Part shown: positions 1-64,000 of the stretch, in pieces
Layout: each line of letters begins with the position of its first letter
Numbering within the stretch: the stretch's first letter is position 1
Assembly (NCBI RefSeq): GCF_020382885.2
Contig: NC_058498.1
Coordinates: forward strand, 19,807,001-19,871,000
From: Scatophagus argus
Lineage: Eukaryota; Chordata; Actinopteri; Scatophagidae
Length of the DNA stretch: 64,000 nt
Direction: 5' to 3'
The notes under the pieces: model-generated
Databases searched by the model: none
Told to the model about the DNA's origin: nothing
What the model saw: only the letters and a program-made list of their open reading frames with translations
Translations under genes and position numbers: made by a program

Positions 1-3000
1 CCACAATACAAAGATAATAAAACTAGATGTTATTCTCAGCTATCCTATACAAGACCAAATCTCAGGATTAGGTAGTAATCCTGGTGTTGTCATTACAAGG
101 CTTTTTAGATATGCGTGCAATATTATACATATTTTCCATTCACTAAATTGCCACAGACTAACCGCCATACTGTGACCCAGGAGTTTTCAGGGCCCCTTTG
201 CACAGTTTTTTCCAGCCTTGGCTAATAAAACATGTTAGAACACATAGTTAAAGGTTTTCACACGAATATTGCTTGAATTGAGAGTCACAATGAGAAACAT
301 ATTTTCACTGAACAACACATTCACATGTGACTGTTCAGATTCTTTAGTTCTCTTCTTCACAGGAACCTGTTTAAACCCCACAGACTTTGTTGCTGTGTGC
401 CATCTGTATGTGTTTGCCCTGATACAGGATGGTCTAAAAGTGCATCACATTCCTGGAAAACCTTTGTATATCATGTCACTGTTCAATACAACATTTAGAC
501 AAATCATGAGGCAAATTATAAAGCACATTGTTGTAGAAATTGGAACCTGATATTCATCTTGCTTGAGGATCACCAAGTAAAGTCTCAAAAGTGGTTTAAA
601 CCTGTGATGCTTGTAACAAGATGCTGTGGTCTCTTTCCCATAGCTCTGTCCACAGGAGCTTCAGTTTAAACTGATTTCTGATTTATTTGCATTGTGTGGA
701 GTTGCCCTGGAAACATGAAGGTCATAAAGATGTGAGTCGCACGAACAGAACAAGGGTGTCAGAAGGTGTTAATCAGGTCTGCACATGTCCACACAGTCCG
801 AAGGAGGTCTAGTGAGAAGTAAGAGAAAACATCTCTGCGGGCTTTAATCAAAAGCCAAAGGATCATAAATCGTCACTCAAAGAATTTTTTTAAACGAAAT
901 TTTATGTCCAGAATATATTGCTAAGTTTTTTAAACCTCCTCACACCTGCGTTTAAGTATGACGTTGCAATGAAAATGTCAATGTCAAGAGTAGAATATGT
1001 ATTCCTCAAAATTTTACATTATGAAACCCACCAGTCGTCACTCCTGCTTCAGCTGGAGGGAGCATCATGCAAAGGAAACAATCGCTCAGCTTTGTTCTCG
1101 CTATGCTGTATTTACGTCACTGTCTGTACTTTGCAGAGCTTCAAAGGACACGCCTGAATCACAAATTATTTTAATTACACATAATTATAATAATCATCTG
1201 CCTCATTAGCTCACCCACATCAACCTAATACTGTCGGTATGTTGACTGGGCAGAAAACCACTGCATGTTAGATAAATGACACAATCTGCTCATAAATAAT
1301 AAATTAAGACTGTTTAGATTTTGTTGGTGTGCACAGCCTTGTCTCCATGTCCCCAACATCATCACATAACAACAGCAGGGATGTGCACACACTGAGGCTA
1401 AAGAGACTCCACATCTGCAGATTGTGGAGACGAAAGCTCCCTTTATGCCAAAATTATGGCTACTGTACATCATTGCCTCCCACACTCCGCCTAGAGACTA
1501 GAGCAGGCACTGAGTGTCATAAGTGGCAATCATAATTGCATATTCATAATTAAGACACCTTTGGCCAGCTTGTGTTTATCACAGGGTGATTTTCCTTTGT
1601 TTAGTACGATCTGAGGAGCAGCAAGGCGAGAGGTGACAGAGTCCATTTGTCTTTTCCGGTCATTTGTTGTAAGATATCAAAATGAAGCCACGGTGAAAAC
1701 CCACGGGTGGTCTCCGACATCATACCGACCTCTTACTCTGTTTCTTGGGAAAGATCACAGGCACTTCTCAGAAAAATGAGTTGTACAGAAGGATAATCAC
1801 ACACTCTCACACACAGACACACAATTTGTATCAAATTAATGACAATATCCTTGTTATCAGCACATTTTGGGAGATCTTCAGCTTCTTCCCAGAAGATGAA
1901 ATGTGGCAGTGATGTGTAACAGATATCCTGTGGAAATGAGACAATGTGTAATAGTGTCAGTTCTATTTTTGTACTATTTTTGTATTTTTTATTGTGCTTT
2001 CCCAGAGGACAAGAGCTGTACTGACGAAGAGCGAGATATTTTTCAGAGAAAACATCACTCTAAGAGTTTCACGTTTTGAAAAACAGGCTCATTTAAGTTT
2101 TCATGGATGTGGATGTACAGATTTACGTCATTTATTGAGCCAAAACCTGTTGCTTTTTTTAAATCTAAGTTTGAAACACATTTACAGTTTATCACAGCTA
2201 TATCTTGATTCGATTTGATTTCTCTATGCCTTTTTTAATTTCTAGTTGTTTTTGTCTAAATTCGCTAAATTTGTCTCAGTGCATATGCTTCTGAGGGTGT
2301 GCAGATGGACTGAAACTCTATCAGGCCAACGAATCTCATAGCTGGCTCTAAAATCAGTAAAGGTCCAGTTAAGAAAACAAGAAGTAGCATTTACAGATCA
2401 GTGAGCAGGGACTGCAGCATCCAGCCTCATTTACAACTCCAAAGAGTTCCAAAGAAATTAACAGCACATTTAAAAAAAGGCTACAGTATATTTTCATGAA
2501 ATTATACTGAAGAAATCCCTGCAATGCTACTTTGAGTTCTTAGTCATGGCTATTTTGGGGACAGACATGTCAGAAAAGAGCAAAATAAACCTCTTTCCCA
2601 TTACTGAAGCAGTGCTCTAAAAACAGATGTTTGATGTAAATTCCTTTGCAAAGCCCACAGAGAGAAGAGGGCTCAGTAACTTCCAGTTAATCCTTCTGGA
2701 CAAGTGTGACCAGCCTGTACTGATATTTCCGTCCACAGTTACTTAGAAACCCACAAAACTCACACTGATTCTGATTCTGAAAAGATGTTCAATGGCATCA
2801 CTACTCACATTGCTCACACCAACATCTCAGTGCCCAGCAGAGTGGCAAACAATAACTGACTCAGTCTTTACGTAAATCGCCACAAATCTTCAATGTGTTC
2901 TTTAATATTAGAACAAATGTCTTGACTTTTGGAATTCAGCTGACTTTATGCAGTCATTCAAACTGGGACATAAGTCTGCGATGAATAACAGATGTCCTGC

Positions 3001-6000
3001 TTACCTGCCTCACACGGTTGTATCTGCTGGGCCTTGATCTGGTTTTATAACTGACATCCCACTGACTGTGTGTTGGTGTAAGTGTGTCTGGAACTGACTG
3101 AGATTTGAGCTGACTTCTTTTCTCTGTGACCCTCAGAGTGTAGACTGTGTCGGAGAAGAAAACAATGTTACACAAAGTGTGTTTTCTCTTTGGTTATGGC
3201 AAAGGATGACTCAGATCTTTTTGGTCATCATCTGTATAATAGTAATAGGACATCTCTGTGTAGTTAATGTCCTTGAACTCAAAAAGCTTAATATGTAATA
3301 TGTGAGATAACTGAGACTTATTTTCTTATTGTCTATCTAGCCTTGAAATAGTTCAGTGTAGTGCCAAATAACCTTATTCTTTTGAAAAGCTGAACCTTGT
3401 GATACTTGTGCAATCTGATTTTCCATCAAAATTTTGAAAAATATTTGAAAGAGAAAAATTTACTTAGACCACTTCTAACATTATCTAACATTCATTATCT
3501 TCCTTAAAACATTTTCTATTACATTTAAGACACCACCAAATCAGAAACTGCTGATGACCAGAGTCGAGTGATGAGTGACTATGAACATTAGGTTTGGTCA
3601 GGGAGAGCTACCATAGCGCCTCCTACAAGTCAATTTTGTCTAATTTTTATGACATTTCTAAAAGAAATATTTATCCTTCTGCCATTTTTTGAAACACTGA
3701 CTGTTGCAGAGCACAGAGGGGCACATAAGAAAGAGGTTCTGGACGTCACCACACAGCCCCATGTCGGCTCAGGGGCCCCGAGCAGACAGACATGCATATA
3801 TCATAGGAAATCAGATGGGGAGTGTTTGTCCCATGAGTACAATTAACAAGTTCATGTTCATTGAGAAGACACGCGTATTGATGGAGTGGTGCTCGCTGTA
3901 ATCTAATAGTTGTTTCCAGTCCATTTACTGAAGAACTGCACTTCAGTACAATTTTGAGAAACTTGTACTGACTTGAGCATTTTCCTTTTGCTTTACTCTA
4001 TACAGTTTCATGGGTAAATAATGTGCTTTTTACTGACATGTCATGTCTCATATGTCTCCTTGTTGAGGACGTATTCATTGCATATTCATATTACATATTC
4101 ATTCATCACTCATTGCCCTGACTGTGTTGTTTATTGTAATGAGAGAATGAATGGATGAGTGTGGTCTACTGGACACAGTACTCAAACACCAAAAAATAAT
4201 GTTAGAAAATACCATATACCAAACTATGTGTGAAGTATTTAATCCCATTCAAGTGCACCATCAAAAAACTTGCACAGTTATACATTAATGCATCCCTAAG
4301 CTTAATACAGTAGTGCATATTATTTAATAATACTCTGAAAATGGTCATTCTGCTGGTACTTTTTTTATATTTTGAGTCCATGTGCTGTTGATATGTATAC
4401 TTTTACTTAAATAAAACTTTTACTTGTATTTATACTTCTGTTAGGCTACTTATAAGTAAAGGATCTGAATACTCCTCCACCACTGTGTATTTCACTGTGT
4501 CAGAAATGTGCTGATGAGGTGGAGTAAATTATAGTGTTGAACTGCCATCTAGTGGTGAAACCTCGTGGCTGTTGATAGTTGATGGCGTATGTGTTACTGG
4601 ACACACTTCTGCAAATGCTGAGTTTGAAAAGTCAGACCTAAAACAATCCCCTTCTCACTTTTGATTAAACACAAACAAATAAAATTATTCATTAGACAAA
4701 ATTTTATCTTATCGGCATCTCATCGTATGGTCCTAATTGCCCTAATTTCTGTTCTTTGGAAATCATACACACGCACACCCTTGATGACAGTTTCACCTCC
4801 TCACATCTGTTCATGAGAGACGGAAATAGAATAAAAACAGAGACGGACACATTCAAAGACATATTAGTGTGTACAGTCAGTGTAAGTGAAGCATTAGAGA
4901 CAAAGCGCCCCTGCAGGTCAAACCACAACCACAAGAAAGTTTCCATATATTTAATAGTTGTATGTGTTCTTTGTCAGACTGTTGTTATTACAGCTCTCAA
5001 GTCCACCAGGTCTTTTCTTTTTTTCCTCTCTCTCTAATGTTCCTTTCCTCCATCCCTGTTCAGGGTGGGGGTGTTCAGCTCTGAGGCCAGTCGACACGAG
5101 ATTGGTGCCAGGTTTGATGTTTCCGTGAGAGTATCAAATCTAAGCCAAGTGTAACAAGCCCCAATGGAGCAGTAACCTTCCAAGCTCACACCTGCATTCA
5201 CGGCACTCTACCCTGCCAGTGCTACTCTGTAATGTAAAAGGATGGCTGTTATTCACATTAATCACATCATCCAGATGTGTTTTTACACAAAGCATTCCAG
5301 CATCCAGGCAGGGCTCCCTTTTGAGGACAAGAAGAAGGTTAAGTTCACCACAGTGCACCTCCTGGCAAAGCAAATCATTTAATTGCAGCACAGAGTGACA
5401 TCTCTGCTGAGCAGCTGAGAGACTCTTCGGTTTGAAATGTAAATAGATTCCTCTTTGCCAAGCAGAGTGCACCCTTCAAAACCCACTGACATCCAGTTGA
5501 TCTCCCCGTTCCTCGGGAAAGAGAAAGGGTCATGATGACCTCTGAGGCTCTGGTGATGTGTTAAAAGCAAATCTATGGAAAACCATGAACTAAATCACCA
5601 CAGTCTGGGCACTGCTTTTGTGTTGCTGCTCTTTCAAGATCATGAAAGGCAGGGCACATGATTATCAGACCAGGTCTGAACTCCCTATTAGAAAGCACCT
5701 AATTGATTTCCTGAGGAAAATGTTAGTGTTAGATCAGAGCTTTTCTACACTGCACTGCACTGCACAACTGATCACTGAGGCATTTAATCTATTCCCAGTG
5801 TCAGCTGGTCTCAGGAAATCACAAATTCATTAACACAAGCTCCAATAAACTGACAAAACTGAAGAGAGCGCATAAAAACATTTGACTTACAAACATATCT
5901 AGTAGAGCATTGCTTGTGAATGCCCAGATGTGCAATGGATGTCAGAGCAGGAAGAGGAAACAGTCTGGACAAATGTCTGTGTTGGGAAAAAGAAAGTCTG

Positions 6001-7600
6001 AATTTGGAGTCGTTTTTCTTTATTTGATATAATAGTTGTCATAGAGAAAGGAAGGAAGTTTTTATCCATGGTATCTCTGGCAGAGGCTTTGGTCACTTGA
6101 TGTCTGATCTCACTGGAACTGAACAGAGGATCAGCAGTCACGGCCGTTTGCTCCTCAGCACCCACTGGGCCGACGCCCACAGCCAGCTCTCGCTATGACC
6201 TCACATAATCGTTAGTGCCAAGGAAATCACCCCATGGGTGTTCCAGCATGACTGAGAATGGTGAATAAAGAGGGTGGGGTAGAGTTGTCCGTGCGCACTT
6301 AAAATTATTCACACACAACATTGCACTGAGTGCTCTGTCTCTCCCTCTACCTCTGTTTTCTCCCTCCTGTCATAAATTGTGAGGTCCTCCTGAGCAAAAA
6401 ACTGCATCCTGCTCCATTCCAGATGTGTTTAATGGCCTCTCTGGGCCACAGACAGCACTGCCTCTCTTGGAGATACAGAGGCCTTGTCGACCTGCACTGG
6501 CTCATGGACTCGGCATTGGTAACAAGTATTCATGCTAAGCTGTTGTTTTCTCTTTTGTCACTGCATTCTGATTTCCCCACAGGTGTCCTCTGCTTTCATC
6601 TTTCTGTTTCAATATTGCCTTTGATTTATACACTTCAGCCTGGTCACCCATAACCATGTCATCATGTGCTGTGATATACAGCCCCATGAATATTCTGGTC
6701 TGGCTGCGGGATCAGGGCGGGTACTCATCATGCTCAAGCTTCAAAATCCCAACTCTTGCCAGTTTTGAGCACATTAAGAATGTCCAGAGGAAACATCACA
6801 CGGTTCAGCAGGTGTCAGAGGTATGGAGCTAAATCAGGGGGCAAAAGTTTCATTCATTTGAAAAAAAGATTTGAACTTGAACCAAATCTTTCAAATCTTT
6901 TCGGGTTTCAGAATTTATTTTTTTTTTTTTTTTTGCTTTCAGGTCTTTTGTTCACTTTCAGGTCTCATCTTTTCAGTGTCAAACTTTTTGCCCTGATCTG
7001 ACGTGGGGGGCGTGGCATCTGCTTAGAGGGCCGTTCAATCATGAGTGACAGCATAACAAAGAAGGCTGAGGACCTTCCTCTGTCACGTTGCCTTCAGGCA
7101 ACATAGGTACTGTGAGAAGTATGACCCCACACTTTCTATACAGCATATTCACATTATGGGCACTGAAAAAATGGATGCCATTGATAAGGTTCCTTTTAGT
7201 GAGCCATGTTAAACCAATCTTTTCACCAATCGCAGCAGAAGAGCAACAAATTATGCCTGATTGTGCAGTTCAGCAGCCACATTTTAATGTTTGAAGTTTC
7301 CCACTTCCACATGCAACAGAGAATGCAGCAAAGTATTGACTAGCAATGGTGTCGGCGCCCCCAGGACAACTGGCATATTGAAATGTCAGTACTGATGAAA
7401 CGTCAGTGATTTTTTGAATAGATGCTCTGAGAAATTATCCCAAATCTTATAATGATGAATAATTTTTGTAGCATAGGGACATACCTCAAGGGGAACTGGC
7501 TAAAGCTGGAAATGAAGCATTTTGTGGAAGCAATTTATTGTGAAGTTCAGTAAAATCAATTTTATGATGGATAATAATAAGTTACCAAAACATTCACACT
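1..7600. other. Gene-poor stretch, no supported gene
   Basis: No open frame here has recognisable domains or a consistent set of splice sites. The open frames are short (about 110 residues or less) and of low-complexity composition. The sequence is AT-rich and contains short fish-type repeat fragments. I see no RNA gene. Distal regulatory sequence cannot be excluded. Confidence 0.6.
4349..4488 (-). repeat. Fragment of a common fish non-autonomous DNA-transposon repeat
   Basis: Read on the minus strand the segment begins CAGTGGTGGAGGAGTATTC, continues into GATCCTTTACTT and then into runs of TTTAAGTAAAAG-like sequence. This resembles a very abundant teleost repeat, probably hAT-like, whose end reads CAGTGGTGGAAGAAGTATTC. 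Only one end is visible, so this is a fragment. The family assignment is from memory of the motif. Confidence 0.45.
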
Positions 7601-7617
7601 TTTTACTCATGTGTAAC

Positions 7618-7725
7618 TTAAATAAATTTAAAAAAGGGAATTAATTAATTAATTTATTGGAAGAAATATACTTTTTTAAAATAAATTCCTATAGACTGCA
7701 CCATTGAAGGACTTTTTACAGTGTG
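7618..7725 (-). repeat. Left copy of an inverted repeat pair (partner 11545-11645)
   Basis: The reverse complement of this segment matches 11545-11645 over about 100 bases with few differences. It begins CACTGTAAAAAGTCCTTC, runs through TGGTGCAGTCTATAGGAATT, and carries an AATTAATTCCC segment near the other end. The CACTG-type ends of the two copies face each other across the kinase locus, and their bodies point outward. They therefore look like two separate insertions or duplicated ends of one repeat, not the terminal repeats of an element carrying the kinase. A CACTG start would fit a CACTA/EnSpm-type terminus, but this is a guess. Confidence 0.6.
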
Positions 7726-7818
7726 GACTGATCGCCAGTCAGTCGCAGGGCTGACACGCAAGACCAGACAACCACACACTCACACACTCACACCTAGGGG
7801 CAATGTAGAATAGCCAAT

Positions 7819-8093
7819 TAAGATTAAAGATTAAAGATTAAAGTGACATATTTTGTCATTGGAGGGAACTCACTCCAACGAAATTTGCTCTCTGCATTTA
7901 ACCCACCCAAGTGACGTGCACACACACACAGCAAACCCGGGGCAGTGGGCGACCGCGTGCAGCGCCCGGGGAGCAGTGGGGGTTAGGTACCTTGCTCAAG
8001 GGTACCTCAGCCATGGACACCAGGACGGGGAATCGAACCAGCGATCCACCGGTTACGGGTCCGACACCCTAACCGCTGATCCACGACTGCCCC
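7819..8093 (-). mobile_element. tRNA-derived SINE (tRNA-Ser/Leu-like head)
   Basis: On the minus strand the element starts GGGGCAGTCGTGGATCAGCG, which fits an RNA polymerase III A box. It then has a B-box-like GGTTCGATTCC at about 8029-8039, a body including TACCCTTGAGCAAGGTACC, and a tail of repeated ATTAAAG-type units at 7819-7843. This is the layout of a tRNA-derived SINE ending in a LINE-like short tandem tail, common in teleosts. The D-arm is degraded, so it is not a functional tRNA gene. Confidence 0.75.
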
Positions 8094-8104
8094 TAACCTA
8101 ACCT

Positions 8105-8295
8105 AATGTACATGTTTTTTGGATTGTGGGAGGAAACCGGAGCACCCGGAGAAAACCCAGACAGGTACAGGGAGAACATGCAAACTGAAGAAGAAGAAGA
8201 AGAAGAAGAGGAAGGACAGAAGGGTCCAGACTGGGATTCAAACCTGGAACCCTCTGGCTATGAGGCAACAGTGCAAACCATTGCATCACCATGCC
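8105..8295 (-). mobile_element. V-SINE-like tRNA-derived element
   Basis: On the minus strand the head reads GGCATGGTGATGCAATGG, an A-box region, followed by GGTTTGAATCCC, a B-box region. It continues into the body GCATGTTCTCCCTG and TCTCCGGGTGCTCCGGTTTC. This head and central body match the pattern of vertebrate V-SINEs as I remember them. A GAA-repeat tract at about 8188-8210 sits inside it. A second, truncated copy of the same SINE lies at 8935-9233. Confidence 0.65.
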
Positions 8296-8601
8296 ACACC
8301 CATCCACGTGATTACTGCAAGCCAAGGTTTCCCCGCAGAACATTGCATCGTAAAGATAGGATTAACGTTATTCACATCACCTTTCAGTGATTTTAATGTT
8401 GTAACTGATCAGTGTATGTAAAGATGAAGTACGTCTCCAATTCTTCCCATTGGACAAATGGGAAGCAAAAATATCCCGGACAGTAGTGCTGCTATCATTC
8501 GCTGATGATGTAATTTGGAATCTGATCGTGTATAGTTGAAGTTGGGTGATGGAGCCACCATAGGCCTCTATGCTAACATGGAGAGCGAGGGATTTATGAC
8601 C

Positions 8602-8846
8602 TGTTACTTACAGTTTAACAGTGGTCTCTGTGCAGCAATCAAAAGATTTGGACATTTGGTGAAGAATTTGCAGATCCTGTTGAACAACTTCCTTTGGGAC
8701 CTGACTTCACCAAAGCCTGTTTCTTCTTCAACTATTTTATTGCTTCTGGGCTATCGCTGTAATAAGGTTAGACTACGAATTATAGGAATTAATAAAAGGA
8801 AGGAAAATAAAAGATTAAATTTGACTTATTTACTATATATAAGTAA
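8602..8846 (-). pseudogene. Deleted tandem copy of the HIPK-like kinase gene
   Basis: Positions 8602-8733 match 9246-9376, the last roughly 40 codons and stop region of the neighbouring intact kinase, with scattered substitutions. After about 75 bases, 8811-8846 matches 11511-11545, which lies about 690 bases upstream of the intact gene's start codon. The two matched blocks are in the same order as at the intact locus, so this looks like a second copy that lost nearly the whole kinase domain and promoter in one internal deletion. It cannot encode a kinase. Confidence 0.7.
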
Positions 8847-8892
8847 TAAAGTCTAAACTCTAAACATAAAAACACAAGGAAAATTAGCAAAG

Positions 8893-9233
8893 AAATACAA
8901 CATCACATAGTAATTGACTATTGTTTTTTTGGATTGTGGGAGGAAATGGGAGGAAACCGGAGCACCCGGAGAAAACCCAGACAATGAAATACAACATCAC
9001 ATAGTAATTGACTTTTTTTGGGGGGGGGGGATCGTGGGAGGAAACCGGAGCACCCGGAGAAAACCCAGACAATGAAATACAACATCACATAGTAATTGAC
9101 TTTTTTTTGGGGGGGGAATCGTGGGAGGAAACCGGAGCACCCGGAGAAAACCCAACCGGAGACAGGGAGAACATGCAAACTGAAGAAGAAGAAGAAGAAG
9201 AGGAAGGACAGAAGGGTCCAGACTGGGATTCAA
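8893..9233 (-). repeat. Three-copy tandem repeat built on a truncated SINE
   Basis: The phrase AAATACAACATCACATAG recurs at 8893, 8987 and 9075, giving units of 94 and 88 bases and a third that runs on into fuller SINE sequence. Each unit joins a short non-SINE segment to a poly-T/poly-G stretch and the SINE body GGAAACCGGAGCACCCGGAG. The G run varies between copies, as expected of slippage. The third copy continues to 9233, where the SINE stops inside its tRNA-like region directly against the 3' flank of the kinase gene, about 20 bases after its stop codon. Confidence 0.85.
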
Positions 9234-9252
9234 CTACTTACCATTGTGATAC

Positions 9253-10821
9253 TTACAGTTTAACAGTGGTCTCTGTGCAGCAATCAAAAGATTTGAACAT
9301 TCTGGTGAAGAATTTGCGGATCCTCTTGAACCACTTCCTTCGGGACTTGACTTCAACAAAGCCCGTTTCTTCTTCACGTAAGAGAGAGGCAGGTGGAGCT
9401 GCCTCATTTGTGCCAGGTGGTTTCTTATCAGCCCCAGGATTTGATGTTTTGCCTCTCTCACTTAAGAGAGAGACAGGTGGAGCTGCCTCATTTGTGCCAG
9501 GTGGTTTCTTATCAGCCTCAGGATTTGATGTTTTGTCCATGTCATCTGTAGCTGTGGTCCTGTCAATTTTTTCAGCAGCCGTGCATTGTGGTCCATTATC
9601 GGTGTCCTCGGCAGTTTCTTTGTTAGTTGAAATTGAGCTGTCCGAACTATTAGGGGAAGGTCCATGCCAACTAATTTCTTCGCTTGATGTTACAAAGGGC
9701 TCGAATTCAACAGATGACGTCTCCAACTGGCAGTTTTTAATGGTCTGACAGACTGATTTGACATACATGTCGTCGTTAGTGTCACAACTAAGGTGTTTCA
9801 TTGTGATGAAACGGTGACCTAAGGCTTCACTGGGGGTGATTCTCTTTTCAGGATCCACATGTAGCATGCGTCTGAGGAGGCTTAAAAAGGCCCGTGTGTC
9901 TTCATACTCATTAGTAGTCTTCTTTACTGGTCTGGCCAAGTCATCAAAGCTGTTAAACGTGTCAGAATCACTGCTACGTGGTGTGATCGCCCAACGTTTT
10001 GTAAGCTTGTATTCAGCTACTGTTTTGAATCTCCATGGAGAATCAGGGGAGTCTTTGTCCTTAATGAAATATTTCTTGGAATAAATTCCAACATTTAGCA
10101 GGTGATCTTCAGGCTGACCGTTCATCTGCATGATGACTCTCATGACCTCATATTCAGAGTATAGTGGATACAGGTGCTTGCCCAGGTACAGGAACGCTAA
10201 AACACAGCCAAGTCCCCACATATCGATGGCCTCACCCAGTGGGAGGCCCAAAATGACCTCAGGGGCCCTGTAACCATTTTTTTGAATTTTACAGCCTGTC
10301 CTCAGTGCAACAACCCTTTCAGCAAAGCCAAAATTGATCATTTTCAGCTTGAAGGGCTGCATCTTATGGTTAACCAGCATTATGTTGTCTGGCTTGATGT
10401 TTGCATGTACCATAGGTATGCTCTTTAGGGCATTCAGAGCCACTAACATCTGTTGTGCCATTACTCTGATCTCAGACAATTGCAGTGGGGACGTTATATT
10501 CACCAGATCCTCAAGACTTATGTCAAACATTTCAAATACCATACAAATATGTCCCATATAATTAAAACTGTCAAGTATCTTCAGCAAATTATGTTTGTCT
10601 GGTTCAAGCTTTTTCAGCGCTGTGAGGATGGCCTCCTCTCTTCTGCCATAGGAGGACAAGTCTCTCCGCGTAATCTTCACGGCCATCACTTCCCGAGTGC
10701 TTAATTTTCTGCATTTGGCCACTTTTCCGAAAGTCCCCTGTCCCAGGAACTTCTTTATCTGGTATTTGGTTGAGTCATTGTACAGAATGTCTTTTGGTTT
10801 AAAATTTATGTTCTCGGCCAT
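9253..10821 (-). CDS. HIPK-like protein kinase homologue, predicted pseudokinase
   Basis: An uninterrupted 522-codon frame with a good Kozak context (GAAATGG). Residues about 20-340 are a CMGC kinase domain closest to homeodomain-interacting protein kinases: glycine loop GQGTFG (27-32), lysine in AVKI (K49), YRAPE (184-188), DMWGLGC (200-206) and LGLPLGEAIDMW, a HIPK-type phrase. HIPKs have HADLKPEN and DFG; here the text is HANIKPDN (N141) and NFG (N163), so both the catalytic and the metal-binding aspartates are asparagine. Residues 430-481 contain a duplicated 28-residue unit, and the C terminus is a basic amphipathic tail (KWFKRIRKFFTRMF) ending near a CC pair, possibly membrane-binding. 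Fish carry many HIPK-like genes. The likely role is a scaffold or a decoy regulator of active HIPKs, but the sequence does not show a partner. A GTAAGT at the stop codon could instead be a splice donor. Confidence 0.85.
   Translation of the reverse strand: MAENINFKPKDILYNDSTKYQIKKFLGQGTFGKVAKCRKLSTREVMAVKITRRDLSSYGRREEAILTALKKLEPDKHNLLKILDSFNYMGHICMVFEMFDISLEDLVNITSPLQLSEIRVMAQQMLVALNALKSIPMVHANIKPDNIMLVNHKMQPFKLKMINFGFAERVVALRTGCKIQKNGYRAPEVILGLPLGEAIDMWGLGCVLAFLYLGKHLYPLYSEYEVMRVIMQMNGQPEDHLLNVGIYSKKYFIKDKDSPDSPWRFKTVAEYKLTKRWAITPRSSDSDTFNSFDDLARPVKKTTNEYEDTRAFLSLLRRMLHVDPEKRITPSEALGHRFITMKHLSCDTNDDMYVKSVCQTIKNCQLETSSVEFEPFVTSSEEISWHGPSPNSSDSSISTNKETAEDTDNGPQCTAAEKIDRTTATDDMDKTSNPEADKKPPGTNEAAPPVSLLSERGKTSNPGADKKPPGTNEAAPPASLLREEETGFVEVKSRRKWFKRIRKFFTRMFKSFDCCTETTVKL
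9380..9536 (-). repeat. 84-bp in-frame tandem duplication in the kinase tail
   Basis: Two copies with a period of 84 bases (for example AGGTGGAGCTGCCTC at 9391 and 9475) encode two 28-residue units that each contain ADKKPPGTNEAAPP. The copies differ at only a few positions, so the duplication is young. The deleted paralogue at 8602-8733 stops before this region and cannot date it. Confidence 0.9.
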
Positions 10822-11544
10822 TTCTTCAAGTTAAATGTTTCCAGTTCTATCCAACACAAACGGTATTTTTTTCTTCAAGTATGTCTTGGACAGATTCGAA
10901 CGGGCAAAGAGCTATTCTATTTATAATATTTTTACCGCATCTAGCGCTTTGATCTCAAAGAGCTTTTATCTTCAAAGCAGAAAGGACAAGTGATTTAAAA
11001 AAAAGTGGTACTTCAGTTGCAATAAAAGAAATGCTGTGGTTGGTCCCAACACGCAGCCAGCAGCTACTGAGGCAGAATGAGGGCCCAGTCACACCATAAA
11101 GTTGCACAGCAACATTCAACAGTCCAGTTACACCAAAAGCAAGAGATGTGACGAATACAAAATAGAGAGTAAAAAAAAAACAAAACCTAAGAAAGCTCAG
11201 TGAGCCCGTGAGCTCAGTTACTAATGGGACAATAAGTTTGACTCCTCCCTGTTTACACGCCATGCCTCCGTTGTAGAACAGATTAGCTGAAATTTCAGCC
11301 ACAAAAACAAAAGGCACTGGTAATGGTACTCCTGCTTTAGCGGGATGAGGTTCGATTCCCTGCAGTGTCCCAACTGTTTTGGCATTTACATGAAAGCACC
11401 ACTCAGTAAAAAGTTGCTAACTTATATCTTTTGTTTTGTGTTTTCCACACTCACCATCATATATGTATTACATGGATCGGGCAACACTTTGATCATACAA
11501 TAACATACTAAGATTAAATATGACTTACTTACTATATATAAGTA

Positions 11545-11645
11545 CACTGTAAAAAGTCCTTCAATGGTGCAGTCTATAGGAATTTATTTTAAAAAGTATA
11601 TTTCATCCAGTAAATTAATTCCCTTTTCTTTTTGAATTTACGTTA
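11545..11645 (+). repeat. Right copy of the inverted repeat pair (partner 7618-7725)
   Basis: Inverted match to 7618-7725. It begins at CACTGTAAAAAGTCCTTC directly after a block (11511-11545) that is also present at 8811-8846. Sequence from about 10822 to 11544 is the 5' flank of the kinase gene. I see no other gene there. Confidence 0.6.
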
Positions 11646-11649
11646 AGTT

Positions 11650-12551
11650 TGTCAACTTTGTGGGCGCCATGGGTCCACACCGAAGGTATAACATTAACAT
11701 TAATCTGGAACAACTACACTGACGGTGAAAGTAGAGATGTTTGGGCTGTTCGAAGTTGACTTCAAGATAACGTTAGCCTCAGTGAATGTGAATTATTCTG
11801 TCTCAGATCACTTGTCTTAAATTTTCTGCCTCTGTCCAAATTAGCTAGCAAAACCCTAGTAGCATGGCCTCGCATCCTTGTCCACGTGTCAGTTAAAAGT
11901 TAGGTCAACTGCTAGGTTTGTAACTGTTGTCGTCCCTGCATGATTGCAAAAGATGAGGACATAAAATATTTCTGGTGTCTCTCTCTGCAACGTGGTATTA
12001 TGAAAATGTGTAAATGTGTGTGTATGTCTTGTTCTCTTCCTGCTTTTTCTTTGAATGAGGGTAAAAAAGTAGAAGTAGAAAGATAGGACTGGACAGGCTT
12101 GCACCAACAGTTCAGCAAAGTAGTTGTCCATGGATCTAGTCTGCTTTAACATTGTTTTATCATGCAATTATTAATATTTTTACATGTGCAGTGAGGTCTG
12201 AAATATTTTTACAAGGTGAAGTCTACTCGGTGTCATCAAAAAACAAGGGCTAATCAAAAATACTTTTTCAGAGACTTGGTTTAAATGTAACTGCTACACA
12301 AAAAGTATGACCATTGCATACTAAGTATATAGTACATGATTAAATGAAATATTCTCAGTAATTGTTGGTTGCAAATGAATTGCATATGGCTTAATTTAAT
12401 CTGTTGATATATTTGTCTGAAATTTATTGAAATACTTTGAAACCATTTGTTCAAGTGAAAAGATTATAGGTTTTCTTTTGCTTTGCAATAACATTAATTA
12501 TTCTGATATTTTCATGAATAAACTCTTCTTTCATTTGTGTTGCTTCTTCAG
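11650..12551. other. No supported gene
   Basis: AT-rich sequence without recognisable coding, RNA or repeat structure. Open frames are short and lack domains. Confidence 0.5.
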
Positions 12552-14175
12552 AGGACCATCAGATCTACTGGGAGGAGCAGTTCATGGAGTAGGTAAGCTT
12601 TTAAGGTGAGGCAAAAGTGGTAACAACATTGCAGGGGCATATTCATCCAATGAGTACTTAATTGTATTGTGTTGCCTAATTGAGTGAATATTGCAAAACA
12701 AAAACATTGTTTACAGCTCTTTATTAATTTTAAGATTGCCTGCAAGATTCAGTTTTTTGTTATTCACTTATTAACTCTTGGATCCAAGTATCTCTGTGGT
12801 GAAGAAGAGAGACGTGACGCTGAGATGCCTCATTGAATACATGGAAGAGAGTGGGCAAGAGCTCATCTCTGACTGCTACCTAAGTATAGTTTGAAAAGCG
12901 ACAAAAAGCTACACTCTTCATTTCTAAGGAGATGGCTGCACATTGTAGAGCTCTGAAACTTTTAAACTTGATGCAGCTGATTTAAAAATTATACTCAAGA
13001 ACTGCAGTCGGTCTGACACACACCCCACAAAGTCACTTTAGTCTATGGCCAAATCAAAGTGAAGTAATTTTTATTGATCGGATATTATCTCTGGTAATCA
13101 AATACTGAAGGACTTTCTAATCAGTTTTCTATTAACTGTAATACTAGCAGTGTAAATTGGACTAAAAACATAATGTATGTCATCATTTTCATAACGTCAA
13201 AAGTGGTAACATAATGGTTTAAATTAATTATACTGCATTGCATATGTAGGTTAATGTCATACCGATTAAAATATAGTGAACTTTTAATGTGTGATTTTAT
13301 TGAAGGCTTTTTGTCATGCCTGGTGTTTTTGGTTATGCTTTGTTTTTGATTTTTGAGTCCATGTGTCATGTTCCATGTGTGTCTTGTGTTTCCATGTATT
13401 ATGTTCAAGGTTTTTGTCATGTCCTGTTTTATTTTGAAAGTGTCTCTTCCCGTGTGTGCCCTGTTTTCATGTAGCTTTGCTTTTAGTTTTCCTGATTGCT
13501 TTCTCCCTCCTGATGTGTGTCACCTGTGTCTCGTTGTCATGTCTATTTAGTCCTTGTCTTCCCAGTCACCTTTGTCTGTGCGTCTGCGTTTTTCCACCCA
13601 GGTCAAGCCAGGATCTATTGTTAGTTTTGCCATGCCCTGTTTTTGTCAGGAGTTAAGCCACAGATATTCACAGATCCTAAGACACAGTAAGTGTGTGTTT
13701 TTTGAGTTAGGTTTTGTTATCCTAAGTAAAGACTATTGTTTTTGGACCTCCACCTCGCCTGGCTGCGCCTATTTGACTCTGCATCGGGGTTCAGCTCATT
13801 TCTGCGTCAGCGACGCCGACCTATCCTGACACTTTTGCCGATTGTTCTCTGTTGCCACTTATTGTTCTGTTTTTATATGTCATACAGGGAAAAACGGAGA
13901 ACAGTGTTCACGAGCATTTGAAAACGCACAACATGCAGACATATGTCTGCCATGAGCCAGATGCAGTGGGAATCGTCATTGAGGGAATCCCAGTTCTTAC
14001 TGATCTTGGCGATCTGGCCAGGGCATGTTGCCTGCTTCTGGGGATGAAATATACTCTGAACCTGCACTATCCACCCCAGCTCTGCAAAACATTTGAGGTG
14101 TTTGTGGGAATTGACATGTTGCGCCCAAAGCCTTCTTCCAGATTCATGACACTCAAAAACAAACTTCTGAGCTAG
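12552..14175 (+). pseudogene. Exon remnants of a multicopy teleost gene family, C-terminal exon open
   Basis: The clearest part is 13888-14175, preceded by a splice acceptor (TATGTCATACAG) and open to TAG. It encodes a 95-residue C-terminal exon with VGIVIEGIPVLTDL, LLLGMKYTLNLHYP, CKTFEVF and a terminal TLKNKLLS. I recognise this pattern from high-copy, poorly named fish proteins, some labelled sterile-alpha-motif-like, that end in LKNKLL-type sequence. Upstream exon-like pieces lie at 12552-12592 (acceptor TTCTTCAG, donor GTAAGC) and about 12782-12890 (reading RDVTLRCLIEYMEE). A solo LTR interrupts the intron at 13312-13831. I cannot build an uninterrupted gene, so a broken copy is more likely than a working one. 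The function of the family is unknown to me. Confidence 0.45.
13312..13831. mobile_element. Solo LTR, 520 bp, with 5-bp target duplication
   Basis: The segment begins TGTCATGCC and ends ATCCTGACA, a TG...CA pair inside a 5-bp inverted repeat (TGTCA/TGACA). It is flanked on both sides by CTTTT (13307-13311 and 13832-13836), which fits a 5-bp target-site duplication. No internal retroelement sequence is present, so this is what remains after recombination between two LTRs. The family is not determined; Gypsy-like is possible from the interior T-rich text. Confidence 0.8.
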
Positions 14176-14191
14176 TTGGTCAAAGGCTGAC

Positions 14192-14504
14192 TGTAGGAGC
14201 CAAATTGGTTATTTTCTATGTTCACAAGTGTTGCATGCATTTCTGCCAGTAGGTGGCAGTATCTATTTTAGGCCATGGTTTGAGTCTATAAAGGGAGGTG
14301 GGTTAATCAGCGTAGTGGTGCACGCTGGGGAATCCACACGGTTTTTGACCGTGCCATGGTGTATAACTTCACAGGTCAGATTGAATTGTTATGGTTAAAG
14401 TGAGTACTTTTGCGTCGACTGTATGAAGCCTAATAAACCTGGAGTACAATCAGTAGTGTTTGGACATTGGCTGTGTTATGCATTTACACCTGCATGCACC
14501 TACA
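14192..14504 (+). repeat. Probable 5' LTR of the BEL/Pao element
   Basis: Boundaries TGTAGG (14192) and CCTACA (14499-14504) form a short inverted repeat. Inside are a TATAAA box at 14287-14292 and an AATAAA poly(A) signal at 14432-14437, in the expected order. No matching 3' LTR is in the window, so the boundaries rest on motif logic only. A primer binding site was not recognised. Confidence 0.6.
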
Positions 14505-15026
14505 CAGGCACGCGTACAAGCCAGTTAAACAACCAGCGTGCGCGGATAGTGACAAAGGGCCACTATATTAGTCAAAAACCTGGTTCCCATCGGACTCGTT
14601 GGGAAAGCAACAATCGGCCTTCGCTGTGTCTGGAAAGCGGCCCGTACCGCATGGCGCCGGGAGGAGGTGATCGTGGGAGGACGATCGAAAGGAGCTGCTG
14701 TTGCTGCTGGGTCTTGGCGTGAGGTGGAGTTCGGCTACGGAGGGCCGCAGCGATTCCGACGGAATTCGGCGGTAGTTGGAGGAACGGCCGCAGCGGATCG
14801 GCGGAGACCGGAGCCAGGCGAGGCAGCGGAGCATCGGATCAGCTGATCACCGCATAGCGCCCAGCTCACTGATGCCGAGGTATGAGTAGCGCTACAATAA
14901 TGGCCATTGGACCTGTGTGCACACAATTAAGGGGCAGAAATCCAATGCATTGGTGGCCTAATTGAATACGTGATTGACTTTGTGTTAACTTTGATGGTTG
15001 TTGCGAACTGTAGAGCGACTGAAAAC

Positions 15027-16037
15027 ATGGAAACCGGAAGCGAACGAAAAGTTATAATGATTGAAAAGGCGCTTGCTGATAAGCTTTTAAGGTTGCAAGC
15101 GGAACGAAAGGCAAAGCTGAACAAAGCCGCCAATATACGAAACTTAATGAAAGATCTCATCGTAAAGAGTGATAAAACAATGGTTTGTGATGCTTTGAAT
15201 GAATTAAGGGTGGTGTGTGATGATGCAAAATGTATCCATAAACAGCTGTTGGGTTTAATGCCAAGTGATGAACAAGAAAAACATGAAATATGGTTTAAAG
15301 CGAAATTTCTGTCTTTAAATGAATGTTTCCATGATGCAGAAATGTGGTTTTCAAACTTGGAAGGTAACATACAAGAAAATGTTGGTGTTACAAACAATGA
15401 GGGTAATGCAAATAAAAATGAGGTTGGTATCAATCAAAATGTCACAAGCAATGAAAACAATGCACATGCAACTGGGCTGGTGGTGGATGACATTGGCCCA
15501 GATGATAGCATTTCTAATGTGGAAAGCAAACGTTCAAGTAAAGGAAGTAGAGCCAGTGGAGGATCAAGCACTGCTTCAGCACGCATAAAAGCTGAAGCAG
15601 AAAGAGCTGCTCTTATTGCCCGTGCTTCAGCTCTTAAGGAAAGACACGCATTGGAGGAGCAGGAGCAACAATTGAGGAGGAAACGAGAACAACTTGACTT
15701 GGAAGTGGAAATGGCTGCAACAAATGCTAAGTTGGCAGTATTGCAATCCTCTAGTGTGGGAAGTGCTGGTTCAGGATCCAAAAATGCAATGGGCTCTTAC
15801 CTGGAAAATAAAAAAGGGAAAAACGGGTCTGTGGTTGTGTTAAATTCTTTGGCAAATGAATATCAGCCTGGATTGTGGAAGTCGATGCAACAACAGTGTT
15901 CAGTAAATCCAAATAAACCACTGGATGTGCGATCAAAGGAACGTGGTCAAGTTTTAAAACGGATTCTGAACATCACTACAATATGCATGACCGCCAGAAA
16001 AGCATGGGAAATTCACACCGACTTAAAGGTCAAATGA
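15027..16037 (+). pseudogene. BEL/Pao gag, N-terminal part
   Basis: Open from the ATG at 15027, although the frame itself opens at 14970. The product has a helical N-terminal region, an acidic low-complexity middle, and a strongly charged coiled-coil segment (ALKERHALEEQEQQLRRKRE) like those preceding the conserved gag domain in BEL/Pao elements. The frame ends at 16037 while homologous coding sequence continues in another frame, so a frameshift separates it from the next part. Confidence 0.7.
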
Positions 16038-16771
16038 CAACTTCTCAATTAAACAAGGAAATCCGTCAACCCCAAATCACTCATCAACTCACTCATCCTT
16101 GCATAAATCAAATTGCATCTGAGGACATACTTACCGTCATGCACAGACAAAATGAAATAACAGCTGCTTTGGTGCAACAGCAAACTGCAAGATCTCTGCC
16201 GCCGAGAGACATTCCTATATTCGAAGGGAACCCTTTGCAATACAGAGCATTCATAAAAGCATTCAAGCAAGGAGTGGAGAATAAAGCAGAAGCAGCAGAT
16301 TGTCTTTTCTATCTGGAGCAATTTACCAGAGGACAGCCACAACAACTGGTACGTAGCTGCCAGCACTTGGCTCCTGATCGCGGCTATGCAGTGGCTAAGG
16401 ACCTGCTGCAGGAGCATTTTGGAAATCAATATAAAATTGCTAATGCTTATATGGAAAAGGTTCTAGCCTGGCAGTCCATAAAGGGTGAAGATGTTAAAGC
16501 ACTCCAAGCATATTCTTTGTTTTTGCGTGGCTGTTGTAATGTAATGGAGGAATTGGAGTATATGCAAAAGTTGGATATGCCTGCAAATATGAGAGCCATT
16601 CTTGCAAAGCTGCCATACAAGTTGAGGGAGCAATGGAGATCCATTGCTTATGGAATCATGGAACAGACACAGCAGAGAGCTCGCTTTACTGACTTGGTTG
16701 TATTTGTGGAGCGTCATGTTAAAATTCTTTCTGATCCTCTGTTCGGTGACATCCAAGATCACCCGGTTTAA
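15983..16771 (+). pseudogene. BEL/Pao gag, DUF1759-type domain
   Basis: The segment contains the signature of the BEL/Pao gag domain (DUF1759): LPPRDIPIFEGNPLQYRAF, then FYLEQFTRG, AKDLLQEHFGN and YKIANAYMEKVLAWQSI, followed by LPYKLREQWR. The frame differs from the upstream gag part and overlaps it by 55 bases. It ends in a stop at 16771 shortly before the zinc-knuckle frame begins, a second break. Confidence 0.8.
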
Positions 16772-16782
16772 GTCTTATCAGG

Positions 16783-17763
16783 GTGAAAGGAAATATTGTT
16801 GCCACCACTGTAACATCTACGACCTCATCAGAAAGGGGGGAGGAGCCACCAGCAGGGCTTGGAAAGTCAGTTAAAGCAGGATGCCTTTGCTGTTCATACA
16901 GTCACACATTGGAGGAGTGTAAACCGTTTAATGAGAAAAGACACAAGGAGAAAATTCAACTTCTGAAGGAAAAGGGAGTTTGCTTTGCATGCTTATGTGA
17001 TGGTCACATGAGTCAGGAATGCGAGAGGCGCTTGACATGCAAAGTCTGTGGTCAAACTCATCCCACTGTGCTGCACATCAGTAGTCAACCACCTGCTCCA
17101 GAGCAAAAGAAACAACCAGCTTCACAACAGCTAAAGGGCCCACTCGGTAAACAATCAGCTTCTTTCCAAACATGTGGGCATACAGGGGCCGGTAAGGATG
17201 GCTGTGTTCTCCCAATTCTTCCTGTAAGAGTGAAGTCTGTGAAAGGATGTGACATTATACAAACATATGCATTTCTGGACCCTGGTAGCTCGGCCACGTT
17301 CTGCTCCGAAGATCTAATGCAGAGGCTGAATATTACAGGCAGAAGAACCAGTGTTTTGTTGAACACAATGGGCCAGGAGACTGTTGTTCCATCTTATTCC
17401 ATCACTGGTTTGGAGGTGGCTGGATTAGAGGGCAATGACTTTTATAGTCTCCCAGAGGTCTTGAGCCAACGGAAAATGCCAGTCACCACTAATAATATAG
17501 TAACAACTGAGGAACTGGATAAATGGTCTTACTTGTCGGACGTTCACATCCCACACATAAAGGCAAATGTTGATTTGTTGATAGGAACCAACGCTCCCAA
17601 ATTGCTGGAACCATGGGAGGTCATCAACAGCCACGGGAATGGCCCGTACGCTATTAAAACTGTGTTGGGATGGGTAGTTAATGGTCCACTGAGTGGAAGC
17701 AGTGGTGCCTATACTGACCTCACACTCATAAATGGCCCTTTTGTTGTGTTTTTCAGAGCTTAA
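16783..17763 (+). pseudogene. BEL/Pao zinc knuckles and aspartic protease, truncated
   Basis: Cys/His motifs of the knuckle type are visible (CLCCSYSHTLEEC, CFACLCDGHMSQEC and CKVCGQTHPTVLH). They are followed by an aspartic-protease domain of the DUF1758 type with FLDPGSSATF at the active site, and the family phrases DLLIGTNAP and TVLGWVVNGPL. The reverse transcriptase that should follow is missing: the frame runs into unrelated sequence and stops at 17763. A TTTTTCAG near the end resembles a splice acceptor but is probably incidental. Confidence 0.8.
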
Positions 17764-18647
17764 TGAATGAGTGAGATGAATGTTTAATTGTTAAGGCCGC
17801 ATGTCAGAAGTTCAAGTACATAAACCGTTTTATGGTAAATGTTTTAATCCACACTAAGGTGTACTGTACTGTGCACTTAATAAGTTCTTTGGTGCCAAAT
17901 GCTGTGGTCAGGAGTCCCTGTATTTTATTTTAATGTCACATGTTTTAAGAGTATAATGTATAATGTAATATGTTTTTTTGTTTTCTTTGCTTCACAACTC
18001 TTGCTTGGTGGGCAGTTAAATTGAGAACAACATGGCACCTTCACATCAACAGATGGAACAGCAGATCCCACTCATGGTAAAATTGTTTCAGATTCTTAAC
18101 ACATCTACTGACTAGTTTGGGGAGTTAATAAATAACAATAAGAATGATAGTGACAGTAAGCACAATAATAATGACTGCATGAAGCAAAGAGTTCTACCTT
18201 CTAATAAGTCATTATTGTCATATGTCATTATTATTAACATATTTATGTACTGAAACCATTTATTAATTTTTGTCCTGCATTTGTAATATGCCTCATGTTG
18301 TTTAAGCTGAAAATGTTTTCACTTGTATGGGAAGATGAATATTTGAGGTTTATCTTGCGGAACAGAAATTAAATTTAAAGGGGTAATTTTGATTATGTAT
18401 TTACATTTTCTTACAAGAATAAAAGCAAAATATCAGTTGTGTTTTCAACTCTAGTGTGTTTTGTAGCGATAAGACATCAGCATCTGGTGAATCAGATCAC
18501 CGTATGCCGTATCCAAAGGGTTTCCTGGTGTGACTGCAACTATTAATGAGAAATTAGACGACATCATGTAGTGTAGTGGAGGTGCACTGTTTGGTACATC
18601 TTTGTTGCTGACACATTCATATAAATATTATTTGTTCTCTTCATCAG

Positions 18648-18986
18648 GCTCTTGGAAATGGATCATCCTTTCATGCGGTCTGGTACTTCTGTTCTTCATT
18701 CCTCTCACTGTTTGGTTAGTTCGTCACTACAGGTTAGTCGCTACATCTTGTGTTGTATCTGTCTAATGACCTGTGTACACACTGCTGCACAAATGCCTAA
18801 CTTATGATCATATTTGTGTCAAGGTACCAGATGTTTTGCACTCGTAGTTGCTGGCCAGTTTCCAAAGAAGCCCTGCCGGCCATGGAGCTTCCTGCAACCA
18901 AGCAGGATGCAACGGAAGTGCAGTGGGATTTATCCTGGATGGAAATGTCAAATCTGCTGGATAAGCAGTTATATCCTGGCACTTAA
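18648..18986 (+). CDS. Two 3' exons of an unidentified single-pass membrane protein
   Basis: Exon 18648-18732 (acceptor TCTTCATCAG, donor AG|GTTAGT) encodes a hydrophobic span of about 20 residues beginning SWKWIILSCG and ending in LVRHYR, a stop-transfer sequence. Exon 18824-18986 joins in phase across an AG|G codon and encodes a short cytoplasmic tail with EVQWDLSWMEMSNLL, ending LYPGT before TAA. A stalk exon ending at 18062-18065 (before GTAAAATTG) could precede it in phase 1, but only if its acceptor lies after an in-frame stop. Phase-1 transmembrane exons are typical of immune-type surface receptors. I do not recognise the family and found no extracellular domain, so a fragment or pseudogene is equally possible. 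Confidence 0.35.
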
Positions 18987-21840
18987 AGGGTAACTCTTAC
19001 ATGCAGTATACAGGAACCACTAAGTGGAGTGCCATATGAGATGCTTCAGAGTGCTGCTATTGATGTATGAACAATTTGTAGCAAATGAAGATCACAGAAA
19101 GGCCCCAGTGTGTGCCACAAGGGTCTGTTACTGGTAAATTTATCTAAACTACCTGCCTATGATTTGTATTTGTATTTTCTCTGTTCACTGATGATACAAG
19201 ACTTTTGTACACTAATACAAAATGCTAATACAGAGATGATGTAAACTTTGAAATGGTTAGCTGAGCAAACTTACTAATAATATTAAAAAGACAAGCTTCG
19301 TAATTTACAAAAAAATACTCCAAAGACTGAACAAATATTACATATTTATAAATAGTCTCTTTCATGAGTTATAATATTATATACTGTATATTAACTGTTG
19401 TTAATTGTTAGGGGTGCTACTAACTCCTTAACAAGATACTTTAAATTCAGAAAAATCATATCACTGACATAATTTCAAGTAACTATGACTGTCAAGTGTT
19501 TAGGAAATATAATAAATAAGCATATGTTTTTATGTATTGGTTCTACCTAATATCCATCCTGCTATTTTCCAAAATGTTTTAAATGTTTCAAATCAGACCT
19601 TACCTCAGTTTGTCAAAGAATTCAAATGCGCTTAAATATAGATGTCACACTCTCTTGAGTCTTCAAGACTGAGCTGAAAAAAAATCGAATTGATGCCAAG
19701 TAGTGTATTATTTGTACAGCGTATTATTTATTTGTTATTGCTATTTTAGGCTCTGGATTTAAATGATGCCATTTCTTATAGAGACCCATAACCATTATCT
19801 GTCAGGATAGATGACATGGGGAACTACATGACTCACCATTAAAAAAAATATATATTTTGGTAATTTACATGAAGTACATCACTATAAAAATAAATATACA
19901 CGCATATCATAGGCATTATATCTTTGTTATTATTTGAGTCAACTGAAAGCACCACCAAGCATTTTATTTACAGCTTTCCTAGCTTTTACTGTCTTGGGCT
20001 CTGACAATTTCATTCAATCATTTGTCTCACTTTTTTTTGTAAGCATCAGATTTGAAATAAAATCAAATGTACTCATTTCTGATAATGTTTTAAGTCTTGG
20101 CTCTATCAGTGACCACATTTCTTTATCTATGAGGACCTGGGGGGGCTGCTATAATGAGCAGCCCAAGTCAGTGTGCAGAGACAAGTATGAGCACAAAGAA
20201 CTAACACAAGATCATCCCGTGTCATTTAAATTATGCAACAGTCAGCCTGGCAAAATCATAGGAAAATCTGGTTTTAAGGGAATCTGTGGTGTCAGTTCCC
20301 AATATGCTATGGCAGGGAGAGGTGACAAGGCCCTTGTTAACCATGAGATTAGAATTTATACAACAGCTCTCCAGCATAAGAAAGCAAATTGCATGAAAAC
20401 TGCTACCCTCTGCAAAAGTATCACCAGTGAGACCCAGTCAGAGTTCAGTCTTATAAAAAGAATGAACTCCCTTAAGGACGTGTAGAGTTGACCTGTGAGC
20501 TTGTATTTTGCTGCAAAGAAATACAGGAGCAAAGGTTTCTCCAACTGTACTTGTTTTGAGCTCTATAACTCTAACAACTAACTGATTTTCTTCCTTCTTG
20601 TCATACGTGGTGCAAAATAGAATGCCCTGCATAAGTCAGACCGCTAAGGTATAGAAAGCATATTATCTTGCACAAGCTTTTGTTCATTGTGCATCTGCAC
20701 AGAGTTCACGCACATCATGAGTAAGAAACAGTTAGATGGGCTGCAGTGTGAGGCTGCCTTAGAGATACAGTACATTGCCACACTTTGCTTTGTCTCATTG
20801 AATATAGTCAAAGCTGTCATGACCTCTACAGATCCCTCGAGGATGTTCAGTTCAATTGGGTGGTCCTGATATTTACGTTTAAACTAAATCTGCTTAAATG
20901 AGGTGGACAAAATATCCTCCTTTCATGATAATGTAGTTCAATAAAAGTTCAAATAAAAACACAGAAATGAACCATGTTGAAACAAAATCACAACTGGACT
21001 CCAAAAAGGAAGATTTTAAGAAATGAAGCATTACTGGTATTTGTGTTGCACTACACTAAATCATAGAGATATTTTGATTTATTCTTGTCACTCTAAGTAT
21101 TTTTTTTTCATTCTGGCTGGATATTCTTTATCACAAAGCACACAACAGAAGGGACAATGGGAGGTGGTGAGTCATTCATGCCTGATTTTGTTTTTTGTTT
21201 TTTTCCTTGTTGCTTCTTTTATTGTTGCCTTAAAATGATTTATTTTGGTTGAGGGTCATTCTAATTCATTCTTTTTATCTCACTTTACTGTTATTCTTAG
21301 GACTCCATCTCTCTAATTAACGGGATTAAGAAAGTCAAAAATAACTCATCCGTAAAATCCCAGAGGAACAATACAAGTAAATAAGAGCTTTTCTGTCAGA
21401 CATCTAGAGTCGCAGACATCCAGTGTAACCCTGATAATCTCTGCTCAATATGTTCTCCATCTCTATGCTGGCTTCTTTTTGAGCAAAGGTTCTCTGTCAA
21501 TTTGGTAACAAAATGCATTTTCATCAAGCCAAGGAAGCGGTTTCAAAAAGTTAGCAAAAAAAAAAGATATTTTATTAAAACTGCCATTCTATATTTCTTC
21601 ACATCTATTCAAAAATGTGACTGACACTGTCAAGTTTTCCTTTGTCTCCCAGGGGAGAAAGAGAGCACCACCCTGTCAGGGCAGGCCAGCAAACAGAGAT
21701 TTAAACTCAGTGTGTCTGTGACAGCCCCAGAGAATGGGCCTGGAGGCTGTGTACTGTCTCTCACAGGTCCTCACTATGGGTGGAGCTGAGACCATTAAGC
21801 TGACTGAGAACACCCGGCCAGTATGTCCATTTACCCACCT
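18987..21840. other. Gene-poor stretch with isolated exon-like pieces
   Basis: A 183-codon open frame at 19934-20485 has no recognisable domain. An exon-like segment at 21301-21375 (acceptor TTCTTAG, donor GTAAAT) and another beginning at about 21653 (acceptor TGTCTCCCAG) are open but short and unmatched. I cannot link any of these into a gene. Confidence 0.4.
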
Positions 21841-22095
21841 GCAGACAAGCCATCAAGCCAGACAACATAATGCTAGTTAACCATAAGATTCAGCCCTTCA
21901 AGCTGAGACTTGTGGTTCATACAGTTTCCGAAATGAGGCAAGGCAACAAATTCAAAGACCAAGACTCCCCTGGTGCTCCATGGAGGATCAGTACAATACA
22001 GTCTCTATGACATACTTAAGATCTGCCCAAAAGAAAAGGATGCCACTGAGTGCAAGGACAAACAAGCCTTTTTAAGCCTCCTCAGACGCATATTA
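21841..22095 (+). pseudogene. Degraded HIPK-like kinase copy, opposite strand
   Basis: Blocks of this segment match the intact kinase gene at 9253-10821 in the same order. First is IKPDNIMLVNHKIQPFKL (about 21850-21905), then the region corresponding to DKDSPDSPWR (about 21955-21990), then AFLSLLRR (about 22068-22090). The glycine loop, activation segment and F-helix region are missing and the frame is interrupted. GCAGAC stands just before the KPDN block, where the intact gene has GCAAAC; this suggests the ancestor carried the normal catalytic aspartate, but an intervening insertion makes the alignment uncertain. Confidence 0.7.
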
Positions 22096-22800
22096 GTTTT
22101 ACGCATGCTTCATTGTATTTCCCTCACTTTCAATATAATACTCTACCATTTTCTCCCCAAGGAAACTCCTACAGGTAAACAGCATGCGTCTCTGAACCCG
22201 CTTCCCCAGGAGCTTCATGTGCTCCCACACAATCCCTCTCTGATCCATAGAGAAAGCACAGTACAGGGAAACATTTGGTCCAGGTAGACACTTACTTACA
22301 GTTACAGCCAACTCATAAGCTGCAATGAAATGGGGAGATACATGATGAGTTAAACAATTTTAAACTTAAGTTCAGACTAACTGTAATGATGATGAGGTGT
22401 GGCTGTGTAAATCAGTAGTGTAGGTGACTGCATGGGTGTAATGGCTAATGTTGGGTGCATGTTTACAATGCGTTAACACAAAATAAAGGAGAAGAATGGA
22501 GCATGCAGGTCTGGGTGCAGGTACTGACGAAGAAGTCCTCTAGTGTCTGAGGAGGTCGTTGAGTCGGGCTGCTTCCAACAAATTGGAAACTTTGGTTGGA
22601 TTTGCAATTCTGAGCCTGTTTAAGCTCTAGCGACTACTGTATCTCCACTTTGGGCAATGAAGTAAGATTTCACTTCTAGCACCTGCTCACACCTTGTCAC
22701 TCTGGTCGCAGAGGAAATAGTGATTTTATCATTTTTACTACCAGAAGCCAGCTAAATCTGAATGCAGAAGCTTAATGCTGTCTTACTGTCAATGAAAAGA

Positions 22801-23251
22801 CACTATATAGACAAAAGTATCCAGACATACCTCTTTATGGGGATGTTTTTCAGTGAAGGGAACTCTTAATGCTTCAGCATACCAAGATATGTTGGACAAT
22901 GCTATGCTTGCTATGCAACAGTTTGGGGAAGACCCTTTTCTATTCCAGCATGACTGTGTCCCAGTGCACAAAGCAAAGTCCATAAAGACATGGCTGGATC
23001 ACCCCATCCAACACCTTTGGGATGAACTGGAACAGAGATTGCAAGCCAGGCCTTCTGGTCCAACATCAGTGTCTGACCTCACAGGTGCTCTACTGCATGA
23101 ATGGACAAAAATTCCCACAGAAACACCCCAACATCTTGTGGAAAGCCTTCCCAGAAGAGTGGAGGCTGTAAAGCTGTCTATGTAATGTGACGTCATTTAA
23201 GTCCCTGCTGGTGTAACAGTCAGATGTCCCAATACTTTTGTATATATAATG
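22801..23251 (+). mobile_element. Internally deleted Tc1/mariner-like element
   Basis: Terminal inverted repeats are visible: CACTATATAGACAAAAGTAT at 22801 and, at 23224-23251, the inverse of ACATTATATATACAAAAGTA. Between them an open frame (22853-23185) matches the C-terminal part of Tc1-like transposase: FLFQHDCVPVHKA, then KTWLD, then HLWDELEQRL, and near the end TPQHLVESLPRRVEAV. The segment between KTWLD and HLWDE is deleted, and the position of the catalytic glutamate in the family's NPIE phrase reads HPIQ. The N-terminal DNA-binding half is absent. The element cannot make an active transposase. Confidence 0.85.
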
Positions 23252-26067
23252 TACATTGTCTGGTGCTTTGTGGTGTTATTGTCCATATTAGACACAGTGC
23301 ACAACAATTTTTAACCTTTTTTCTCCATCCATCCACAGTCTGGGGTCATTATGTCTGCAACCACAGCTGACCACAACACACCTAAGTAAATAATCCCCCC
23401 CACCAGGCTCACAGAAGAACAACTGAGCTGAGACAGACTCTGCAGGCTCCCTCCCAGTTCTACATGGTAGCAGGACCTGGCCTGAGTCCCAGGAGCCAGG
23501 ACCTCTCTGAACTACTGCAGATCAGACAAGAAGCTCATTGTGTGGGAATGCAATGAAGTTTCCATGACATGGGTTTCTTGCATGTTCTGCACGTTTCTTT
23601 TCCAAATATATTCTCAACAAAGGATATTTGGTCTTTTTATGTACATGTGAGTGTGGATGTCTGGCTCTGGAGAAATGATATAGGCTGATGTAGTGTTAAT
23701 CTTTACACTGGAAAAACACTGAAATGTGTAAAAGCACAAGATCATAGTCAGTAAGCTATGCCATTTGTGGCATTCAGGATACTGACACAGAGTCACAGTC
23801 CATACAGCATCCTCTAATGTGGAATGTAATCAAAGTAATCAAATTTAATTAGTATCTGCACCATGAATGAATTATCACCAGTGGGTGAATACAGTTTTGG
23901 TCTAATCCAGCAATGTAGGTTCTCCCCAATAATCATTGATACCAGTAATTTTTCTCCTTCATTATGTTTTAGGACATCTTGACTTCATTTGAAAGTGACA
24001 GCTGAACAGAGACAGAAAAGTGAGAAGAGAGAAGTGCAAAAGGTCCTTGCTGGATCCCAAAACATGCTGCTATAGCAAGGCACAATCTGTCAAGAACAAA
24101 CCAAGCATCCGAAATAGCAGTAAATTAACAAGAAACACCACTACATGTCACTTACAGAGCACAGAGATGGTCCGTTAGTCACCCGTAAGAGGGCTCTTAA
24201 AGACTCAGAGGTCATTGAGGCCTGCTAAAGCCCAGTTTCTGCACTGCAGAGCAAATGCCTGACTTTAGATATTAGATATGGTTTGAAGAGCTGGTAATAT
24301 AATTGGATTTCTCAACAAGGAAGGAGGTTACAGGCTAGCCCTGGCAATAGGGAGGCCTAATTAAAGAGCTGAGAATACCAAAACAGTGAAGGCATCATGA
24401 CTGGGAAGTTGCTGCTGGGATTCCCTCGAGGATTTCATTCAAATGTAAACATATTGGTGCACTCACACACATGACTGATGCACATTGACTAATATGGCAG
24501 TTCACAGATGAAAAAAAAGGAGCTGGATCAACTTTTTTTACATGATTGTTAAATTAAAACCAACCAACTAACTAACTAGCTACTTAGAAACCAAAGCTGC
24601 AGCTTCTTCAGTAATTTTAACTTTTGAGCTAAGGTTCATGATGGAGTAGCAGCGCCATCTACTGTTAAAACTGGGTAGTAGCAATACTGTGATGTCAGTA
24701 AATGTAAATTGGGGGAATTATTGAGCCCATTGTGGACGACAATGGAATCCTTTGAGAGCTCAAAATATAAAAAAGAAGAGCATTCATGAGTAGAAAAAGG
24801 GCTGACTATTGATCCTTGTTCAATTGTAACTGTGTTACTATGCATTTCCAACACTGTATATACTGTACATGGGTGTACATCCTTAAACTATAACTTGACT
24901 GAGAGACATTCATGGCTAGCATTTATGGTAAATGAAGCAGCCATTCTGAACAGTGTTTAAAGGTACTGACAGTTGTTGCTACAGAGAAATTCATCCATAG
25001 TCAACATAAAATAGATACAAGTGACAAAAAACTGAAAACAAGTTGGAGTTGCAGAAAACTAAACGTCTGCCATTTATTTTTTAAAAATGCAATCATAAAA
25101 GGCACAGACAAAGAATATATTAATTGCACAACACAATTCAAATCATGGTGAAATCAACTGGAATTTACCCCACAGCACTGATTATATTTTGTAAATTCAA
25201 GGGCAAATTGACTATAGTAGTATTGCTATTATAATGTAGGGGTGATATGCAGTACACACAGAAATATTATTATTATTGCATGTAGCCATTTCTGTAAAAT
25301 AACTAGCTGCTGTTGGCTCTGTTCTCATACACAATTACTATTATGTATGAGAATAAGATACACAAGATTTCAATCTTGATTTAACTAAATATTCTAAACT
25401 TAAAACAAGCAGAACCGTCTTCAGTTGTTCATGTTATAAACATTCAATTTTATGCTATGTTTAATGCTTGTAAACCCCACTATGTTTTATTTTATTTAAA
25501 AGGAATTTTCAGGACATAAAACAACAGCACCAAAAAATGTAAAAAAAGAAATGTAAAAAAAAACACACAAAAAAAGGGTAACCACTGACAATAAAAAAAA
25601 CCCCACAATAACCAATACCAGTGACTCAAGTACTGGAGGAGTTGAAGTTAGCACTGATGATTAGCACCATACTGGATGTCCTACTGCACAACCAAAGAAA
25701 TCTGCTACATAGGTGCTGACTTTTGGTAAAGACTGCTGACAGAAGAGATGGTTCTGGCTACGCAAGACGAGGTAAAAAGTAAAGAGAGGAGTAAAAGTTG
25801 AACATGTTTCCTATCATTAGCTGTCACACTAACCAAGTGCTACTGTGCAGGTCCAATGTACTTTTAAGCTTCTGATGATCACTGAAACAGTGGTAGTTCA
25901 ATCAATCAAACACTTATTCACAGATAAAACATAGTAAACCAAGACAAGTGTTCAGTTAGCTGCCAGACTATTTTATCTATAATGACAGTAAAATACTGTC
26001 AGCACTGACCAGAAATGTGATCTCTGAGCAGTCCTCTGAGTGCTACAGTATCTAAAGATTTCATTGC
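23252..26067. other. No supported gene
   Basis: AT-rich intergenic sequence. An exon-like piece at about 23339-23384 (acceptor CATCCACAG, donor GTAAATAA) is too short to interpret. No RNA gene or complete repeat was recognised. Confidence 0.5.
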
Positions 26068-26073
26068 TTTATT
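26068..26073 (-). promoter_or_regulatory. Poly(A) signal of spata18
   Basis: AATAAA on the minus strand, about 60 bases after the predicted spata18 stop codon at 26134-26136. The 3' UTR would be very short. Confidence 0.55.
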
Positions 26074-26133
26074 TGGTGAAAGCATGAGAGTAGCCATACA
26101 GATGAAATGAGGTGTGAGATGACAGAGAGGCCT

Positions 26134-29100
26134 TCATAGATGGCTAGCTGTGAGACGTTCAGGAGACAGGCTTCTTTTGCTGTTAAATGCCTAAAAAAGA
26201 ATATTTTGATCACATTTTCAACTTTTGAGTAAAATCCAAGTCCAAATCCAAATAAAGGAAGCAATGAAGTATATATCCTTACAGCCAGGGGCGTCCATGC
26301 ATGTTTGTTAGGTGGAAAAAGTGATACATATGAGTTTGAAGTTTATGAGTAGCTGAGCAAACCCACCAAAATGACCCAATCCACTTTGTGAGCAAATGCC
26401 CAAATATTTCTGTGTGTCTGGAGGTCAAATATTAGAGACTTACAAGACTGCGAGTTGGGCTGAGAGAGCGAGAGCGAACAGGGCTGGCACTCCTGCTCCG
26501 GCTTCTGCTCCACTGCAAAAACAGAAGAGTCACCAGTAAGCACATGAGCCTTCGCGATTACTTTCACACTCTTAAATTGTTCCCTAGAGTAACACCTCAA
26601 TGAATTCTAATTTTTTTTTGGAGTAGTATACAGTCCCGTACCAGAGCACCTCTTCTAGTCACAGCTTCGCCCTTCACTAGCACAGCATCTCCTTCCACCA
26701 AGGCTGGCCACACATGGTGCATCACTAGAGGAGCAGTGAAGTCAGAGTCATAGCTACGACGATACCTGTAGAGAGGTGGGTGAAAACAGATGAGGTGAGC
26801 TCTGAGTATTTCTGTGTAGTGTGGAGGGTGACATCTACTGGTAGATACATTAAATAACAACTAGATTTAGTGATGAACTGTGGTTCATAGGGTGATGTTT
26901 TACACAGATTGTCTGGGAATGTAGCATGATTTCTGAACCGATGCTTTCTGTAATTACAATGCATCAAACTGACCAAATGAGCACCACAGTTTTACTGAAC
27001 CGTTACAAGAGAGCCTGATTGCTATAAAAGAACAAATATGCAGCCTTTCTCAGAATTTAGAATCAATACTGCATAAAGAACTAACTTATTGTCATTGTAA
27101 AGTTCTCCACCGCTGGCAAAGGCCAAGTCAAGAGGAGGATCCAGTGTCTGCATGGCAAAGGCCACCCTGCACGTGTCCCTGATCAAGGCACTGATGAGGA
27201 CAAAGTCCACCTCTGGCGGGAAGGAGATCTGAGGATTCACATTCATGGCATTGATCACATCCTGGAGAGATGAAAGTCATAGTCAGCCTTTTTCAGTATC
27301 CAACCACATTCATTTGGTCATACATGTTGCAGGGGACACATGAGAGAAGTAGTCCTACATTGACGCTGGCCTGAACATCATAGAGGTCCAAGTTCCTGAC
27401 AATGTAGTCCACAGCTGCATCCTCAAGACTCTCTGGTCCAAAGTGGGATGGGGACAATGTCTTTCTCACACGCAGCTTAAACTGACGGAAAGCCAGTTTT
27501 GCTGTCTTAAAGGATTCCTGAGACACGATAACATGAAACCCTGAATCAAGTCCAAATAAACATTTTCTCTGCCCACACTTCTGATCTACCCACATTTACA
27601 TGTTGCTCTAAAATATTTCCAGTCATACCACAACAGCAGTGAAGATGATTTTCTGGACCATGTCTAAGTCAGAGATGTAACGTCGAAGCAGAGTCTGGGC
27701 CTCCAGACGCTCCACTGCATACAGGTCATTGAAGCGCGATACAAGGCGTGCGTGGCGGGAGGAGTTAGTGAGCTGAGCTCTGGTGGGCGACTCGCTCCTC
27801 ACGGGGCTGGAGGAGCGGCTGAGTCTGGGCAAGGGGCTCGGAGAACGACTTCTCACCAACCTGAAGGAGAAGGAGAGAGAAACACACATGAACCACATCA
27901 TCATTTGAGACATCATTCTGCATGGTGGTGTCAGAGTGTGTGCATACAGTATTTGCATGTGTGTGCTGGGTGCAGGTTTACCTCTCCTGCAGCATGGCCT
28001 TCTCTGTGCTCAGGTAGGACACTTCATCTCTCAGCAAGCGGATCTGCCGCTCATAGTCACCAAGAGCATCCAGCTTCCTCTTATAAATCTCCACCTGCTC
28101 ACGTGCGGATCGCAAACTGAAACACAGATACAGTTCGCATCAAGAGACAAGCACATTTGCATTTTGAAGACAAATATATTACGACAGTATTTGAGTGTAT
28201 CACCCACTCTGCTTTCAGTTGCAATATTTCGTCCTCAGTGGCCAGCAGAGTGGTAGCTGATTTGCTCCTTATCTCATCCAGCTCCTTCTGAGCTTCGACC
28301 AGTCTGGTAAAACAATCCATACAATGGAACTTTTTGAGCAATTTATACAAGTTAAGTTTGGAAACTCTGACTAGCTGAAACTCTGACTAACCCTACTTCT
28401 GTTGTCTCTTCTCACTTAGACTCACTCTGCTCTGATGGACTCCAACTGCAGCCGAGTGGAGCACAGCTCAGTGTCCATCTTTTGCATCTCGCTATCATGG
28501 GAGACAGAAAGCTCCCTGATCCTCCTGTCCTTTTCCACTGAATCCTGATAACAACAAATAATACAATACATTACAAATATTATACAATAACCACAACACC
28601 AGATGGCAATGAGGAAAATTATTCAAATTGTGTGGACATCTTGATATATTTTCTGTCTACAGGGCACAACGTTAGAAAGGAAAGGAATTCTGTGTTGTTA
28701 CACAGGGTAACAGATGGTGTCACCTGGATAAGCTGCAGACTGGTGTCATCAGTGACCGTGGGCCTCGCCATTGAGAAGCAGGTTCCAAGCCAAGGCAGCA
28801 GGCGCATTTTGATAGTGTCCACTCCAGCATAGTGTCCTCCTGAGTGTGTGTGTTGAAAAGTTCATGTTTAATTACAACCTGCTTCATTCTTTGTAAACAA
28901 AAACAAAGTCCTATAGTGCAAATGTAAAGCTCACCCTCAGCAGCTGTGCGGTTGAGGATGGAGAACAGTTGGCCCTGGATCTTGGCAGTTAGTTCAATTA
29001 GTTCACAACATCTATTCAGATTCTGGTCACAGGAAATGACCTGGGAGGGTGAATATGAGTTAGTCACTTCGTCATCACAGCACATTAGTGGATTCCTATA

Positions 29101-29892
29101 TGATTGTAATTTATTTATTTTATTTTATTTTATAGTGAGGGTTTGCTGACAGACCAAAGGAAGCAATAGCTTGCCCAGTTTTGTTATAAGGCACTAGTAA
29201 GAGAGACAAATGCGCCACACATCGACTGTGTTGATTTGTGTGCATTTATAGTGTAATCTGCAAGTAATCGCTATATTTGAAGTTTCGACAAATCACTTCC
29301 GGTCTCTTTGCAACGCACTGTCCCAGTACTGTAGCCACCCAGCGGGTTTCAACAGGAAGTAAAAGGATGTGAAGCATCTGAAGGAAAAGATCTTTGGACT
29401 AGTCTAGCAGTAGCCATGGTGACTGGCGCCCATAGCAACCAAACTCTACCGGGAAATCAGCTAAACAAGTAAATTCCTTTAGTTACTTTAGCTTTGTGTT
29501 ATGTTTTAAATTATTTAATGTATTTCCAATGCTGTCTAAAATAATGGACAAATAAATGGACAAAAGGAAGATGGTGAAAAAAAAATAACCTGTTGGCATT
29601 AGTAAACAATGCAAGGAGGGTAACGTTATCTACAACACTTTGACTAAAACTTAGCTAGGAAGATTTTACCCGTATGATATGCAATTAATTTTTAGCCTCT
29701 AATTCATTAGACAGTTACCGTGGAACAGATAGCGAAGCGGGCTGAGGCAACTGATGAAGTGCTTTGGTCAGATTTAGGTCGGTCATTACTTATTAATTAA
29801 CTTACATGATAGTCTTTGTACCAGCTCTCGAGCTTCTCCTGTAAGACGCTGAAGGAAGATGTATTGGTTAGTCTCCTCAGAGTGTCGGCCAT
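26134..29892 (-). CDS. spata18: Mitochondria-eating protein (Mieap/SPATA18), 12 exons
   Basis: Coding exons (minus strand, 5' to 3'): 29806-29892, 28935-29040, 28724-28839, 28426-28544, 28208-28303, 27982-28116, 27629-27860, 27359-27517, 27086-27261, 26642-26765, 26444-26512, 26134-26190. They sum to 1476 bases, giving 491 residues with phase kept across all joins; the human protein is 538. The N terminus reads MADTLRRL with LQEKLESW, followed by coiled-coil exons ([15 protein letters not shown]). Next is an RS-rich linker ([16 protein letters not shown]) and the conserved C-terminal Mieap domain (RIRVRK-like [34 protein letters not shown]). The tail is again SR-rich. In mammals the protein is p53-inducible, binds cardiolipin and takes part in mitochondrial quality control. 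The gene is head to head with sgcb, 1.2 kb apart. The last exon, chosen by phase and a TTCTTTTTTAG acceptor, is the least certain. Confidence 0.9.
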
Positions 29893-31124
29893 GTTCGTCC
29901 ACAATAACTAGCGTAACAGGTTTAAAACTGCCTCCGGAGGAGAACAACAGCCGGGAGATATAGTCTCTAAGGGACGTCCAAATACCAAGCACCGCCTCAG
30001 TTGTGGCAACCAAGTGAGGAAGAGGAGCCGACAACCAAACCACGCAACGTTTTAAATAACTCGCGACGGATAAAGTACGAGTTCTCTCCGCCGCTCCTGT
30101 GCAGGTTCTGCTCTCTGCTCTGATGGATATACGATTGTAATGTCACACTGTCAAATGACACCAAAGGCCAGCAGAGTAACACTGTGGCTCAGTAACACAG
30201 ATATGCTGATGTTTCCACCTAGTGATCCAATTATCCGATTATCATACAGCAGGCCATACTGAACTGAATCACATGTGCAGAGAGCGTATGCATAATGAGA
30301 ACATTTATAAACGAGTAGCCTGAATTATGTGATTAAAATAATCATAGCATAAAACCAAAAACAAGCATCCTAGAGTTAAAACAACTATAATGTAGTTATA
30401 CAGTACTGATATAAATTTCTCTAGTCATATGCATATTTATGATAATAATTGTAATAATAATAAGTGATTATTATTTATCAGCGATATTGTCCTCATCACG
30501 TGCCTTGATCAGAAATATATATATATAATTGAAGTTGCTTTGACTTTATCCTTTTAAAAAGATAAAGCCAAAGCAACATCAATATCTATATATGGGCTAT
30601 ATTTTAATCCACACACTGTCCTGATTTAGTCTGCATCAGCCATATACCTTGCCTCATGCTCAAGATTTCCTGTCAGTTTGTCTCTATGTGCTTCACCAAT
30701 GGCAATTTTATATAAGTTTTGGTGTTCAACAAAAAAAATGAAATCATTTCTTTATTATTATTATATGCTAAATATAGCTTTGATTTAACTGTAATTGAGA
30801 AGTCGAGCTCGGATGTTATGGCCCGCTTGGCGTTTTATCTATGGAAAATATGAATGGACATGTTTTTCTATTTTAGTATCCCAATGTTATTGGCTGGCTG
30901 AACTTGGAATAGACCATTTTATTATCATCATAGAAACGTTCTTTTTTAGCGCACGCTCAGTGCAAATAAAACTTATCTCAGTTTGTTTATATCAACATAA
31001 GCTTTTTTAATCCATGAAGTATCTTCCAGGCAATAACTTACAACGTAATAATTTCTTTCGCCTTTTGGCTATGAAACATGGTATGTCCCCTGTCACCCCT
31101 GCAAGCAGGAGAGGGAGGGTAAAC
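29893..31124. promoter_or_regulatory. Shared 5' interval between spata18 and sgcb
   Basis: About 1.2 kb separates the two divergent start codons. CG-containing sequence lies near the spata18 start (about 29890-30115). No TATA box is obvious on either side. A long hairpin (30516-30594) lies in the middle. Two separate promoters or one shared promoter would both fit. Confidence 0.45.
30516..30594. repeat. Near-perfect palindrome, about 38-bp arms
   Basis: GTTGCTTTGACTTTATC is followed after about ten bases by GATAAAGCCAAAGCAAC, its inverse with one mismatch (an A-G difference that would still pair as G-U in RNA). The match extends outward through AT-rich flanks to arms of about 38 bases. A transcript would fold into a long hairpin. 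It could be a miniature inverted-repeat element or, less likely, a small-RNA precursor. Confidence 0.75.
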
Positions 31125-31377
31125 ATGGCGTCTGAGCAGGTCCGTTATCTTCAATATTTGTTGTTATTCTTTCCTCTTTAATTCGTTCTCTGCTTATATA
31201 TTTGTAACGAGGGCAAAAATACGTATTCCTAACTAACATGGTGTAATAAATATGAATATACTGGACATTTTTGCCTCCCTGAACAGCTGTGTGGCCTGCG
31301 GCTCGTTATTATAGTTAGCGTCTTATGGAAATAAAATGCAGAGAATTATTGCAGCAAATCTGATGTTTGACAACGAA

Positions 31378-31412
<35 letters not shown>

Positions 31413-34123
31413 AGCATGGAAGCTGTATGATAATGTGGAAAGTCGAGTTTATTTCTGTTACGCTGCTAAAATGAGTGCAGTTTATTTTTAGTTATGGCCA
31501 CAGACTGGCAGTCGCGGGGCATTTCACTGACAAGCATTCCAGCGCAGAGCACTACAGACAGTAAACATAAGTAAGATCTAAAACGTAAAGTTTCATTCTG
31601 CTATGTGCAGCGAATGTTCATTTGTAGAGATGTTCATACACCGAGAAAGACAGAATATAGTGTGAGTGAGAAAAGCAAGAAAACAGTGTTACCTCGACGT
31701 GTATTATTACACTGATCTTGACGAGAGTATGAGAAGTTTGATTTAAAAAGCAAATTTAGTCGTTACATTGTGTTATAAGACCATGATACCAAATTTGTGC
31801 TGGGAAACGGTTATTTTTGGTGTGTAATTTTATGACTTAAAACTAATTACCGATTCCTCATGCTTCTCCTTACTGTCAAAAGTATATATTTGGTGTCATG
31901 CCTCAGAGATTGTTTTGCCTTCCAGGAGAGTTCCAATGGGCCTGTGAAGAAGTCCATGCGAGAGAAGGCTATAGAAAGACGTAACATCAACAAAGAACAC
32001 AACAGTAACTTCAAAGCAGGCTATGTACCCATAGAAGAAGAACGTCTTCATAAGACAGGGCTGAGAGGACGCAAGGGAAACATGGCTGTTTGCATCGTTG
32101 TCCTCCTCTTCCTCCTCGCCTTAATTAATCTCATTGTGAGTAAACGTGCTTGCTTATCAGTGGATAGTACACCTTGCTGAAAATTGTGGTAAAGAACTGA
32201 CAGAGAATAACCATATTGGACGATCATGAATCATGGTCTTTTAAAATGTGCAACAACTCTACTGTTTTTCAGATCACTCTGGTAATATGGACAGTGATTC
32301 GTATTGGTCCCAATGGATGCGACAGCATGGAGTTCCATGAAAATGGCCTGCTGCGCTTCAAACAGAAGGCGGACATGGGCATCGTTCACCCACTGCACAA
32401 AAGCACAGTTGGAGGGCGTAAGGACCAGGACTTGGTCCTTGTTGGCAACAATAACCCGGTGAGAAACACAAGTACATTTACAGTGAGCACTGAGCATTTT
32501 AAAAACAGAGAACAATTTATCATGTTGTGACTTCAAGAACTCGTCTCTTTTAATTTTTGCTGTTGTTCCAGGTTGTGTTCCAGCAAGGCACCACTAAGCT
32601 GAGCGTAGAGAAGGACAAGACCTCAGTCGTCAGTGATGTTGGCATATCCTTCACAGACCCTCGCACGCAGACAACGTTCTTTAGCACAGACTTTGAAAAC
32701 CATGAGTTCCATTTGCCCAAAGGTGTCAAAGTCCTCAGTGTGAAAAAGGCTTCTACAGAAAGGGTATGTATAATTCTGTATAATGTCTGACAGCTATAAC
32801 AAAAAGTAATTCATTCATTATGTTTATGAATGAAGTTTATTATGTTTCACAACCTTTGCACAAAGTATCATGAGCACACATTAACCCATAATGATAAAAA
32901 TGAAATGTCATTTTTAGAAATTTTGCAAATGAACAAATAAAGCATTAAGGGGACACACTGGACTTCATCTCTGTAAAGTGGAAGATGTTAACAGACTATT
33001 CTGGACAATCTTCAGAATAAGTATCCGAATGTGTTCAAGTGGCCCAACCAAAGGACAGACTTGAAATGTGAACATCCAGAAAAATGTGAAAATCTGAAAG
33101 AGAGTCATATGCAATACAGATAATGTAGATAATAAGCTGCTAAATACAGAATGGAGAAGAGGCAATATTTATTCACTGTTTTTACAATGGCAGAAATAGA
33201 AGTGGGAACATGAATATAGATATAAAAGTATATTGCTTTTGTATCTTTAATAAATGTGTAAAAAATGTTTTCAGAACCTGGTTTCACATTGTAATTATTC
33301 AGTTTTTTGTGTAATGGCAAAATATATTTTTATATTCAATGCACATGCATATGTGGAAAAATTAGTTGAGACCAAATCCTTTGTAGACCTCTGCTGTTTA
33401 TAGTATTGATTAATCTCAAGTTTAAAAAATAATCACATTTCACACATTTTCCTTCTTGGCTTCTTAGCTACTTATTATGGAATATGCTCACTGGATTGTG
33501 GGTTTAGCATTCCACTGAAAATCCCATTGTTGAAGCGAAACATCCATTTACAATTCAAATCTCATGTCTCCATGATTTCAGATTACCAGTAGTGCAGCAT
33601 CTGACCTGAATATTAAAGGGGACAGCAAGGCCATCATTCGTGGAAATGAGGGCGTCAACATCATGGGCCGGACTGTAGAGTTCAAAATGGGTGGAGGCAT
33701 CGAGCTCAAGGCTGTAAGTATGGAATATAGCAGCTTGTTCAGTTAACATGACATGACTTGGGTGTGTGACGCTGGAGTTTAGTGTGCCTGTTTTCCCACT
33801 TTGGTACAAAATTTCCCCAGATTTCGTGTTTTCAAATAAAAGTTTTGCAAACTCCTGCATGAATACAGTTTACAGGTAATGAAGATGTGAGGATTAATTA
33901 ATTATGGTTATTGTCTTTGCAGGAGAACAGCATTGTCCTCAATGGATCAGTCATGTTCAATGCAACACGCATCCCTAATTCTGCAGGAGATGTATATTTC
34001 GATGAGGGTCTGGAGCGATACAAGCTCTGCATGTGTGCAGATGGGACTCTGTTCCGTGTGCAGGTGAAATATCACAACATGGGCTGCCAGACTTCAGATA
34101 ACCCTTGTAGAAAAGCTCATTAG
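31125..34123 (+). CDS. sgcb: Beta-sarcoglycan, 6 exons
   Basis: Coding exons: 31125-31139, 31926-32135, 32273-32458, 32572-32763, 33582-33713 and 33923-34123, in total 936 bases or 311 residues (human 318). Exon 1 encodes only MASEQ; the human start is a longer alanine run. The order is type II membrane protein: a cytosolic N terminus (SSNGPVKKSMREKA), a membrane span at about residues 58-83, then the extracellular sarcoglycan domain (RIGPNGCDSMEF, FQQGTTKLSVE, NEGVNIMGRT). The C terminus has the cysteine cluster CMCADGTLF, GCQTSDNPC, and N-glycosylation sites NGS and NAT. It is a subunit of the sarcoglycan complex, which stabilises the dystrophin-glycoprotein complex at the muscle cell surface; loss in humans causes limb-girdle muscular dystrophy. 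The frame is intact with all splice sites canonical. Confidence 0.96.
31380..31408. repeat. AT dinucleotide microsatellite in sgcb intron 1
   Basis: About fourteen uninterrupted AT units, a site prone to length variation. Confidence 0.9.
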
Positions 34124-35176
34124 GAGACTTGACTGGAATCTGTTGTTACATCTCCCTACAATTGTCACCACTCAAGTTAAATTACAAATTTGTGTATGTA
34201 CGACATTTTATCTGCGGTTCTTCATGACTTGCACATAATAATACCTCTGCAGTTCACCTGGCTAATTCCTCATTTTATTTGCCAAACAGGAATTGTGTTA
34301 CAGATTATTGCCAGTTGGCCAAAGATATTAATATCCTTGTAAATGCGTAGGTATTTTTATTGTTCTGCAGGGTTGCCCATTTTATCTACAATTTATAATG
34401 CCATATCAATGCATAACACTCCCAAATTAACATTAAACTGTGGTTTATACTGCCCATTGACAGCAATTAAAAACTTCAGAATTTATGTTTTGCCTTACCG
34501 TCCAGTATTACTAAGTTACGAACCTTACTGAGGGGTTGTGTAAGATTTTATTTGCTGTTCATTGTTTCTGGCAGCTGTGTTTGATATTTTGTTTATAATA
34601 TTCACTGACAAGCCTGAGACTTTATATGATTTAAATTTTATAATTTGTGCATTATTGATTTGAGGAAGTGTAAAACGCTAGATACATTTTAAGCCATCCG
34701 GTAATGCTAAGGCAGAGTCGGTCTGTTTCTGCACATGTTGGACTGTGCACGTGCCAATGGATTTACAAGGGATGATTCAGAAAATAATATATGTGTAATA
34801 TTATAATTTTGTTGCAAAACCTTTTTTACACTAAAATAATGCAACATTGAAAAACAGAACAAGAGCCTTGCACCAATGCTCTGTCACATATTAATGCAAA
34901 GCTCTTTAAATGTTGCTTTTCATGACTGTCAGGAAGGTTTAAATGTTTAGTAGCTTGGTTTGAAGCTATACTCGAATTTTGTGCAATACAGTACAAAAAG
35001 TTTGACTTTGATTTTGCTTATATGTATTGTCTTGTCTGTTTTCAAACAGTACTGATGTTGAGAAATGTCCCGAAGTATCATGAAGCCTGTTGTGAGTGTT
35101 TTTGTTGAACTAAATGACAAAAAGCAATCAGCCTTATTTTAAAAGTTGTCCAGCATCTCATTGCTATGTTTGTTTC

Positions 35177-35182
35177 AATAAA
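35177..35182 (+). promoter_or_regulatory. Poly(A) signal, likely sgcb
   Basis: AATAAA about 1.05 kb after the sgcb stop codon. It is the first canonical signal I see in the AT-rich 3' flank, which implies a 3' UTR of about 1 kb. Confidence 0.5.
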
Positions 35183-35849
35183 GAAGCACAACATGTTGCT
35201 CTGTGAAACTTATTATTGTTGGTTCACAAATGTCTCATATGCTTATATGGTCTTTCGTAACCATAAAAGAATACTGTGCCTCATGTTTTGTTATCTGATA
35301 GAATGTGCAGGGAAGGGCCTGGTTCTCCTTGCCATAAACTTTCAAGATTGCAGTTATCTGTCATACATAAAGAGGAAAACAGTGACAGTAAGACATTAAC
35401 TAGACATGTTAGTGAGTGAATGAATCACTGAATAACATCCTTGGGTAGGGACATGTTAAGCTGCACACAGCAAAATACTCTTCAGACTTTGATCAGAAGT
35501 GCTGGACACAGAGTTAATACACTGAGAGCACTCTGGATGTGAAAAGACACAAGTCACAAGATTGTCATACTGGGTGGATAAGAGTGAATACGCAGGTGAG
35601 TTTGACTTTAGTTGATTTACTGTTTGTATTATTGTATATCAGTGTGGGGTTCTTTAAATCTATTGAATTGCTGTGATGAAGAGTGATACATTTTTTATAT
35701 TTGGTTTAATTTAGTTTAGTTTTGATTGTACAAAGAGTGTTTTTCATAGAACATATTCTGCAGCTAAAAATGGATCTTATTTCTTTCTTTTTGAATGAAT
35801 TCCCCAATTGTCATTCATGATCTCTCATTTACTCTCAGGTCAGGTTGTG

Positions 35850-38800
35850 ATGGCAGTGGCACAGGAGCTGTTCCTGGCTGTTGCGCTGCTCTTCGTCTCC
35901 CTGAGGCTCCATTGCTCCTCTCCCTTACCTGGCTGTCCAGAGCCCTGCAGCTGTCAGAGAGCTTCTCTGTTGAACTGTTCTTCTTCTGGCCTTTCCCTGG
36001 TGCCCCAGCACATCCTAGACTCTGTCACCGAGCTAGACTTGTCACATAACCTGCTTGACTCTGTAACACTGGGTCAACCACATCATAACCTCAGAAATGT
36101 ATGGTTGGGAAACAACAGCATCACACACTTGTCTCTCTGTATAGAGAGAAACCCGGGAGGCCGTTATGGCAGAAGTATAAATCCCTATCACTTGAGACCT
36201 TGGAGCAGGCAGAGATGTGTATCTTGGGCGCCCTCCCTGCAGCTGCTATCTGTTGAGAGGAATCAGCTGGAGCAGCTTCCAAACGGTGAGTCAGCGTAGT
36301 GATACACCCATATATAAAACACTGAAACAGCATATGAAGTGCACAGAAGACATTGCTTCCGATGAGATGAGCATAAAGACAGAGTGTGAATGTATTAAAA
36401 CATATTTACTATCGGTGCCACTTACAAGTTCAGATAAGTGTCTTGCAAGTGTGCTCACTTGTATCTTGTATCTTTACATCACTTGTATCTTTACAAGTTC
36501 AGTTGTTATCTATATATTATAGTGAGGCCATGAATGCAGAGTTTCTATTCCTAGCTTAAACTTGGTCTACCCTTATCAGTCATATAAATAACTTAAACGA
36601 TATTTGCTAGAACAAATTATAAAATTAATAAAAGTCTTGCCTTCTAAGTACAGCACTATTAAAAACGTGCACTCATTAGGCAGAATTGCCTCTTTCAGCA
36701 TTGTATTAATGGATAATCATTACTGATTCATTTACAGAATAAACATAATGTTTACTACAACATGATGTTGTAGTTGGTTATGGTTGAGCTCATTTAATTA
36801 CTTCATATATGCGTAATTTAATCCATAACAATGTGTCACATTTATAAACAGATCAGATGTTTTGTATGTAAACTCATAGTCGAATTTAAATTATACCAGT
36901 ACAGCACTGCTGGCATATTAACTTATAATGACTAATATGCCACACCCAATATGTTCTCAGGTTAAACTGTTATATAAAATGTCTATTGTCTGGGTGTGTA
37001 CCCACAATATACAAATTAACTCTAAGGTGTGTATACAGAAATATACAAAATGCACACTTAATCAATTATTGATGGAGCTAAATCATTACTAATAAAATTG
37101 TTTTAGTATTTCCTCTGGGCATACTGTATGCTCAATATATATAATGGCTCCCAATGTTTTTGGCTCTAGACCTCTTAAAACAAAGCACTATCTTCTTGTG
37201 ACCCCTTATCACAGGTGTCAAATGTCTGTAAGTTAGAAGCTATTGCCACCAGACCAATGCATCATCTAAATAAATGTCATAATCCCAAAAAGTAAAACTA
37301 TCAAATATTTCAAGAACAAAGCAAGATCAGGGATGAGCAAATGACCTTAACTTTGTGTGTAACAGACCTTTCTGTGGTATCTTTCCTGCCCCATTTACCA
37401 TTTTGTGATTTATCTTGGGAATCCACTAGAGAATTCTGAACTCTTAGGTCAGGGATCACTGCCCTAGACAATTTCATAACACCAATGAGACACAAACGTC
37501 CCTTTTTAAAAGGGTGACTGATTGAAGGATACACATCTGATAGTGAAGTTGTACAGTCAGTATGATGCGCACCTTTAACGCCTATCTGGTGTGTCATTGA
37601 GCGATGTAGATGAGTCAGACCCCAAAGATAAGTCAATTTCATAATGTTACTGTTGGCAAAATTCAGACTAAAATATAGGCTGAGGTCTATTAGTGCATCT
37701 GTATGGTTCGGTAAATCTATTAGCGATGCATGTTGCTGTTACTGCCCTTGCATTTAATTTTAACATCTACACAAGCCCTCTTATTGACATGCTTTATCTT
37801 TAGTACTTTGTCCCTCTTAGAAATGATTAAACCTGCCAAGATAATGACACTGTACACCCTCAGCCAGTCATGGTTTTTATTGACATTCCAGTGGCTCAAA
37901 GAAAGGTGTAAACATGCAGTACAACTTTTGCATTTTCCCCTGCATCATGGCATTTCACTGCATTCCTTCAGCTTGGCTAAACACATGTGTGTTTCAAAGA
38001 AGTGCATACACTATGGTTCTTTTAAAGGCATGTGTGGACAGCCCATTTACTTAGCAAGAGCTGTGCTGACAGTCACAGACCACTTTCCTGTTTGGTATTC
38101 AGCTCACAGAACCCTCGGTGCCTCTCTAATGAAGCACAGACCAAGAGTGGCTCACTTCAGCCCAGCAATCTCAGGGAGTTTTTTTTCTGGTTAGTGAAAA
38201 GGGTGAGACAGCAGGGGAGAAAGAACACCACAGAAAAATTCTTAGCCCCTAATTAGTTATATTGGAAGTGTGTTCACAGTGAAAATAAGTCAGAAGAATG
38301 TGAATTCACATTCCAGGGAAAGGGTGTTTGATTCAGATACTTACACTACTCACTACACAGAAGTCCAGGGAGAGATTTACTGTATATTGTTTACATTATT
38401 TAATTCCGGGGCTGAAAACACTGCAGTACTGCAGACAACTTCATAGTAAAAATATACAGTTTTCACCTTGTGAGTCACACTGAGAAAGGTAAAGCAGCAC
38501 AGCACTGAGAAGAGACAGGATAACCTCTGTTATTATCATTGAAAATCTGTAACATACAAAACATTGCTCCCTTCAGTAGCCACGCCATTACAGCTACTGT
38601 TGACCTCTAAATGCAGCTCTTCTTTTCTTTAATCCAGGACTGGAAGGTAGTGAGTCGTTACAGGTTCTGCAGCTCTCCTTCAATAGGATCTCAACTCTCC
38701 AACCAGGAGACCTTGGCCGCCTTCGGCAGCTAATAGAGCTGCACCTACAACATAACCTCATCACAAGTCTCCATCCACAGATGTTCCAAGACTTAGCACA

Positions 38801-41800
38801 GCTCCGGGTAACACACATATTAATTGAACTGAAAACATGCACAGAATATTCCAACAGTAAATTCAATGGTGTCACACATTTACTCTATAATTGAAAGATA
38901 AGCCTTAAAAGCCCTTTCCAAGAAAATTTAATTTAATTTTTAATTTTGTGTTTTATTTTAGTAATCAAGTTAAATATCTCAACATCTGCTCTGTGTCCAT
39001 ATTGTGTCCCGCTCAAAGGTCCTTGATCTGAGATTCAACAAGTTGACCAGTCTCCATCCTTTGATGTACCTTTCTCTTCATAACATCGGGGCAGATGTTA
39101 GGCTGGATGGGAACAGGTGGCAGTGTGACTGCAGTATGCGCAGTCTAAGAAGACGGATGGCCTATGACAGCAGCAGAGGTCTGCAGGCCTGGAGTGTTGT
39201 GTGTGCTTCCCCCTCCATCCTCTCAGGCAGAGAACTGCTGCAGCTGGAGGAGGATGACCTCAGCTGTATTGGTGCTGAAAACAGACCTGAGCTCCACCAA
39301 GATGTGACCGTCTATAGTGGCTCTGAGATACTGCTGTCCTGCTCTGCACAAGGTAACACAGTATACACAATATTGTAAGATATTAATATGTATAATAATA
39401 CAGGTCAGCCCAACTCCATGTCAATGTTGTCTTTTTTGTAGATTCAATGTGGTGGACACCCAGTGGTCAAGCATCTGCGAGCCAAACTCAGGCTGGTCTG
39501 TTAATCAATGACATCTCAGAGAGAGACACAGGACTTTATGTGTGTGTGTCTGAAGAACATGACATTGTGTCTGTTTTTAACCTCCAAATCAGTAAAATAG
39601 AAGGTGCAAAAAGAAAAATTAGAAGTTTAACCAGAACCAGCCAACAAATAACTCTGCAAGGTCCAGCAAACAGGATAGGTCAAGAAAGGAATCAGAGAGC
39701 TATCCAGTCTAACTTGGTTCTGGCTGTGTGTCTGTCTGTTTTCATCACGTTTCTGATAGCCTTTATTCTTGGAGTCCTGGCAAGACCTTGTATAGATATT
39801 CTATGGAGAAGGGTCACCAGGAAGAAAAGTTCCTCTGAAACCTCTGTCTCATCTGCAGAACAAAGGCAGTATGACAATGAGGCCTACTGCACTGGTGGGG
39901 AACCAGAGGCAACAGGCACTCACAGGGAAAGAAGAGTCACATTTAACACTGTAGACTTTAGAGAAAACAGCAACGTACAGTATTATGATACTGTAGCCAG
40001 TGGTGTTGAGGAAAGTAACAATCAATACACTGTAATTAAATATGAAGCAGTTGCGTTTGAGAAGGATACACATGCAGCTGTAGATTCAGAAAGTGAAAAC
40101 AGCTTTCAACAGAGTCGTCCAGAGGAAACCCAGAAAGATGGCAGAGACCTCTCAGGCGTCACTGATGCAGGCCACAAACACAACATGGAGTATGAACACA
40201 TTCCAGACCCTGTTGAGCTGGACAAGAGAAGCTTGTCTTCATGCTCAGATTCTTCAATGTCTGACAAAGTACGTAATGAGGACCAAATGACCTGGAGAGG
40301 CCACATAACAACCAAGTCTAGTCAGGTGGCAGAGGACTCTCTTCAGCAGAGAGCTGATTTCTCTACAGCATCAAAAGTAGTGCAAATTTCTGCAGAGGGC
40401 AGTGAAATTGCTGGATTTTCTTCTGAGCCCTTTGCAGATTGGTCACCACATACAATGAAACCCAGCCAAATGGACCCTGATCAGTCACAAGAAAATGAAG
40501 AACAATTTGAGTTTAGTGATTCTGATAAAAGCTTTTCTCCAAGATCTAGCAGCATTTGTGGATTTTTTAATGATTCAAAACTGATTATGGCACCCACTTC
40601 ATATAAAAAGAGCAATGATATGTCAAGCTCCAGCTCATATATCAGTGAGGAAGAGCCTACAGAATACACTGTTAACTCAGACAAAGAGGAGGAGGAGGAG
40701 GAGGAGGAGGGCAGAGAAAGGAGCCACAATAAAGGGGAAGACTACACAGTCACAAGACAATTATCAGATAAAGGAGACATGCCAAGCAGCAGGATAGTTA
40801 CAGGAGAGTGGGAAACCAAGAAGAAAGTTGAACCCATGCCACGCACAAAGTGGCGTGTACCCAGTTTGGGTGTTACTAGTCACAGTGAGAGTCTGGATAC
40901 TGGAGCACCTTTAACATCTGCAGCTCATTCATCCTCTTCAAGCAGTGAGAGTGAAGCAGAAATCACAGACCTAAAAGTGGAGCTGAATACAGGCAGAGTG
41001 AATGAGGGGATCAAAATCAGAGAACCAGTAACACTGTCAACTGACCTGCATCACCAATACACCTCTCAAAAGGATATCAACGCCCCATTACCAGCCACTG
41101 ATTCAACTTCTAGTGATGAGAGTATGGATGAAACAAGAAGACCCACAATGAGGCAACAGAGAGGAGATATAGACATGGCAGGGCTTCCAGTATCTCATTC
41201 TGTAAGCCGCAAAGCCTTAAATCCACAATGGCCTCCCAATCTTGACCATATTACTCCCAACAAACGTCATAGTGATTCGTCATCTAGTAGTGAGAGTTCA
41301 GATGAGACAACAGACCAGAACGAGAAACAAGGAGAAAAGCACAGAACAGGATTTAAGTTTCAAGAATCAGTAAGTCAAGTTCCAGAAAAACAATGGCCTG
41401 CCCTAGATCTTGAGCATACCATGCGGATCAGAAGACGACTGGATATCAAAGCACCATCACCACGTCCTGATTCATCTTCTAGTAGTGATAGTGACAATGA
41501 AACACCAAACCACGTCAGTAAGCAGGACCAAGGGCAGATGCACATGGCAAGGCTTCCAAATAAAGTACCTCAAACTGTAAGACGTGACTCACCAACACAA
41601 AGGCCTGCTTTAGCTCTTGAGCATACTGCACACATCAGTAGGCATTTAGATATCACAGCACCATCAACTGACTCGGATTCATCTTCTAGCAGTGACAGTG
41701 AAGATGAAACAACAGGCCACATAAAGAAGCAGAAGCCAGGCAAGGTGGACGTTGCAGGTCTTCCATTTCAAGAATCTAAAACAGGAAGGCACGATTCAGA

Positions 41801-44800
41801 CAAAACATGGCCTACTGTAAATCTTGAGGATACCACACGCATCAAAAGGCGGTTAGATATCAAAGCACCGTCACCGGACTCTGATTCATCTTCTAGTAGT
41901 GACAGTGAGGATGGAACAACAAAGAACATAAAGAAACAAGAACAAAAAGAGGAATACATGCCAAAACTTTCAATCAAAGTTTCTCAAACTGGAAGTGATG
42001 ACCCACCAACACAATGGCCTGCCCTAGATCTTGAGCATACTACACGCATCAAGAGGCGACTGGATATCAAAGCATCATCCCCTCCTCCTGATTCATCTTC
42101 TAGTAGTGATAGTGACAATGAAACACCAAACCACGTCAGTAAGCAGGACCAAGGGCAGATGCACATGGCAAGGCTTCCAAATAAAGTACCTCAAACTGTA
42201 AGACGTGACTCACCAACACAAAGGCCTGCTTTAGCTCTTGAGCATACTGCACACATCAGTAGGCATTTAGATATCACAGCACCATCAACTGACTCGGATT
42301 CATCTTCTAGCAGTGACAGTGAAGATGAAACAACAGGCCACATAAAGAAGCAGAAGCCAGGCAAGGTGGACATTGCAGGACTTTCATTTCAAGAATCTAA
42401 AACAGGAAGGCACGATTCAGACAAAACATGGCCTACTGTAAATCTTGAGGATACCACACGCATCAAAAGGCGTTTAGATATCAAAGCACCGTCACCGGAC
42501 TCTGATTCATCTTCTAGTAGTGACAGTGAAGATGGAACAACAAAGAACATAAAGAAACAAGAACAAAAAGAGGAATACATGCCAAAACTTTCAATCAAAG
42601 TTTCTCAAACTGGAAGTGATGACCCACCAACACAATGGCCTGCCCTAGATCTTGAGCATACTACACGCATCAAGAGGCGACTGGATATCAAAGCATCATC
42701 CCCTCCTCCTGATTCATCTTCTAGTAGTGATAGTGACAATGAAACACCAAACCACGTCAGTAAGCAGGACCAAGGGCAGATGCACATGGCAAGGCTTCCA
42801 AATAAAGTACCTCAAACTGTAAGACGTGACTCACCAACACAAAGGCCTGCTTTAGCTCTTGAGCATACTGCACACATCAGTAGGCATTTAGATATCACAG
42901 CACCATCAACTGACTCGGATTCATCTTCTAGCAGTGACAGTGAAGATGAAACAACAGGCCACTTAAAGAAGCAGAAGCCAGGCAAGGTGGACATTGCAGG
43001 ACTTTCATTTCAAGAATCTAAAACAGGAAGGCACGATTCAGACAAAACATGGCCTACTGTAAATCTTGAGGATACCACACGCATCAAAAGGCGTTTAGAT
43101 ATCAAAGCACCGTCACCGGACTCTGATTCATCTTCTAGTAGTGACAGTGAAGATGGAACAACAAAGAACATAAAGAAACAAGAACAAAAAGAGGAATACA
43201 TGCCAAAACTTTCAATCAAAGTTTCTCAAACTGGAAGTGATGACCCACCAACACAATGGCCTGCCCTAGATCTTGAGCATACTACACGCATCAAGAGGCG
43301 ACTGGATATCAAAGCATCATCCCCTCCTCCTGATTCATCTTCTAGTAGTGATAGTGACAATGAAACACCAAACCATGTCAGTAAGCAGGACCAAGGGCAG
43401 ATGCACATGGCAAGGCTTCCAAATAAAGTACCTCAAACTGTAAGACGTGACTCACCAACACAAAGGCCTGCTTTAGCTCTTGAGCATACTGCGCACATCA
43501 GTAGGCATTTAGATATCACAGCACCATCAACTGACTCGGATTCATCTTCTAGCAGTGACAGTGAAGATGAAACAAAAGGCCACATAAAGAAGCAGAAGCC
43601 AGGCAAGGTGGACATTGCAGGTCTTCCATTTCAAGAATCTAAAACAGGAAGGCACGATTCAGACAAAACATGGCCTACTGTAAATCTTGAGGATACCACA
43701 CGCATCAAAAGGCGGTTAGATATCAAAGCACCGTCACCGGACTCTGATTCATCTTCTAGTAGTGACAGTGAGGATGGAACAACAAAGAACATAAAGAAAC
43801 AAGAACAAAAAGAGGAATACATGCCAAAACTTTCAATCAAAGTTTCTCAAACTGGAAGTGATGACCCACCAACACAATGGCCTGCCCTAGATCTTGAGCA
43901 TACTACACGCATCAAGAGGCGACTGGATATCAAAGCATCATCCCCTCCTCCTGATTCATCTTCTAGTAGTGATAGTGACAATGAAACACCAAACCACGTC
44001 AGTAAGCAGGACCAAGGGCAGATGCACATGGCAAGGCTTCCAAATAAAGTACCTCAAACTGTAAGACGTGACTCACCAACACAAAGGCCTGCTTTAGCTC
44101 TTGAGCATACTGCACACATCAATAGGCATTTAGATATCACAGCACCATCACCTGACTCGGATTCATCTTCTAGCAGTGACAGTGAAGATGAAACAACAGG
44201 CCACATAAAGAAGCAGAAGACAGGCAAGGTGGACATTGCAGGACTTTCATTTCAAGAATCTAAAACAGGAAGGCCCGATTCAGACAAAACATGGCCTACT
44301 GTAAATCTTGAGGGTACCACACGCATCAAAAGGCGTTTCGATATCAAAGCACCGTCACCGGACTCTGATTCATCTTCTAGTAGTGACAGTGAGGATGGAA
44401 CAACAAAGAACATAAAGAAACGAGAACAAAAAGAGGAATACATGCCAAAACTTTCAATCAAAGTTTCTCAAACTGGAAGTGATGGCCCACCAACACAATG
44501 GCCTGCCCTAGATCTTGAGCATACTACACGCATCAAGAGGCGACTGGATATCAAAGCATCATCCCCTCCTCCTGATTCATCTTCTAGTAGTGATAGTGAA
44601 GATGAAACAACAGGCCACATAAAGAAGCAGAAGCCAGGCAAGGTGGACACTGCAGGTCTTCCATTTCAAGGATCTCTAACAGGAAGGCATGATCTGGACA
44701 AAATGTGGCCTGCTCAAAATCTTGAACATACTACAAGCATGAAGAAGCAACTAGATCTCAAAGCACCATCACCCACTGCTGCTTCATCATCTAGTAGTGA

Positions 44801-47162
44801 CAGTGATGATAAAACAAAATGCCAGAATAAGAGGCCAGAGCTTGTGGGAATTGCTGGGCTTCCATTTAAAGAATCTCAAAGAGCAAATCACAATCCAGAA
44901 ACATGGTGGTCTGAAGTAGATCTTAATAATATCACTCATATAAAGAGGCGTTTGGAGATCAAAGCCCCATTGCCACCTCCTGATTCATTATTAAGCAGTG
45001 GGAGTACAAACCATACAGCAGAAGGAAAGAGAAAAGAAGTTATCAAAGTTAGTTCCTCTTCAAGCAGCTCAGATGAGCAAGAGGAGGGTATGGGAGAATT
45101 GAGCAACCCCCCAACAACAGTGGAGCCAGATCCAGACTCCAGATGGCCTCAGCTTGGGCTTAGTAATGCTTCCCGTGTGAAAAGGCGCCTGGATATCAGA
45201 GCTCGTTCACCTGAATCATCTTCCAGCAGCAATGAGAGTGATGTAGGAACTACAGACCAACCTAGCAAAATTGAGAGGGACAGAACTGATGTGGGGAAGT
45301 GGAGTATGCATGTTCCTTATGTCAACAGACGTCAAAATACCAAAGCACCAACATCACAACCAGATCTGATTCATAGTTCTGTGTCTCCCGGCTTTCAACA
45401 ATCTGAATCAAGTTCTTCAGCAAGTGAGAGTGAGAATGAGAACAGGGACCATGCTAAACTACGACCGAGAGTTTCTGCATTATCAAAGGAAACAGAAAAG
45501 AAGTTCATTAAGTCTTCAAAGATCTCGGTGATACACACTTCTCACAGGCCAAAGACAGACCACGGGATCAAATTAGAAAAGTATACAGTTATTTCAGATA
45601 ATGTTGAGGGCAAAGCAACAAGTGACAACATAAAAATGACATCAAAGGCAAACCCAGAACTTGAGTCAAGGTGGGCTATGATGAACCTTGGTATCTCCCG
45701 CTTCAGAAAGCGTCTCGAAATCACATCGCGAACAAATGAACCGCGAAATCTTCCCTCATCAAGATCTAAGCTGCCTGTTGTCACTGATGAAGAAGCATCC
45801 CAGATTCAGGCCTCTCTGTATGTAGGCCAAGCTGTAGACACCAAACTTCAATGGTCACAGAGCCAAACTGAGGAGGTGGAGAGGATGGCTGCCGGGATAG
45901 AGCACAAAACATCATCCAGTGAAAGCAGTGAGGATGAGACAATAGAGCACAGTGTTCCTGACTTGAGTCTTGGTGTCCCACGTGTTAAGAGGCGTCTGAA
46001 TGTCACAGCACCATCACCAGGGCCAAGTAGTTCCTCATCTTCCTGCAGCGAAAATGAAGTGACAGAATACACTGCAAAACAAAGCAGACATGTATCAGAT
46101 ATAACAGATGATGACTCTGTAATCACTTATAAGCGTTTAATCTTCAGACCTTCAGCACAGCTGAGTAATTCTTTTTCTTCATATACTGGCGCTGAAACAG
46201 TGACTGTTTCAAAAGAAGGTCCATCCCATAGTGTTCAAAGCAGAAATGCATCTCTTGCCCCTGGTATGAGCTTTGATGATGTGGTAAAGAAAAGGATGGA
46301 GCAGTCCAGACGCTCCACGGATATGGACCTGCCATCAAAGATAAAGTGGACTGGCATCAGTCATCAGGTGTCTGACCTTTCTATGTCCGGTATGAAGAGA
46401 AACCTAGACGTACACCAGGCTCCACCTGTAAAGCAACAACTTCCACCACTTGACTCCTCCAATAACTCCAGTGTTAAAAATGATGATAAAATAAAACAAG
46501 ACACAGGGAAAGCGGAATGGACACTAATGCATAAAAACTCAAATCTTAGTGCCAACAGTGTTTCTTTTGCATCTGGCAGAACTCTTGACAAGTCTAACAA
46601 CTCTGCTAGTGGAACAAATGAGATTTTGTGGTCTGTACCTGAGGACAGGAGGGAAAGAAAAGGCCTCAGTGCCCTAAAAACCTTGTCTTCAGACAGACGA
46701 AGGTGGGACACACAAGCTGAAAATTTAGATCAGGGTGCATCTCCTCTATTTGATTACTATGGTCCACAAGTTCACACCAGTTTCGATGATCAAAGATCTG
46801 TGGAGGACATCAAGCCCCTGGCTAAACAGCCACCAACACAATTACATCTTTCGTCCTCTTCAGTAGATAAGAGTAGAGCTACACATTTCCTCCATGATAT
46901 TCCCCGCTACAGGAGGCAGGATGTTGGAGGTATCAAACTACCACAGGAGGCTCCACCTCCTATTCCCACAACACTACCACCAGATGAGGCAGAAGAGCTT
47001 ACGTGGAGGTCTCCACGTAGCAGTGACAAACAAGAGTTGGAAGGCAACAGCCACTACCTGCAACAGAGTAGAAGTACAACGCAATCTGACCCTTCTTCAA
47101 CTATGTCGCAAAACCTGGCTGCCTATTTAGACTCCTCAAACATTAACATTAGTCATGTTTAA
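35850..47162 (+). CDS. lrrc66: LRRC66-like LRR/Ig membrane protein with giant repeat tail
   Basis: Coding exons: 35850-36285, 38638-38807, 39019-39352 and 39442-47162. They join in phase to 8661 bases or 2886 residues. A 5' untranslated exon probably ends at the donor near 35595. The order is: signal peptide (about 1-25); LRR N-cap CPEPCSC (29-35); LRRs at about 58-230 (ELDLSHNLL, VLQLSFNRI, ELHLQHNLI, VLDLRFNKL); C-cap WQCDCSMRSL; one Ig-like domain (LSCSA ... DTGLYVCV); one membrane span at about 405-427. About 2,450 cytoplasmic residues follow, rich in RIKRRLDIKAPSP and SSSSSDSED. The human protein is about 880 residues. The name rests on position between DCUN1D4 and SGCB and on the LRR-plus-span layout; I am not certain the mammalian protein has an Ig domain. 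The acidic serine runs fit casein kinase 2 sites. The function is unknown. Confidence 0.8.
41409..44927 (+). repeat. Coding higher-order repeat: 207-bp monomer, 621-bp unit
   Basis: The phrase encoding LEHT/LEDT plus RIKRRLDI starts at 41409 and recurs every 207 bases, exactly, up to 44721 (17 starts). The next one, at 44922, is 6 bases short of the period. Three monomer types alternate: A (HISRHLDITAPSTDSD), B (RIKRRLDIKAPSPDSD) and C (RIKRRLDIKASSPPPD). A-B-C units of 621 bases (207 residues) are repeated nearly identically about five times, with A starts at 41616, 42237, 42858, 43479 and 44100. Within a unit the monomers differ clearly; between units the same type differs at only a few bases. 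The last C monomer switches into A sequence (SEDETTGHIKK). Degenerate monomers continue on both sides (about 41,000-46,050). Confidence 0.95.
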
Positions 47163-49652
47163 TAAAGAAGCCACTGCATCCTAAACACTGACAAAATTAG
47201 TCTTAGTGTTTTATCTTAAATTGAAAAATGAAATGTAAGTACTAATAATTTATTGTGTGTAACTGTGCAGTGAATGCAGTCCAAGATACCATCTTTCAGA
47301 TTTGCCTTATTTCTGTAAATCATAATTCCTGGAATAAATATTCCATCAAGATTCCATGTCATCTACATTGTTATACATTGGTTTTTGATGGTCATGGTCA
47401 CCCATTATTAATAACACCAAATAAAACTATATATAATATATATCATAATGGAAAGCTTTCATTTGTTGCCAAATCTACATCTAAGTAATGACAACAGCCA
47501 TGATCATATCACTGATGTGCTTTTGTTATAGGCAAACTGCTAACTAAAGAACCCAACTATAAGCCAGTAAGTTAATAAACCCTTTTATTTATGTATATAG
47601 ACATAGGTTATAGTGAAAACAGACATATAGACACTTACATAGTTTACATACATATATACAGTTGGAACAAGGATGTTCATCCTCCTGCACTATCATGAGT
47701 GAGTGCTAAAATACTGACATCTACAGTATTATCTGGTAAGCATTTCAACAGCTTACATAATGGTTGAAGCATTGTAATGACCATAGACATTTTCATAACG
47801 TTCAACTGCCATGGAATTCAGTGACATGAGAGGTGATGTATGCTATCTCCACAACAAACTCAAATGTGTATTTTACGTGTATCGTGACACTGTTGTGTAG
47901 AGGTTGCAAAACATGTTGTGCACTTCCAATAAATAAAATCAGATCGTGTATGTTGGCTGCAGCTACCTAAAGCTTAACAGCATGTCTAAGGATGTGTATG
48001 TAGGGGCAAATGCAGGAGGGAACTCCTGTTCCACCGTGAGGTTACAGGTGTGTTCCAGGTCTTAATAGACACAATCATGTTGTTCATCAGAATTAAGATA
48101 ACATGACTGTGACTATCAAATTAAGCACAAAACACTTGCACAAATTCCTGTACAAAACAAAAAACGCATTTGGAAAAAGGTTTTCAAAAAATCTCATCCA
48201 TTCACAAAAGGCTCTGTTGGAGCATGCATGCAAATATTAAATCAGACATTTCAGCATCACACCACAGCCAAAGACAAAAAATTTATACATGTGTTACAAG
48301 AACATTATACTAGGCGAAAAGAACAGCATAGCATCATCACACAGTTCCAAACTGTCAGTGTCCATTGATTTTGATTAGATCCTATGGGTGGCACAAAGCA
48401 ATGCTTTCAGCAAACCTACCTTCCTACTGAAGCCTTTAAGGACCTCGTCCTGAGAGGGCCACTGGTCTTCCACTGTAGATATTTTAACACTGTCAGCATT
48501 GGGAGAGATGCTACTAGTAAGAGGAGACCTGAAACTATCAGTGGACTAAGGAGGACAAAACAGATGCCACATATCAAGACAAAATAGACACCAACTAGCT
48601 CTATGTCAACTTATAACACAGCCCAAACAGTCTGAATTCATCCTGAAATTATCCCTGACCACTCAGTGTGTGTGCGTGTTGTGTGTGCTCTCACACGTGT
48701 ATATACATTTGGGTTTGTTGGTATGTGTGTGGGACACACAAAGTGACTTCCATATTTTGAGGCACAATAATACTCTTACCTACACAACGTAGATACATAA
48801 ATTGGTCATGAGACCAATAAATGCTGATTAGAGCACTAGTGGCTCACCGCTGTATTGTAATAAGAGTTACTAAGCAGCAATGCTGATTTGTTTGGTGTTA
48901 TGAGGTCTGAAGCCTTTGAAGAAGGTTAGCAAGCTGTTAGCATTAACTGGAGCAAAACAGCAGGAGGAACAAAAAACTGGAGGGAAAAAAAAAATTCACT
49001 GGCACAAATCAATAGTAAACAACACAGGCACCAGAAACCTGCGATCAATCTTTTGACACAGTGTGCTTCTTGAAGACCTCCTATCCAACTCAAAATATGA
49101 CAAACAATAGTTAGCGCCATCTGTCCAGAAAAGCTCAAGTTCAAGTTCATTGCACAGATATATAATATTTAAACGCGCCCAGGTCAAAGTGACCCTGTTT
49201 AAGACTCAGACACAATGCATGAATGGTCACTTCTGTTGGTTTCTCTGTGCTGAAGACAAGGGGTGAGGAGTGGTTCTCCCACACAATACCGTTATGTTTC
49301 CATCGTCCACCTACGATACCATGTTATCCTAACACAGACAGCAATATGACATGTCACAGTGAGAGACAGCAATGCCACTGGGGATTGCTGCAAGCCTGCC
49401 CACTATGCAACTTCGGTAGGGAACATAACCCAACAATGGCGGCCCTCCACCTCTGCGTTCTGGGCAGTATGCACCCAGGCTGCAAACCCAGTGCCCCCAC
49501 CCTAGCCCACCCACAGCCCGAACCCCTTCTCTACCAGGAAGCACCCACTGTCACTGCTTTACCATTTTTGTATTGTTTACTTATTGGTTGTTGATTCTCA
49601 TAGTCGTTGTTGTCACAGTTTTGTTTTTTTCATTTCCCATTTTGCTCTGCTC
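47163..49652. other. Convergent 3' region of lrrc66 and dcun1d4
   Basis: No coding sequence recognised. It should hold both 3' UTRs. On the plus strand AATAAA occurs at 47161-47166 (overlapping the lrrc66 stop codon) and further on at about 47335. On the minus strand an AATAAA near 47584 could end dcun1d4. The segment at 49430-49550 is GC-rich with no gene signature. Confidence 0.5.
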
Positions 49653-52600
49653 CTATGACATCTGTCTTTCCTTGTACCATTCCACAAACTCGTCCAACAA
49701 AACTGGCCCTGATGAAAGAATAAGACAGAATACAGCACATTAGATTTGGGTAGCGCTCACATGAAGCTCTGGTCTCACATTTACATGTACATATGTTACC
49801 ACTCACAGGCACCATCTTCATCATAGTTACTGAGGTCCAGGTTGATTGTCCTGCTGAACTCTAAAACATTGCACCATTGGTCTTTGTTGATGACTTTGTA
49901 CTTGGATTGCTGAAGAAAAGTAAATAAATGCCTTACATGAATACAGAACAAAAACCATTTAGTTTCAATAATAGTAACTGAAGTCAAACAGGATTTCAAA
50001 CAGCTTCATATGCTCAGGGAAATTCATGAACATTACCTCTAAAAACTGATTAAACACAGGAAACAGTGGCCACATCTTTCCCAGGAGAAGCCCCAGCATA
50101 CACTTGGCTGTGTTCAAGTCCAAACTCCTCTGATCCTTTTCCTGTCCAACCAAAACACCCAAAGCTTCATGAAGACAATGCAAAATGTCAACTATGCTTT
50201 TTAAACAGAGGAGCACATCATTATCACCAACATTATCCAGATACACATAGCAATAATCTAATGACAGTGACTGTGTCATATTTTCATTCACCATTTGTGC
50301 ACCAGAGTGATGCTTTCCCTTTCATGAACCAATGTCAAGATGAGAGAAAAGCTGGCTTATGTAAATAGACAACACATTTAACTAGTGCCTTCCAACCTGA
50401 AGTCAAACTGGAAAATGACCTACTCAAAATATCAAAATGAAATTTGCACAGATTTGGTGTTGGACATTTAGCAGTTAACAGTTTCCAACAGGGGTTTTAC
50501 CCTTTAAATGAAGTGAATTACATTTGGTTTAGGAATGCTGTGCATGTGAGTACCTTTGCAGAAAGGACTTTGTTTGACTCACCCGCGCAAAATCAAAGGC
50601 ATATCTATAAATGAGCTTAAAACTGGTACTGTCGTTTAGGACAGATCTCAGGTAGTCGAGCGAGTTCCTCAGCCTCTCTGTGGAGTCGCACCTGACAAAA
50701 GCAAAACAGTCCTTTTGACGTATGCTACACTGCAACACCTGCTTTACTGAGTACCAAGGGCACTCTAGAAAGACATGACTTGAGACAGAAAAACACAGAG
50801 GTCTTGAAAACAGTATGCAAAAAGACGTTAAGTAGGTATCTGACGTACTGCAGTGAGCCCATGCCCCTCAGCCACTCCTGACGAGTGAAATATCCCATAC
50901 TCTGAGCGTCCAGCTTCCAAGCCAGAACCAGCATCACCACCTGGGCACAAACAGCAACCTTTAGAATGACAGCCATCCCGACATAGAAGATGTGTCATTC
51001 TTAGAAATGACAAGTCTATCATATGTCAAACACAGAAAATGACTGACCTCAATCATCCTTGGAACAAAGAATACGTGTAAATAAGTAATGACCTTCAAGT
51101 GAAAGTCTGCACATTTTTGTGAATACCTTATTACTTTTTTGATTATGCAGACTGTACATTTTTATAAAATATCAAAAAGGCAGAAAAATGCCCACCATAT
51201 ATTACCTCAAAATTACTTGCTTGGTTTGACTGACAGCAAGAGAAAGATTAACGGTGACATGTAACCAAACTGACACCATACGGCTGTAACCACACTGCAG
51301 GTCCTGTCCAAATAACTAAAAGGCAAACAATTTACTTACATTCTCTGGCTCCACTCCAATGTCCTCACAGAACTTCTCCATGCCCTCTGGACCCACAACA
51401 TCATCACAACCTATTTTAGACAGACAAGTGTGAAGCTACATCTAACATCAATGGCACATGTGGAGCTAAAAAACCTCCTTTGTTTAAATGTTAATTAAAC
51501 CAAGAATGTGTGAGAGTAGAGACTGCTGGTGCAGTACTTAAAAATATAATATCTCACCCGCATATTCATAGAACCACTCCAAGCATCTTTTATTGGAAAA
51601 TGTCTCCTCCTCACGGATTTGTGATGTTTCATGTTTTCTGAAAACGCTGCAGATTAAAAGAAAGGTTTTGTCACCAGCTCAGCAGCACTTCAAGCACAGT
51701 ACAGAAGTAGCTGATGTGGTCTGAAAAGGATTTTCCTAATTGCAAAATATTAATGCACACAATCCTCTTTGAAAAGACAATTAAGTACTCCTGCATAACT
51801 TAGACAGATAGTAACTTAAAAGTATGCTTTTTTTAAATTAAATCTTTAACAAACAAATGTCACACCTGTCCTGGCGACTTTTCTTAGCCGACATGTCATC
51901 TCCAGCAGAGGGTCTCCTCTTTTTCCTGGGAGGCATGGCTCTAGAGCAACAAGCTAAGAAAGGAAGTGGAAGACAGAATGGCAGGGGACTACAAATAAGC
52001 AATAAATAGATGATGCATATTTTTTCTTGACAAACATGCAAAAACTCTCAAAGAGTCGGCAGTCCCATTCAGAAGAACACCCCGTCTTGGCAGTAATTTA
52101 AAGCACCGCCATCTGTGTTTTAAGCCGACCACAAAACAGCTGCATTATTACCTGAGGGGTGGCTATCCTGTCCAACGTCTTCTGTCAGATTCTGCCAAAC
52201 ACATTCACAGAAAAACAACATGCTTGTTAGAAGGACACACATGCACACACACAAACTTTATGTTTTCATGCCAGATGGGGACATTGCATAGACTTATAGA
52301 CATATTCATTTCCTGCAGACGTACTCTAACCATAACCATAACTTGTCTAACCCTAACCATAAACCAAGTCTTCACCCTAAAATTTAATCATTTACCCATG
52401 GGAATAGCATTTTCTCCCCATAAGGAAGGTGACTCCCCACGTGTAACTGTGTAAACAGATTTTTGTCCCCACCATGTAAGAAAAACAAAACATACACACA
52501 CACAAGCACTCGTAAAATACAGTCGTAAAATACAGCCAATATGTATTTACCAGCCTGTGCAACGTGTGATGGATCTTATGGATGCTCGCCAGTGTAGTCA

Positions 52601-53954
52601 AATGGGAATTCAGCTGAAAATCTATTTCCAACAAAAAAAAAAAGATGACATCAAAAATTCGGACTAAAACATAACACACACAAGCTCCTGCTGCTAATCA
52701 AACTTACAGGGGTAGTACAAGGGTACAAGGTGACACATCATAGCACCAACAAAAAACTATGATTTTAGTTTTCGTCGACAATCAATACGGATTCTTGAAG
52801 AGATGAAATCACTACTGTCCGATTTCTGCTTAGATGGTTTACGTTTCAGAAAATGACTGAAAAATATCTCACACGGATGAGGGAGTGACTCTCTAGATTC
52901 CTCGAAAGACATGCAAAACTCGAATATGCTTGATCCCGCATGCTACCTTGACACCAAATGTCATCTACACAGGCCCGTTCAAAAGCTGTCATCAAACACG
53001 GAAGCTTTTGATTTATTTCTTGAGGCCAAAACCAGACGAAAAACACACATCTGAGCAGATAGCACTAGCTGCATACCTAAAATAGCAGTGCAGACGCGCA
53101 ACTTGCACAGAGTTTACAAAGTATCTAGAGAGTTGTGCTTATGGGCGTTGTAGTCCATTTCCTTCGAAGAGGCCATTGGAACCTCAGCACAGGTTGGGAA
53201 TCTAAACTACAATTCCCAAGCCTTAACACACAAGTACTTCTTTCAGACCCCTCTACCCCCCAACATTTACCCCGACTGACTGGATGCATTTTACATTGTT
53301 TTGAGAAAATCTAACATCATATGCTTAATGCCACATAAGCGTTCCGCACACATTTTGCACCAACTGGTGTAGGTGTCGCAAAGCCGGACAGCGTTGCTGC
53401 ACCAGGCAGTAAAAGATGTTTTAGAGAACTGCGTCACAATTTTCATTCTCTGTAACAGTCCGCAGTTGACCAGAAAATTGACCTATTTACAATGGCATTG
53501 CGTTGATTCAAAGTTTGAGTTGAAACGCACAGGTTATTCTGAGTAATGACAAATGTAGAGCTCACTACGCACCGATTACCTTCGAAAACCCTGTGAATTT
53601 AACAAACGCTGGCTGCATTAAACTGAGCACTGCTAACGCTACAGAAAATAACTTCAGGTAAACTACCGAGTCAAATGTATGCGCCTGCATGTCCTCAATA
53701 ACTGAAATTACACTAGCTCTCCTTCCTTTGTTATCGCCCAAGACAGCACTGGCAAATACAAAGAGACCAACAAATAGCACGGAATTCATTCGTTCTCATC
53801 AAACCCTACAGATCATCTGACTAAAAGTAGATGTGCAAACACAAAGCGTCTGTTTGCTTCTCTACCACAAACTCTGCAGCATCCGTGAGGGGTCGTAATT
53901 TGAGGCAGAAAAGCCTCTATAGCGTTACTACTTACTTGCCGCATCAGAGTGCAT
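49653..53954 (-). CDS. dcun1d4: DCN1-like protein 4 (neddylation co-E3), 11 exons
   Basis: Coding exons (minus strand, 5' to 3'): 53936-53954, 52551-52621, 52152-52191, 51866-51953, 51558-51646, 51340-51410, 50849-50940, 50583-50691, 50037-50141, 49807-49909 and 49653-49708. They sum to 843 bases or 280 residues (human 292), with phase kept at every join. The N terminus is MHSDAANFQLNSHL. A nuclear-localisation-like [20 protein letters not shown] starts at residue 51. The PONY/DCUN1 domain fills the rest: [78 protein letters not shown] and the end RQMS. The protein binds cullins and N-acetylated NEDD8 E2 enzymes and promotes cullin neddylation, probably in the nucleus. The first exon has only 19 coding bases. 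The gene is head to head with ociad2. Confidence 0.96.
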
Positions 53955-53997
53955 TTTTATGAAACATACAACTGTCTGAGGGAAGTCCGCAGACCGG

Positions 53998-54284
53998 CCA
54001 ATAGGCGGGTCATGTCCACGTTAACCACGCCCGCGCACGATGATTGAAAGTGAGCCTGCTTGGTCTCCGCCTACGCTGGCTGTCGATTGGCTATTTGAGG
54101 TGTCATGTCACAAGAGGCAGAAAAATGAAATAGGCGCCGCCTTCACACAACTGTCATTGGTGGGAACTCACAAACAGGCTGGGCTACCGCTTTGATTCAT
54201 TGGTCTAGAGATTTTTATAGACATGTCAATCACCAGAATTTCCTCGTGCAAGCGTGAACCCAGCCCACGATGAAATTTGATTGG
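53998..54284. promoter_or_regulatory. Candidate bidirectional dcun1d4/ociad2 promoter with five CCAAT boxes
   Basis: CCAAT at 53998-54002 and ATTGG at 54086-54090, 54156-54160, 54199-54203 and 54280-54284: five NF-Y-type boxes in under 300 bases. CG-rich text lies around them and there is no TATA box. On the minus side the dcun1d4 start codon is 44 bases away. On the plus side a plausible untranslated exon of ociad2 ends at 54383 (AAT|GTGAGT). Multiple CCAAT boxes are typical of TATA-less, often bidirectional, housekeeping promoters. Confidence 0.65.
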
Positions 54285-54384
54285 TCGATTTAGTTATAAG
54301 TTGACCTTTCAGTGTAAACGCTGTTTGGCTTCGTTCACTGTCGACTCAGCCGGGCGGAGGCTGTTGGCGGTGTCTTTGGGAATG

Positions 54385-56181
54385 TGAGTGGTATCTCATT
54401 TTATGGTGAGGAGCGTGAGGATGCCCCATCAAAACTGACAGCGCTTACCTTTTCTGTCCCCGGTTGTTCAGAGGTCGGCAGAAGCCTGGGATATGCGCAG
54501 AGGTCCTGTCTTAAAGAGTGCGTCAGTTAGCTACTGTGTAATGTTTAACAACCGGAAACGCTTCTTGTCACGTGACTGACAAACCTACGTCGTTGGCCCT
54601 CAATTTAGGTTTTAATACTGTATAAATCGATGTGAATTATATGACCGTCAACTATTTAGCTAGTAAACTCAATATTTATGAGTAGGTAACACAATTTGAC
54701 TAGTCTATTAAAAAACCACCCCTGAACAGCCATCACTCCTATTATTTTCAGAGTAGAGCTGGACTAATAGCCTGCTAGGTTGACCAGTGCATTAAGGTCC
54801 CAAAAGACCAGTTATATAATTAAAATGCGACTTATACGTTATTGCACAATCCAATGTTATCATAAATAATCATATAACATTGAACAGTACTTCAAGTATA
54901 TTTTCCTGAAAATACGGCACTTTTACACAAAGAATTTTTTAATGTTAAACTTTTACTTTTGTGTAGCATACATTTAAACTTCACTACTTAAACAATGCTT
55001 TTTCCAACTCTGTTAATTTATTGTTTATTCTTAATATAAAAAAGAGACTTTATCACATAATAAAGACTTTATTTTTCAACACGCACCTGCATAATTACCT
55101 TTATTTATTCATTCCAGTGACTGGTTTGTGATTGAAGTAATCTCTAATAACAATTTTAAATTTAAGAAAAATATGTTTTTATTTTATTGGTTGGACAGGA
55201 GACAGTTGTCATTCTTTGCCTGTGACTGCCACTGATTATATGACTCACTGCAATAAGAGTTATGACTTTTGACTGTCTCCTGTACTGGGTGTTGCTTAAA
55301 TTGTGCTCAGCACCTCTTAAGGCTTTATACTGTGAATACAATAAAGAGTAGTTTGGAAATAGGAGAGCTTATATTAATGGTCAGCAGTAAACCTTAAAAA
55401 TGGAATTTCTTCTCAGTGAAACAAGAGCTTGCTACTAAACTGAAGAAATGGGTAATCATGTTGAAAGTATGAGAAATCTATGGCAGTATTATGGAAGCTG
55501 TGGCTCTAATGTCACTGTATTTCTTATCGGTGCCAATAAACCATTCTTTGTCCTCTAATAATCATAAGTCTGCTTCTATAACTCAGTCAGCCCTTGACCT
55601 TTGGTTTGTACAAACATGCTTCTGAAGTAACATATTTCAGTTCTCTTTTCTCCCCTATTGAATAAAATATCCTACAAAGATTTAATAAAATTAGTGTAAC
55701 TTTAAATTATGGAAATGTTTATGTATATAAAGAATAATCGTCTTGGGTTTGAGGCAAATATGGTAAACTCTATGTTCAATGGCTTTGATTACAGAATGCT
55801 GTCAGTCTATGTATTGTACCACATTTATTTTCTATTTGTACCTGAAATACTGATTCTTCTTTTTAATTTCTCCATGGTGTTAAGATTTTTTGGCAGATAG
55901 CCCTACCCATACTTGTTTCTGCTAAACAATGGAATAAAAGAAACAGGGAGTACTTCAAGTAAAGGCATATCTTACATTGAGGTGCAGATCGGTGTACAGA
56001 GGTGAACCTGAACTGTCACACTTCAAGCCATAAGGTGTGTCTTCCTTTTCATGCAACAAATAGAAAAACAGGTTTTGTTATATGTTATCCAATTTTATTT
56101 TTCATTACCAGTTCTATATCTTAAGAGTTTTTCCACCCATTAGCGTATTTGTTTTTTGAAACAGAAATGGACAGTGCCTGT
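54385..56181. other. Probable 5' intron of ociad2, no other gene
   Basis: AT-rich sequence without recognisable coding content. If the exon ending at 54383 belongs to ociad2, this is its first intron. Confidence 0.4.
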
Positions 56182-56209
56182 CCCCCCCCCCCCCCCCCCC
56201 CCCCCCCCC
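56182..56209. repeat. Poly-C run of 28 bases
   Basis: An uninterrupted run of 28 C, followed by AAGTGGGGCGG. It ends just before an AG (56211-56212), so it could serve as an unusual polypyrimidine tract for the exon that carries the ociad2 start codon. On the other strand it is a G run that could form a quadruplex. Its length is probably variable and may be misassembled. Confidence 0.8.
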
Positions 56210-56350
56210 AAGTGGGGCGGAGTTATGTACAAATCCCAGGGAGGAGCAATTACAGCCAGAAGGATATCAGACACCGGAGAAGACAAACATACATGCTTGA
56301 GAAATTTATGCAGTTCGCTTCCAGACTAGATTGCTAGAAGCTCCTGCATC

Positions 56351-58810
56351 ATGAGTTCGGAGCCAACTGGACAGACTATAATAGTGAAGACAGAGGAAGC
56401 GGCAGCTGCTGCTACTGGTCCAACTGTAGTAAATGAAGAAAAAGGGGATTGTAAGGTGAGAGGCAGTGAATAACTTGTAGTTGGACAATGTGGTCCAACT
56501 ATGATACCAATCTGTCTTTCTGTTTCTGTGCAGTGGCCCATGGGTGATCATCATATCCACAGAGAAGACTTCAGAAGGGTTTGGAAAGAGTGCCAGGATG
56601 AGAGTTTCTGGTACAGAGGTACTCTCCTTTAGATATTCATTAGATGCATGCAGAGTTCCTAGTAATGTTTTCTTGTTGTAGAAAACAGACGAGGCAACAA
56701 ATCGGTCCGTTGACTCAAGGTGTGAGACCACGCTGTATGGCTGGCTTGGGTATTTTCTTCAGGAAATATTTGCAGAGTCTTTTGTAGTAGTAGAGGGGCA
56801 GGGCTCATCCATCAACGCCCTGTTCACTTAATTCTGTGTGTTTACATTCTTCTCAGTTGAAATTCAGTCTGGGGACTCTAAAAACGCCCTCATATGGAGA
56901 CATGGAGTCAAGTTAGAAATGGCAGCATGTTAATAGCCATGTTATAATCCCAGCTCTGTCTCTTTTATGCTTATAGTATGTTTACTAAATAATTATTTTT
57001 GGTGTTTATCTTAAAGTTTTTTCTAGTGGATTCAGTGACTTTCTATGACCACATCCTTGTTTTAAGTTACTCTGGCTGATTAGACCTTGTTTCAAGTTTA
57101 GCTTGGGCAGGCAGTATCCTGAGGTCACCAAAACTATATACTTAACTGAATTCTTAAAAACATTGACTTGCCTTACAACAAGCTTAACAAAACTAACAAG
57201 GAGCTTGTTTGGCTGACGTCCACAAACTGGAAATGGTCAATGTTTTAAGTGTCAAGACAATAAAGTGTTGACACATAAAACATGGATCATTTCCAGTTTG
57301 TTGCAAGTAGCCAGTACGATTGAAGTGTTTTATCTGTCAAGACATAAATTATAATCATAGCTAGTATGATTAAGGTACCCCAAACTGAAAATGGAAATGA
57401 TCCATGTTTTATGTGTCAACAGTTTTTTGTCTTTCACCTTTATCCCTTCCACTCACTGCCAGCATTGCAGCTGCTGCTTGTGTTCTCTCACCATGCAGTT
57501 ACATAATCACGAAGAGACAACAATCAGTACTTACTGATTTAGAAGTCAGTATTGTACTTTCTCTCAAATTAGACATACAGTTTGTTTGGTCTTACCACTT
57601 CACAGGACAATGTTCAGGAAAATTGAACTCGTGCCAAACAACGCAGTGTTAATATATGATAGGAACTGGATGTGATTTGCTTGGGAAGCAAACTGTAGTG
57701 TTAAATCAGTCCAAAAAAAAAATTGTGTGTTTTTCATTTGTGTGTGTGTGTGTGTGTGTGTACAATTTGGTTTTCAGGGGGAAATTGGATAGATAATGTA
57801 TTAATTCAAACTGATTCTGCTTGTTCTACAATATGTTTACATATATGTCTTATTGTATGGCTTTGACCAGCACCAAACCATTGTCTTATTTGACTTCGTT
57901 TTATTTCTCTATACAGCTCTTCCCTTGTCTCTGGGTAGCATGGCTGTCACTGGTGGTCTTATCTACAATGGTAAGGCACCGAGATTCAAATCCTCTTCTT
58001 CCATTATGTCATAATGATTCATGTAAAGTGGTGATTTTTGTAATTATGATTGGGTTTAAGTTCAAATTTATTTCCATGCAGGTATCTGGAAATCATCAAA
58101 GCGATTTGGTCCCTTTCCAAAGCTAGCAGGTTTGTACCATACAGTATTTTGGACTTTAGTTACGAAATAGCAACACTTTCAGTAATTCCTAAACAAACAC
58201 TCCATAACCATGATTTTTCTTCTTCAGTTGCTGGGATTCTTGGTTTTGCAGTGGGTAAAGCATCTTATGCTGGAACTTGTCGAAACAAGTTCAAGGAGCT
58301 TGGCCTTGGGGATGGACCAGGATCTGGACCCTGGTCTGAGGGAGGTCGCTTTGGACCTTTTAAGAACTCTGGTCATGGACACAGGTGTGGAATATTTAAA
58401 TGTTTCACAGTCTTTTTGTCCTGGAAGAGGCTTATGTTCTAGACACATGATACTGAGTTGAAGTAATAACAGCCCTATTGTGCACAAATTCTGTTCAGAG
58501 CAGGAGTGGTAATGATGAGATATGACTTTAACATTCTCTGTAGGGCTGCCTTTTGTTGACAGGCAACCAGATACAGATATTTCCACACACTTCTGGTCAA
58601 TCATAAGTGAGGGATTGTGAGGGATTACTTTTGTACATTTTTCTTTAAGGGAAAAGCAGCAAAGTATACCTTTAAAATTTATACATGTATTATAAATAAT
58701 ACATTTTCTTATGCCACTGACCGTACTGCTATCCCAACAGGTGCCACCATGTGTGTGAAGAATGTAAGAAAAAAGCTCAGGCTGCACCTGCAGGAGAATT
58801 TAAAAGCTAA
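56351..58810 (+). CDS. ociad2: OCIA domain-containing protein 2
   Basis: Coding exons: 56351-56455, 56534-56618, 57917-57970, 58082-58129, 58228-58384 and 58741-58810, in total 519 bases or 172 residues (human 154). The N terminus is a short variable region (KTEEAAAAATGPTVV). The OCIA domain follows: HIHREDFRRVWKECQDESFW, then a hydrophobic segment LPLSLGSMAVTGGLIY, FGPFPKL, and a second segment AGILGFAVGKASYAG. A glycine-rich linker leads to the C-terminal CHHVCEECKKK, matching the CEECK found in human OCIAD2 and not OCIAD1. The OCIA family sits in endosomal and mitochondrial membranes; OCIAD2 is linked to respiratory complex III assembly, STAT3 signalling and gamma-secretase regulation. The stop codon is 4 bases before a donor-like GTAAAT (an exon resumes at about 59085), so a 3' UTR intron is likely. 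Confidence 0.93.
57266..57421. repeat. Inverted repeat in ociad2 intron 2
   Basis: The arm at 57266-57300 (TGTTGACACATAAAACATGG onward) is the inverse of 57381-57421 apart from a six-base insertion in the second arm. A weaker copy of the same text lies at about 57222-57258, and related GTCAAGACA text at 57336-57343. It may be a small inverted-repeat transposon or a nested repeat. Confidence 0.7.
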
Positions 58811-59951
58811 AGGTAAATGGATCACATGTTGACACACATATTAGAAACATACATAGTACACACAATTCTGAAGCTATTAAAAAAATCAATGAATTGATGG
58901 TAACTAATGAAAAAACAAGTACACACAAACATGCAAAATATAAAATCCTAAATGACTCTTTGAAATACATGCTTAAGTTTTAACGCATGCTTGTTTCTGT
59001 TTTCAGTGCAGAGCTTCATACATCGACACATTTGTATTAAAATAACCTGAATGCACTGTTTTTGTTTTTCTTTTTGTTTTTTAGCCTCATTGGAAACACT
59101 GAAGAACTGACTGTCAGCTTGGATCTATCAGATGCAGCTCTTCTGTTACTCAAGTGTCATAAACAATGCATTAAACTAGCCTAACATAGAGCTATATCTG
59201 TATGCCATCTTCATTCTGGAGAAACCATGCACAAACTTGCCAATAGGGGGAGCTACTATGCTGAGTTCAAGATCATGCATAACTTAGTTCCAGCGTTATC
59301 TGAACAAATGCCTCAAATTGAAACAAGAAGTCACTATTACTTACAGTGTAGTGTTTGCCATTATTTACCAGAAAGCAATTCAGGCCATTTTAATGACTCC
59401 ACAAGTGGACACTGTAACAATAATAGGACCAACAATGTTATTACCCTTTGAGTTTTTTAATAATCACCCCAAGTATTCTCATATCAGCTTGTCTTGCTTA
59501 AAGAAAAAATGTATATATTTATGTGCAAATGACATGGTTTAATTGTTACATACAGTCACTACGGTGTTTTCCCTGTTTAACTAAGATGACCATCTGTGTG
59601 GGGTGGGGTATCCCAGCAGAGCGTCTGACAACATCATATGTCAACATCATACAATGATATCTTTCATTGTTGGGTTGACAGACTGCTTCAACATCTGGTA
59701 CATATTAAAACTGCTTCACCATGTTTTGTTTTCAGTTTTTGATCAGTAAGCAAACTAATGCCAATTTGGAGAGTTCCCAGCACGGAAGCAGAACAGAGAT
59801 GTATTTTGGCCTTTTGAGCTTTATAAAGTACAGTAAAATCAATAATTTGACACACGGGTAGCCAGAACTGTATTTTAAGAGCTGGAGTTATGTATGCTTG
59901 GCTTTTTTTTTTTGTCACAATAAGATGTCAGAATGTCAGATGTTTTTTGTC

Positions 59952-59957
59952 AATAAA
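59952..59957 (+). promoter_or_regulatory. Poly(A) signal, likely ociad2
   Basis: AATAAA following AT-rich sequence after the terminal exon that starts at about 59085. It implies a 3' UTR of roughly 0.9 kb. Confidence 0.5.
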
Positions 59958-60544
59958 GTAAGAAATTAAACAAGGGAGAGTGTATCAGTTTGAACACAGT
60001 GATGCATGAGGAACAGCGTAAATGTCTTGTCAGTCCAAAAAAAGTGTATGAGTGTATTTGAGTGTATCCTACATTTTATGAAGGATTAAAACAAACAGTA
60101 TATAACAGTATAAAATAACTGCACAATGTTAAATTATATATGTTTTGGATGTTTCACAGAGGTTATAGCTGTTAACAAATTTGCATGACCACCCCACCCC
60201 CCCGAAATGATTATTTTACCTTATAACAGACTGATCATAACCTCTAATTCTAAATAGCAGGGTTGCCATGAGTTCTTAATTGTAGATTTGAATTCTCATT
60301 TTCATAGTTTGCAAGATTTTTTACCACTTCTAACAAGGAAGTAGCCCTCGAGTAATTGTTACATCAACATGAGTCCTTATTTGTGCCATGTGTAGTGCAG
60401 GCTTACCCACAAAGCATATTGGTGGAACCCCATACGGACACTGCAGCTCGACTCCTCCGAGTATCCGCCTAGTCGTGCAAATTTCGGTGTACGCTGATGG
60501 AGAGAAAAAGTGGACCCATGTGAACGTCACCCTCAGCACGTCAT

Positions 60545-60841
60545 CCAATCAACAGGTCGTTTTTCAGGATTGCCACGTATTTTGTGAAATAGAAAGCTGT
60601 ATTTTATGTAGGCGTTCATTATAGTAGCCAATCATCGTCGAGGAGGCGGGACAAACAGACTACCGACTGTTCTGACAGTGGAGCTCACCCAACACCGAAA
60701 ACAGACTAAGAAAAAAAATCACACCACTACGCAAATCCTTCCAATGGAGGAGGGTCAGGACGTTGCAGCTTGTTCGGCGAATGAAAAGAACGTCTGCAAG
60801 CTAGCCACATAGCTCAACTAAAGGGAGAGGAAACAAAAGTT
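60545..60841 (+). promoter_or_regulatory. Promoter and first, untranslated exon of a plus-strand gene
   Basis: CCAAT boxes at 60545-60549 and 60628-60632 and a GC box (GAGGCGGG, 60643-60650) precede a CG-containing segment that ends in a good splice donor (AAGTT|GTGAGTAA, exon end at 60841). The exon contains a closed 22-codon frame starting at 60744 (MEEGQDVAACS), so it is probably 5' UTR with an upstream ORF. The gene continues beyond the window. By human gene order FRYL would be expected here in this orientation, but no coding match confirms it. Confidence 0.45.
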
Positions 60842-63800
60842 GTGAGTAATGTCAGTTTAACGAATATTGAAGTAATTGAAGACATTGCGGTTGCTATCTA
60901 ATGTAGTTAACGTTGGCTTACGTCAAGTTCCGTGATTAACTTTGCCGTTGAGGTTAACGTTAGCTTTCCAACTGTGGTATCAAAATTGGCTGCCATAGCA
61001 TGCTAAAGAAGGAGTTTGGCTCATCTGCTAGTGTGAGTTAATCGCCAAGCTATCTTGCAAGTTTAATCGTAGACATTTGTGTTTTCGCTGCCAAATACCT
61101 AACTGGGCTGGTAACATTGCTATGATACTAGTATGATGAACGTTAACTTGAAACGTTTGTTGACAACTGGCCGGTCATCTAAATCAAGTCGCTGCTACTG
61201 CTGCTGCTAGTTAGCCCTCTGCTAAACATTAGCAGTTTGGTTAACACAGTATTAACAGCAGGCTAGTTGCTAACTAAACGATAGTATGAACGTTACCTCA
61301 CTATGTATTGTTGAATTTTAATGTAGCTAGTTCAGTTTCTGGTCAGAGTTTTGTCCTAGTAATAAGACAGATTCGTGTCAGACAATAAAGCCATTACTAA
61401 ATTTGTATGTTGTGTTGCAGTATCAAAATAACCACAGTTAACTCAGTGAACTCAGTGTTTTTTTTAAATGTATTTGTGTTGTGATGTGCTTGGGGCATAA
61501 AACATTGAAACTAAGCTGCGATATTTTGCTTGTATCTAAAAGACTACCTTTGAGGTAGAGACTTTTTTAAGATAGCGTGTTCGAAAGGACTAAGCCATAA
61601 CATGCCCAAGCATGGTGGTTCTAATGCCTTGGAACAACAGTGAGAAAACTGTCAGTATTGTATCTAACATTTCTCTGAGGACTTCATTCTACTCGTTGAG
61701 AGTGCATCTGACATACAATGAAGCATTTGTTCGTTCTGTAGAGCCTGAAGTAGTGGCACTTGGGCACAGACAAGAATCTGGTCAGTCTGTTGTGTGATTG
61801 GAGGTGGAGAAGACCAAACTATTTCAGACGAAGGCATGGTGATAGAAGAAAAGTCATTTTGTGTTCGCTCGTGAGGCTGGACTATGCTCTAAGTAATGAA
61901 AACTTTGTTGTGCATTTTTGTATTTAAAAGTTGAAAGGTTTTTTGTATTACAGTGTTATTTGTTGCTCATCTAATAGTACTGCAATATACCAGGCCAGAT
62001 GGCTACTGCAACGAAGTGGCACACATGGCATTTTATACACAAGAGTGTGCAATGTTGTGCTAACCCCACCCCAGCCTACTAGATCATCAGTCTTCACAAA
62101 TGGTTGATCCCTCTTCGTCCCTGCAAGGATAAGCTTCTGATGGCAGTACAGATGTGTAGCCCTGCGTATTTCTTTGTACATGCACAAACTAGAGGGAATC
62201 CCCTCAGATTGCAGATAGATGTCTATCTGGGACATACTTCCAGTGAATTAGTGTGTTTGGTTTAATCTGGTAAGACATTAATGGTGTTGAAGAGTAAGGA
62301 GATGAAAAACTGAGCTCCATAAAATGCCCCCACAGTGGTCCCACTCCAACCTTCCTCCTACAAGGATTAACTCTGCATTTCAGGGGTATCTACTAAAATA
62401 TGATATAATATGAAAATAACTCAAATCTTAATTTATCTTTTCATTGTATTAAGCCAAAAACGTTGGTTGTTTTTAGATGTTGTGGTATGTTTGAACTCTG
62501 CAGCAGTGATCGATTGCTCTTTTGGGGTATCATAATATCAGAGGCAGTTTTTTTTTTCATACAGCTTGTTTTGTTGTTTGAGTTTTTTCCTACTCCTAAC
62601 CTTCACCTTGGAGAAAGAAAACATAATGGGCCTAAAACAAATAATTTGGATGTTCCAGCACCTGCTACTATGCCTGTTGCCCTCACAGCAGTTAACCTAG
62701 TTTTGTATGGGCAGTTCCTAAAGGGAATTATGATTGCCCTGCTCTAAAACGCCTTGAGCTCTCTGTGTCATATAATATCAGTTGTCACTTGTTTGGCCAG
62801 ATCAGAGTAGATGACCTCTTGTTTAAACCTAGCCTGACCATTTGGATCCAGGTGTGTGTGTATTTGCACATGGCTAACTTATTAACCAGACAACTGAACA
62901 AATAATCCTTATAGGAACTGCACAAAATGGCTTGCTGTTCATTTAAATATTGTTCCCATTCAAATCCTCTTTATTCCAGTACACATCCTTAGGTCATTTT
63001 GCCCTACGTATGAGCACTGAACACAAGTTCTTTTTTTCTAGAACACCAAAGATTGAACAGTGTTGCTGTGCCCTTTCATTCTGTTTGAGGGAAATTTGTA
63101 CGCCATAGTGAAGGCTTCCTGTGAAACAATGAAGATAAGAATTCTTATGAGTTGTAATGCATAGTAGCCTTTCTGAGTCAGTTTAACAAAATGACATGTC
63201 TTGAAACTGGATGAGAGGTGAGACATCTTCAGCAACCTAAAAGAAATCCATTTGCCTTTGCTTCTAGCACTTGAACTTCAAACTGACTTTCTGTGGTTCT
63301 GTGTTCAGAGTAGGAATGTGCATTGGCAATAAAATTTTCTTTGTATGGTCTCAGAACAGTGGGATCTGCATTTGTATTTATCTCAGTCTCTGTAAAAAAC
63401 AAATTGAACCTTGGTCACAAATCTTTACATGTAAACTATCAATGATTTTTTTTTTGTTTGAGAGTTGATAAAGTATCACAAAACTTGATACCACAGGTCA
63501 AGTGTGTCAGTATTTTTTTTTATGCCCCCAGTTTAAAGGTAATAAATATTTAAGCACAGCATCACTTACTCTGATTTACATGGGTTAGGCATGCTTTTCA
63601 TTGATTCCACTGAAAGACTTGCTGCATTGTAGCACACAATAAGGATGGAGTCTAGCTAGAAATAACCTATAATTGAGCCCTGCTGAGGAAGATTATCCTT
63701 GGCTTTGGGAGAGAGCGTTTGGAGCATAATTGATGTTTGGGTCTGCCTTCGCCAAAGAAACCACCCTGTCTTTGCCCTCAACATGGCCTCAGCGGAGTTA

Positions 63801-63949
63801 CTGGTGTTTCTGCCATATTTAGATCCACTGATGGCACATTAATGTTTTGTATTTTCTGGCTGTATGTGCTGTCCAGACTATGATAAAGATAAGAGGACTG
63901 TCTGTTGAAACATGCAAAAAGGTGTTTGATAATGCACTTCCCTTTGCAG
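60842..63949 (+). other. Probable first intron of the unidentified 3'-end gene
   Basis: About 3.1 kb with no recognisable coding exon. Short open frames at 61612-61797 and 62463-62747 have no domain or splice context. No RNA gene was recognised. Confidence 0.4.
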
Positions 63950-64000
63950 TCGGAAGAAGCCAGTAATGTTTCTGGTCAAGAAGTAGTGATTACAACAGGG
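63950..64000 (+). CDS. Partial exon of an unidentified gene at the window edge
   Basis: After a good acceptor (CACTTCCCTTTGCAG) the last 51 bases are open in one frame reading SEEASNVSGQEVVITTG and run off the end. Composition looks coding. It may be the first coding or an early exon of the gene whose promoter is near 60.6 kb. I do not recognise the family. Confidence 0.35.

Follow-up and report, generated by a model that had tools for sequence, protein, structure and literature searches.

A HIPK-like kinase gene with asparagine at both catalytic aspartates belongs to a diversifying paralogue family in Scatophagus argus

A kinase-like gene that carries asparagine in place of both catalytic aspartates raises the question of whether it encodes a pseudokinase with a retained role or is simply a copy on its way to being lost. 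Such a gene was found in the 64,000-nucleotide stretch of Scatophagus argus DNA analysed here (hereafter the window), and the initial annotation described it as a HIPK-like pseudokinase under selection. The gene and the elements at its 3' end are the following:

9253..10821, minus strand: kinase-like open reading frame of 522 amino acids, with a kinase domain at approximately residues 17-345, followed by a tail of about 170 residues
9374..9541, minus strand: two tandem units of 84 bp (28 amino acids each) in the tail; the number of units differs between copies
9256..9372, minus strand: basic C-terminal module with the end FDCCTETTVKL, strongly conserved in the open copies
8602..8750, minus strand: second copy of the C-terminal module, frame-shifted and located 3' of the gene

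As annotated, the frame ran from ATG to TAA through 522 codons without interruption, and the coding region of the window copy consisted of one open exon. Assignment to a HIPK-like kinase also stood. Pfam PF00069 matched residues 20-339 (E 1.2e-41), and the best relative of solved structure was HIPK3 (7o7i; residues 11-368, E 5.4e-80), with HIPK2 (7ncf, 6p5s; residues 11-358) as a close second. Among solved kinases the domain was thus nearest to the HIPKs, with E values of about 1e-79 for HIPK3 and HIPK2 compared with 1.2e-40 for DYRK3, the next kinase in order. A kinase fold is therefore predicted across the whole domain on the basis of the Pfam and phmmer matches. An AlphaFold2 model calculated with seven close paralogues had a pLDDT of 31.8 and was set aside, and the selected sites described below were placed by alignment to HIPK2 and HIPK3. 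Pfam, the only method applied to the HID, PEST and SQA regions of HIPKs, gave kinase models alone across the 522 residues of the window copy and left the tail (about 170 residues) unmatched.

At the 3' end, we observed by eye that the TAA stop sits within a splice-donor-like sequence, CTGTAAGTAT (window 9249-9258, minus strand), and that the downstream module copy at 8602-8750 has the same kind of end; alternative 3' exons are therefore conceivable. The 47-residue C-terminal module occurs in eight further copies, each with one TAG, at C6:18560801-18565412, C6:19242419, C6:19288608, C6:20620882 and C6:20635273. Several of them sit behind paralogues, and the module is repeated behind the copy L010.

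The positions that decide catalysis and activation are the following:

10399..10401, minus strand: codon 141 (AAC), asparagine at the catalytic-loop (HAD) aspartate, common to the paralogue L015
10333..10335, minus strand: codon 163 (AAT), asparagine at the DFG aspartate, present in the window copy only and resulting from a CpG transition
10258..10335, minus strand: activation segment, codons 163-188, where the changes found only in the window copy are concentrated

Alignment to the HIPKs placed Asn141 and Asn163 on the HAD and DFG aspartates, as the initial annotation had proposed, so that the motifs of the window copy read HAN and NFG and both HIPK-type aspartates are absent. The proposal that each asparagine is a single G-to-A change was likewise borne out against the aspartate-bearing paralogues; D163N lies in a CpG context (ATC GAT) and D141N does not (GCA GAC). 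The ATP-binding lysine K49 and the glycine-loop residues 27, 29 and 32 are present, in agreement with the annotation, as are the αC glutamate E62, K143, N146, F164, G165, E188, D200 and W202. Because both acidic residues are asparagine, catalysis has very probably been lost in the window copy, which by its sequence is a pseudokinase: a predicted kinase fold with two catalytic motifs gone. Nucleotide binding is possibly retained via K49.

A weakly or differently active kinase, in which asparagine is tolerated or nucleotide is turned over slowly, would also agree with the retention of K49, E62, K143 and N146 and with the occurrence of the same catalytic-loop asparagine, beside an intact DFG, in L015. 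We regard this alternative as improbable, since both acids are changed at once and an aspartate-to-asparagine substitution at either catalytic position is a usual kinase-dead construct. By codon logic only, A-to-I editing could in principle recode AAC and AAT to aspartate codons.

In the activation segment, the position of the activating Tyr359 of HIPK3 is occupied by Lys178, T175 is present, and the RYYR motif has lost its first arginine and kept its last (CMGC) arginine. The HIPK exons on contigs C1 and C7 of the same genome carry HADLKPEN, IDFGSAS and STYLQSRYYR. Lys178 is invariant in all seven open copies of the paralogue family; the whole family thus departs from HIPK-type activation, whether or not a copy has its catalytic acids.

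To place the window copy among its relatives, a protein search of the whole 570 Mb genome was performed, in which copy numbers are lower bounds and scores cover the best candidates. The search revealed at least eight full-length copies on two contigs, C6 (18.57-20.63 Mb) and C7 (21.61-21.64 Mb). Seven of these copies are open, and L011 is interrupted by a TGA. L016, L017 and L018 are likewise broken, and broken copies other than L011 were located at C6 19.26-19.29 Mb. Among the matches scored, the next relatives were 37-41% identical over the matched stretch and consisted of a single open frame on C14 and the canonical HIPK exons on C1 and C7; the canonical HIPK first kinase exons were 39-41% identical to the window copy, and single short exons elsewhere reached up to 67% over about 42 residues. 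A separate HIPK-like set, matched exon by exon at 40-54% identity in single exons, was observed at C22:15.00-15.32 Mb, C9:23.6 Mb and C1:26.9 Mb. The window itself contains a decayed kinase fragment of the same family, IKPDNIMLVNHKIQPFKL..., on the plus strand at 21831-21932 and on to about 22100, with 56% identity over 34 residues; it was too diverged for the residue counts and was excluded from them.

If the double asparagine were an established feature of the family, it should recur in relatives, and in this respect the paralogues largely went against the initial annotation. Asp163 was found in all ten other readable copies (L009-L018) and Asn163 in none of them, and Asp141 was found in ten of eleven (L009-L018 and the partial L052), the one exception with Asn141 being L015. 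Five of the six other open copies have HAD and DFG, and the sixth, L015, has HAN and DFG. With the aspartates present nearly throughout, the double asparagine is specific to the window copy and probably recent. L015 is open, with the catalytic loop HANIKLDN, in which codons 141 and 144 were noted, and an intact DFG. The asparagine that it has in common with the window copy at codon 141 may reflect shared ancestry, gene conversion or chance; parallel CpG mutation was ruled out because the site, GCA GAC, is not a CpG.

The privacy of the loss extends to the surrounding activation segment. We defined a window-only change as one at which the two nearest copies agree and share the base with an outgroup copy, and found 21 nonsynonymous and 2 synonymous nucleotide changes of this kind. 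Eleven of the 21 nonsynonymous changes fall in codons 163-182 (binomial p 5e-9, the stretch having been picked once the list was known). Codons 159-188 of the window copy are approximately equally distant from all six other open copies. The 108 bases around the activation segment (window 10252-10359) gave ten other genomic matches, all 81-83% identical, and no donor for the block was thus found in the assembly. Of the 5.5 synonymous differences that separate the window copy from L015, 3.5 lie in the block, and the same count applies to L012. The block may reflect fast local change or a single conversion event whose donor has been lost or was never assembled.

A rare allele or an assembly error at the locus, affecting Asn163 and perhaps the whole activation-segment block, would explain why both are private to the window copy, and near-identical flanks of several kilobases are hard to assemble. 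We consider this very unlikely: the frame is clean, and the block is absent from the ten other matches, so it is no chimaera of the copies found.

The history of the copies was examined by comparing five pairs in 200-base steps (L024 denotes the L012 copy, L027 the L015 copy, L021 the L009 copy, L022 the L010 copy and L025 the C7 copy). In four of the five pairs the flanks were mostly 98-100% identical, while the kinase exon was 84-97% identical. In particular, the window copy and L024 had flanks of 98-100% identity wherever both copies have sequence between -2600 and step -200 and between +1500 and +3600, and the exon steps from 0 to +1400 dropped to 89.5-96.5%; the comparison with L027 revealed the same pattern from -700 on, with a BLAST identity of 98.2% over -2139 to -705. 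Similarly, L021 and L024 had flanks of 98-100% (-1600 to step -200) and 99-100% (+2100 to +2600) and exon steps of 84.3-94.0% (0 to +1200), with an unalignable region of insertion differences from +1300 to +2000. L022 against L024 resembled L021, except that two of the upstream steps were at 95-96%. The fifth pair, L025 against L024, was uninformative: on the upstream side homology of the flanks ends after about 300 bases, and on the downstream side there is no flank that can be compared.

Between the L009/L010 and L012/L015 groups, exon dS was 0.08-0.09 and the flanks differed by about 1-2%, so the exons look older than their flanks: either the flanks have been homogenised or the exons resist conversion. 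Older-looking exons are what selection for differences among the copies would produce, and conversion from unsampled copies is a possible alternative. Inverted arms of about 110 bp (7614-7724 and 11544-11645; 52 bp perfect) flank the gene, and related arms lie near other copies. A transposon-borne kinase was ruled out, as the homology between copies far outruns the arms (-3748 to +4016 from the ATG in L024); to judge from this extent, the copy units look like segmental duplicates that carry a dispersed repeat.

We then asked what selection has acted on the kinase domain. Nei-Gojobori counts were obtained for the eight full copies (28 pairs), with Fisher p values calculated on rounded counts. 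The window copy and L015 differed by 64.5 nonsynonymous and 5.5 synonymous changes (dN 0.084, dS 0.026; p 0.004), the window copy and L012 by 62.5 and 5.5 (p 0.005), and L015 and L012 by 16 and 0 (p 0.02). Overall, dN exceeded dS in 26 of the 28 pairs, including all seven that involve the window copy; the exceptions, L014-L013 (dN/dS 0.73) and L010-L009 (0.54), are each the most similar pair within its group. Gene conversion among copies violates the single-tree assumption of codon models, and the pairwise counts are independent of any tree.

Codon likelihoods were calculated with our own program (GY-type model, F3x4) on two topologies, for which values are given in order. The single-ratio model M0 gave dN/dS of 2.11 and 1.95 (against 1, p 3e-5 and 8e-5), and the sites model M2a, in which 22-32% of sites had a dN/dS of 6-8, was favoured over M1a (p 4e-17 and 2e-14). 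This held for the seven open copies from residue 17 on, that is, without L011 and the first 16 residues (p 3e-15 and 5e-13), for residues 17-100 (p 1e-6 and 1e-5) and residues 101-345 (p 2e-8 and 1e-7) taken separately, without residues 159-188 (p 4e-14 and 1e-11), and for six copies without the window copy (p 2.8e-7). Residues 159-188 alone were below significance across the family (M0 1.1; M2a p 0.07). The tail at residues 346-433, which serves as a control within the gene, revealed no positive selection (dN/dS 1.1, M2a p 0.5). These results showed that the kinase domain of the family is under strong diversifying selection, with dN/dS above 1 concentrated in that domain, as expected of an arms-race family. 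It is unusual for a domain to average a dN/dS of about 2 when most of the flanking sequence is 98-100% identical, and such a pattern points to conflict.

With the first topology, 28 sites had a posterior above 0.9. They lay at residues 2-16 (five sites), 30 (glycine loop), 38, 52-68 (six sites, β3 to αC), 92, 108, 110, 166-181 (six sites), 196, 268-282 (four sites, CMGC-insert region) and 329; none fell in 111-165 or 197-267. As placed by the HIPK alignment, many of them would border the cleft and the activation segment.

On the window branch itself, dN/dS of the kinase domain was 5.4 and 4.9, values that exceed 1 with p 0.004 and 0.011, and from residue 17 on it was 4.8 and 4.3 (p 0.005 and 0.019). 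The value was not significantly different from that of the remaining branches (p 0.13 and 0.19). The excess was found in residues 101-345 (8.2 and 7.8; p 0.005 and 0.010), and residues 17-100 had none (1.3 and 1.05; p 0.8 and 0.97); without residues 159-188, the p values were 0.03 and 0.11. Selection on the window branch is therefore likely but not secure, and it is undated relative to the loss of the aspartates. A branch dN/dS above 1 argues against plain neutral decay over the branch. Thus, the dN/dS check proposed in the initial annotation gave values above 1 on this branch (4.3-5.4) and of about 2 across the family, and its claim that the changes are not random decay held in part: the branch values (p 0.004-0.019) agree with it, but the lack of excess in residues 17-100 and the p values of 0.03 and 0.11 without 159-188 do not. 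Its description of a pseudokinase under selection must also be modified. The open frame without both acids and the selection are real, but the selection is diversifying, family-wide and not tied to the catalytic loss. For the p53, interferon or HIPK-scaffold roles suggested in the initial annotation, the results gave no support.

Upstream of the gene, the following features were found:

10822..11008, minus strand: core promoter and 5' leader, kept and nearly identical in the six other open copies
11008..11009, minus strand: junction, where 0.9-1.1 kb present in the four other open C6 copies is missing

The stretch from -187 to the ATG is nearly invariant among the open copies and keeps a TATA box, TATAAATA, at 10918-10925 (-104), which is exact in five of the six other open copies. 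Beyond -187, a stretch that these other copies have is missing from the window copy; it measures 1,088 bp in L012 and L015, 907 in L010 and 914 in L009. A CRE-like sequence, TGACGTCA, located at -224/-226 in all six other open copies, is gone in the window copy and in the broken L011. Both boxes are consensus matches and hence putative elements. Through the loss of the upstream region, expression of the window copy may have been lost or changed.

These results bear on the possibility that the window copy is dying, having diversified while still a kinase, after which the upstream loss and the two asparagines disabled the gene, with no stop or frameshift acquired yet. The loss of the CRE-like box that all six other open copies have, the private D163N at a CpG, the several broken copies of the family, the decayed fragment at 21831-21932 in the same window and the lack of excess in residues 17-100 would all fit such a history. 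It is less easily reconciled with a frame still open over 522 codons, with 21 nonsynonymous to 2 synonymous window-only changes and a branch dN/dS above 1, not the neutral value of 1, over the whole domain, and with the broken copies L016-L018, which keep aspartate at both catalytic sites, so decay itself does not target those sites. We judge a dying copy to be nearly as likely as the reading that we tentatively prefer, in which the window copy has no catalytic activity, belongs to a family diversifying under conflict and acts, if expressed, by binding; even this preference falls somewhat short of an even chance.

According to the preferred reading of a binding protein, the small young family of kinases, each in one open coding exon and derived from the HIPK branch, would be in conflict with a partner that itself changes fast; the simplest candidate would be an antagonist or a substrate mimic made by a pathogen. 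Since most selected sites lie there, this partner would dock on the N-lobe, the activation segment and the CMGC-insert region. The window copy itself has lost both aspartates and has a strongly changed activation segment, in an open frame with a shortened upstream region, and these alterations would be recent. If expressed, it would bind rather than phosphorylate, as a decoy or competitor that presents the same diversified face, and it could serve as a competitor or bait for the partner responsible for the diversification of its siblings. The retained ATP site, the selection on family and branch, the contrast between exon and flanks and the kept core promoter count for such a binding role. Against it count the missing upstream region of about 1 kb with its CRE-like box, which may have silenced the gene, the frequency with which the family makes dead copies (L011, L016, L017 and L018) and the branch signal, which is absent in residues 17-100 and weak without 159-188. 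Additionally, the block at 159-188 may stem from a single gene-conversion event from a copy outside the assembly, as its 3.5 of 5.5 synonymous differences make possible, and an open frame, at such a short distance, says little about whether the gene is used.

Elsewhere in the window, frames at 15983-17763 (plus strand) matched DUF1759 above the cut-off and an aspartyl protease below it and contained Cys-rich motifs; we take them to be probably a BEL/Pao-type retroelement. A 2571-codon open frame at 39447-47162 (plus strand) has long Ser/Asp-rich repeats, as seen by eye, with all Pfam matches below the cut-off, and a frame with below-cut-off LRR matches lies upstream of it at 35808-36299.

Among known systems, HIPK1-3 are the obvious reference. 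According to the available text of one report, HIPKs have a HAD loop, an RYYR motif and an autophosphorylated activation-loop tyrosine (STY; Tyr359 in HIPK3) (PMC8595372). The window copy resembles them in the alignment of residues 11-368 to HIPK3, the HA-xxKPxN loop, the insert before αH and the last RYYR arginine. In contrast to them, it has asparagine at both acids, lysine (Lys178) for Tyr359, no first RYYR arginine and a single open coding exon that is only 39-41% identical to the canonical first kinase exons of its genome. Pseudokinases and fish HIPK expansions are each already known, separately. An expanded HIPK family linked to eye size is described for anglerfish (PMC7729161), and Hipk1 is listed among the species-unique families of marine medaka (PMC7493909); the available text of these two papers contains no sequence analysis, catalytic residues or selection test. 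Among the titles and abstract openings of the matches listed, with subscription papers and most preprints lying outside them, there was no publication on selection or catalytic loss in a HIPK-like family. One IMG/VR contig scan for viral relatives gave 97 pattern-matching stretches, none of which was confirmed. The outcome of the present analysis is a list of selected sites together with a natural set of siblings that differ in their catalytic residues, so the roles of catalysis and binding are separable.

For selection on a kinase domain, the nearest precedent appears to be PKR, the vertebrate antiviral kinase, whose kinase domain is also under positive selection. In the available text on PKR and K3L, the glycine-rich loop, the activation loop and helices αD and αG are near the antagonist or substrate and the selected sites (PMC11556786). 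Unlike in PKR, selection here acts among paralogues in one genome, the window copy is catalytically impaired, and Pfam finds a kinase domain only. For a binding role, the nearest precedent in kind would be ZED1, of the ZED1/ZRK plant pseudokinases, described in the available text as a non-catalytic immune partner that has asparagine for the catalytic aspartate and in which the DFG is imperfect and the activation loop unusual (PMC6634424). The asparagine is common to both, and the resemblance is in kind only: ZED1 belongs to an unrelated kinase family and another kingdom, and its loop is described as having no phospho-acceptors, whereas the window copy has T175. By analogy, the window copy could be an animal counterpart of ZED1/ZRK, that is, a double-asparagine pseudokinase with a remodelled activation segment, recruited from a HIPK-derived arms-race family of the fish lineage as a decoy or bait for an antagonist of its active siblings; we offer this full parallel as an unlikely but specific form of the comparison.
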